A stretch of 39,488 bases of DNA. Origin: Malikia granosa. Lineage in GTDB: Bacteria > Pseudomonadota > Gammaproteobacteria > Burkholderiales > Burkholderiaceae_C. The stretch is from the NCBI RefSeq assembly GCF_002980595.1, contig NZ_PVLQ01000019.1, positions 1 to 39,488 on the forward strand. Direction: 5' to 3'. Both the position numbers and the translations under genes were made by a program. The notes under the pieces are model-generated. The model did no database searches, was not told the origin of the DNA, and saw only the letters and a program-made list of their open reading frames with translations. This document shows, one piece after another, positions 1 through 39,488 of this stretch (positions are counted from its first letter, which is position 1; every line of letters begins with the position of its first letter).

Positions 1-60
1 GCCCCGCTGGCGTGGCAGCAGTGGAGCGATCTGTTCGAATTGCTCGCGAGTCAGTTGCAT
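1..60 (-). mobile_element. Truncated IS transposase, N-terminus only (IS5/IS4-like)
   Basis: Reading leftward from an ATG at 58-60, the only 20 codons present are MQLTREQFEQIAPLLPRQRG. This resembles the N-terminus of small IS5-family (DUF4096-type) transposases, which typically open with LTxEQWxxLxPLLP. The gene runs off the left edge of the window, as expected where an assembly breaks inside a repeated insertion sequence. The element's terminal inverted repeat should lie between 61 and 112, but I could not define it. The family is inferred from a short stretch. Confidence 0.55.
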
Positions 61-112
61 CGCAACAGTTTCGAGCCAAGTCCACTGCCTTGTCAACTTG
101 CGTTAACAGGCC

Positions 113-1045
113 CTAGAGCTGCCTGGCCTGCCGGGCCATGGCCTCGGGCAGGGTGTAGCGGCTGGCCGTGAGGCGGGCCGCCTCGACGAAGGCCTGCGCC
201 GCTGGCGACAGTCGCCGGTCCTTGGACGTGATCAGGCCGTTTTCCCGCCAGATGCCCGGCCGCTCGAGGCGGCGCATCACCAGCCGTTCGAGATTCAGGT
301 TCTCGAGTGGCAGCAGCGGCAGCACGGCGCAGCCGATCTGCTGGCGCACCAGCCCGATCGCGGTGGTGAGCGACGGCGTGGTGTAGGCCGGGCGCATCTC
401 TATGCCCGCGGCGGCGGCGGCCCGGTCGGTGTAGATGCGCACCCCGGACTGCAGCGACGCCGAGATGAACTGGTGCTTGCGCAGCGCGCTCCAGGTGACA
501 TGCTCGCGGCTGGCCAGGGCATGGTCCTCGTGCATCAGCACGATCATCGGGTCGCGGTAGAGCGGCTCGAACATCAGGTCCGGCTGCGGGCTGGGGTAGA
601 GGCCCCAGCCGATTTCGAGCTCGCCGTTGCGCAGGCGCTCGAGCAGCGGCGCGGCCTGCTCCTCGTGGAACTCCAGCTTGACGCCCGGGCATTGTTTCTG
701 GAACCTGGCCAGCGTCGGCGGAAACAGGCTGCAGGCCACCGAGGCGATCACGCCGACATCCAGCCGGCCTTGCTGGCCGCGGTGCAGGTCCTGGGCATGC
801 CGCTCCAGCGCGCCGAGCTGGTTCAGCGTGCGGCGGGCGCTGTCGAGCATGTCGCGGCCCATGACGCTGAGCTCGAGCCGGCGCGTCGTGCGGTGGAACA
901 GCTGCAGGCCGAGCTCGTCCTCGAGCTGGCGGATCAGCAGCGAGATGCCGGGCTGGGTCACGCCCATTTCCGCCGCTGCCGCAGAGAACGAGCCATGCTC
1001 GGCCGCCAGCACGAAGGCCCGGAGTTGGCGCACGGACAGGTTCAT
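113..1045 (-). CDS. LysR-family transcriptional regulator
   Basis: This 310-residue protein has the standard LysR layout. An N-terminal winged helix-turn-helix covers about residues 1-60 (MNLSVRQLRAFVLAAEHGSF, then FSAAAAEMGVTQPGISLLIR), followed by a linker helix and a periplasmic-binding-protein-like effector domain from about residue 90. The length is normal for the family, although the gene sits directly beside the IS fragment. It starts 13 bp downstream of the sdaA stop on the same strand, so it is probably co-transcribed with serine ammonia-lyase and may sense an amino acid or related metabolite. The target and ligand are not visible from the sequence. Confidence 0.9.
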   Translation of the reverse strand: MNLSVRQLRAFVLAAEHGSFSAAAAEMGVTQPGISLLIRQLEDELGLQLFHRTTRRLELSVMGRDMLDSARRTLNQLGALERHAQDLHRGQQGRLDVGVIASVACSLFPPTLARFQKQCPGVKLEFHEEQAAPLLERLRNGELEIGWGLYPSPQPDLMFEPLYRDPMIVLMHEDHALASREHVTWSALRKHQFISASLQSGVRIYTDRAAAAAGIEMRPAYTTPSLTTAIGLVRQQIGCAVLPLLPLENLNLERLVMRRLERPGIWRENGLITSKDRRLSPAAQAFVEAARLTASRYTLPEAMARQARQL

Positions 1046-1058
1046 CGGCAGCCGGCCC

Positions 1059-2450
<1,392 letters not shown>

Positions 2451-2588
2451 GGTGACTCTCCGATCAGCACAAGCGCTTGGACATGGGGAACTCCTCGTCG
2501 AGGGGTGGAATAGGCGTCGATCTTAGCTTTAGCAGGCCGGTCCGCGCCGCGCCGGTCGTCGCAGCGGTCGCATCAATGCCGGCTGCCT

Positions 2589-2625
2589 TGCACCTGATTG
2601 GCCCGGCATGCGCCAGATTGGTGCC
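2589..2625 (+). promoter_or_regulatory. Two candidate NtrC-type enhancer sites
   Basis: TGCGCCAGATTGGTGCC at 2609-2625 matches the NtrC pattern TGCACCA-N3-TGGTGCA at 12 of 14 defined positions. TGCACCTGATTGGCCCG at 2589-2605 is a second, weaker copy exactly 20 bp upstream. Paired sites on one DNA face about 65-100 bp before the start of a sigma-54 promoter are the usual enhancer layout. No ntrC gene is in the window, so the identity of the activator is inferred from the motif only. Confidence 0.5.
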
Positions 2626-2665
2626 GACTTAGGCGTAAACCCCGATGTTTTTCCCTGTTTCGCTC

Positions 2666-2680
2666 TGGCACGATGCTTGC
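2666..2680 (+). promoter_or_regulatory. Sigma-54 (-24/-12) promoter
   Basis: TGGCACGATGCTTGC matches the sigma-54 core TGGCACG-N4-TTGC at every defined position, with the correct four-base spacer and a C before the TGG. Transcription would begin near 2692, about 22 bp before the first aptamer helix of the glycine riboswitch. The promoter therefore drives the riboswitch, dadA, agcS and probably the GlcG-like gene. Confidence 0.7.
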
Positions 2681-2713
2681 GTAATCAGCAATATCTTCGG
2701 CCCAGTGCCGAGG

Positions 2714-2905
2714 TTCGATCGGGAGAGATCGCCGGCCCCTGGCCTGCGACGCCGAAGGAGCAACCGCCCCGGAAACTCTCAGGCAAAAGGACCGATCGAA
2801 TCGTAGAACTCTGAAGAGCGGCCGGATTTAGTCACCCGGCACACCGCAGGAGCAAGCGCGACGCCATCGGCGTTGACGTGAATCTCTCAGGTACCAAACA
2901 GAGGG
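2714..2905 (+). promoter_or_regulatory. Tandem glycine riboswitch upstream of dadA-agcS
   Basis: The first aptamer is closed by TTCGATCGG (2714-2722) pairing with CCGATCGAA (2792-2800), and contains GGGAGAG, CGAAGGAGCAA and ACTCTCAGGCAAAAGGACCG. The second is closed by CTCTG (2809-2813) with CAGAG (2899-2903) and contains GCAGGAGCAA and ATCTCTCAGGTACC. These are the conserved cores of the two glycine-binding domains, separated by a short linker. GC-rich sequence at about 2904-2945 could fold as the expression platform before the ribosome site at 2954. Glycine riboswitches are known to control gcv genes and Na+/alanine-glycine symporters. Confidence 0.92.
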
Positions 2906-2967
2906 GGCGCGCGTGGCGCAGGGTGCGCGACGTGCTCCTCCCATCGACCTGTTTGGAGCCTGTCCTC

Positions 2968-4242
2968 ATGAAATCGATCGCAGTCATCGGCGGTGGCATC
3001 ACCGGCGTCACCACGGCCTACGCGCTGGCCAAGCGCGGCTACTCCGTCACCCTGCTCGAGAAGCACCGCTACGCGGCGATGGAGACCTCGTTCGCCAACG
3101 GCGGCCAGCTCTCGGCCTCGAATGCCGAGGTCTGGACCCATCCCTCCACCCTCGTCAAGGGGCTGAAGTGGATGCTCAAGAGCGATGCGCCGCTGCTGGT
3201 CAATCCCAAGCCGAGCTGGCACAAGCTGAGCTGGTTCGCCGAGTTCATCGCCAACATCCCGAACTACCGGCAGAACACGATCGAGACCGCCCGCCTGGCC
3301 GTGGCCGCGCGCGAGCACCTGTTCGCCTGGGCCGAGGCCGAGGGCGTGCACTTCGACCTCAAGAAGAAAGGCATCCTGCATATCTACCGCGACAAGGCCG
3401 GCTTCGACCATGCGGGCGAGGTCTCCAAGCTGCTGGCCGCTGGCGGCCTGCTACGCCGTGCCGTCACCCCGACCGAGATGCGCGCGATCGAGCCGACCCT
3501 GGCCGGCAACTACTACGGCGGCTACTACACCGAGAGCGACTCGACCGGCGACATCCACCTGTTCACCAATGGCCTGGCTGCCGCGGCCGAGCGGCTCGGC
3601 GTCACGCTGCTGTTCGGCCAGGAGGTGCGCTCGCTGCGCAGCGATGGCCAGACGGCCGTGGTCAGCGTGGCCGACGAGACCGGCGTGCAGGAGCGCCGCT
3701 TCGACGGCCTGGTGGTCTGCGCCGGCGTTGCCAGCCGCGAGCTGGCGGCCCAGCTCGGCGACCGCGTCAACATCTACCCGGTCAAGGGCTATTCGATCAC
3801 CGTCAACCTGCTCGACGAGCAGAGCCGGCGCGCCGCGCCCACCGTCAGCCTGCTCGACGACGAGACCAAGCTCGTGACCAGCCGGCTCGGGCCGGACCGC
3901 TTCCGCGTCGCCGGCACGGCCGAGTTCAACGGCTACAACAAGGACATCCGCGCCGACCGCATCCAGCCGCTGGTCGACTGGGTCAAGCAGTGCTTCCCGG
4001 GCGTCAGCACGCGCCAGGTGCTGCCCTGGGCCGGCCTGCGCCCGATGCTGCCGAGCATGTTGCCGCGCGTCGGCCGCGGTCGCCAGGCCAATGTGTTCTA
4101 CAACACCGGCCATGGCCATCTGGGCTGGACGCTGTCGGCGGTCACCGCCGATATGATCGCCGACGTCGTGGCGCAGGCCGACGAGCAGGCGATCCAGGTC
4201 GGCGCTGCCCCGGGCAACCAGCTGTTCCCGCTGCGCGCCTGA
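2968..4242 (+). CDS. dadA: D-amino acid dehydrogenase (FAD-dependent)
   Basis: This membrane-associated flavoenzyme oxidatively deaminates D-amino acids to 2-oxo acids. The ATG at 2968 is chosen because GGAG lies at 2954-2957 and the dinucleotide-binding motif KSIAVIGGGITGVTTAYALA follows at once. The open frame extends upstream to 2878, but that part is riboswitch. The 424 residues fit DadA, with FANGGQLSASNAEVW after the FAD motif and a C-terminal GHGHLGWTLSAVTADMIAD segment typical of the DAO superfamily. Its position behind a glycine riboswitch, with an alanine/glycine symporter downstream, leaves open that glycine or a glycine derivative is a relevant substrate. Confidence 0.9.
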   Translation: MKSIAVIGGGITGVTTAYALAKRGYSVTLLEKHRYAAMETSFANGGQLSASNAEVWTHPSTLVKGLKWMLKSDAPLLVNPKPSWHKLSWFAEFIANIPNYRQNTIETARLAVAAREHLFAWAEAEGVHFDLKKKGILHIYRDKAGFDHAGEVSKLLAAGGLLRRAVTPTEMRAIEPTLAGNYYGGYYTESDSTGDIHLFTNGLAAAAERLGVTLLFGQEVRSLRSDGQTAVVSVADETGVQERRFDGLVVCAGVASRELAAQLGDRVNIYPVKGYSITVNLLDEQSRRAAPTVSLLDDETKLVTSRLGPDRFRVAGTAEFNGYNKDIRADRIQPLVDWVKQCFPGVSTRQVLPWAGLRPMLPSMLPRVGRGRQANVFYNTGHGHLGWTLSAVTADMIADVVAQADEQAIQVGAAPGNQLFPLRA

Positions 4243-4324
4243 TCATTTTTTCCCTTGCCGTTGCTCACGAAGCGGCGGCATTTTCACCCCCCTAGGCTGT
4301 TGCAGGCCGGAAAGGAGCACTACC

Positions 4325-5713
4325 GTGCAATCCCTACATGCGTTTTTTGAATGGCTCAACGGCATCGTCTGGGGCGTACCCATGATCGTGCTGATCCTGG
4401 GCACCGGCTTCTACCTGCAATTGCGGCTGGGCTTCATGCCGCTGCGCAAGATCGGCCACGGCTTTGCGATGATCTGGCAGAGCCGCAAGCCCGGCAAGGA
4501 TTCCGAAGGCGAGATCTCGCCCTACGCGGCGCTGATGACCGCGCTGTCGGCCACCGTCGGCACCGGCAACATCGCCGGCGTCGCCACCGCGATCGCGGTC
4601 GGCGGCCCGGGCGCGCTGTTCTGGATGTGGATGACGGCCTTCGTCGGCATGGCGACCAAGTACGGCGAGGTCGTGCTGGCGGTCAAGTACCGCGAGGTCG
4701 ACGACCATGGCGAGCATGCCGGCGGCCCGATGTTCGCGATCAAGAACGGCCTGGGCAAGAACTGGCGCTGGCTCGGCACCGCGTTCGCGATCTTCGGCGG
4801 CCTGGCGGGCTTCGGCATCGGCAGCATGGTGCAGGCCAACGGCATCGCCAGCGCGGTGCACAACGCCTTCGGCGTCGAGACCTGGATCACCGGCGTCGTG
4901 CTGACGCTGCTGACCGGCGCCGTCGTGCTGGGCGGCATCAAGCGCATCGGCGCCGTCGCCGAGGTGCTGGTGCCCTTCATGTGCATTGGCTACATCCTGG
5001 CCGTCGGCGTGGTGCTGGTCGTGTTTGCCGACCGCATCCCCGAGGCCTTCGCCACCATCTTCAACCAGGCCTTCAACCCGACCGCGGCCAGCGGCGGCTT
5101 CCTCGGCGCGACCGTGATCATGGCGATCCAGAAGGGCGTCTCGCGCGGCATCTTCTCGAACGAGGCCGGTCTCGGCACCGCGGGCATCGCCCAGGCCGCC
5201 GGCGCGACTTCCAACCCGGTGTTCTCGGGCCTGATCGGCATGATGGGCACCTTCATCGACACCATCATCGTCTGCACCATGACCGGCCTGGCCATCATGG
5301 TCAGCGGTGTCTGGACCTCGGGCGCCAACGGCGCGGTGCTGAGCTCGATGGCCTTCGAGGCCGCGATGCCGGGCGTGGGCAAGTACCTGCTGGCGGTCGC
5401 GCTGGCGATCTTTGCCTTCACCACCATCCTGGGCTGGTGCTACTACGGCGAGAAATGCTGGGAATTCCTGCTCGGCACCGTCTCCGCCAAGCCGTTCCGC
5501 CTGCTGTGGACGATCTCGGTCTATTTCGGCGCCGTGCTGAGCCTGGACTTCGCCTGGCTGGTGGCCGACACGCTCAACGCGCTGATGGCGATCCCGAACC
5601 TGATCTCGCTGCTGGTGCTCAGCCCGGTGATCGTGCAGCTCACGCGCGAGTATTTCGCTGGCGAGCCGGCGAGCGCTGCCATCCCCGTGGCCGCGACCGT
5701 CAGCCGCAACTGA
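4325..5713 (+). CDS. AGCS-family sodium:alanine/glycine symporter
   Basis: This 462-residue inner-membrane transporter imports alanine or glycine with Na+. The family signature is clear near residues 75-105 (SATVGTGNIAGVATAIAVGG followed by GALFWMW), along with GGPMFAIKNGLGKNW and about ten hydrophobic segments. The start is a GTG at 4325 preceded by AAGGAG at 4312-4317. It lies 82 bp downstream of dadA and belongs to the same riboswitch-controlled transcript. Together they could import an amino acid and, for D-isomers, deaminate it. Whether alanine, glycine or both is carried cannot be read from the sequence. Confidence 0.93.
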   Translation: MQSLHAFFEWLNGIVWGVPMIVLILGTGFYLQLRLGFMPLRKIGHGFAMIWQSRKPGKDSEGEISPYAALMTALSATVGTGNIAGVATAIAVGGPGALFWMWMTAFVGMATKYGEVVLAVKYREVDDHGEHAGGPMFAIKNGLGKNWRWLGTAFAIFGGLAGFGIGSMVQANGIASAVHNAFGVETWITGVVLTLLTGAVVLGGIKRIGAVAEVLVPFMCIGYILAVGVVLVVFADRIPEAFATIFNQAFNPTAASGGFLGATVIMAIQKGVSRGIFSNEAGLGTAGIAQAAGATSNPVFSGLIGMMGTFIDTIIVCTMTGLAIMVSGVWTSGANGAVLSSMAFEAAMPGVGKYLLAVALAIFAFTTILGWCYYGEKCWEFLLGTVSAKPFRLLWTISVYFGAVLSLDFAWLVADTLNALMAIPNLISLLVLSPVIVQLTREYFAGEPASAAIPVAATVSRN

Positions 5714-5736
5714 TTCCTTCACCCCAATAAACCGAC

Positions 5737-6144
5737 ATGAAAACCAAATCCGTTCTTGAACTGGCCGACGTCAAGGCCATCGCCGCCGCCGCCGAGGCCG
5801 AGGCGCTCGGCAATAACTGGGCCGTGACCCTGGCCATCGTCGACGACGGCGGCCACCTGCTGTGGCTGCAGCGCCTCGATGGCGCACCGGCCATCTCGGC
5901 CCAGATCGCACCGGCCAAGGCACATACCGCCGCACTGGGCCGGCGCGAGTCCAAGGTCTACGAGGAGGTCATCAACGGTGGCCGCACTTCCTTCCTGAGC
6001 GTGCCGGGCGTGCAGGGCATGCTCGAAGGTGGCGTGCCGATCATGAAGGACGGCCAGTGCATCGGCGCCGTCGGCGTCAGCGGCGTCAAGTCGAGCGAGG
6101 ACGCGCAGATCGCGCGCGCCGGCATCGCGGCATTGGGACTTTGA
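5737..6144 (+). CDS. GlcG/HbpS-family (DUF336) protein
   Basis: This 135-residue protein has the compact GlcG/HbpS fold signatures VTLAIVDDGGHLLWLQRLDGA near residue 28, GVPIMKDGQCIGAVGVSG near residue 99, and a SSEDAQIARAG end. Family members include the haem-degrading or haem-binding HbpS and the uncharacterised GlcG of glycolate operons. It begins 23 bp after the symporter stop, and a strong hairpin follows it, so it is the last gene of the dadA operon. The exact role is unknown; a link to flavin- or haem-based electron transfer from DadA is only a guess. Confidence 0.8.
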   Translation: MKTKSVLELADVKAIAAAAEAEALGNNWAVTLAIVDDGGHLLWLQRLDGAPAISAQIAPAKAHTAALGRRESKVYEEVINGGRTSFLSVPGVQGMLEGGVPIMKDGQCIGAVGVSGVKSSEDAQIARAGIAALGL

Positions 6145-6155
6145 GCCTTCGATGA

Positions 6156-6192
6156 CAAGAGGCCGGCGCGCTGTACAGCGGCCGGCCTCTTG
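6156..6192. terminator. Hairpin terminator between converging genes
   Basis: A perfect 12-bp stem pairs CAAGAGGCCGGC (6156-6167) with GCCGGCCTCTTG (6181-6192), and the loop is itself the palindrome CGCTGTACAGCG. TGTTTTT follows on the plus strand. It ends the dadA operon and may also serve the converging M20 gene. Confidence 0.85.
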
Positions 6193-6218
6193 TGTTTTTG
6201 AGCTTGCCTGCTGCGGCT

Positions 6219-7400
6219 TCAGGCAACCAGGAAGCGTTCGGTGAGCCTGGCCCAGAAGGCGGCGCCGATCGCGATGTTGCCGTCGTCGAAGTCGTAGTTC
6301 GGGTTGTGCACCATGCAGGCGCCGTGGCCGCCGCTGGCCTCGTCACCGTTGCCGATGAACAGGTAGCTGCCCGGCACCTGCTCGAGCATGAAGGCGAAGT
6401 CCTCGCTGCCGGTCAGCGGCACGGTCTGCAGCTCGACGTTGTCGGCGCCGACCAGCTCGAGCGCGACCTGGCGCGCGAAGTCGGTCTCGGCCTGGGTGTT
6501 GACCAGCACCGGGTAGCCGCCCTGGAAGTCGATGCTGGCCTGGACGCCAAAGCTCTGCGCCTGGCCCTCGACCACTTCGCGGATGCGCTGATTCAGCAGC
6601 TGGCGCACGCCACGATCGAGCGAGCGCACGCTGAGCTTGAGCGTGGCGCGCTGCGGGATCACGTTGTTGGCCTCGCCGGCCTGCAGCGAGCCGACCGTGA
6701 TGACCGACATCTGCAGCGGCGCCACGTTGCGCGAGACGATGGTCTGCAGCGCCATCACGATCGAGGCGCCGGCCACCACCGGGTCGATCGCGACATGGGG
6801 CATGGCGCCGTGGCCGCCCTTGCCTTCGAGCGTGATGGTGATGTTCTCGCTCGAGGCCATGGTCGCGCCATCGCGCAGCAGCAGCTTGCCGCGCGGGAAG
6901 CCCGGCATGTTGTGCATGGCGAAGATCGCGTCGCAGGGGAACTGCTCGAACAGGCCGTCCTCCATCATCTTCCTGGCGCCGCCCAGGCCTTCCTCGGCCG
7001 GCTGGAAGATCAGGTTCAGCGTGCCGTCGAACTGGCCCTGCTCGGCCAGGTGCTTGGCTGCGGCCAGCAGCGTCGCGGTGTGGCCGTCATGGCCGCAGGC
7101 ATGCATCAGGCCGGCATGGCAGCTCGCGTGCGGCAGGCCGGTGGCTTCCTGGATCGGCAGCGCGTCCATGTCAGCGCGCAGGCCCAGGCGCTTGGCCCCC
7201 GAGCCGCGCACCAGCTGGCCGACGACACCGGTGCCACCCAGGCCACGCGTGACGCGGTAGCCCCAGGACGCCAGGCGCTCGGCCACCAGTTCGCTGGTGC
7301 GGAACTCCTGATAGCCGAGTTCCGGATGCTGGTGGATGTCGCGGCGCAACGCCGTGAACTCGTCCGACAGGGCTTGCAGCTTGAAAAGGGTGTCGGACAT
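6219..7400 (-). CDS. M20 metallopeptidase / amidohydrolase (hippurate hydrolase-like)
   Basis: This 393-residue M20D-type amidohydrolase cleaves N-acyl amino acids. Metal and catalytic motifs are RRDIHQHPELGYQE near residue 19, RADMDALPIQE near 75, HACGHDGHTA at 100-109 (Cys102 and His104), and QPAEEG near 133 with the general-base glutamate. A dimerisation-domain segment GKGGHGAMPH and the late metal histidine in ACMVHNPNYDF are also present. It starts 4 bp after the Bug-protein stop, so the two are co-transcribed. This points to uptake followed by hydrolysis of an acylated compound. Hippurate itself is not proven. Confidence 0.88.
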   Translation of the reverse strand: MSDTLFKLQALSDEFTALRRDIHQHPELGYQEFRTSELVAERLASWGYRVTRGLGGTGVVGQLVRGSGAKRLGLRADMDALPIQEATGLPHASCHAGLMHACGHDGHTATLLAAAKHLAEQGQFDGTLNLIFQPAEEGLGGARKMMEDGLFEQFPCDAIFAMHNMPGFPRGKLLLRDGATMASSENITITLEGKGGHGAMPHVAIDPVVAGASIVMALQTIVSRNVAPLQMSVITVGSLQAGEANNVIPQRATLKLSVRSLDRGVRQLLNQRIREVVEGQAQSFGVQASIDFQGGYPVLVNTQAETDFARQVALELVGADNVELQTVPLTGSEDFAFMLEQVPGSYLFIGNGDEASGGHGACMVHNPNYDFDDGNIAIGAAFWARLTERFLVA

Positions 7401-7404
7401 GGTG

Positions 7405-8397
7405 TCACTGGGCCTGCAGGTTGATCGACTTGGCGATGGCGCGGTACTGGGCGATCTCGTCGCTGTAGCTCTTGGTCACCTTGTCTAAGGCCAGCGGTTT
7501 CGGAACGATCATGCCCTGGGCTTCGAGTGTCGTGCGCACGCCCGTGTCGTTGGCGACTTCGCTCAGGGCCTTGTGCAGGGCTTGCACCACCGGCTCGGGC
7601 GTATCCTTGCGCACGAAATAGGTTTGCCAGGTATCGAACACGAAGCCCTTGAGGGCCTTGCTCTCGTTGAGGGTCGGGACCGACTTGAACGAAGCCTGGC
7701 GCTCGGCCGAGAGGGCGGCCACCGCCTTGATCTTGCCGCTGTTGACCAGCTCGACATAGGCCTTGCCGTAGGGGGTGATGAAGATGTCGACCAGGCCGCC
7801 CATCAGGTCCTGCGTGGCAGGCGCGCCGCCCTTGTAGGGCACATGCGTCATCGGGACGTTGAGCACCTTGGACATCTGCTCGCCGAGGACATGGTAGAGC
7901 GAGCCGGGGCCGACGCTGGCATAGGTCAGGGGACGGCCTTCCTTGGCCATCTTGGCGGCGTAGGCGGCGAGTTCGTCACCATTGCCCACCGGCAGGTCCT
8001 TGCGCGCGAACACGATCATCTCGTTGAGCGTGATGGACTGCACCGGGCGGAAGTCCTCGCTCTTGTGCTTGACGGCGGCCACGGCCATCGGGGTCAGGAT
8101 CAGCTCGTTAGGCGAACCCTGGTAGATGATGTTGCCGTCGGCGGGGGAGTTGAGCACCTTCTGCGCGGCGATCGCACCGCCAGCACCGCCGAGGTTCTCG
8201 ACGATCACGGTGCGCTCCAGATGCTTGGCCAGCACCGGGCTGACGATGCGTGCGATGACGTCCGAGACGCCGCCGGCCGGGTAGGGCACCATCAGGGTGA
8301 GGGGCTTGCCCGATTGCGCCATGGCCGCAGCCGTCAGGGTCAGGCCTGCGAGCAGGGCGGTGGCGCGCTTGAGGGTCTGGCGCTTGCGGATGTCCAT
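7405..8397 (-). CDS. Bug/TctC-family periplasmic solute-binding protein
   Basis: This 330-residue tripartite tricarboxylate transporter-type receptor has a cleavable signal peptide (charged MDIRKRQTLKR, hydrophobic core, AMA-QS cleavage near residue 28). It carries the Bug motifs LMVPYPAGGVSDVIAR and ENLGGAGGAIAAQKV, and later MTHVPYKGGAPATQDLMGG. AAGGAGA lies 6 bases before the ATG. Bug proteins are greatly expanded in Bordetella and related genera and often lack adjacent membrane subunits, as here. The ligand is unknown; the co-transcribed amidohydrolase suggests an N-acyl or carboxylate compound. Confidence 0.93.
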   Translation of the reverse strand: MDIRKRQTLKRATALLAGLTLTAAAMAQSGKPLTLMVPYPAGGVSDVIARIVSPVLAKHLERTVIVENLGGAGGAIAAQKVLNSPADGNIIYQGSPNELILTPMAVAAVKHKSEDFRPVQSITLNEMIVFARKDLPVGNGDELAAYAAKMAKEGRPLTYASVGPGSLYHVLGEQMSKVLNVPMTHVPYKGGAPATQDLMGGLVDIFITPYGKAYVELVNSGKIKAVAALSAERQASFKSVPTLNESKALKGFVFDTWQTYFVRKDTPEPVVQALHKALSEVANDTGVRTTLEAQGMIVPKPLALDKVTKSYSDEIAQYRAIAKSINLQAQ

Positions 8398-8454
8398 GCT
8401 TGTCTCCTTCTGATGTAGTGGATGCCTTCATCTTATGGGCGGCTTTTTGATGTG

Positions 8455-8472
8455 TCCAATGCATTATTTGGA
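8455..8472. promoter_or_regulatory. Inverted repeat, candidate LysR operator
   Basis: TCCAA (8455-8459) and TTGGA (8468-8472) form a perfect inverted repeat with an 8-bp AT-rich spacer in the 106-bp gap between the divergent Bug/M20 operon and the LysR gene. A short dyad at this place is typical of autoregulatory LysR sites. No binding data support it. Confidence 0.4.
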
Positions 8473-8503
8473 TCATTGCTATTCGTTTGTAGAATGCGCT
8501 GGC

Positions 8504-9403
8504 ATGAACCTCAAGGCCCTCGAACATCTGCTGGCGCTTGCCGATACCGGCTCCTTCAGCCGCGCCGCCGAGCAATGCTGCCTGACCCAGTCGGCGCTGA
8601 GCCGCAGCATCCAGAACCTCGAGCAGGCGCTCGGCGGCCAGCTGCTCGACCGCATCGGCAAGCGCAACGAGCTGACCCCGCTCGGCTGCGAGGTGGTGGC
8701 GCGCGCGCGCCGCATCCTGCTCGAGGCATCCGAGCTCAGGCGCAGCGCGGAACGGCTGCAGGGCGGTGGCGGCTCGATCCGGGTCGGCCTGGGTTCGGGC
8801 CCGGGCGCATTGCTGACGACCCCGCTGCTGTGCCATGCGGCCGAGCAGCATCCCGACTTGCGGGTGTCGATCACCCGTGGCCCGACCGAGCTGCAGCTGT
8901 TGCAGCTGCGCGCGCGCCAGCTCGACGCGCTGGTGGTCGATGCGCGCCGGGTGGCGCCCGCGCCCGACCTGCAGATCGACCCGCTCGGCGACCAGCCGGC
9001 CGGCTTCGTCTGCCGCGCCGACCATCCGCTCGCCGGCCAGCCCGGCGTCGGTCTTGAGCAGCTGCTGCGCTATCCGGTCGCCTCGACCCCGCTGTCCGAC
9101 GAGGTGGCCCGGCTGCTGGTCGAGCAGTACGGCCCCACCGCCGATCCGCAGCTGATGGTCTCGCTGCAGGGCGAGGAGGTCGACAGCCTGATCGCCGCGG
9201 TCGAGCGCTCGCAGGCGATCTACCTCGGCATCCTGGCGGCGGTGCGCGAGGGCCTGGCGGCCGGCCGGCTGGTCGAGCTCAAGCTGCAGCCCCCCCTGCG
9301 CGTGCAGGCGCGCTTTGCCTACATCACGCTGCAGGGCCGGACCCAGGCGCCGGTGCTGGCCTGGTTCCGCGCCTTCGTGGCCCGCGTGCTCCAGGCCGGA
9401 TGA
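8504..9403 (+). CDS. LysR-family regulator, divergent from Bug/M20 operon
   Basis: This 299-residue LysR protein has its helix-turn-helix near residues 1-60 (MNLKALEHLLALADTGSFSR, then QCCLTQSALSRSIQNLE) and an effector-binding domain from about residue 88. The frame is open upstream to 8435, but the ATG at 8504 gives the canonical LysR N-terminus. It is divergent from the binding protein and amidohydrolase genes, the classic arrangement for a LysR activator with its target operon. Two adjacent cysteines in the recognition-helix region (EQCCLTQ) are a little unusual. Confidence 0.9.
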   Translation: MNLKALEHLLALADTGSFSRAAEQCCLTQSALSRSIQNLEQALGGQLLDRIGKRNELTPLGCEVVARARRILLEASELRRSAERLQGGGGSIRVGLGSGPGALLTTPLLCHAAEQHPDLRVSITRGPTELQLLQLRARQLDALVVDARRVAPAPDLQIDPLGDQPAGFVCRADHPLAGQPGVGLEQLLRYPVASTPLSDEVARLLVEQYGPTADPQLMVSLQGEEVDSLIAAVERSQAIYLGILAAVREGLAAGRLVELKLQPPLRVQARFAYITLQGRTQAPVLAWFRAFVARVLQAG

Positions 9404-9425
9404 GCCGCCGGCCCGGGCGCAGACG

Positions 9426-9456
9426 GCAGAAAGCCCGCGCGAGGCGGGCTTTCTGC
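9426..9456. terminator. Bidirectional hairpin between lysR and gcvP
   Basis: GCAGAAAGCCCGC (9426-9438) pairs perfectly over 13 bp with GCGGGCTTTCTGC (9444-9456) across a five-base loop. It sits between the converging lysR and gcvP genes. The A/T-rich outer half of the stem can serve as a terminator in both directions. Confidence 0.8.
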
Positions 9457-9473
9457 ATCAATGCGGCTGGGCC

Positions 9474-12413
<2,940 letters not shown>

Positions 12414-12444
12414 GGCAGGTGGATTCCGGGCAAGAAAAAGGAAA

Positions 12445-12468
12445 GCCACCGCCGAGTCCGACGGTGGC
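12445..12468 (-). terminator. Intra-operon hairpin with U-tract between gcvH and gcvP
   Basis: On the minus strand GCCACCG (12468-12462) pairs with CGGTGGC (12451-12445), followed directly by TTTCCTTTTTCTT. This has the shape of a weak intrinsic terminator in the 69-bp gap between gcvH and gcvP. It would reduce the amount of gcvP message relative to gcvT and gcvH. Confidence 0.55.
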
Positions 12469-12482
12469 CGATGAGGCGTGGC

Positions 12483-12848
12483 TTACTGGGTCAGTTCGCC
12501 GTAGGCGGTCTCGTCCAGCAGGCCGTCGAGTTCGGCCGGGTTGGACAGCTTGACCTTGAAGAACCAGCCAGCGCCCAGCGGGTCGGTGTTGGCCAGCGAG
12601 GGGTCGTCGCGCAGCGCTTCGTTGACTTCGATGATCTCGCCGTTGACCGGCATGTAGACATCGGCGGCGGCCTTGACCGACTCGACCACGCCAGCCACGT
12701 CCTTGGCGGCGAAGGTGGTGCCGACCTCGGGCAGCTCGACGAAGACCACGTCACCCAGGGCATCCTGGGCGTGGTGGGTGATGCCGACGACGGCGACATC
12801 GCCCTCGACGTTCAGCCATTCGTGGTCGGGGGTGTATTTCAGGCTCAT
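12483..12848 (-). CDS. gcvH: Glycine cleavage system H protein
   Basis: This lipoyl carrier shuttles the aminomethyl intermediate between the P, T and L proteins. The 121-residue length is standard. The lipoylation site is Lys59 in [16 protein letters not shown], and the N-terminus [10 protein letters not shown] is typical. ATG at 12848 is chosen over the longer open frame because GGAG lies 7 bases upstream. It sits between gcvT (66-bp gap) and gcvP. No lipoyl-attachment or L-protein genes are in the window. Confidence 0.96.
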
Positions 12849-12914
12849 GGGGGCTCCAGATGAAAAAAGTTGGCTCGGACACCGCAGCGCGCGGTGCCTC
12901 ATTGTCGAAGAAGA

Positions 12915-14054
12915 TCAGCCGCGGTAGTAGCGGGTCGGCACGAAGGGCATGGCCGCGACTTCCATCGCCACCGCCTTGCCGCGCACGATGGCGTTGACCT
13001 GGGTGCCGAGCGCGGCATAGGCCGGCTCGACATAGCCGATCGCGATCGGCTGGTTGATGGTCGGGCCGATCAGGCCGCTGGTGACTTCGCCGATGCGCTG
13101 GCCCTGCGTGTTCTGCAGCTCGACATGTTCGCGCACCGGCACCCGGTCCTTGGCGATCAGGCCGACGCGCTTGCGGGTGGCCGGCTGGCTGCCGTCGAGC
13201 TGGCCCAGCACCTTGTCGGCGCCGGGGAAGCCGCCGGCGCGTTCGCCGCCGGTGCGGCGCACCTTCTGCATCGCCCAGTTCAGCGCCGCCTCGACCGGGG
13301 TGGTCGTGGTGTCGATGTCGTTGCCGTACAGGCACAGGCCGGCCTCGAGGCGCAGCGAGTTGCGCGCGCCCAGGCCGATCGGCTTGACCTCGGGCTGCGC
13401 CAGCAGGGCGCGCGCCAGCGCGTCGGCTTGGGCTTCATGGACCGAGATCTCGAAGCCGTCCTCGCCGGTGTAGCCGCTGCGCGTGATGTAGAGCTCGGCG
13501 CCGTTCCAGCGATAAGCGCCGCCGGTCATGAACACCAGCTGCTCGACGCCGGGAACCAGGCGCTGCAGCGCGGTCACGGCCTGCGGGCCTTGCAGTGCCA
13601 GCAGGGCGCGTTCGGGCATCGGGATCACTTCGCAGCGCTGGCCGATCTTGGCCTGGATATGCGCGATGTCGCCGGCCTTGCAGGCGCCGTTGACGATGAC
13701 GAACAGGTCGCCGCCGTTGGCATAGTCGCGGTTGACGAACATCAGGTCGTCGATGATGGTGCCTTCGTCGGTCAGCAGCAGGCCGTAGCGCTGCTTGTTG
13801 ACACCCAGGCCGATCACGTCGACCGGCATCAGGGTCTCGAAGGCGGCGGCCGCGTCGGGGCCGACCAGGCGCAGCTGGCCCATGTGCGAGACGTCGAACA
13901 GGCCGGCCGCATTGCGCGTGTGGGCATGTTCTGCCATCAGGCCAGCCGGGTATTGCACCGGCATCGAGTAGCCGGCGAAGGGCACCATGCGCGCGCCGAG
14001 TTCGAGGTGCAGGGCGTTAAGCGGGGTGGTCAGCAGTGAGTTCTGGTCGGACAT
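12915..14054 (-). CDS. gcvT: Aminomethyltransferase, T-protein
   Basis: This tetrahydrofolate-dependent enzyme releases ammonia from the H-protein intermediate and forms 5,10-methylene-THF. Typical motifs are LGARMVPFAGYSMPVQYPAG near the N-terminus, GLFDVSHMGQ, the folate-site segment SGYTGEDGFEI, and GLGARNSLRLEAGLCLYGND. The start at 14054 (MSDQNSLLTTPLNALHLELG) gives 379 residues; a second ATG at 14090 lies beside a strong hairpin and is less likely. It is first in gcvT-gcvH-gcvP and is preceded by a tandem glycine riboswitch. Confidence 0.94.
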   Translation of the reverse strand: MSDQNSLLTTPLNALHLELGARMVPFAGYSMPVQYPAGLMAEHAHTRNAAGLFDVSHMGQLRLVGPDAAAAFETLMPVDVIGLGVNKQRYGLLLTDEGTIIDDLMFVNRDYANGGDLFVIVNGACKAGDIAHIQAKIGQRCEVIPMPERALLALQGPQAVTALQRLVPGVEQLVFMTGGAYRWNGAELYITRSGYTGEDGFEISVHEAQADALARALLAQPEVKPIGLGARNSLRLEAGLCLYGNDIDTTTTPVEAALNWAMQKVRRTGGERAGGFPGADKVLGQLDGSQPATRKRVGLIAKDRVPVREHVELQNTQGQRIGEVTSGLIGPTINQPIAIGYVEPAYAALGTQVNAIVRGKAVAMEVAAMPFVPTRYYRG

Positions 14055-14093
14055 GGCGGTATGAAGGCAGTTTTCAGCAACGTGAAGCATACG

Positions 14094-14117
14094 CCGTACG
14101 GTCCGGAACCGCTACGG
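14094..14117 (-). promoter_or_regulatory. Hairpin in gcvT leader, probable riboswitch expression platform
   Basis: Plus-strand CCGTACGGT (14094-14102) pairs with ACCG-TACGG (14108-14117, one bulged base) across a five-base loop, giving about nine paired positions. It lies between the second glycine aptamer and the gcvT start and has no U-tract, so control of translation or of downstream folding is more likely than termination. Confidence 0.5.
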
Positions 14118-14132
14118 TGCATGTACTGCCCA

Positions 14133-14360
14133 CCTGTCCGCTCTACCTGAGAGATTCACGCCAGCCCCTGGGGGCTGTCAGCGCTTGCTCCTTCGGTGGC
14201 CGCGCTCGGGGCGCGGCTCTCTCCAGGGGGTGACGCCGGCCTCGCAGCCGGCGCTTGCCAGTCCTTTTGCCTGAGCGTTCAAGGCCAGCCTTGCAGCGGG
14301 CCTCCTGCGCCTTCGGCGGTCCTGCAATTGGCATGGCCAAGCAAGACTCTCTCCTGACAA
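14133..14360 (-). promoter_or_regulatory. Tandem glycine riboswitch upstream of gcvTHP
   Basis: Read on the minus strand, the first aptamer has GTCAGGAGAG, CCGCCGAAGGCGCAGGAGG and CGCTCAGGCAAAAGGACTG. The second has CCTGGAGAGAG, ACCGAAGGAGCAAGCGCTG and ATCTCTCAGGTAGAG, closed by CGGACAGG. These are the conserved cores of a two-domain glycine riboswitch. A TAGAAT box at 14368-14373 could be the -10 element, placing the start about where the first helix begins. Excess glycine would be expected to raise gcv expression, as shown for other gcvT riboswitches. Confidence 0.92.
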
Positions 14361-14375
14361 ACCCGAGATTCTAGC

Positions 14376-15671
14376 TCAGAGCTGGGCGAATACCTCGCGC
14401 GCCGCCGCGACCGTGGCCTCGATGTCGGCGTCGCTGTGCGCGCTGCTCACGAAGCCGGCCTCGTACAGGGCGGGCGCGAAGTAGACGCCGCGCTCGAGCA
14501 TGCCGTGGTAGAAGCGGTTGAAGCGCGCGCCGTCGGTGGTCATGACGCGGGCGTAGTTCTGCGGCAGCTGATCCATGAAGAAGAAGCCGAACATGCCGCC
14601 CTGGCTGTCGCCGCAGAACGGGATGCCGGCGCCATGGGCCGCCTCGGTCAGGCCGGCGACCAGGCGCTGGGTGCGCGCCGACAGCGCCTCGTAGAAGCCG
14701 GGCTTTTGCAGCTCGCGCAGCGTGGCCAGGCCGCAGGCGGTCGCGACCGGATTGCCCGACAGCGTGCCGGCCTGGTAGACCGCGCCCAGCGGCGCGAGCA
14801 GCTCCATCACCGCGCGCTTGCCGCCGAAGGCCGCCAGCGGCATGCCGCCGCCGATCACCTTGCCCAGCACCGTCATGTCGGGCTCGAAGCCCGGGATCAG
14901 GCTGGCGTAATGGCCCTGCGCGCTGCCCAGGCCGACGCGCAAGCCGGTCATGACCTCGTCGAACACCAGCAAGGCGCCATGCTGGCTGCAGAGCTCGCGG
15001 CAGCGCGTCATGAACGGGACCGAGGCGCGCACGAAGTTCATGTTGCCGGCGATCGGCTCGATCATCAGGCAGGCGACGGCCGCGCCATGCTCGGCAAAGG
15101 CCGCTTCGAGCTGCTCGAGGTTGTTGTACTCGAGCACCAGCGTGTCCTGCACCACCTCGGGCGGCACGCCGGCGCTGGTCGGGTTGCCGAAGGTCGCGAG
15201 CCCTGAGCCGGCCTTGACCAGCAGCGCGTCGGCGTGGCCGTGGTAGCAGCCCTCGAACTTGATGATCTTCTTGCGCCCGGTGGCGCCGCGCGCCAGGCGG
15301 ATCGCGCTCATGCCGGCCTCGGTGCCCGAGCTGACCAGGCGCACCATCTCGAGGCTCGGCACCAGCTTGACCAGTTCCTCGGCCAGCTCGATCTCGCGCT
15401 CGGTCGGCGCACCGAAGCTGAAGCCCTCGAGCGCGGCCTGCTGCACCGCCTCCAGCACGGCCGGGTGGCCATGGCCCAGGATCATCGGGCCCCAGGAGCC
15501 GATGTAGTCGATGTAGCGCTGCTCGTTGGCGTCCCAGAAATAGGCGCCTTGGGCGCGTTGCACGAAGCGCGGCGTGCCGCCGACGGCCTTGAAGGCGCGC
15601 ACGGGGGAGTTGACGCCGCCCGGGATCAGGGTCTTGGCGCGTTCGAACAGGGTCTGGTTGCGGTCGGTCAT
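14376..15671 (-). CDS. hemL: Glutamate-1-semialdehyde 2,1-aminomutase
   Basis: This PLP enzyme makes 5-aminolevulinate for haem synthesis in the C5 pathway. The 431 residues fit the family (about 426). Motifs are [14 protein letters not shown]-like [14 protein letters not shown] near residue 15, [16 protein letters not shown] near 114, [10 protein letters not shown] near 237, and the PLP lysine K271 in [20 protein letters not shown] at 15671 ([13 protein letters not shown]) is the conserved start. It lies 35 bp after the ThiD-like gene on the same strand, and the gcvT leader follows its stop immediately. Confidence 0.95.
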
Positions 15672-15705
15672 GGCGTGAGGAGTAAGAGGCAGTAAGAGGC
15701 CGCGC

Positions 15706-16653
15706 TCAGTGCGGCGTGGCATCGCTGGAAAGGGTCGTCAGCAGGTCGTGGCTGGCATCGGCCGCGGGCTGGCCGGGCTCGGGGCCCAGGCCGGCCTGGC
15801 CCTCGGACTCATGGGCCCAGAACAGCCGGTCGGGCACCGCGCGTCCCATGCCGGGCCGAAAGCCCGCGCCCAGGCTGCGGTCGAGATAGGTCATGGCTTC
15901 GGCGCAGGCATCGACCAGCTCGCCCTCGGCGCCGAGCAGGGCGCACAGCGCGGCCGACAGGGTCTCGCCGGCACCGCTGAAGCTGGCCTCGAAGCGCTCG
16001 TAGCGCGAGCTCGCGAGCAGGGTCTCGGGCGTCGCCAGGTGGTTCTCGAGGAACAGGTCGGGCGCGTTGAAGCCGGTCACCAGGGTGTAGGGCGGGCCGA
16101 GCTGGGCCGCGGCGCGCGCGACCTCGCGCGCGTTCGGTGCCCGCTCCTCGTCCCAGTCGGGCAGCAGCCAGCGGCACAGGGTGCTGTGGTTGCCGACCAG
16201 CACGGTGGTGTGCGGCAGCAGCAGGCCGGCGCAGGCGTCGAGGTAGTCCTCGAGCTCGGACTCCTCGCACCAGGACAGGTCGGGCATGTAGGCGATCACC
16301 GGCACGCCGTCGTAGTCGGACAGCACGCGCGCGATCGCGCCGAGGTTCTCGGGATTGCCGGCATAGCCGACCTTGAAGGCCTGCACCGTCATGTCCTCGA
16401 GCGCGCAGCGCGCCTGCTCCTCGACCGTCTCCTCGTCGATCGCCACCTGGTGCTGCACGCGGCGGGTGTCGCCGACCAGCACCGCGGTCAGCACCGGCAG
16501 CACATGGCAGGAGGCGCTGACCATGGCGGCGATGTCGGCCGCCAGGCCGCCGGCGCCGCTGGGATCGTTGGCATTGAAGGTCATGACGCAGGGCAGGCCC
16601 TGGGTGTCGCTGCTGGACAGGGGGGCGGACGGCAGTTCGGAGGAGTGGGTCAT
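15706..16653 (-). CDS. ThiD-like hydroxymethylpyrimidine/phosphomethylpyrimidine kinase
   Basis: This is a 315-residue ribokinase-fold protein. [22 protein letters not shown] near residue 23 corresponds to the ThiD substrate motif GxDPSGGAGIQAD, and [16 protein letters not shown] near 225 to the anion-hole motif usually written GTGCTLSAA. Both motifs deviate: FNANDP replaces GSDSG-type wording and GAGET replaces GTGC, so this is a divergent branch. Betaproteobacteria carry such a copy between hemL and rubredoxin. It could be a B6/B1 vitamer kinase with altered specificity. ATG at 16653 is taken; a TTG two codons upstream also exists. Confidence 0.75.
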
Positions 16654-16679
16654 CGACAAGTAGGGTCGGGGAGGCCCCG

Positions 16680-16699
16680 ATAGAATCGATTCATTCTAT
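16680..16699. promoter_or_regulatory. Palindrome between divergent thiD-like gene and rubredoxin
   Basis: ATAGAAT (16680-16686) and ATTCTAT (16693-16699) form a perfect 7-bp inverted repeat around CGATTC in the 64-bp intergenic gap. The inner GAATCGATTC is itself a palindrome. It overlaps possible -10 elements for both directions (TATAAG at 16697-16702 for rubredoxin), so it could be an operator or simply paired promoters. Confidence 0.4.
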
Positions 16700-16717
16700 A
16701 AGACGCCGATTGAACCC

Positions 16718-16891
16718 ATGGACGACTACAAGCGCTGGATGTGCCTGATCTGCGGCTGGATCTACGACGAGGAGCAGGGCGACCCCGACAGCGGCCTGGC
16801 CCCCGGCACCCGCTGGCGCGACGTGCCGATGAACTGGACCTGCCCCGATTGCGGCGCGCGCAAGGAGGACTTCGAGCTGGTCGAGCTCTGA
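16718..16891 (+). CDS. rubA: Rubredoxin
   Basis: This 57-residue iron-binding electron carrier has both metal knuckles: MCLICGWIYDEEQGDP with Cys9 and Cys12, and WTCPDCGARKEDFELVEL with Cys42 and Cys45. The four cysteines bind one Fe. The segment DSGLAPGTRWRDVPMNW between them is characteristic. The gene is divergent from the ThiD-like kinase and converges on the photolyase gene, 12 bp away. Its redox partner is not indicated locally. Confidence 0.95.
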   Translation: MDDYKRWMCLICGWIYDEEQGDPDSGLAPGTRWRDVPMNWTCPDCGARKEDFELVEL

Positions 16892-16903
16892 GTCCGGCCG
16901 CGC

Positions 16904-18400
16904 TCAGGGCTTCCTGACCACCGCGTAGCGCGCCAGCGTCTGCTCGCGCGCCCGGGCGTGGTCGACGATCGGGCGCGGATAGTCCCGGCCCAGTACCAGG
17001 CCGGCGGCCTCGAGCTCGATCGCGCCCGCCAGCCAGGGCGCGTGCAGCGCGGCGTCGGGCAGCTGGGCCAGTTCGGGTACATAGCGCCGGATGAACTTCC
17101 CCTGCGGGTCGAACTTCTCGCTCTGGCTGACCGGGTTGAAGATGCGGAAATAAGGTTGGGCGTCGCAGCCGCTCGAGCTGGCCCATTGCCAGCCGCCGTT
17201 GTTGGCGGCCAGGTCGAAGTCGATCAGCCGCTCGGCGAAATAGGCCTCGCCGCGCTTCCAGTCGATCCCGAGGTCCTTGCACAGGAAGCTGGCCGTCACC
17301 ATGCGCAGCCGGTTGTGCATGTAGCCGGTCTGGTTCAGCTGGCGCATCGCGGCATCGACCAGCGGATAGCCGGTGCGGCCCTCGCACCAGGCCTGGAACT
17401 GCAGCTCGGCCGACTTGCCATGCTCCCACTGGATCGCGTCGTATTCGGGCTTGAACGACGCATTCACCACCTGCGGGAAATTGGCCAGGATCTGCAGGTA
17501 GAAGTCGCGCCAGATCAGCTCGGACAGCCAGGTGCTGGCACCGACCAGACCCTGCAGGTGCATCTGGTGCGCGACGCCGGCGAGCTGGCGGATGCTGATG
17601 GTGCCGAAGCGCAGGTGCACGCTCAGGTAGCTCGGGCCCTTGACGGCCGGGAAGTCGCGCGCCTGCTGGTAGCGCTCGATGCGGGTCAGGAAATCCTCGA
17701 ACAGGCCCTGGGCGCCGCGGCTGCCGGTGCGGATCTTGAGCGCGCGCAGATTGGTCGGCTCGAAGCCGATCTCGGCCAGCGTCGGCACGCCGGCCGGATG
17801 CGCGGCGGGGCAGGGCGCCAGCGCGCCGGCATGGCGCTCGACCGCATAGGGCTTGAGGTAGAAGGGGGTGATCTTCTTCAGCCAGGCGTTCTTGTAGGGC
17901 GTGAAGACGCCATAGGGCCGGCCGTTCTGCGTCACGAGCTCGTGGCGCTCGAAGATCGCGTGGTCCTTGTGCAGGTGCAGCATGATGCCAGCGTGCGCCA
18001 GCCTGCCGAGCACCTGCTGGTCGCGCTGGCGCGCGGCGGGCTCGTCGTCGTGGTTGGCATAGACCGCCTGCACGCCGAGCTGTTCTGCCAGCCGCGGGAT
18101 CTCGTCGGCCGCAGGGCCGTGGCGCACGATCAGCCCGACCCCCTCGACGCCGTTGGCGCGTCCGAGACCGCGCAGCTGTTCGTCGAGGTCGAGCAGCGAC
18201 TCGTGGATGAACTCGACCCGCCGGTCGGCCTTCAGGCCACGATCCAGCAGCGGCTGCAGGATGTCGGTGTCGAAGACGAAGGCGCACCAGACCCGTTTGC
18301 AGTCCTTCAGCGCGTGGTAGAGCGCGGCCTGGTCGCTCGCGCGCAGGTCGCGCCGGAACCAAATCAGTCCGCTGTCATATTTCTTGGGAATCAGGGTCAT
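16904..18400 (-). CDS. phrB: Deoxyribodipyrimidine photolyase
   Basis: This light-driven DNA repair flavoprotein of 498 residues fits class I photolyases. The N-terminal antenna domain begins [18 protein letters not shown]. The FAD domain contains [41 protein letters not shown]-type sequence, [20 protein letters not shown], and [20 protein letters not shown]. The start at 18400 ([15 protein letters not shown]) is preferred because longer frames overlap the divergent yqgE gene start at 18426. CPD rather than 6-4 or cryptochrome function is the default inference from the NNGGWQW motif. Confidence 0.94.
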
Positions 18401-18425
18401 GTCGAGCCGCTTAGAATTCGCAGCC

Positions 18426-19157
18426 ATGAGTTCGGATTCTGCCCCTATCAACTTGACCCATCATTTCCTGATCGCCATGCCCGGGCTGAACGACGAACTC
18501 TTTGGCAAGAGCGTGGTTTACCTGTGCGAGCATAGCGCGCGCGGCGCGCTGGGCCTGATCATCAACAAGCCGGCCGATATCGGACTCGGGGAATTGTTCG
18601 ACCGGCTCGACCTGCAGCTGCGCCGCGCAGACCTCCAGGGCGCGCCGCTGATGCGTGGCGGCCCGATCCAGACCGAGCGCGGCTTCGTGCTGCACGAGGC
18701 CATGGGCGAGGCCCAGACGGTCGGCAGCGACGAGACCCCGCCCGCCATCCGCGCGGCGATCCGCGACGCGCTCGGCAGCCTCGAGCGCGCCGCCTCGCCC
18801 TCGCTGGCGGCCGAAGCGGCTGAGTCTTCCGAGTCGGCTGCCGAGCCGGAGCAGGCGCCGCCCTCGGCCTATGCGTCGAGCCTGCGCATCGAGGGCGGCC
18901 TGGAGATGACGACCTCGCGCGACGTGCTCGAGGCGCTGTCCTCGGGCGCCGGTCCGCGCAAGGTCATGGTCTCGCTCGGCTATTCGTCCTGGGGCGAGGG
19001 CCAGCTCGAGTCCGAGCTGGCCGAGAACAGCTGGCTGACCGTGGCGGCCGATCCGGCCGTGATCTTCGACACGCCGATCGAGCAGCGCTACGACAAGGCC
19101 ATGGCCTTGCTCGGGCTGCAGCCCTGGATGCTGGCGCCCGGAGCGGGGCGGGCATGA
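18426..19157 (+). CDS. yqgE: YqgE/AlgH family (UPF0301) protein with internal insertion
   Basis: This conserved protein of unknown biochemical role shows [23 protein letters not shown] near residue 10, [10 protein letters not shown] near 40, [17 protein letters not shown] near 75, and a C-terminal [20 protein letters not shown] near 185. At 243 residues it is longer than the usual 185-195. The extra length is an alanine/glutamate/serine-rich stretch at about residues 96-150, probably a disordered loop. It overlaps ruvX by four bases (ATGA), an arrangement conserved widely. Confidence 0.92.
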
Positions 19158-19573
19158 GCGGCCTGCCGATACCGGTCGTGCCGCCCGGCCAGATGAGCTT
19201 CCTGGCCTTCGACTTCGGCGCCAAGCGCACCGGGGTGGCCAGCGGCAACCGCATCACGCGCACCGCCACGCCGCAGGCCACGATCAAGGCCGAGGGCGCC
19301 GACGCGCGCTTCGCCCAGGTGGCAGAGCGCATCAAGGAATGGCAGCCCGACGCGCTGGTGATCGGCGTGCCCTTCCATCCGGACGGTGCGGCGCACGAGA
19401 ATACCGCGCGTGCGCTCAAGTTCGGGCGCCAGTTGCGTGGCCGCTTCAACCTGCCCGTCCACGAGGTCGACGAGCGCTACAGCACGACCGAGGCGCACAG
19501 CCTGGGCGCCAAGGATGCCGATGCGGCCTCGGCCTGCATCATCCTGGAACAATTTTTGAGGAGTTTGCCTTGA
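19154..19573 (+). CDS. ruvX: Putative pre-16S rRNA nuclease YqgF/RuvX
   Basis: This RNase H-fold protein of 139 residues is implicated in processing the 5' end of 16S rRNA. It has LAFDFGAKRTGVASGNRITR with the first catalytic aspartate, LVIGVPFHPDG, VDERYSTTEA with the second acidic site, and DADAASACIILEQFL at the C-terminus. Its ATG overlaps the yqgE stop, and its own stop overlaps the TTG start of pyrR, so the three are translationally coupled. Confidence 0.93.
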   Translation: MSGLPIPVVPPGQMSFLAFDFGAKRTGVASGNRITRTATPQATIKAEGADARFAQVAERIKEWQPDALVIGVPFHPDGAAHENTARALKFGRQLRGRFNLPVHEVDERYSTTEAHSLGAKDADAASACIILEQFLRSLP

Positions 19574-20091
19574 GTTTCCTGAATTTGGACGCGGAAGCGC
19601 TCTACGCCGAGCTGCTGCGCGGCGTCAAGGGCCTGATCGCGATGAGCGCGGGTTCGCTCCAGCTGGTCGGCGTGACCTCGGGCGGTGCCTGGCTGGCCGC
19701 GCGCCTGCAGCGCGAGCTGGGACTGGACGGCGAGATCGGCGTGATCTCGTCGGCCATGCACCGCGACGACTACAAGCAGCGCGGCCTGAGCGCCAGCAGC
19801 GAGCAGACCCGCTTGCCCTTCGACGTCGACGGCGCCCATGTGCTGCTGGTCGACGACGTGCTCTACACCGGCCGCACCATCCGCGCCGTGATCAACGAGC
19901 TGTTCGACTACGGCCGCCCGGCCAGCGTGCAGCTGGCGGTGCTGGTCGACCGCGGCGGGCGCGAGCTGCCGATGCAGGCCGACTTCGCCGCCGTGCGCCT
20001 GGCGCTGCCGGTCAGCCAGTCCTTCGAGCTCGCGCGCGACGCGCAGGGCCATTTCAGCTTTGTGGTGCAAGACAAGAACGCGGAGGCCTGA
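19570..20091 (+). CDS. pyrR: PyrR bifunctional regulator / uracil phosphoribosyltransferase homologue
   Basis: The TTG at 19570 is the start: GAGGAG at 19558-19563 is correctly spaced, the ruvX stop overlaps it, and the protein then begins [17 protein letters not shown]. The 173-residue chain has the PRTase PRPP loop [19 protein letters not shown], plus [15 protein letters not shown]. In Bacillus PyrR is an RNA-binding attenuator; in proteobacteria it usually sits before pyrB and no attenuator sequence is visible here, so the enzymatic role is more certain than the regulatory one. It is separated from pyrB by one base. Confidence 0.92.
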
Positions 20092-20092
20092 G

Positions 20093-21052
20093 ATGAAGAA
20101 ACGCAATCCCCAGCTCAACAAGAACGGCGAGCTGATCCACCTGCTCTCGACCGAAGGCCTGTCGCGCGAGATCCTGACCCAGATCCTGGATACCGCGGCC
20201 AACTTCGTCAGCATCGGCGACCGCGAGGTCAAGAAGGTGCCGCTGCTGCGGGGCAAGAGCGTGTTCAACCTGTTCTTCGAGAACAGCACGCGCACCCGCA
20301 CCACCTTCGAGATCGCGGCCAAGCGCCTGAGCGCCGACGTGTTCAACCTCGACATCGCGCGCAGCTCGACCGCCAAGGGCGAGTCGCTGCTCGACACCAT
20401 CGCCAACCTGTCGGCCATGGCGGCCGACATCTTCGTCGTGCGCCACAGCGAGTCGGGCGCGCCCTACCTGATCGCGCAGCATGTCGCGCCCCATGTCCAT
20501 GTCGTCAACGCCGGCGACGGCCGCCATGCGCACCCGACCCAGGGCCTGCTCGACATGTACACGATCCGCCACTACAAGAAGGATTTCACCAACCTGTCGG
20601 TGGCCATCGTCGGCGACGTGCTGCACTCGCGCGTGGCGCGCTCCGACATCCATGCGCTGACCACGCTGGGCTGTCCCGACCTGCGCGTGGTCGGTCCGCG
20701 CACCCTGGTGCCGAGCGAGTTCGCCGACATGGGCGTGCGGGTCTGCCACACGCTCGAAGAAGGTATCAAGGATGCCGATGTCGTGATCACGCTGCGGCTG
20801 CAGAACGAGCGCATGAGCGGCGCGCTGCTGCCCTCGAGCCACGAATACTTCAAGAGCTTCGGCGTCACCCCTGAGCGCCTGCAATGGGCCAAGCCCGATG
20901 CGATCGTGATGCACCCGGGCCCGATCAACCGCGGCGTCGAGATCGACTCGAACGTGGTCGACGGCGGCCAGAGCGTGGTGCTGCCTCAGGTGACCTTCGG
21001 CATCGCGGTGCGCATGGCCGTGATGGGCATCGTCGCCGGCAACATGGCCTGA
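20093..21052 (+). CDS. pyrB: Aspartate carbamoyltransferase catalytic chain
   Basis: This enzyme catalyses the committed step of pyrimidine synthesis, carbamoyl phosphate plus aspartate to carbamoyl aspartate. Of 319 residues, [19 protein letters not shown] near residue 60 holds the STRT carbamoyl-phosphate loop. [28 protein letters not shown], and [14 protein letters not shown] follow in family order. ATG at 20093 follows pyrR directly. No pyrI regulatory subunit is present; instead an inactive dihydroorotase-like gene follows, the class A ATCase pattern seen in Pseudomonas. Confidence 0.96.
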
Positions 21053-21075
21053 ACCGCTACAGAAAAGGACTTCAC

Positions 21076-22404
21076 ATGAAAACCCTGATCCAGGGCGGTC
21101 GCCTGATCGACCCCGCCAGCGGCACCGACCGCCTGGCCGATATCGCCATCGCGGCCGGCCGCATCGTCGGCATCGGCCAGATCCCGGCCGACTTCACTCC
21201 GAACCGCGTCATCGACGCCAGCGGCTGCATCGTCGCGCCGGGCCTGGTCGACCTCTCGATGCGGCTGCGCGAGCCCGGCCAGGAACATGCCGGCATGCTG
21301 GCCAGCGAGACGGCGGCGGCGGTCGCCGGCGGCGTCACCAGCCTGGTCTGCCCGCCCGATACCGAGCCGGTGCTCGACGAACCCGGCCTGGTGCAGATGC
21401 TCAAGTACCGCGCTGAGAAGCTGCACCAGTCGCGCGTGTTCCCGCTCGGCGCGCTGACGCGCGGACTCAAGGGCGAGGTGCTGACCGAGATGGTCGAGCT
21501 GACCGACTCGGGCTGCGTCGCCTTCGGCCAGGCCGAGGTGCCCATCGTCAACACCCAGGTGCTGCAGCGTGCGCTGCAGTACGCTGCCACCTTCGGCTAC
21601 AGCGTCTGGTTGCGCCCGCAGGACTTCTGGCTCGGCAAGGGCGTGGCCGCCAGCGGCCCGCTGGCGACCCGGCTCGGCCTGGCCGGCATCCCGGTCGCGG
21701 CCGAGGTGATCGCGCTGCAGACCGTGTTCGAGCTGCTGCGCGGGGTCTGCAAGGCGCCCGGCACCCAGGTCCAGCTGCACCTGTGCCGCATCAGCAGCGC
21801 CGCCGGTCTCGAGCTGGTGCGCCAGGCCAAGGCCGAGGGCCTGCCGGTCACCTGCGACATCAGCGTGCACAACCTGCACCTGACCGACATCGACATCGGC
21901 TATTTCGACAGCCGCCTGCGCCTGCAGCCGCCGGTGCGCCAGCAGCGCGACCGCGAGGCGTTGCGCCGCGGCCTGGCCGATGGCACCATCGACGCGCTGG
22001 TGTCCGACCACAACCCGGTCGATGCCGACGCCAAGATCCTGCCCTTCGCCGAGGCCGAGGCCGGCGCCACCGCGGTCGAGCTGCTGCTCGGCCTGGCCTG
22101 GAAATGGGCCGAGCAGGATGGCGTGCCGCTGGCGCGCGCGCTCGCCGTGCTGACCCAGGGCCCGGCTGCGGTGCTGGGCCGCAGCCTGGGCACGCTGGCC
22201 TCGAGCATCGGGCGCGTGGTCGAGGGCGGCGTCGCCGACCTGTGCGTGATCGATCCCAAGGCCTACTGGACCATCGGCGACGCTACCTTGCGCAGCCGCG
22301 GCAAGCACACCCCCTTTGACGGCCATGAGCTGCCGGTGTCGGTGCGTGCCACCCTGGTCGGTGGCCAGGTCGCCTACGACGCGCAGGCCGTGTCGCGCAG
22401 CTGA
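21076..22404 (+). CDS. pyrX: Inactive dihydroorotase-like protein (PyrC'/PyrX)
   Basis: This is a 442-residue amidohydrolase-fold homologue of dihydroorotase. The metal-binding DxHxH motif is degenerate: DLSMRLREPGQ has Asp59 but Ser61 and Arg63 in place of both histidines, while REPG is kept. DHNPVD near residue 314 is retained. In Pseudomonas the equivalent protein is non-catalytic and is needed to assemble dodecameric ATCase with PyrB, which fits the position here, 23 bp after pyrB. AAAAGGA precedes the ATG. A working PyrC must be encoded elsewhere. Confidence 0.88.
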   Translation: MKTLIQGGRLIDPASGTDRLADIAIAAGRIVGIGQIPADFTPNRVIDASGCIVAPGLVDLSMRLREPGQEHAGMLASETAAAVAGGVTSLVCPPDTEPVLDEPGLVQMLKYRAEKLHQSRVFPLGALTRGLKGEVLTEMVELTDSGCVAFGQAEVPIVNTQVLQRALQYAATFGYSVWLRPQDFWLGKGVAASGPLATRLGLAGIPVAAEVIALQTVFELLRGVCKAPGTQVQLHLCRISSAAGLELVRQAKAEGLPVTCDISVHNLHLTDIDIGYFDSRLRLQPPVRQQRDREALRRGLADGTIDALVSDHNPVDADAKILPFAEAEAGATAVELLLGLAWKWAEQDGVPLARALAVLTQGPAAVLGRSLGTLASSIGRVVEGGVADLCVIDPKAYWTIGDATLRSRGKHTPFDGHELPVSVRATLVGGQVAYDAQAVSRS

Positions 22405-22415
22405 GAGGCCGCTGC

Positions 22416-23165
22416 ATGAAGAATCTGCGCGCCGCCTGGCGCCTGTTGCGTGTGCTCGCCCATCTGCTGGCCGGCGCCTGGACCATCAGGCGCCGCTTCG
22501 GCCAGCTCGACTTCGAGCAGCGCCAGGCCCTGGTGCAGGACTGGTCGCTGCGCCTGCTGGGCCATCTGGGCCTGCGCCTGCGGGTGCATGGCGAGTTGCC
22601 CGGGCGCGGTCCGCTGCTGGTGCTGGCCAACCATATCTCCTGGCTCGACATCATCGCGATCAATGCGGCCCTGCCTTGCCGCTTCGTCTCCAAGGCCGAT
22701 GTGCGGCACTGGCCGCTGATCGGCCGCCTGGTCGAGGGCTCCGGCACCCTGTTCATCGAGCGTGACCGCCGCCGCGACGCGATGCGGGTGGTGCACCTGA
22801 TGGCCGAGCGCCTGCGCGCCGGCGACCGGCTGGCCGTCTTCCCCGAGGGCACGACCGGCGACGGCAGCAGCCTGCTGCCCTTCCATGCCAATCTGCTGCA
22901 GGCCGCCGTCGCGACCGACATGCCGGTGCAGCTGGTCGGACTGCAGTACACCGATGCGCGCAGCGGCTCGCGTCACGATGGGCCGACCTATATCGGCGAC
23001 ACCAGCCTGCTCGAGTCGCTCTGGCGTACCCTGTGCGCCAGCGACCTGCAGGCCGAGCTGCATGTCGGCGTGGTCGATACCGCCCAGGGGCGCGACCGCC
23101 GCACCTGGGCCGAGGCGCTGCGGCGCGAGCTGGCCCAGCGGCTGGACCTGCCCTTGCCCGACTGA
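22416..23165 (+). CDS. 1-acyl-sn-glycerol-3-phosphate acyltransferase (PlsC family)
   Basis: This membrane-associated acyltransferase of 249 residues acts in phosphatidic acid or related lipid synthesis. The catalytic HX4D motif is LANHISWLDIIA near residue 70. The substrate-binding motif FIERDRRRDAMR and VFPEGTTGDGSSLLPFH near 144 are clear. A hydrophobic N-terminal segment (LLRVLAHLLAGAW) suggests membrane attachment. It begins 11 bp after pyrX and is probably read through from the pyr operon. Similar sequences include ornithine-lipid OlsA-type enzymes, which cannot be excluded. Confidence 0.88.
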   Translation: MKNLRAAWRLLRVLAHLLAGAWTIRRRFGQLDFEQRQALVQDWSLRLLGHLGLRLRVHGELPGRGPLLVLANHISWLDIIAINAALPCRFVSKADVRHWPLIGRLVEGSGTLFIERDRRRDAMRVVHLMAERLRAGDRLAVFPEGTTGDGSSLLPFHANLLQAAVATDMPVQLVGLQYTDARSGSRHDGPTYIGDTSLLESLWRTLCASDLQAELHVGVVDTAQGRDRRTWAEALRRELAQRLDLPLPD

Positions 23166-23216
23166 GATCACGGCGCGCGCCATTTTTTCCACCCCTACCG
23201 TTTCCGAGTCGATAAC

Positions 23217-23762
23217 ATGCCGCTTCCCGCTCCCCAGCCCCGACGACAGATCAACACCCGCGAAACCCGGTTCCGCTGTTTCCTGCGCGACGATGGCCTG
23301 TGGGACGTCGAGGGCGAATTGATCGACACCAAGGCCGAGCTGTTCACGATCCGCAACGAGCGCAGCTGGCAGCCCGGCGAGCCGATCCACCACATGCTGA
23401 TCCGCGCCACGGTGGACAGCGCCAAGGTCGTGCAGGAGATCGCGGTCTCGATGGAGGCCTATCCGCACGGCATCTGCCCGCAAGCCATGGCCCACATGCA
23501 GCGCATGGTCGGCTGCACCATGGCTGGCGGCTGGCGCAAGGCGATCGACCAGCACCTGGGCAAGGCGCAGGGCTGCACCCATATCCGCGAGCTGCTGTTC
23601 AACATGGCCACGGCGGCCTTCCAGGGCATGGAGCGTGGCCGCGCCGAGGCCGCGCCCGACGAAACGCCGGCCTACCTCGGCACCTGCACCGCCTGGGACA
23701 TCTCGGGCCCGGTGGTGGCGCGCGAGTTTCCGCTGCTGTACCGGCCGCTTGCAAAACCGTAG
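23217..23762 (+). CDS. DUF2889 family protein
   Basis: This 181-residue soluble protein opens with a basic, proline-rich tail. Family features seen are RCFLRDDGLWDVEGELIDTK near residue 20, MLIRATVDSAKVVQEI, and GCTMAGGWRKAI with GCTHIRELLFNMATAAFQ. These match the widespread proteobacterial DUF2889 family, whose function is unknown. It lies between the acyltransferase and a TerC gene on the same strand, with 51 bp before it and 98 bp after it. Confidence 0.82.
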   Translation: MPLPAPQPRRQINTRETRFRCFLRDDGLWDVEGELIDTKAELFTIRNERSWQPGEPIHHMLIRATVDSAKVVQEIAVSMEAYPHGICPQAMAHMQRMVGCTMAGGWRKAIDQHLGKAQGCTHIRELLFNMATAAFQGMERGRAEAAPDETPAYLGTCTAWDISGPVVAREFPLLYRPLAKP

Positions 23763-23860
23763 TTTCCACATCGGCGGCGCCAAAACCCTGGTGTACGATC
23801 CCGCCACCGGCGTCCACGGCGCCTGCAACCGTCCTTAGCAAGTCTTAGCAAGAGGTGACA

Positions 23861-24577
23861 ATGGAAGAGTATTTGAGCTTGGCGTTTCTGCTGCAGGTGC
23901 TGCAGATCATCGCCATCGACATCCTGCTCGGCGGCGACAACGCGGTCGTGATCGCGCTGGCCTGCCGCAAGCTGCCCGAATCGCAGCGCAACAAGGGCAT
24001 CGCCTATGGCGTGATCGGCGCGATCGCCCTGCGCGTGGTGCTGATCTTCTTCGCGCTGCAACTGCTCGCGCTGCCCTTCCTGAAGATCGTCGGCGCCCTG
24101 CTGCTGCTGTGGATCGGCATCAAGCTGCTGCAGCCCGAGGACGACGACCACGACAACGTCGAGGGCGCCACCACGCTGATGGGCGCGATCAAGACCATCG
24201 TGATCGCCGACGCGGTCATGAGCCTGGACAACGTGATCGCCGTCGCCGGTGCCGCCAAGGGCGACATGGGCCTGGTCGTGTTCGGCATCCTGATCAGCAT
24301 CCCGATCATCGTCTGGGGCAGCAAGTTCGTGCTCAAGCTGATGGACCGCTTCCCGGTCGTGATCACGCTGGGTGCTGGCCTGCTGGGCTGGATCGCCGGC
24401 GGCATGTTCGTCACCGACGAATTCCTCAAGGATTACCTGCAGCACGCGCCTTCCTGGCTGCACTATGTCACCTCGGTCATCGGTGCCGTGGCCGTGGTCC
24501 TGGTCGGCAAGGCGATCGCCGCGCGCCAGGCGCCGGCCGAGCAGGCCCCGCTGGTCGACCTGGCCAAGAAAGACTGA
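23861..24577 (+). CDS. TerC family integral membrane protein (YjbE-type)
   Basis: This 238-residue polytopic membrane protein has the two TerC signature blocks: IDILLGGDNAVVIALACRKLP near residue 20 and ADAVMSLDNVIAVAGAAKGD near 120. Each places a conserved aspartate in a membrane helix. TerC-family proteins have been linked to manganese or calcium export and metalation of secreted proteins. AGAGGTGA precedes the ATG. A UspA gene follows 15 bp later and a second TerC homologue lies at 26079, so metal or stress homeostasis is a reasonable theme. The transported ion is unknown. Confidence 0.9.
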   Translation: MEEYLSLAFLLQVLQIIAIDILLGGDNAVVIALACRKLPESQRNKGIAYGVIGAIALRVVLIFFALQLLALPFLKIVGALLLLWIGIKLLQPEDDDHDNVEGATTLMGAIKTIVIADAVMSLDNVIAVAGAAKGDMGLVVFGILISIPIIVWGSKFVLKLMDRFPVVITLGAGLLGWIAGGMFVTDEFLKDYLQHAPSWLHYVTSVIGAVAVVLVGKAIAARQAPAEQAPLVDLAKKD

Positions 24578-24592
24578 GAGGAGATTCGCCCC

Positions 24593-25009
24593 ATGACCAA
24601 GATCCTGATCCCCATCGACGGTTCGGCGGCCAGCGTGCGCGCCCTCGAGCAACTGCTGCAGCGCGGCACCGCCGGTCTCGAGCTGCACCTGCTCAACGTG
24701 CAGCTGCCGGTCGACGGCAATGTGCGCAGCTTCGTCAGCAGCGACGAGCTCAATGCCTACCACCGCGACGAAGGCCTGGCCGAACTCGCCACGGCGCGGG
24801 CCCTGCTCGACGCCGCCGGCGCGAGCTATCAGCAGCATGTGCTGGTCGGCCACCCGGCCGACCAGATCACCCGCTTCGCGGCCGAGCAGGGCTGCGACGA
24901 GATCGTCATGGGCAGCCATGGCCGCACCGGCCTGCTGCAGCTGCTGATGGGCTCGGTGGCGGCCGAGGTGTCGGAAAAGGCCAAGACCAAGCTCACGCTG
25001 GTCAAGTGA
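24593..25009 (+). CDS. Universal stress protein UspA family
   Basis: This single 138-residue Usp domain has KILIPIDGSAASVRALEQLL at the N-terminus and the ATP-binding motif G-2x-G-9x-G(S) in MGSHGRTGLLQLLMGSVAAEV near residue 103, so nucleotide binding is expected. GAGAGGAGA precedes the ATG, 15 bp after the TerC gene, so the two are probably co-transcribed. The specific stress or partner is not visible. Confidence 0.92.
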   Translation: MTKILIPIDGSAASVRALEQLLQRGTAGLELHLLNVQLPVDGNVRSFVSSDELNAYHRDEGLAELATARALLDAAGASYQQHVLVGHPADQITRFAAEQGCDEIVMGSHGRTGLLQLLMGSVAAEVSEKAKTKLTLVK

Positions 25010-25064
25010 GCTGAACGGCGCCGGGGCTTTGGCTCCAGCCTCGGCCGCTGGCATACTGGGCCAC

Positions 25065-25952
25065 ATGCCAAGCCCAGCTGCTGCCAGCACCGACCACGCC
25101 GCCCTGTTGCGGGCCCTCGACCAGGGGCCGGCAGTGCTTGTGGACATCGTCGCGACCCGGGGCTCGACCCCGCGCGAGCCGGGCGCCTGGATGGCGCTGG
25201 GCGCCGACGGGCTGATCGGCAGCGTCGGTGGCGGCCATCTCGAGCTGCAGGCGATCGCCGCGGCGCGCGAACTGCAGCAGCAGGGCAGCGCCTCGCCCCT
25301 GAACGGACAGATTCGCCGCTACGCGCTCGGGCCCGCCTTGGGCCAATGCTGCGGTGGCAGCGCCGAGCTGCAATTCCATTACCTGGCCGATGCGGCCGCG
25401 GCCAGCCAATTGGCCGGACTCGATCCGCCGCGCACGCCGGTGGCGATCTTCGGTGCCGGCCATGTCGGCCAGGCGCTGGTGCAGGCGCTGCTGCCGCTGC
25501 CTTTTTCCCTGCGCTGGATCGACAGCCGGGACGGCCTGTTTCCCGCCAGACTGCCCGACCGGGTGCAGTGCCTGTGGTCCGACCCGGTGCAGCGCGCCTT
25601 GCCCGAGCTCGCGCCAGGCAGTCGGGTGCTGATCATGAGCTTCAGCCATGCCGAGGATTTCGAGCTGGTCGCGGCCTGCCTGCAGCGTCAGCGCGAGCGC
25701 GCCGACCTGCCCTTCATCGGCCTGATCGGCAGCCGCAGCAAATGGGCCAGCTTCCGCCAGCGCCTGCAGGCGCGCGGCTTCGCGCCGCAGGAGCTCGAGC
25801 AGGTCATCTGTCCGATCGGTCTGCCCGGCATCGCGGGCAAGCAGCCGGCCGTGATCGCGGCCAGCGTCGCGGCCCAGCTGCTGCAGTTCGGCAGTCAAGC
25901 GGTCCCGGCCCGGACCGACCTGGGGCGCCAGCCCCCGGCCGGTCCGGGCTGA
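25065..25952 (+). CDS. xdhC: XdhC-type molybdenum cofactor chaperone
   Basis: XdhC proteins bind and help sulfurate the molybdenum cofactor and insert it into xanthine dehydrogenase. The 295-residue protein has VATRGSTPREPGAWM near residue 27, SVGGGHLELQAI, ALGQCCGGSAELQ near 98 with the two conserved cysteines, a Rossmann segment VAIFGAGHVGQALVQAL, and FIGLIGSRSKWASFRQRL. The start at 25065 (MPSPAAAS) fits family length. No xdhA or xdhB is adjacent, so it is an orphan copy whose partner enzyme lies elsewhere. Confidence 0.88.
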   Translation: MPSPAAASTDHAALLRALDQGPAVLVDIVATRGSTPREPGAWMALGADGLIGSVGGGHLELQAIAAARELQQQGSASPLNGQIRRYALGPALGQCCGGSAELQFHYLADAAAASQLAGLDPPRTPVAIFGAGHVGQALVQALLPLPFSLRWIDSRDGLFPARLPDRVQCLWSDPVQRALPELAPGSRVLIMSFSHAEDFELVAACLQRQRERADLPFIGLIGSRSKWASFRQRLQARGFAPQELEQVICPIGLPGIAGKQPAVIAASVAAQLLQFGSQAVPARTDLGRQPPAGPG

Positions 25953-26078
25953 TGCCGCAGCTGTCACTCTTCGGTTTTTCCGGACGGTCAGCCCGCTCCA
26001 GGCTGCTGTAAACCGTCATCAGGACTCGCTATCCTCGACAGTCTTGCCTGTCCAGGCTCATTCAAGTTCGGAAAAAAG

Positions 26079-26831
26079 ATGGAATTCCTGTTCGACCCCA
26101 ATATCTGGATCGCCTTCGCCATGCTGACCACGCTCGAGATCGTGCTCGGCGTGGACAACATCATCTTCATCTCGATCCTGGTCGGACGGCTGCCGCCCGA
26201 GCAGCGCGACAAGGCGCGCCGCCTGGGCCTGGGCTTCGCGATGATTTCGCGCCTGTTGCTGCTGGCTTCGCTGAGCTGGATCATGGGCCTGAAGGCCGAC
26301 CTGTTCCACGTCTTTGGCCAGGGCATCAGCGGGCGCGACATCGTGCTGCTGTCGGGCGGCCTGTTCCTGCTCTGGAAGGCCTCGCACGAGATCTTCGTCG
26401 AGGTCGAGGCGCGCGAGCAGGACCATGCGCCCGAGACCGATGCCGCCACGCTCAAGGCCGCCGGCCAGCGCCTGTTCTGGGGCATCATCGGCCAGATCGC
26501 GGTGATCGACATCGTGTTCAGCCTGGACTCGGTCATCACCGCCGTCGGCATGGTCGACAACCTGGCCGTCATGGTCGCCGCCGTGATCGCCGCGGTCGGC
26601 GTGATGATGTTCGCCGCCAAGCCGATCGGCGACTTCGTCGATGCCCACCCCTCGGTCAAGGTGCTGGCGCTGGCCTTCCTGGTCATGGTCGGCATGGCGC
26701 TGACCGCCGAGGCCTTCGAGGTCCATATCCCGAAGGGCTATGTCTACGCCGCGATGGCTTTCTCGCTCGCGGTCGAGGCGCTCAACCTGCGCGCCCGCAG
26801 CAAGCGCCTGGCCAAGGCCAACGCGGCCTGA
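26079..26831 (+). CDS. TerC family integral membrane protein (YgdQ/YoaE-type)
   Basis: This second TerC-family protein has 250 residues. It opens MEFLFDPNIWIAFAMLTTLE with the signature EIVLGVDNIIFISILVGRLP near residue 20, and a second block VIDIVFSLDSVITAVGMVDN near 145. Seven or so hydrophobic segments are evident, with a charged loop (EAREQDHAPETD) in the middle. It differs from the TerC at 23861 in the spacing of the signatures and belongs to the longer YgdQ-like group. A 126-bp gap upstream suggests its own promoter. The substrate is unknown. Confidence 0.9.
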   Translation: MEFLFDPNIWIAFAMLTTLEIVLGVDNIIFISILVGRLPPEQRDKARRLGLGFAMISRLLLLASLSWIMGLKADLFHVFGQGISGRDIVLLSGGLFLLWKASHEIFVEVEAREQDHAPETDAATLKAAGQRLFWGIIGQIAVIDIVFSLDSVITAVGMVDNLAVMVAAVIAAVGVMMFAAKPIGDFVDAHPSVKVLALAFLVMVGMALTAEAFEVHIPKGYVYAAMAFSLAVEALNLRARSKRLAKANAA

Positions 26832-26858
26832 TGCCGCTGTGATGCCAGTGCCCGCTGC

Positions 26859-27221
26859 CTAGCCCGGGCGCTGCTCCAGGTTCTTGAGCAACTGGCGCAG
26901 CGTCTCGCTGTGCTCGTCCTCGGGCAGCGGGCGCCGGCCGGCCGCCTCTTGCAGCAGGCGCTCGAGCGTCTGGATATGCGGCAGCAGCACGCCGAAGAAG
27001 ACCGGCTGGCCATTGACGCCGATCAGCAGGGTCGGGAAGTTCTCGATGTCGAGATCGCCGAGCCGGTCGGCCTCGTCCTCGACATCGACCCAGTGGCAGC
27101 GCAGCTGCGGCTGGGCCCGGGCCAGCGCCTCGAAGGGCGCGGCATATTCACGGCAGGTGCCGCACCAGGCGGCGCACAGGCAGACCACCTGGATGGTGGC
27201 CGTGGCGGGGGAATGGCTCAT
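26859..27221 (-). CDS. Thioredoxin-fold protein with WCGTC motif
   Basis: This 120-residue protein has a redox motif CAAWCGTCREY (Cys20, Cys23), followed by VDVEDEADRLGDLDIENFPTLL, where the cis-proline segment NFPT corresponds to the thioredoxin IPT. There is no signal peptide, so it is cytoplasmic. It lacks the usual WCGPC and has Thr in the third position, which tends to raise the redox potential. It is divergent from the TudS-like gene 126 bp away. Confidence 0.82.
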   Translation of the reverse strand: MSHSPATATIQVVCLCAAWCGTCREYAAPFEALARAQPQLRCHWVDVEDEADRLGDLDIENFPTLLIGVNGQPVFFGVLLPHIQTLERLLQEAAGRRPLPEDEHSETLRQLLKNLEQRPG

Positions 27222-27347
27222 GCGCCGAGCTTACCAAAGGCGGGCGGCGGCTTGCCGCGCGCCAGTTGCCGCTGCATCGATCCCGACCTACCATGGCAGC
27301 AGGCCCGTCGCGGGCCAGGTCCGTTTTTGCCAGCCAGGGAGGATTCC

Positions 27348-27956
27348 ATGACGCAAGCCATCGGTCTGATCAAGGACAGCGTGTCGGATGCCCGCTCGGG
27401 CAAGCTGGTGTTCCTGTCGCACTGCATGCTGAACCAGAACGCCTGCGTGCGCGGGCTCGCGAGCCAGCCGGCCGTGATCCGCGAGGTGGTCGACCTCGCG
27501 CTGCAGCACCAGGTCGGCATGTTCCAGATGCCTTGCCCCGAGGTCAGCTACCTCGGCTCGATGCGCTGGGGCATGGTCAAGAAGATGTATGGCAGCCCGA
27601 TGTTCCGGCGCCATTGCCGCGCGATCGCGAGCCAGGTCTGCGACCAGGTCCAGACCTACCGCGACAACGGCCATCGGGTGCTGGCCATCGCGTTGCGCGA
27701 CGGCAGCCCGACCTGCGGGCTCGGCTGCTCGGCGGTCGAGGCCGATCCGGGTCAGCAATGGGGCGGCATGGTCTGGCACGCCAGCCCGCTGCAGCGCTTC
27801 GGCTCGACCCCGGGGGTCTACACCGAGGAGCTGCAGGCCGAGCTGGCCAGCCGCGGGCTGGACGACCTGCGCCTGCTGGCCGTGCCCGAGGTGCCGGAGG
27901 CCGGCTCCATTCCCGCCGCCCTGGCCTTGCTCGAAAGCGCCCTGCGCGACGCCTGA
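27348..27956 (+). CDS. TudS-related (DUF523-like) putative desulfidase
   Basis: A GGGAGGA ribosome site directs the ATG at 27348. The 202-residue protein has five conserved-looking cysteines: Cys26 and Cys33 in FLSHCMLNQNACVRG, Cys63 in FQMPCPEVSYLG, and Cys123 and Cys127 in RDGSPTCGLGCSAVE. This pattern resembles the 2-thiouracil desulfidase TudS and the CD3072-like relatives, in which three cysteines hold a [4Fe-4S] cluster that removes sulfur from thio-substrates. The natural substrate is unknown. The neighbouring thioredoxin-like protein could supply reducing power, but that is inference. Confidence 0.7.
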   Translation: MTQAIGLIKDSVSDARSGKLVFLSHCMLNQNACVRGLASQPAVIREVVDLALQHQVGMFQMPCPEVSYLGSMRWGMVKKMYGSPMFRRHCRAIASQVCDQVQTYRDNGHRVLAIALRDGSPTCGLGCSAVEADPGQQWGGMVWHASPLQRFGSTPGVYTEELQAELASRGLDDLRLLAVPEVPEAGSIPAALALLESALRDA

Positions 27957-27972
27957 GCCGCCGCAGGGCGAT

Positions 27973-27993
27973 CGCCAGGGCAGGGCCCTGGCG
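27973..27993. terminator. Hairpin between converging tudS-like gene and maeB
   Basis: CGCCAGGGC (27973-27981) pairs over 9 bp with GCCCTGGCG (27985-27993) with a three-base loop, 16 bp after one stop codon and 8 bp from the other. There is no T-run, so it is a probable but not certain terminator for both genes. Confidence 0.5.
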
Positions 27994-28000
27994 ACCGGCT

Positions 28001-30304
28001 TCAGCCCTTGTCGGCGCTGCAGACGACGGCGACCGCCGTCATGTTGAGCACGCGGCGCATGGTCGCCGAAGGCGTCAGGATATGCGCGCTGGCGGCCGAT
28101 CCCATCAGGATCGGGCCGACGGTCACGCCACCGCTGGTCGTGGTCTTGAGGACGTTGAACAGGATGTTGGCGGCGTCGAGGTTCGGGCAGACCAGGATGT
28201 TGGCCGAGCCGGTCAGGGCCGAATCCGGCAGGTAGCTGCGGCGGATGTCCTCTTCCAGTGCGGCGTCGCCATGCAGTTCGCCGTCGCATTCGATCTCGGG
28301 ATGGGCGGCGGCGAACAGCTCGCGCGCCAGCCGCATCTTGCGCGCCGACGGGCGGTTCGACGAGCCGTAGCTCGAGTGCGACAGGAAGGCGACCTTGGGC
28401 GGAATGCCGAAGCGCTGCACTTCCTTGACCGACAGCCAGGCGATCTCGGCCAGTTCCTCGGCGCTCGGGTTGTCGTTGACGTAGGTGTCGGTGATGAACA
28501 GCGGGCCGTTGTCGGTGTTCAGCGCGTTGAGCGCGGCGAAATGGCTGGCGCCCGCCTTGCGGCCGATGATGCTCTCGATGCGCTCGAGGTGGGTCTCGTA
28601 CTGGCCGACCAGGCCGCAGATCATCGCGTCGGCGTCGCCGAGCCTGACCATCAGCGCGGCGATGATGGTGTTGGAGCGGCGCACCGCAGCCTTGGCCATC
28701 TCGGGCGTGACGCCGTCACGGCCCATCAGCTTGTGGTAGGTCTCCCAGTACTGGCGGAAGCGCGCATCGTTCTCGGGGTTGACGACCTCGAAGTCGACGC
28801 CCGCGCGGATGCGCAGGCCGGCCTTGGCGATGCGAGCCTCGATCACGGCCGGGCGGCCGATCAGGATCGGCAGCGCGAGCTGGTCGTCGATCGCGGCCTG
28901 GGCCGCGCGCAGCGCGCGCTCGTCCTCGCCGTCGGCGTAGGCGACGCGCTTCTTGTCGGCGGCGATGGACTTGGCGGCGTTGAAGACCGGACGCATCAGG
29001 ATGCCGGTCTGGTAGATGAAGCGGCCCAGGCTCTCCTTGTAGGCCGCCATGTCCTGGATCGGGCGGGTGGCGACGCCGGAATCAGCGGCGGCCTGCGCGA
29101 CCGCGGGCGCGATCTTGAGGATCAGGCGCGAGTCGAAGGGCTTGGGGATCAGGTAGTCGGGGCCGAACACCAGGTCCTGGCCGGCGTAGGCGGCGGCGAC
29201 CTCGTCGCTGATCTCGCTCTTGGCCAGGTCGGCGATCTGGCGCACGCAGGCCAGCTTCATTTCCTCGGTGATCTTGGTCGCGCCGCAGTCGAGCGCGCCG
29301 CGGAAGATGTAGGGGAAGCACAGGACGTTGTTGACCTGGTTCGGGTAGTCCGAGCGGCCGGTGGCGATGATGCAGTCCGGGCGCGCGGCCTTGGCGATCT
29401 CGGGGCGGATCTCGGGCTCGGGGTTGGCCAGCGCCAGGATGACCGGCTTGTCGGCCATCGACTTGACCATCTCGGCGTTGACCACGCCGGCGGCCGAGCA
29501 GCCCATGAAGACATCGCAGCCGACCATCGCGTCGGCCAGCGTGCGCTTGTCGGTGTCGCGGCAGAAGCGCTGCTTGGAGGCATCGAGCTTGCCGGCCAGG
29601 GCATCGGCGCGCTGGCTGTGGATCACGCCCTTGGAGTCGCAGACCAGGATGTTCTCGACCTTGACGCCGAGACCGATCATGACGTCGAGGCAGGCGATCG
29701 CGGCGGCGCCGGCGCCCGAGACGGCCATCTTGATCGAACCGATGTCCTTGCCGACGAGCTCGAGCGCGTTGAGCAGCGCTGCGCTCGAGATGATAGCGGT
29801 GCCGTGCTGGTCATCGTGGAACACCGGGATGTTCATGCGCTCCTTGAGCTTCTTCTCGATGTAGAAGCACTCGGGCGCCTTGATGTCTTCCAGGTTGATG
29901 CCGCCCAGCGTGGGCTCCATCGAGGCGATGATCTCGACCAGCTTGTCGGGGTCGTTCTCGGCCAGCTCGATGTCGAACACGTCGATGCCGGCAAACTTCT
30001 TGAACAGGCAACCCTTGCCTTCCATCACCGGCTTGGAGGCCAGCGGGCCGATGTCGCCCAGGCCCAGCACGGCGGTGCCGTTGGTGATCACGGCGACCAG
30101 GTTGCCGCGGCTGGTGTAGTCGGCGGCCAGGCTCGGGTCCTGCTCGATCGCCAGGCAGGGGTAGGCAACCCCGGGCGAGTAAGCCAGCGACAGATCGCGC
30201 TGGTTGGACAGCGGCTTGGTCGGGTTGACGGTGATCTTGCCCTTGCTGGGCGAGCGGTGATAGTCCAGTGCAGCGTCGCGCAACGCTTGTTCTGCGGGGG
30301 TCAT
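28001..30304 (-). CDS. maeB: NADP-dependent malic enzyme with phosphotransacetylase-like domain
   Basis: MaeB decarboxylates malate to pyruvate with NADP. The 767-residue chain has the malic enzyme domain ([56 protein letters not shown], and a Rossmann motif [16 protein letters not shown]) over residues 1-430. A C-terminal phosphate acetyltransferase-like domain ([17 protein letters not shown] onward) follows; it is regulatory in this class and binds acetyl-CoA. AAGGAG precedes the ATG. It is divergent from the copper gene pair. Confidence 0.96.
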
Positions 30305-30378
30305 GTTTTCTAGTGCTCCTTGGGAGCTCCATGCAAGCCTACCTTGCCTGAAGCTGACACACAGTGTAACGGCCTCGC

Positions 30379-30774
30379 ATGACTACAATGCAAAACATGA
30401 CATGCAAGAGCCTTGTGCGACGCTGGACTGCAGGCTGGGCTCTGTGGGCCGTCCTGTTGCATGCCCTGGCACCTGCGGCCGCTCAGGCGGCGCTGCGCTT
30501 GGCGCCCGCGCTGCCGTTCGAGGTTTGCAGCAGCACCGGCATCCTGCGTCCGGTCGAGCCGGCGCGCGAGCCGTCCCAGGACAGCCGCCCTGGCCTGGCG
30601 GCCTTGCATTGCGACTGGTGCCTGCTCGACGCGCCAGCCCTCCTGCCCCAGCCGCTGCGGGCCGGCCTCGATGCCGGTCCGGATGGTTCCGATCCGCTTG
30701 CCGCCATGCGCGAGCCGCGCGCCTGGCTGGCCGATTGGCGCGTGCAGGCGCGGGCGCCGCCTGCCGCCGCCTGA
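30379..30774 (+). CDS. Small cysteine-containing membrane/secreted protein, DUF2946-like
   Basis: This 131-residue protein has an N-terminal hydrophobic segment (WALWAVLLHALAPAAAQAA) that may be a signal or anchor. Cysteines follow at FEVCSSTG and in the pair ALHCDWCLLD. This is the pattern of DUF2946 proteins, often found next to copper or iron acquisition genes. The PCu(A)C chaperone gene follows 131 bp downstream, supporting a role in copper handling. Three ATGs occur in the first seven codons (30379, 30388, 30397) and no clear ribosome site decides among them. Confidence 0.6.
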   Translation: MTTMQNMTCKSLVRRWTAGWALWAVLLHALAPAAAQAALRLAPALPFEVCSSTGILRPVEPAREPSQDSRPGLAALHCDWCLLDAPALLPQPLRAGLDAGPDGSDPLAAMREPRAWLADWRVQARAPPAAA

Positions 30775-30905
30775 CTCCATCCGTCTCGCGGCGGCTTGCC
30801 CCGTGGCTTGCCGTCATTGGAATCCGGCCCGGCGGCGCTGTTGTCGCACCAGTGGCCAGGGCCCGGGCCCGCCGATGGCGCGCCCGGCCAGAAAGACACC
30901 CGATC

Positions 30906-31397
30906 ATGAAGCAGATTTTTCGTTCTTCCCTCCTCGTTGCCTTGAGCGTCGCCAGCCTGGGCGCCTGGGCCCAGTCCCGGCTCAAGGTCGAGGACGCCTG
31001 GGTGCGCGGCACCGTGGCGCAGCAAAAGGCCACCGGCGCCTTCATGCGCCTGACGGCCGAGCGCGACTCGCGCCTGTTGGCCGTCCGTTCGCCGGTCGCG
31101 GGCGTGGTCGAGATCCACGAGATGGCGCTCAACGACGGCATCATGAAGATGCGCGCCATCCCCGGGCTGGCGCTGCCGGCGGGCAAGACGGTCGAGCTCA
31201 AGCCGGGCGGCTACCATGTGATGCTGCTCGACCTGAAGGCGCCGGTCAGCGCCGGCGAGCAGGTGCCGCTGACGCTGCTGCTCGAGGGCCAGGACGGCCA
31301 GCGCGAGCAGGTCGAGCTCCAGCTGCCGGTGCGCGCGCTCAATGCCCAGCCCATGGGGCATGGCCATCAGCAGCATCCGTCCGGCCACATGCGCTGA
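30906..31397 (+). CDS. PCu(A)C periplasmic copper chaperone with His/Met-rich tail
   Basis: This 163-residue periplasmic Cu(I) chaperone delivers copper to the CuA site of cytochrome oxidase. A signal peptide ends near AWA-QS (residue 23). The family motif H-X10-M-X21-H-X-M is exact: His71, Met82, His104 and Met106. The C-terminus adds QPMGHGHQQHPSGHMR, a His/Met-rich tail that may give a second copper site. The open frame runs upstream to 30303, but the ATG at 30906 begins the signal peptide. Confidence 0.93.
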   Translation: MKQIFRSSLLVALSVASLGAWAQSRLKVEDAWVRGTVAQQKATGAFMRLTAERDSRLLAVRSPVAGVVEIHEMALNDGIMKMRAIPGLALPAGKTVELKPGGYHVMLLDLKAPVSAGEQVPLTLLLEGQDGQREQVELQLPVRALNAQPMGHGHQQHPSGHMR

Positions 31398-31434
31398 TCC
31401 GGCTGTCGCGGGCCTGAGCTGGCCCCGGAAAGAT

Positions 31435-31466
31435 AAAAAAGCCGCACCCGTGCCAACGCGTGCGGC
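31435..31466 (-). terminator. Intrinsic terminator in minus orientation
   Basis: GCCGCAC (31441-31447) pairs with GTGCGGC (31460-31466), and the plus-strand A6 at 31435-31440 gives a T6 tract for minus-strand transcripts. No minus-strand protein gene ends just before it. It would fit the terminator of a tRNA whose 3' end is now separated from its body by the integrated element. Confidence 0.65.
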
Positions 31467-31474
31467 TTCATCCA

Positions 31475-31568
31475 TGGTCCGACAGGAATCGAAAAACAAG
31501 TCCAATGCATTGATTCTGCTTTGTCTTTTTCGATCCTGGTTTCTTGGATACCGTCAAAAGTACCGTCA
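31475..31568. other. Probable attachment-site region of the integrated element
   Basis: On the minus strand TTCGATTCCTGTCGGACCA (31493-31475) begins like a tRNA T-loop and T-stem. An imperfect inverted repeat follows: CAGGAATCGAAAAACAAG at 31483-31500 against the reverse complement of 31520-31538. TACCGTCA is repeated at 31549-31556 and 31561-31568, resembling arm-type integrase sites. Chromosomal genes end to the left and phage-like genes begin to the right, so this is the likely left junction. The acceptor-stem bases do not fit a tRNA I can name, so the tRNA identity is doubtful. Confidence 0.4.
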
Positions 31569-31650
31569 CTTGTTGAGGCGACCCCCCATTTGGACACAAT
31601 ACCGCCCACGGGAGGACAGGATCAGGCCCGGCATTGCGGCTGCAGCGCCT

Positions 31651-32034
31651 TCAGGGCTTTGAGGTAGTCCCGCGTCCGATCTGCTCGCGCTGGCGGTCAT
31701 GGGCTGCGACCATCTGGCGCAGCAGGGCCAGCTCGTCAGCGGTGGTAGTGGACCGCTCGGCCAGGTTGTCGAGCAGATCCAGCCCGGCCGCGAAGGTGTC
31801 TCGCTCTTGCGGCTCTAGGCCCCGCTCGACCAGGTACAGGCCGGCATGGGCCAGGATGGACAGATGCTCATGATCGGCCCAGCCGGCGCAGCCCTCCTGG
31901 TAGGCGGTCAGGGCCTCATGCTCGGCAATTCGGGGCAGGATGACTTCGGCGGCGGCCTGCCGGTTCAGGGTCGCCAGCGCGACCGGGTGAATGTCGGTGG
32001 CATAGACCCGGCGGCGAGTGGCCTTCTTACTCAT
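31651..32034 (-). CDS. Hypothetical protein, last gene of satellite operon
   Basis: This unrecognised 127-residue soluble protein has a basic N-terminus (MSKKATRRRVYATDIHPVAL) and then helical, leucine/alanine-rich sequence without cysteine clusters or membrane segments. Its ATG overlaps the stop of the HEAGH gene by four bases (TCAT on the plus strand), so it is translationally coupled to it. It is the gene closest to the presumed left junction. Function unknown. Confidence 0.7.
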   Translation of the reverse strand: MSKKATRRRVYATDIHPVALATLNRQAAAEVILPRIAEHEALTAYQEGCAGWADHEHLSILAHAGLYLVERGLEPQERDTFAAGLDLLDNLAERSTTTADELALLRQMVAAHDRQREQIGRGTTSKP

Positions 32035-32564
32035 GCTTGACGCTCCATCGCCGTGCTCTTAGCGCTCCACTCGCCACGCTCTACCAGGGCGGCCGCGATC
32101 TCTTGGACGCGCTCCCAGTGGTGTTCTAGGACGTGACGCGCGACGCGCTGGGCATATCCATGGCCGGCGCTTGAGGTCCTGCCGAATCTGGTATGAAGCA
32201 TGGCTTCGGAAGTATTGAAGTCATCTTGATCTGGGTAATAGATAGGGCCGATCCACGGCTGGCCGGATCTGATCTGCTCGGCCATGACGCCAGCATGGCA
32301 AACGGCCGCAGCGGTGGCCGCCAGGATTCCGGACTCATCTGGGGGCGGATCTGGAAGGGGGGTTTCCAGAAAGCTGGTCGGCATGTGAGCCAGACCTCCA
32401 ATTGCGGTAGCCTCGGCCCTCACATCTTCCAATCCCAGCCACTCCATCAGCACGACATGCCCGGCCTCGTGATAGGCGACGCGCTCCAGGTCGGCGCCGG
32501 CATGGCCTCGGGGCTGCCAGGGCCAGCAGCGGCGCAAGCTGTCTGCGGCGGGGTAGTCCGTCAT
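32031..32564 (-). CDS. HEAGH-motif putative zinc metalloprotease, M41-like
   Basis: This 177-residue protein has VAYHEAGHVVLMEWLGL, a zincin HExxH motif (His32, Glu33, His36) in the form typical of FtsH peptidase (M41) and of small phage-borne relatives. There is no AAA domain and no membrane segment. A third zinc ligand is not obvious. ATG at 32564 overlaps the upstream stop (ATGA); the frame also contains a TTG at 32573. It could be a maturation or host-directed protease of the element. The family call rests on the motif alone. Confidence 0.65.
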   Translation of the reverse strand: MTDYPAADSLRRCWPWQPRGHAGADLERVAYHEAGHVVLMEWLGLEDVRAEATAIGGLAHMPTSFLETPLPDPPPDESGILAATAAAVCHAGVMAEQIRSGQPWIGPIYYPDQDDFNTSEAMLHTRFGRTSSAGHGYAQRVARHVLEHHWERVQEIAAALVERGEWSAKSTAMERQA

Positions 32565-33103
32565 GCCGGGCAACGAACCACGAAACTGACCCGGAACTTG
32601 TTTTCGGGGTCAGCGATGGGGGCATGGCCTCCATCGATGAGGATATGTTCCTGGGCCGCGCCCATCTTGTCTGAAGCCAGTACGGTATGCATGGCATTCA
32701 TGATCACGCCGGCATCGGCGTGGCTGGTGTTGTCGCCGTGAAAGTAGGACACGGTTCCCTTGACGAAAACCGGGTCAGATTCATCAAGCTCCAGTTCGGC
32801 GCAGCCCACGGCAACGGAATGCCGTAGGAAATCGTTGCAGACCACGGAATCATTGAAGCCATTCTCAAGGCCGGTCTTGATGACTGTGCGCAGCATGGCG
32901 CGAGACAGTGGGCAGACCTTGGGCGGCCGGGGCTGGGCCGATTGTTCCTGGTCATCGTCGCCAGCGTATGCCGCGCGGGCTTCCAGTATTTGAGCGCGGC
33001 GGGTGCGCTGTTCATCGAGGGACAGAGAAGGGTCGATCTGACCATTCAGGAGGTCGTTGGTGCGCTTGATAGCGGCGATTTGGCGTTCGGCTTGTGTGCT
33101 CAT
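32561..33103 (-). CDS. Hypothetical protein of the satellite
   Basis: This 180-residue protein is not recognised. The N-terminal third is charged and helical (AERQIAAIKRTNDLLNGQID, DEQRTRRAQILEARAAY). The rest is mixed alpha/beta with a segment VKGTVSYFHGDNTSHADAGV and ends in a basic beta-like tail. It overlaps its neighbours on both sides by four bases (ATGA), so it belongs to a coupled chain with the 52-residue ORF upstream and the HEAGH gene downstream. Codon use is less GC-biased than in the chromosomal genes. Confidence 0.7.
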   Translation of the reverse strand: MSTQAERQIAAIKRTNDLLNGQIDPSLSLDEQRTRRAQILEARAAYAGDDDQEQSAQPRPPKVCPLSRAMLRTVIKTGLENGFNDSVVCNDFLRHSVAVGCAELELDESDPVFVKGTVSYFHGDNTSHADAGVIMNAMHTVLASDKMGAAQEHILIDGGHAPIADPENKFRVSFVVRCPA

Positions 33104-33258
33104 GATTTGCGGTTGGGATAGGTCTTGTTACGGGCTGGCTGTGCGGTCTTGCTGGTGGAAGGCTGAATGCGGGGATTGCCAGGGCACAGAGCAGAGATGG
33201 GGACCAGTGAGCGAGAGGCTTCGATCTGCTTTCGCGTTGGCTTCTTGATGATCTTCAT
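33100..33258 (-). CDS. Small basic ORF, 52 residues
   Basis: An ATG at 33258 opens MKIIKKPTRKQIEASRSLVP and runs 52 residues, rich in Lys, Arg, Pro and Ser, to a TGA that overlaps the next ATG (ATGA at 33103). A further 22-codon frame, 33323 to 33255 (MTDSGRVAPERC...), ends in the same ATGA fashion on this gene's ATG. Neither is recognised and ribosome sites are weak, but the repeated stop/start overlaps argue for translation. Function unknown. Confidence 0.45.
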   Translation of the reverse strand: MKIIKKPTRKQIEASRSLVPISALCPGNPRIQPSTSKTAQPARNKTYPNRKS

Positions 33259-33386
33259 GATGGTGTCTTGATGGGGTTGACCAACTCGCAGCGTTCAGGA
33301 GCTACGCGTCCGCTGTCGGTCATGCCTTGCTGTCAGCCGCTGTTACAAGCAAGGCGCGGTGCCTGGTAGGCTTACCCGTGAAGGGG

Positions 33387-34427
33387 TCAGGCAGCGATGC
33401 CGCCGCGCACGATACCGGTTCGGCGCAGGATGCAGGCTCCCATGTCGGCAGTGACTTGGACCAGCGTGCCGTCTACCTCAGCAGGGGTCTTGCGCTGCTC
33501 GACGCGGATAGGATGCCGGGTGCCATAGAGGCGCAGCAGTGCCACGACAGGGCAGGCCACGGGGTCAGCCAGCAGATACCAGCGATGGGCCGGCAGATCG
33601 GCCAAAACGCTGACGCGCAGGTCAAGGCCAGCATCGCGGATCAGTCGGCGCGCCTCGAATTCCAGCTCGGGCGATGTGACGATGTGGGTCGCGCTCAAGC
33701 CGGATCGTTGTCCAGTGGCGGTCGGCTGGGTGCGCAGCGCAGCCATGCCGGAGCCCAGCGCAGCACCAGACAGGGGTTGCTCAATGACGTTGACATGCTC
33801 GGGGCCAAAGATCGGCAGGCCGTCAGACAGCGGCGGCGGGTTTTCCAGGGCGGCCGTCACGAGGCGCGATTCGATCCGGCCGGCACTGACGCCAACGGCC
33901 GTGAAGCTCTGGGCAATGGCGGACGCCTGATCGTTGACGATGGCCTGCCGCGATACCAGCACCGCCTTAGCATAGGTAGTCAGGCGAACGGACTGATTAA
34001 CCGATGCCATAAACGCGAATCCGCGAGTGACGCGCCCGTTTTCTCCCAGCTTTTCCAGCTCCAGGCCGTCATCGTCCAGGGAGACCATTTCAACGGGCTT
34101 GAAGTCGCTTACCTCCATCACAGCGCTGAAGTTCAGGTGATCGGCGGCGTGCGAGTCGTAGGAGGCGCGGGTGATCTTGGTGTAACCGTCTGCCAGCACG
34201 GCGGAGAACTCCGACGAAATCATCCCGCGTCCCATGACGGATATGTCGAGTTCATTCTCGGAAGGAGGTCGAACCCGCGAGCCGGCCGCATAGGCGATCT
34301 GACGCAGGGTCAGACCGTCCGCGAGCGGGTGGGGGTAATCGACATGCTCGCCGATAGCTTGGCGGATCGCGTCAGGCGCTGCCGCCATGACAGCGCCGGG
34401 GGTGAAAGTGGATTTGGTTTCAGTCAT
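33387..34427 (-). CDS. Phage major capsid protein (gpT/protease-fusion type)
   Basis: This 346-residue protein resembles the C-terminal capsid part of ClpP-protease/capsid fusion proteins. Diagnostic stretches are ASYDSHAADHLNFSAVMEVS-DFKPVEMV, LEKLGENGRVTRG, TYAKAVLVSRQAIVNDQASA, and the end block WYLLADPVACPVVALLRL then DGTLVQVTADMGA. Here the capsid domain stands alone, with no protease before it. ATG at 34427 (MTETKSTFTPGAVMA) is the start. Its presence without portal or tail genes in this stretch suggests a satellite that makes or remodels capsids. Family call from pattern recall only. Confidence 0.68.
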   Translation of the reverse strand: MTETKSTFTPGAVMAAAPDAIRQAIGEHVDYPHPLADGLTLRQIAYAAGSRVRPPSENELDISVMGRGMISSEFSAVLADGYTKITRASYDSHAADHLNFSAVMEVSDFKPVEMVSLDDDGLELEKLGENGRVTRGFAFMASVNQSVRLTTYAKAVLVSRQAIVNDQASAIAQSFTAVGVSAGRIESRLVTAALENPPPLSDGLPIFGPEHVNVIEQPLSGAALGSGMAALRTQPTATGQRSGLSATHIVTSPELEFEARRLIRDAGLDLRVSVLADLPAHRWYLLADPVACPVVALLRLYGTRHPIRVEQRKTPAEVDGTLVQVTADMGACILRRTGIVRGGIAA

Positions 34428-34436
34428 GCCTATATG

Positions 34437-34451
34437 GTCAGGCTTCCTGAC
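34437..34451. promoter_or_regulatory. Short perfect hairpin before the capsid gene
   Basis: GTCAGG-CTT-CCTGAC is a perfect 6-bp stem with a three-base loop, ten bases upstream of the capsid ATG (minus strand) where a ribosome site would be expected. No good Shine-Dalgarno sequence is visible, so the hairpin may be a translational control site or a coat-protein binding element. It is short enough to be chance. Confidence 0.3.
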
Positions 34452-34477
34452 TGAAATGATCCGGCTATCGCTTCGGC

Positions 34478-34864
34478 CTACTTCACCAGGTCGAACAGGC
34501 GCCTGGCGGTGGCGGGGACGCGCTCGCCGGCCAGGAAGGCCCGGTGCAGGGCGCTGTCGAGCGGGTCCATGCTGCCGGCCATGCCTCCAGCACGCAAGCG
34601 CGGCCAAATGCGCGTTTGGAATCGCTTCACGGCCTGGGCCAGTCTGCCGGCCACGGTCCAGGCGCCGGCATCATCAGCGGCCAGCAGGCGCGACGCCTCG
34701 ACCAGGGCGGCGTCACGGTACCTGATCCGGGCCAGGCGATCGACCCCGAGCGCCTGGGTATGGTTGGCCGCCTCGGCTGCGGCCGTCAGCAGGCGGCGCG
34801 CTTCGTCAGGGGTCACGCGGTCGCCGTTGGCGACGCGCATCAGCAGCTCGATGCCGGATTGCAT
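34478..34864 (-). CDS. Hypothetical protein between terminase and capsid genes
   Basis: This 128-residue, all-helical-looking protein starts MQSGIELLMRVANGDRVTPD and ends VPATARRLFDLVK. GAGG six bases before the ATG at 34864, one base after the upstream stop, decides the start. It is not recognised. Its position between a small terminase and the capsid gene is where satellites and phages carry scaffolding, decoration or connector genes, but no motif supports a choice. Confidence 0.65.
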   Translation of the reverse strand: MQSGIELLMRVANGDRVTPDEARRLLTAAAEAANHTQALGVDRLARIRYRDAALVEASRLLAADDAGAWTVAGRLAQAVKRFQTRIWPRLRAGGMAGSMDPLDSALHRAFLAGERVPATARRLFDLVK

Positions 34865-34865
34865 G

Positions 34866-35444
34866 TCAGACCTCATCGCCTGCTCCATCGTCTGCAAGGT
34901 CGGCGTCCTGGTCTTCATGCTGCTCGGACAAGCTGCGGTCGACCAGCTCTGACGTAGATCTGATCCAGGCGGCGCGGGCACTGGCGATGACGGCCAGCAC
35001 CACAGTGCGGGCGGACTCGGGCAGATCCGGCGCGGCCTGCTCGAGCTGGCCGGTCAACTGGTCGATATGGGCAGCCATCGGGGCGCTGACCATGGCCAGC
35101 ACCTCGCGCAGCAGCGCGGTCGGGGCGTACTCGGCGCGCATGGCCTCGTTCTTCATCTCGACCGCCTCGCGCTGGGCGCGCGCCAGGGCGGCGCGCTCCG
35201 CAGGCAGGCTCAGGAGGCCGTCGCCTGTCTGGCGTTCGGCCTCGGCTTCAAGGTGCGCCAGGTAGGCCCGCAGTTGCTCCAGGGCGGTGCCGTCGCGGGG
35301 AATGTGGCCAGCCGTGATGTGGCGGCTGATCGCGGACTGTGTGACGCCTACCAGGTCGGCCAGCTCTTGCTGGGTGCATGGCAGGCCCAGTGCCGGCCAG
35401 CGTTTCAGCAGGCCGATGTCGTGGTCTTGTGTGTCTTGGTTCAT
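34866..35444 (-). CDS. Nu1-like phage terminase small subunit / DNA-packaging protein
   Basis: This 192-residue protein has an N-terminal helix-turn-helix (PCTQQELADLVGVTQSAISR followed by HITAGHIPRD, about residues 22-50). A long helical region comes next, in the style LSLPAERAALARAQREAVEM-KNEAMRAEYAPTALLREVL, typical of Nu1-type small terminases that recognise packaging sites. An acidic tail (EQHEDQDADLADDGAGDEV) closes it. AAGGGGG precedes the ATG. A satellite small terminase would redirect a helper phage's large subunit to the element's DNA. No large terminase is seen. Confidence 0.65.
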   Translation of the reverse strand: MNQDTQDHDIGLLKRWPALGLPCTQQELADLVGVTQSAISRHITAGHIPRDGTALEQLRAYLAHLEAEAERQTGDGLLSLPAERAALARAQREAVEMKNEAMRAEYAPTALLREVLAMVSAPMAAHIDQLTGQLEQAAPDLPESARTVVLAVIASARAAWIRSTSELVDRSLSEQHEDQDADLADDGAGDEV

Positions 35445-35557
35445 GCTATGACCCCCTTAGGGGACTCGTTGAACAGTCGGAGAGCGCGGCTGAATGAACC
35501 CGCCCTGGCCGTAGCCAGGAAGGACCCGAAGCCGGGGGTGGGTGGTGCCGGCTGCAT
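35441..35557 (-). CDS. Small ORF, 38 residues, coupled to terminase gene
   Basis: An ATG at 35557 follows AGGTG six bases upstream and opens MQPAPPTPGFGSFLATARAG. It runs 38 residues to a TGA that overlaps the terminase ATG (ATGA at 35441-35444). The segment GSFSRALRLFNESP is amphipathic. It is not recognised. Coupling and a ribosome site support translation, possibly as a leader peptide setting terminase expression. Confidence 0.42.
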   Translation of the reverse strand: MQPAPPTPGFGSFLATARAGSFSRALRLFNESPKGVIA

Positions 35558-35608
35558 GGTGTTCACCTGCTCCTGGTCGTGGATCAGGCAAGGCCACTAC
35601 CCCCCATC

Positions 35609-35633
35609 GACACGTAGACAAACTCGACAAACC
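35609..35633 (+). repeat. 25-bp iterated repeat, copy A
   Basis: The unit is GACACGTA-GACAAACTC-GACAAACC: three successive GACA(A/C)A-type subunits. It differs by one base from the inverted copy B at 35682-35706 and by two from copy C at 39189-39213. It lies 3' of the YfjI gene next to an AT-rich patch. Confidence 0.85.
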
Positions 35634-35681
35634 CAAATGATGGATGGCATGACGGGTTTGTCGTGCAAGGGTCTGATCTCT

Positions 35682-35706
35682 GGTTTGTCGAGTTTGTCTA
35701 TGTGTC
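35682..35706 (-). repeat. 25-bp iterated repeat, copy B (inverted)
   Basis: Read on the minus strand it is GACACATA-GACAAACTC-GACAAACC, one base different from copy A and one from copy C. A and B form a large inverted repeat with 48 bp between them; a partial GGGTTTGTCGTG unit at 35654-35665 lies inside. Confidence 0.85.
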
Positions 35707-35723
35707 TAGCAGCGGTAGTAGCC

Positions 35724-35780
35724 TTGAGGTACAAGATATTGATAAATAAGTAAAAATTACTTAGAAATCATCTTTAGCGA
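35724..35780. other. AT-rich patch beside repeats, candidate unwinding region
   Basis: This stretch is strikingly AT-rich for the window and includes AAGTAA-AAA-TTACTT (35748-35762), a perfect inverted repeat. A degenerate repeat copy (20 of 25 matches to copy C) follows at 35779-35803 across the YfjI stop codon, and another interrupted copy lies at 35873-35893. Iterons plus an AT-rich segment are the usual make-up of a replication origin. Confidence 0.5.
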
Positions 35781-35788
35781 CAGATCGA

Positions 35789-37435
35789 CTAACTCGACAG
35801 AAGTGGGTTGATTTGAACCATGGCAGTTGGTTTTGCCCTGTTGTTGCGCTTGCTGTAGGTCATCACGCATCCGGTTTGTCTGAGTTTGTCGATGGCAGCG
35901 GTCAGTTTGTCGAGGTTCTTGAAGCGCCAGGACAAGCCCCTCTGAATGTCCCGCTGGCTGGCTTCTTCCAGTCCGCGCCCGGTCAGCCAGCGCAGCACCA
36001 GCGCCGCGTCGTCGTCCACCGGATCGGCCCCCAGCAGCCCGAAGGCCGCCTGGGCGTGCGGGATCAGCAGCCGTGCCAGATGGATTGCCCGCGCCATGGC
36101 GGACTCGCTGACCCACTCGGCTGTCAGACCCCACTCGGCCAGCTCGAGCAGCGCCGCGATGCGGGCCACGGTGCCGGGCAGCTTGCTGGTCCAGTCGCTG
36201 ATTCCCTCCAGGTCGCCGCCCGCGCCTTGCAGATGCTCGACCTCCTGGGCAAAGTCAAACCACAGCTCACGCGCCGTATCGGTCAGTTCCAGGACGGTTG
36301 CCGGGCCGGGTGCGCCGGGCTCGCCCGGCAGTCCGTGCAGCAGGCCCTCGATGCCGGCCTGGTAGTCCTCGCGCACTTCGTCGGGGATGTCGTGCATCTC
36401 GCGCACATCGCGCCGTCCGACGTTGCTTTCGGGCATGGCGTAGAGGAAGCGGGCCAGCAGGCCGGACCCCCTGAAGCCGTTGCCCTTGGCCACGTCGGCC
36501 ATGATGGCCGGCTGAATCATCAGGTTGAAGGACAGCGCCGGCCGGTCGGCGTAGGCTTTGCGACCCGCCCGGTCCACGCGCATGGGGCTGCCGGCATGGC
36601 CTTGCAGGAACACGTCGAGGTTGGCCGACCCGCCCGAGTAGCGTCCGCCCATGATGCCGAAGATGCCCGGCTCGTCGCTGTGAACCGCCATGCTCTCGCC
36701 GTGCTCCATCAGCATGACTTGCAGCCGCTCGGGTGTCACATCGGCGGTGAACAGCCTGGGCGCGCGCAGCTCGTCGGGCAGCTCGTCCTGAAGCTGCTCG
36801 ATCTCGCGCCGCAGTTCTTCCAGCTCGGCCGGGTCTGCCTTGCCACAGCGCAGCGTCAGTGCCTCGATCCGCTTCTGGATCGTGTTGCGCAGCGTCAGGT
36901 TCTTGGCAATGTCGCGCCGCATCCGGTCGGCCAGCAGCTTCTCCCAGCGCACCAGCGGCCCCAGGAAGGCCCCGAGCACCGCCGTCTTGCGCGTGCCGGG
37001 TGGGCTCACGCTGACGCACCACAGGGACAGGGTTTCTCGAAAGCTCTTGCCGCCCTTGGGCGCGACCTCGAAGCGGCGTTGCAGCACGGTCGCCAGCACC
37101 CCCAGCGCGCACAGCACCGACATGACCCCAGGTGTCTGGGTGGACTTGGCGACATGGTGGGCGTAGTCGCCCAGCCAGCCGGCCAGCACCTCATAGACCG
37201 GGATATCGGGCGTCTTGGCGCTGCCGGGAAGTATGGGTTCAGTCCATTCGTGAGCCGGTGCAGCGGCCGTCATCGTGCCGCCGAGCCCGTCCTGGTTGTC
37301 GTCGACCTCGGGCAGATCCGGGAAGGTCCGCTCAGGCGGCCGTGGCTCTGTTTGCACAGCGGCCTTGATGACCTCTGCCACGGCCTCGAGGCCGCACTCG
37401 CTGGCTAGGTCGTTGAAGTCGGTCAGCTCAGACAT
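35789..37435 (-). CDS. YfjI/DUF3987-family ATPase, replication helicase-like
   Basis: This 548-residue protein has a degenerate P-loop, VSVSPPGTRKTAVLGAFLGP (about 141-160), typical of the DUF3987/YfjI family, which sits downstream of Toprim primases in satellites and islands. A charged coiled-coil-like region (RKRIEALTLRCGKADPAELE onward) and VHSDEPGIFGIMGGRYSGG follow. The first residues, MSELTDFNDLASECGLEAVA, are the usual C-terminal motif of a Toprim primase, so the N-terminus belongs to the preceding domain. It overlaps that gene by 13 bases behind a G6 run. Confidence 0.82.
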   Translation of the reverse strand: MSELTDFNDLASECGLEAVAEVIKAAVQTEPRPPERTFPDLPEVDDNQDGLGGTMTAAAPAHEWTEPILPGSAKTPDIPVYEVLAGWLGDYAHHVAKSTQTPGVMSVLCALGVLATVLQRRFEVAPKGGKSFRETLSLWCVSVSPPGTRKTAVLGAFLGPLVRWEKLLADRMRRDIAKNLTLRNTIQKRIEALTLRCGKADPAELEELRREIEQLQDELPDELRAPRLFTADVTPERLQVMLMEHGESMAVHSDEPGIFGIMGGRYSGGSANLDVFLQGHAGSPMRVDRAGRKAYADRPALSFNLMIQPAIMADVAKGNGFRGSGLLARFLYAMPESNVGRRDVREMHDIPDEVREDYQAGIEGLLHGLPGEPGAPGPATVLELTDTARELWFDFAQEVEHLQGAGGDLEGISDWTSKLPGTVARIAALLELAEWGLTAEWVSESAMARAIHLARLLIPHAQAAFGLLGADPVDDDAALVLRWLTGRGLEEASQRDIQRGLSWRFKNLDKLTAAIDKLRQTGCVMTYSKRNNRAKPTAMVQINPLLSS

Positions 37436-38268
37436 GGGCCACCCCCCTCGAACACCGGGACCGCCACCACGCCATGCACCGCCCGCGCCGCAGCGCGTGC
37501 CGCCGTCAGGCCGGGGTTGCCCTGGGTCTGGCGGTCATCGTCGGCGCACAGCACCAGCCGCAACTCGGGGAACTTGGCGCGCAGCGCGCGTGCCACGGGC
37601 TCCATGTTGTTGGCACTGAAGCAGGCCGCCACCGGCAAGCCAGAGGCTTGATGCAGCGTTGCCGCGGTCGCGTAGCCCTCGGCGATCAGCAGCGCCTCGC
37701 GCGGCCTGCCGATGGCCACATAACAGCCCTGGGTCATGCCGCCAGTCAGGAACTTCTTGCCGCCGTCCGGGTAGATGAATTGCAGGCTGTGCAGCGTGCC
37801 CGACGTGTCGCGCAGCGGGATCAGCAGGGCGTCGCCCAGCGACCGCAGGCCGTAGGCGTTGACCTGCTTGCGCATCAGGTAGGGGTGGGCATTGGTGGCC
37901 GGCTTGGCCCGCCCCCACAGTTTTGCCGCCTTGTCGCGGGCCTGGGCGCGGACCTTGGCCAGTTCCTCGCGCCGGGCCTTTTCCAACAGATCCATGCGGA
38001 TCTTGAGGTCGGCCTGCTCTTGCGCCGTGGGCGCTCGGGTGCGATCGAAGCCACTGCGCCAGGTATGGGTCGCGCCAGTCTTCCAACTGCCGAAGGAACC
38101 GAAGGATGCCGTGCCCATCTCGTGCAACACGGCCCAGCCGTTGACGCTGCCGCCCTTGTCGCCCTCGACCCGGTAGCGGATCAGCTTGCCCGTGCCGGGG
38201 ATGTGCAGATCCTTGGCCGGGCGCAGTCCAGCCGCCGCCATGGCGTCTTGAATCGTGCCGTCGCTCAT
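37423..38268 (-). CDS. Toprim-domain primase, C-terminal motif displaced into next frame
   Basis: This 281-residue protein begins MSDGTIQDAMAAAGLRPAKD. Its Toprim domain includes PREALLIAEGYATAATLHQA, with the catalytic Glu, and LRLVLCADDDRQ, with the acidic metal-binding cluster. After AVPVFEGGGPCLS it stops, while the expected closing motif TDFNDLA is encoded at once in the overlapping gene. Inserting one G in the G6 run (plus-strand C6 at 37442-37447) would fuse the two frames into about 830 residues. The 121-residue gene's stop overlaps its ATG (ATGA). Confidence 0.8.
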   Translation of the reverse strand: MSDGTIQDAMAAAGLRPAKDLHIPGTGKLIRYRVEGDKGGSVNGWAVLHEMGTASFGSFGSWKTGATHTWRSGFDRTRAPTAQEQADLKIRMDLLEKARREELAKVRAQARDKAAKLWGRAKPATNAHPYLMRKQVNAYGLRSLGDALLIPLRDTSGTLHSLQFIYPDGGKKFLTGGMTQGCYVAIGRPREALLIAEGYATAATLHQASGLPVAACFSANNMEPVARALRAKFPELRLVLCADDDRQTQGNPGLTAARAAARAVHGVVAVPVFEGGGPCLS

Positions 38269-38630
38269 GCTGCCGCCCCTTCGGCCGCAGCATGGTAGTA
38301 GTGAAAGAGCGGTGGCATCATCCATTTTTCAGCGTCGCCGTACACGGCGCTACCAGCTCCTTCGATTCGGTCAGAGGCCATGTCAGCCGCCCAGCCGATG
38401 CGTTGCGCCATCGCCTCGATGGCTGTCAGGTAGGTTTCTTCGTCTTCCTGCCCGTGCCCCAGGTTGACCATCAGCAGCGAGGTTAGGCGGTTGATGTGCT
38501 TGGCCATTCCGGCAATGTCGTTGAGCAGAATTCCGAGCTGCTCGGGCGTCATGCTCGCTGCGGCCTTGTTCTTCCAGTCGCTTGAGCGGCGCTTGGGGAT
38601 AACGCTCTCAGAGGTCTTTGCGGTGCTCAT
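38265..38630 (-). CDS. Hypothetical protein of the primase operon
   Basis: This 121-residue protein has a basic N-terminus (IPKRRSSDWKNKAAASMTPE) and a helical body with LGHGQEDEETYLTAIEAMAQ and GWAADMASDR. It has some resemblance to small phage DUF3077-type proteins, but not enough to assign. Both ends overlap neighbours by four bases (ATGA), placing it firmly in the operon that leads to the primase. Function unknown. Confidence 0.68.
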   Translation of the reverse strand: MSTAKTSESVIPKRRSSDWKNKAAASMTPEQLGILLNDIAGMAKHINRLTSLLMVNLGHGQEDEETYLTAIEAMAQRIGWAADMASDRIEGAGSAVYGDAEKWMMPPLFHYYHAAAEGAAA

Positions 38631-38902
38631 GCTCCACCCCCTGCCACCTGGGCAGCGCAGGCACGCTTGAGCAAGGTGGTGGCACGGGCGGCGCGGCCCG
38701 TGGCCTGTTGCAGCTTGGCCGGATCGCAGTCGAGCGAGCGCAGCAGGTGCAGGGCGCTGGCCAGGGCGTTTTCGGCCGCAGCGTGCAGGGCAATGATCTG
38801 GGGGTCGGTGATGTCCGCTTGGGACTGGATGGGCGCAGCGCGGTGGCTGGCCAGGGTGATGATGGGCGCAGCAGCGCGCACCAGGGGGACGACCTTGGTC
38901 AT
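38627..38902 (-). CDS. Hypothetical small protein; first gene after immunity-RNA region
   Basis: With ATG at 38902 (GGAG 7 bases upstream) it has 91 residues starting MTKVVPLVRAAAPIITLASH and is rich in alanine and helical, with AAENALASALHLLRSLDCDP and GRAARATTLLKRACAAQ. The frame is open far upstream: an ATG at 39073 would give 148 residues, adding MSDFVRCWSSSIGMVTGEMG and PCYEHLVHPLRVVAWG. The position matches P4 kil/ash-type genes behind the CI RNA, but no sequence identity is claimed. It overlaps the next gene by ATGA. Confidence 0.6.
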   Translation of the reverse strand: MTKVVPLVRAAAPIITLASHRAAPIQSQADITDPQIIALHAAAENALASALHLLRSLDCDPAKLQQATGRAARATTLLKRACAAQVAGGGA

Positions 38903-38972
38903 GGTTGGGGCTCCGGAACGAGACTCAGAAGCCACTCCCCACGCTACGACACGCAGGGGGTGGACGAGATGT

Positions 38973-38981
38973 TCGTAACAC
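38973..38981 (-). promoter_or_regulatory. Candidate antisense target in the operon leader
   Basis: The minus-strand message reads GTGTTACGA here, the exact complement of TCGTAACAC in the loop and 3' stem of the small RNA at 39128-39120. A second short match, GTGGGG near 38940, could pair with CCCCAC of the RNA's 3' hairpin. P4 CI and P1 C4 RNAs act by just such pairing with the leader downstream, promoting early termination or blocking translation. Confidence 0.45.
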
Positions 38982-39073
38982 GGGTTCCGCCGTGCGGCCG
39001 TCCTCGCGGATAGGCCCATCTCGCCCGTAACCATGCCGATGCTGGAAGACCAGCAACGGACGAAATCGGACAT

Positions 39074-39149
39074 GACAAAACCCCGCTTTAAGGTGGGGGC
39101 TGCAACCTCGGAACCAAAGGTGTTACGACACACCGGGCCTTTCGGCTTG
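39074..39149 (-). ncRNA. Candidate P4 CI / P1 C4-like antisense immunity RNA
   Basis: An RNA starting near 39149 would be about 75 nt. It shows a closing helix CTGCAA/TTGCAG (39152-39147 with 39105-39100), a hairpin GCC-GAAA-GGC (39146-39137), a second hairpin GGTGT-GTCGTA-ACACC (39134-39119), and an end hairpin CCCCAC..GCGGGG (39098-39081) followed by TTTT. If the start is within the first helix, CTGCAA is partly lost. C4 and CI RNAs are 70-80 nt multi-stem antisense RNAs at the head of the operon they repress, as here. Confidence 0.55.
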
Positions 39150-39154
39150 CAGAA

Positions 39155-39163
39155 ATCATAGCA
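39155..39163 (-). promoter_or_regulatory. Extended -10 promoter for the small RNA/operon
   Basis: On the minus strand TGCTATGAT is an extended -10 element (TGnTATGAT, one change from TATAAT). No good -35 hexamer is present, as is usual for extended -10 promoters. Transcription would start about 39148. Repeat copy C lies some 26-50 bp further upstream and could overlap regulation. Confidence 0.5.
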
Positions 39164-39188
39164 GGGTTTACTGTCACCTGTCCCTATA

Positions 39189-39213
39189 GACACATCGACA
39201 AACTCGACAAACC
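39189..39213 (+). repeat. 25-bp iterated repeat, copy C
   Basis: GACACATC-GACAAACTC-GACAAACC, one base different from copy B and two from copy A, about 3.5 kb away. It lies just upstream of the small-RNA promoter, the place where P4 has ori1 relative to its CI RNA. Confidence 0.85.
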
Positions 39214-39239
39214 AGATTTTCCCGAGACCAGCATGGGCG

Positions 39240-39449
39240 TACAGACTCGCGGCCTGGCCGGTCCTGTCCGGCCAGCGCTTGCGATCGCGGGCCTTGCGGC
39301 GCTCGTTGCGGCGCGGGGGCTTGTTGCCCGAGCAGGTGGTCGTCGGGTTCAGCTTGCGGCCGGTGTGCGGATCTGCGACAATGGCGCTGTTCTGGGCGCT
39401 CGTCGTGACTTCGGTTGCGGCGGGCGTTTTTTCTTGGGTTCTCAACCAC
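39240..39449 (-). CDS. Coding-like region at contig end, partial
   Basis: In the minus frame the codons for TSAQNSAIVADPHTGRKLNP and CSGNKPPRRNERRKARDRKR have third positions almost entirely G or C, the signature of real coding sequence here, and the frame is open to the right edge. The product is very basic (Arg/Lys-rich) and unrecognised. The frame continues without stop through copy C and the small RNA to 38627, so where this protein ends is unclear. A TTG at 39445 is the earliest possible start visible. Confidence 0.4.
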
Positions 39450-39488
39450 CCCCCCCCCCCCCGGCCACCCCGCCGGCGCCCGGCCCCC
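39450..39488. other. Poly-C and GC-only contig end
   Basis: A run of about 17 C followed by a GC-dominated tail with no coding or structural sense. It is most likely an assembly or read artefact at a contig end, so the last 40 bases should not be interpreted. Confidence 0.75.

What the first reader, a model, noticed from the sequence alone, without database searches (positions are those of the whole stretch)
35609..39213. 25-bp repeats flank the primase-ATPase operon as in P4 ori and crr
Three near-identical copies (one or two mismatches) occur: one upstream of the immunity RNA at 39189 and an inverted pair just past the YfjI stop at 35609 and 35682. Degenerate copies lie at 35779 and 35873, and an AT-rich patch lies between. 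Each copy is three GACA-type subunits. In P4 the replication protein binds repeats in ori1 and crr at the same relative places.
Basis: partly seen in the sequence, partly recalled or inferred. Interest (0 to 1): 0.78.

Follow-up and report, generated by a model that had tools for sequence, protein, structure and literature searches.

The report
Satellite replication origin with swappable specificity
The repeats look like the start site for DNA copying in a small parasite of bacterial viruses, sitting just after the gene of the protein that probably reads them; that protein's reading head and the repeats change together between relatives, as a lock and key would.

Summary
The repeats are real and far above chance. 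The inverted pair just past the yfjI (DUF3987) stop codon is a conserved structure, best read as a replication origin: AT-rich stretch plus inverted arrays of 9-bp iterons. It recurs past yfjI in relatives from small integrase-bearing satellite-like elements (9.5-13 kb where both ends are seen), with a different 9-mer in many. Over 21 loci iteron sequence tracks the predicted C-terminal winged helix of YfjI (residues 485-546; partial r 0.52, p 0.0002-0.0005), not adjacent residues 420-484. A second satellite in the same genome has a 96% identical yfjI core, but DBD codons (72%) and arrays (64%) differ as one block. Past more distant DUF3987 genes across the phylum 9 bp is the best repeat period in about 29 of 56 loci (controls under 1 and 2.2 of 26; in-gene 2.3 of 29 and 2.0 of 27). 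The layout matches published Gram-negative PICI origins better than the P4 ori1/crr pair: the upstream copy at 39187-39213 was clear in 1 of 10 satellites (this one) and abuts the -35 of a predicted promoter. The primase is P4-alpha-like; YfjI is not. Binding and replication were not tested.

The parts
35602..35633 (+). iteron array A, outer arm of the inverted pair (3 units, GACA starts 8 and 9 bp apart)
   Evidence: same place in relatives
35682..35708 (-). iteron array B, inner arm of the inverted pair, next to the AT-rich stretch
35709..35771 (.). AT-rich stretch between the yfjI stop and array B (candidate melting site); many relatives carry TATCAATGACTTA or similar here
   Evidence: A+T 0.65 in the first 80 nt after the stop, window 0.32; sequences
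35772..35803 (+). degenerate iterons spanning the yfjI stop codon, on the far side of the AT-rich stretch; weak on their own
35792..35983 (-). codons 485-548 of yfjI: predicted winged-helix domain, proposed iteron reader; helix 508-520 resembles a recognition helix
   Evidence: AlphaFold2 models; Foldseek winged-helix matches; covariation
35789..37435 (-). yfjI, DUF3987 protein (548 aa), proposed replication initiator/ATPase
   Evidence: Pfam PF13148 E 6.7e-98; PHROG 2373 'DNA helicase'
37423..38325 (-). Toprim-domain DNA primase, related to the primase part of P4 alpha
   Evidence: Pfam Toprim_3, PHROG 2249 'DNA primase'
39187..39213 (+). iteron array C upstream of the operon; clear in this element only among 10 tested
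39155..39184 (-). promoter-like site GGGACA-18-TATGAT with extended -10; its -35 hexamer ends 2 bp from array C
   Evidence: consensus match only
39077..39168 (-). possible C4-like RNA, sub-threshold
   Evidence: 20.5 bits, gathering 41, E 1.8
34866..35444 (-). TerS/Nu1-like HTH protein; HTH core identical in the sister element although the iterons differ
33387..34607 (-). major capsid protein gene of the satellite
   Evidence: Pfam PF25209, PHROG 4523

Best explanation
The sequence from the yfjI stop codon to about 35602 is the replication origin of a phage-satellite-like element. YfjI (DUF3987) is the initiator: its C-terminal winged helix binds 9-bp iterons beside an AT-rich stretch, its ATPase domain helps open and unwind it, and the P4-type Toprim primase encoded just upstream primes synthesis. 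The DBD codons and the iterons are adjacent, so one recombination tract can exchange both and give a new matched specificity; the two satellites of this genome differ in just this way. The upstream copy (39187-39213) is probably an element-specific extra site by which YfjI tunes its own operon promoter, or an accessory replication site. Shown here: repeats, conservation, covariation, predicted fold, block difference. Inferred: binding, melting, replication, autoregulation, recombination as the cause of the block.
For: In 13 of 13 loci scanned with an arm copied from one of their own arrays, a further opposite-strand copy above the null maximum (20 simulations) lies past yfjI; 9 of 9 further satellite-type loci show arrays there by eye, with a clear inverted copy in 8 (not L214; L205 duplicates L042). 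A DNA-only pattern scan (95 stretches) returned L026, L042 and L099, which carry yfjI relatives beside the repeats. Covariation, 21 loci: r(ori, DBD)=0.64, partial given core 0.52, p 0.0002 and 0.0005; core given DBD 0.01, p 0.47; residues 420-484 -0.04, p 0.60. Window against sister L115: yfjI codons 76-470 1137 of 1185 bases identical, DBD codons 138 of 192, stop through arrays 121 of 188 (15 gap columns), then 133 of 157, terS 424 of 479. DUF3987 genes in general: period 9 best in 14.4 of 29 and 14.7 of 27 loci; at least 14 of 18 at period 9 in 20 of 56, against 0 of 52 regions before the frame and 1 of 56 in-gene regions. Inverted copy in 16 of 27 loci with clear period 9 and 4 of 29 others. 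The CFT073 island taken to be EcCICFT073, whose rep and ori were both needed for plasmid maintenance (PMC6092414), shows by eye 9-bp-spaced units round an AT-rich region past rep.
Against: No binding or replication data. DBD and iterons are neighbours, so plain linkage could give some covariation; the 80 nt after the stop also correlate with the DBD (0.36, p 0.001), though the sharp edge at residue 485 speaks for recognition. A first, hand-curated test on 13 loci gave no significant partial correlation (0.24, p 0.15), and the 21-locus test was set up after it. Residues 340-400 give a weak 0.16, p 0.07. About half of the DUF3987 loci and E. coli K-12 yfjI (p 0.35) show no clear period 9. One close pair, L132/L207 (DBD 85%), shares no repeated 6-mer. 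The ATPase part of the model has low confidence and the whole model pTM is 0.52. YfjI residues 1-75 also diverge from the sister copy (163 of 216). The stop-codon iterons of the window are weak.
Confidence: 0.82

Rival explanations
1. P4-type two-site replicon: upstream array C is the origin (ori1) and the inverted pair past yfjI is a cis-required crr.
For: Same relative positions as in P4; arrays A, B and C have nearly the same sequence; P4 type 1 repeats are 8-mers mostly 9-11 bp apart within a group; the primase is P4-alpha-like.
Against: Clear upstream array in 1 of 10 satellite loci; AT-rich stretch and several arrays sit at the downstream site; the sister element has none upstream (11 of 18, null maximum 12); YfjI is not like alpha.
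Confidence: 0.1
2. The repeats are operators or packaging sites: a repressor or the TerS/HTH protein binds them.
For: Array C abuts a predicted promoter; an HTH TerS-like gene follows the inverted pair.
Against: TerS residues 22-50, the HTH core, are identical in window and L115 although the iterons differ; iterons follow DUF3987 genes phylum-wide; covariation maps to the YfjI DBD. Array C may still serve as an operator for YfjI itself.
Confidence: 0.06
3. The inverted pair is a transcription terminator or RNA hairpin at the end of the operon.
For: Strong predicted RNA hairpins (window -74.3 kcal/mol, z -9.5; L115 z -4.0; L131 z -5.6).
Against: Arms are made of direct 9-bp units; L099, L130 and L132 have three arrays; 11 of 27 DUF3987 loci with clear period 9 lack a clear inverted copy; the simple scan finds no terminator-like site at the inverted pair (it allows loops of 3-8 only).
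Confidence: 0.04

Closest known systems
PICI origins, e.g. EcCICFT073 pri-rep-ori (Fillol-Salom 2018, PMC6092414; section 6 and passages read)
   Same: Origin immediately 3' of the initiator gene; iteron sets flanking an AT-rich region; 9-bp spacing of units by eye in CFT073; satellite with a capsid gene.
   Different: Initiator there is D5_N/DUF5906/Pox_D5; here DUF3987 with a separate Toprim primase.
Satellite phage P4 ori1/crr with alpha protein
   Same: Short repeats, direct and inverted, at both ends of the replication operon; related Toprim primase.
   Different: P4 alpha carries D5_N/DUF5906/Pox_D5, no likeness to YfjI; upstream site not shared by the present family; repeat sequence differs.
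V. cholerae PLE replicons (PMC8263062, passages read)
   Same: Initiator DNA-binding domain and iteron origin exchanged together between satellites; the paper argues that a phage nuclease (Odn) with RepA specificity drives it.
   Different: RepA_N domain and about 30-bp semi-palindromic iterons; here a DUF3987 protein with a C-terminal winged helix and 9-bp iterons.
PICMI satellites (PMC10803314, passages read)
   Same: The search model's primase is defined by PF13148 (DUF3987) and DUF5906; deleting prim lowers the number of element copies.
   Different: The word iteron does not occur in that main text.

Membership tests
PICI-type replication origin | origin immediately 3' of the initiator gene | tested here: met
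   arrays begin within about 100 nt of the yfjI stop
PICI-type replication origin | iteron sets on both sides of an AT-rich region | tested here: inconclusive
   AT-rich stretch and strong arrays B, A on one side; the set on the stop-codon side is weak in the window (20 of 28, null maximum 19)
PICI-type replication origin | autonomous replication needs rep and ori | not testable with these tools
   needs a plasmid test
Gram-negative PICI / phage satellite | small integrase-bearing element at specific att sites, without a full phage gene set | tested here: met
   met in relatives: exact end repeats of 46 bp (L116, 9.6 kb), 38 bp (L117, 9.5 kb), 19 bp (sister element, 13.1 kb with an IS); integrases; TerS-like and capsid genes but no portal, large terminase or tail among the ORFs searched, which were not all ORFs. 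In the window the integrase end is off the contig
Gram-negative PICI / phage satellite | alpA regulator | tested here: inconclusive
   int-alpA RNA above gathering score in L115 (49.1 bits), but the candidate protein had no Pfam match
Gram-negative PICI / phage satellite | induction and packaging by a helper phage | not testable with these tools
   -
P4 ori1/crr replicon | repeats both past the initiator gene and upstream of the immunity region | tested here: met
   met in the window; not conserved, clear upstream array in 1 of 10 loci
P4 ori1/crr replicon | Toprim primase of the alpha type | tested here: met
   43% identity over 127 aa, E 1e-18
P4 ori1/crr replicon | helicase and origin-binding part of alpha (D5_N/DUF5906/Pox_D5) | tested here: not met
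   YfjI is DUF3987; no significant BLASTP match to alpha (best E 0.26); alpha domains

The most novel reading that the evidence does not exclude
DUF3987, a family of unknown function, is a phylum-wide class of satellite and phage replication initiators whose C-terminal winged helix reads 9-bp iterons of hypervariable sequence and constant spacing just 3' of its gene; DBD and origin travel as one swappable cassette, plausibly under selection from competing elements or phage counter-measures.
Probability: 0.6. Interest if true: 0.75.

Novelty: new variant of a known kind. Interest (0 to 1): 0.62.

Why it matters
It turns a domain of unknown function into a testable initiator family with a predicted DNA-reading domain and predicted target sites in many genomes, gives a natural set of matched protein/site pairs for decoding winged-helix specificity, and points to a second satellite lineage, besides PLE, in which the initiator DNA-binding domain and the origin change together.

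Tried and rejected
A tblastn of YfjI against named phages gave only distant hits (65 records, all under 60% identity, 40 listed), and a first single-protein viral scan found no relative. Of the 95 stretches with the exact 17-mer in genome contigs, tblastn found a yfjI relative in 4 (L026, L042, L099 at 53-55%; L020 at 25%, its 17-mer copies not beside yfjI); L092 has the arrays of L042 but no yfjI in the held stretch; most others look like chance matches. The hand-aligned iteron Mantel test on 13 loci was inconclusive and was followed by an automatic 6-mer measure on 21 of 27 loci. Dropped before that test: L203 (frame not resolved), L200-L202 and L204 (about 32-34% identical), L205 (same origin as L042). 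Co-resident elements must differ in iterons: rejected as a rule, since G613 and G1204 each hold two DUF3987 genes with 89% identical C-termini and nearly the same iterons. A coding-sequence iteron copy (35884) that seemed to covary with the outer iterons in L115 did not hold by eye in other relatives. No solved structure matches the YfjI profile at E up to 1.

Full report
OBSERVATION. With up to 3 mismatches the 15-mer core occurs 11 times against 0.44 expected, and the exact 13-mer occurs nowhere else in the held 3.83-Mb draft genome. The unit is a 9-mer, three per array with GACA starts 8 and 9 bp apart; arrays A (35602-35633) and B (35682-35708) are inverted, array C (39187-39213) lies upstream. 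Between the yfjI stop and array B lies an AT-rich stretch (first 80 nt 65% A+T; window 32%). Units over the stop codon itself are weak: 20 of 28 against a null maximum of 19, with an equal hit at 18195.

CONTEXT. The operon encodes a Toprim primase and a DUF3987 protein. The primase matches the primase part of P4 alpha (43% over 127 aa); YfjI does not match alpha, whose other domains are D5_N, DUF5906 and Pox_D5. TerS-like and capsid genes follow, and a malic enzyme gene at 28001-30304 shows chromosomal sequence to the left. The window is a whole contig that ends inside the element, so its integrase end is missing. L116 and L117 lie between exact 46- and 38-bp repeats, about 9.6 and 9.5 kb, and the sister element between 19-bp repeats, 13.1 kb, with integrase and capsid genes. 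The five closest viral contigs but one (L130-L133, L198) are 9.0-14.1 kb long, L199 7.0 kb. The family is uncommon: 10 of 399 genomes sampled from the host family, its own included. This is a phage-satellite-like element, close to Gram-negative PICIs in gene content.

CONSERVATION. Each of 13 loci was scanned with an arm copied from one of its own arrays; in 13 of 13 an opposite-strand copy above the null maximum of 20 simulations lies past yfjI, all within about 320 bp of the stop. Other hits at or above the null maximum: array C and 18195 in the window, 9120 in L115, a partial array at 3915 in L117 (23 of 30), and single borderline hits in L026, L125 and L126. Nine further satellite-type loci show arrays there by eye, eight with a clear inverted copy. 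The 9-mer differs: TCGACAAAC in the window, TACACAAAC in L115, GACAATA types in L116, TCGAAAAAG in L125, GACAAAAGC in L126, GACAAAAAT in L132, CGTGAAAAA in L213, CTGGAAAAA in L214. The plan is constant while the letters change.

WHO READS THEM. The C-terminal part of YfjI is predicted as a winged helix (residues 472-548, block pLDDT 75-88; domain alone mean 75.9), and its nearest solved folds are winged-helix regulators, the best a repressor bound to its operator (E 9e-4, the only match below 0.001). On 21 loci, similarity of repeated 6-mers in the origin correlates with identity of residues 485-546 (r 0.64; partial given core 0.52, p 0.0002), while core given DBD is 0.01. A segment scan puts the signal in 485-503 (0.55), 504-520 (0.24, p 0.026) and 521-546 (0.40); 420-484 gives -0.04 and 340-400 a weak 0.16, p 0.07. 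Linkage remains a partial alternative, as the 80 nt after the stop also follow the DBD (0.36, p 0.001). An earlier hand-curated test on 13 loci was not significant after correction for the core.

BLOCK DIFFERENCE. The same genome holds a second satellite (L115). DNA identity is 0.939 in toprim, 0.755 in yfjI codons 1-75, 0.959 in codons 76-470, 0.952 in 471-484, then 0.719 in codons 485-548 and 0.644 from the stop through the arrays, then 0.847 up to terS and 0.885 in terS. The TerS HTH core is identical and the primase 93%, so neither explains the iteron change. In the predicted recognition helix Asp516 is His in L115. Other genomes with two DUF3987 genes: G613 and G1204 have 89% identical C-termini and nearly the same iterons; G731 and G1023 have different iterons, but their proteins are only 27% and 41% identical in the core, so they add little; G1073 could not be compared.

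GENERALITY. PF13148 was found in 32 of 369 genomes of the class sample and 48 of 398 of the phylum sample; of the matches, the 29 and 27 best-scoring fetched loci (own genome and repeats removed, some of them gene fragments) were tested. Among periods 5-30, 9 bp was best in 14.4 and 14.7 (ties shared) in -45..+255 around the stop; before the open frame under 1 of 26 and 2.2 of 26, inside the gene 2.3 of 29 and 2.0 of 27. E. coli K-12 yfjI shows none. Inverted copies accompany 16 of 27 loci with clear period 9 and 4 of 29 others.

COMPARISON. Fillol-Salom 2018 (section 6 and passages read) states that PICI origins lie immediately 3' of the initiator gene, with two iteron sets flanking an AT-rich region, and tested one in EcCICFT073. 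The CFT073 island that I take to be this element (capsid and head decoration genes together) shows by eye 9-bp-spaced units there, beside an initiator of another family. P4 has repeats at both ends of its operon, as here, but the upstream site is not shared by relatives (1 of 10 clear). PLE replicons show joint exchange of initiator domain and origin (passages). In the held library no paper contains DUF3987 together with iterons, or with 'replication initiat'; papers outside it were not searched.

VERDICT. A real, conserved, iteron-type origin of a satellite-like element, read most probably by the YfjI winged helix; a known kind of origin with a new initiator family and an unusually clear specificity cassette. 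Binding and replication are untested.

Noticed in passing
L115 16603-17637: An IS30-like transposase (rve, HTH_38) lies inside the sister satellite, after the gene that follows terS.
   Followed up: no
L131 3798-3883; L115 8812-8890: A true C4 antisense RNA (67.4 bits) and an int-alpA RNA (49.1 bits) in relatives: P4/PICI-style RNA control in this family.
   Followed up: partly
L117 3915-3944: A third, partial iteron array (23 of 30) lies at the far end of the element, near the end repeat at 3752.
   Followed up: no
window 35884-35892 and 35905-35913 (-): Two exact iteron 9-mers fall inside the codons of the predicted recognition region of yfjI.
   Followed up: partly
L117 7536-9086: yfjI of G131 carries one in-frame stop codon; described only.
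   Followed up: no
L117 4470-6617; L131 9687-11396: Capsid gene is fused to a protease domain, ClpP-like in L117 and weakly S78-like (below cut-off) in L131, suggesting exchange of the protease part.
   Followed up: no
window 37423-38325 (-): The primase is P4-alpha-like while the helicase/origin-binding part is DUF3987: the two halves of the replication module look interchangeable between satellite lineages.
   Followed up: partly
window 39448-39488: The contig ends in a C-rich low-complexity run, possibly an assembly artefact; sequence beyond 39.45 kb should be used with care.
   Followed up: no
L200-L204 (viral contigs): Distant DUF3987 relatives (32-34% identity) carry TTTGTCC/AAGGACAGA-type 9-mers at or just past the stop codon in four of the five by eye; the frame of L203 was not resolved.
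   Followed up: partly
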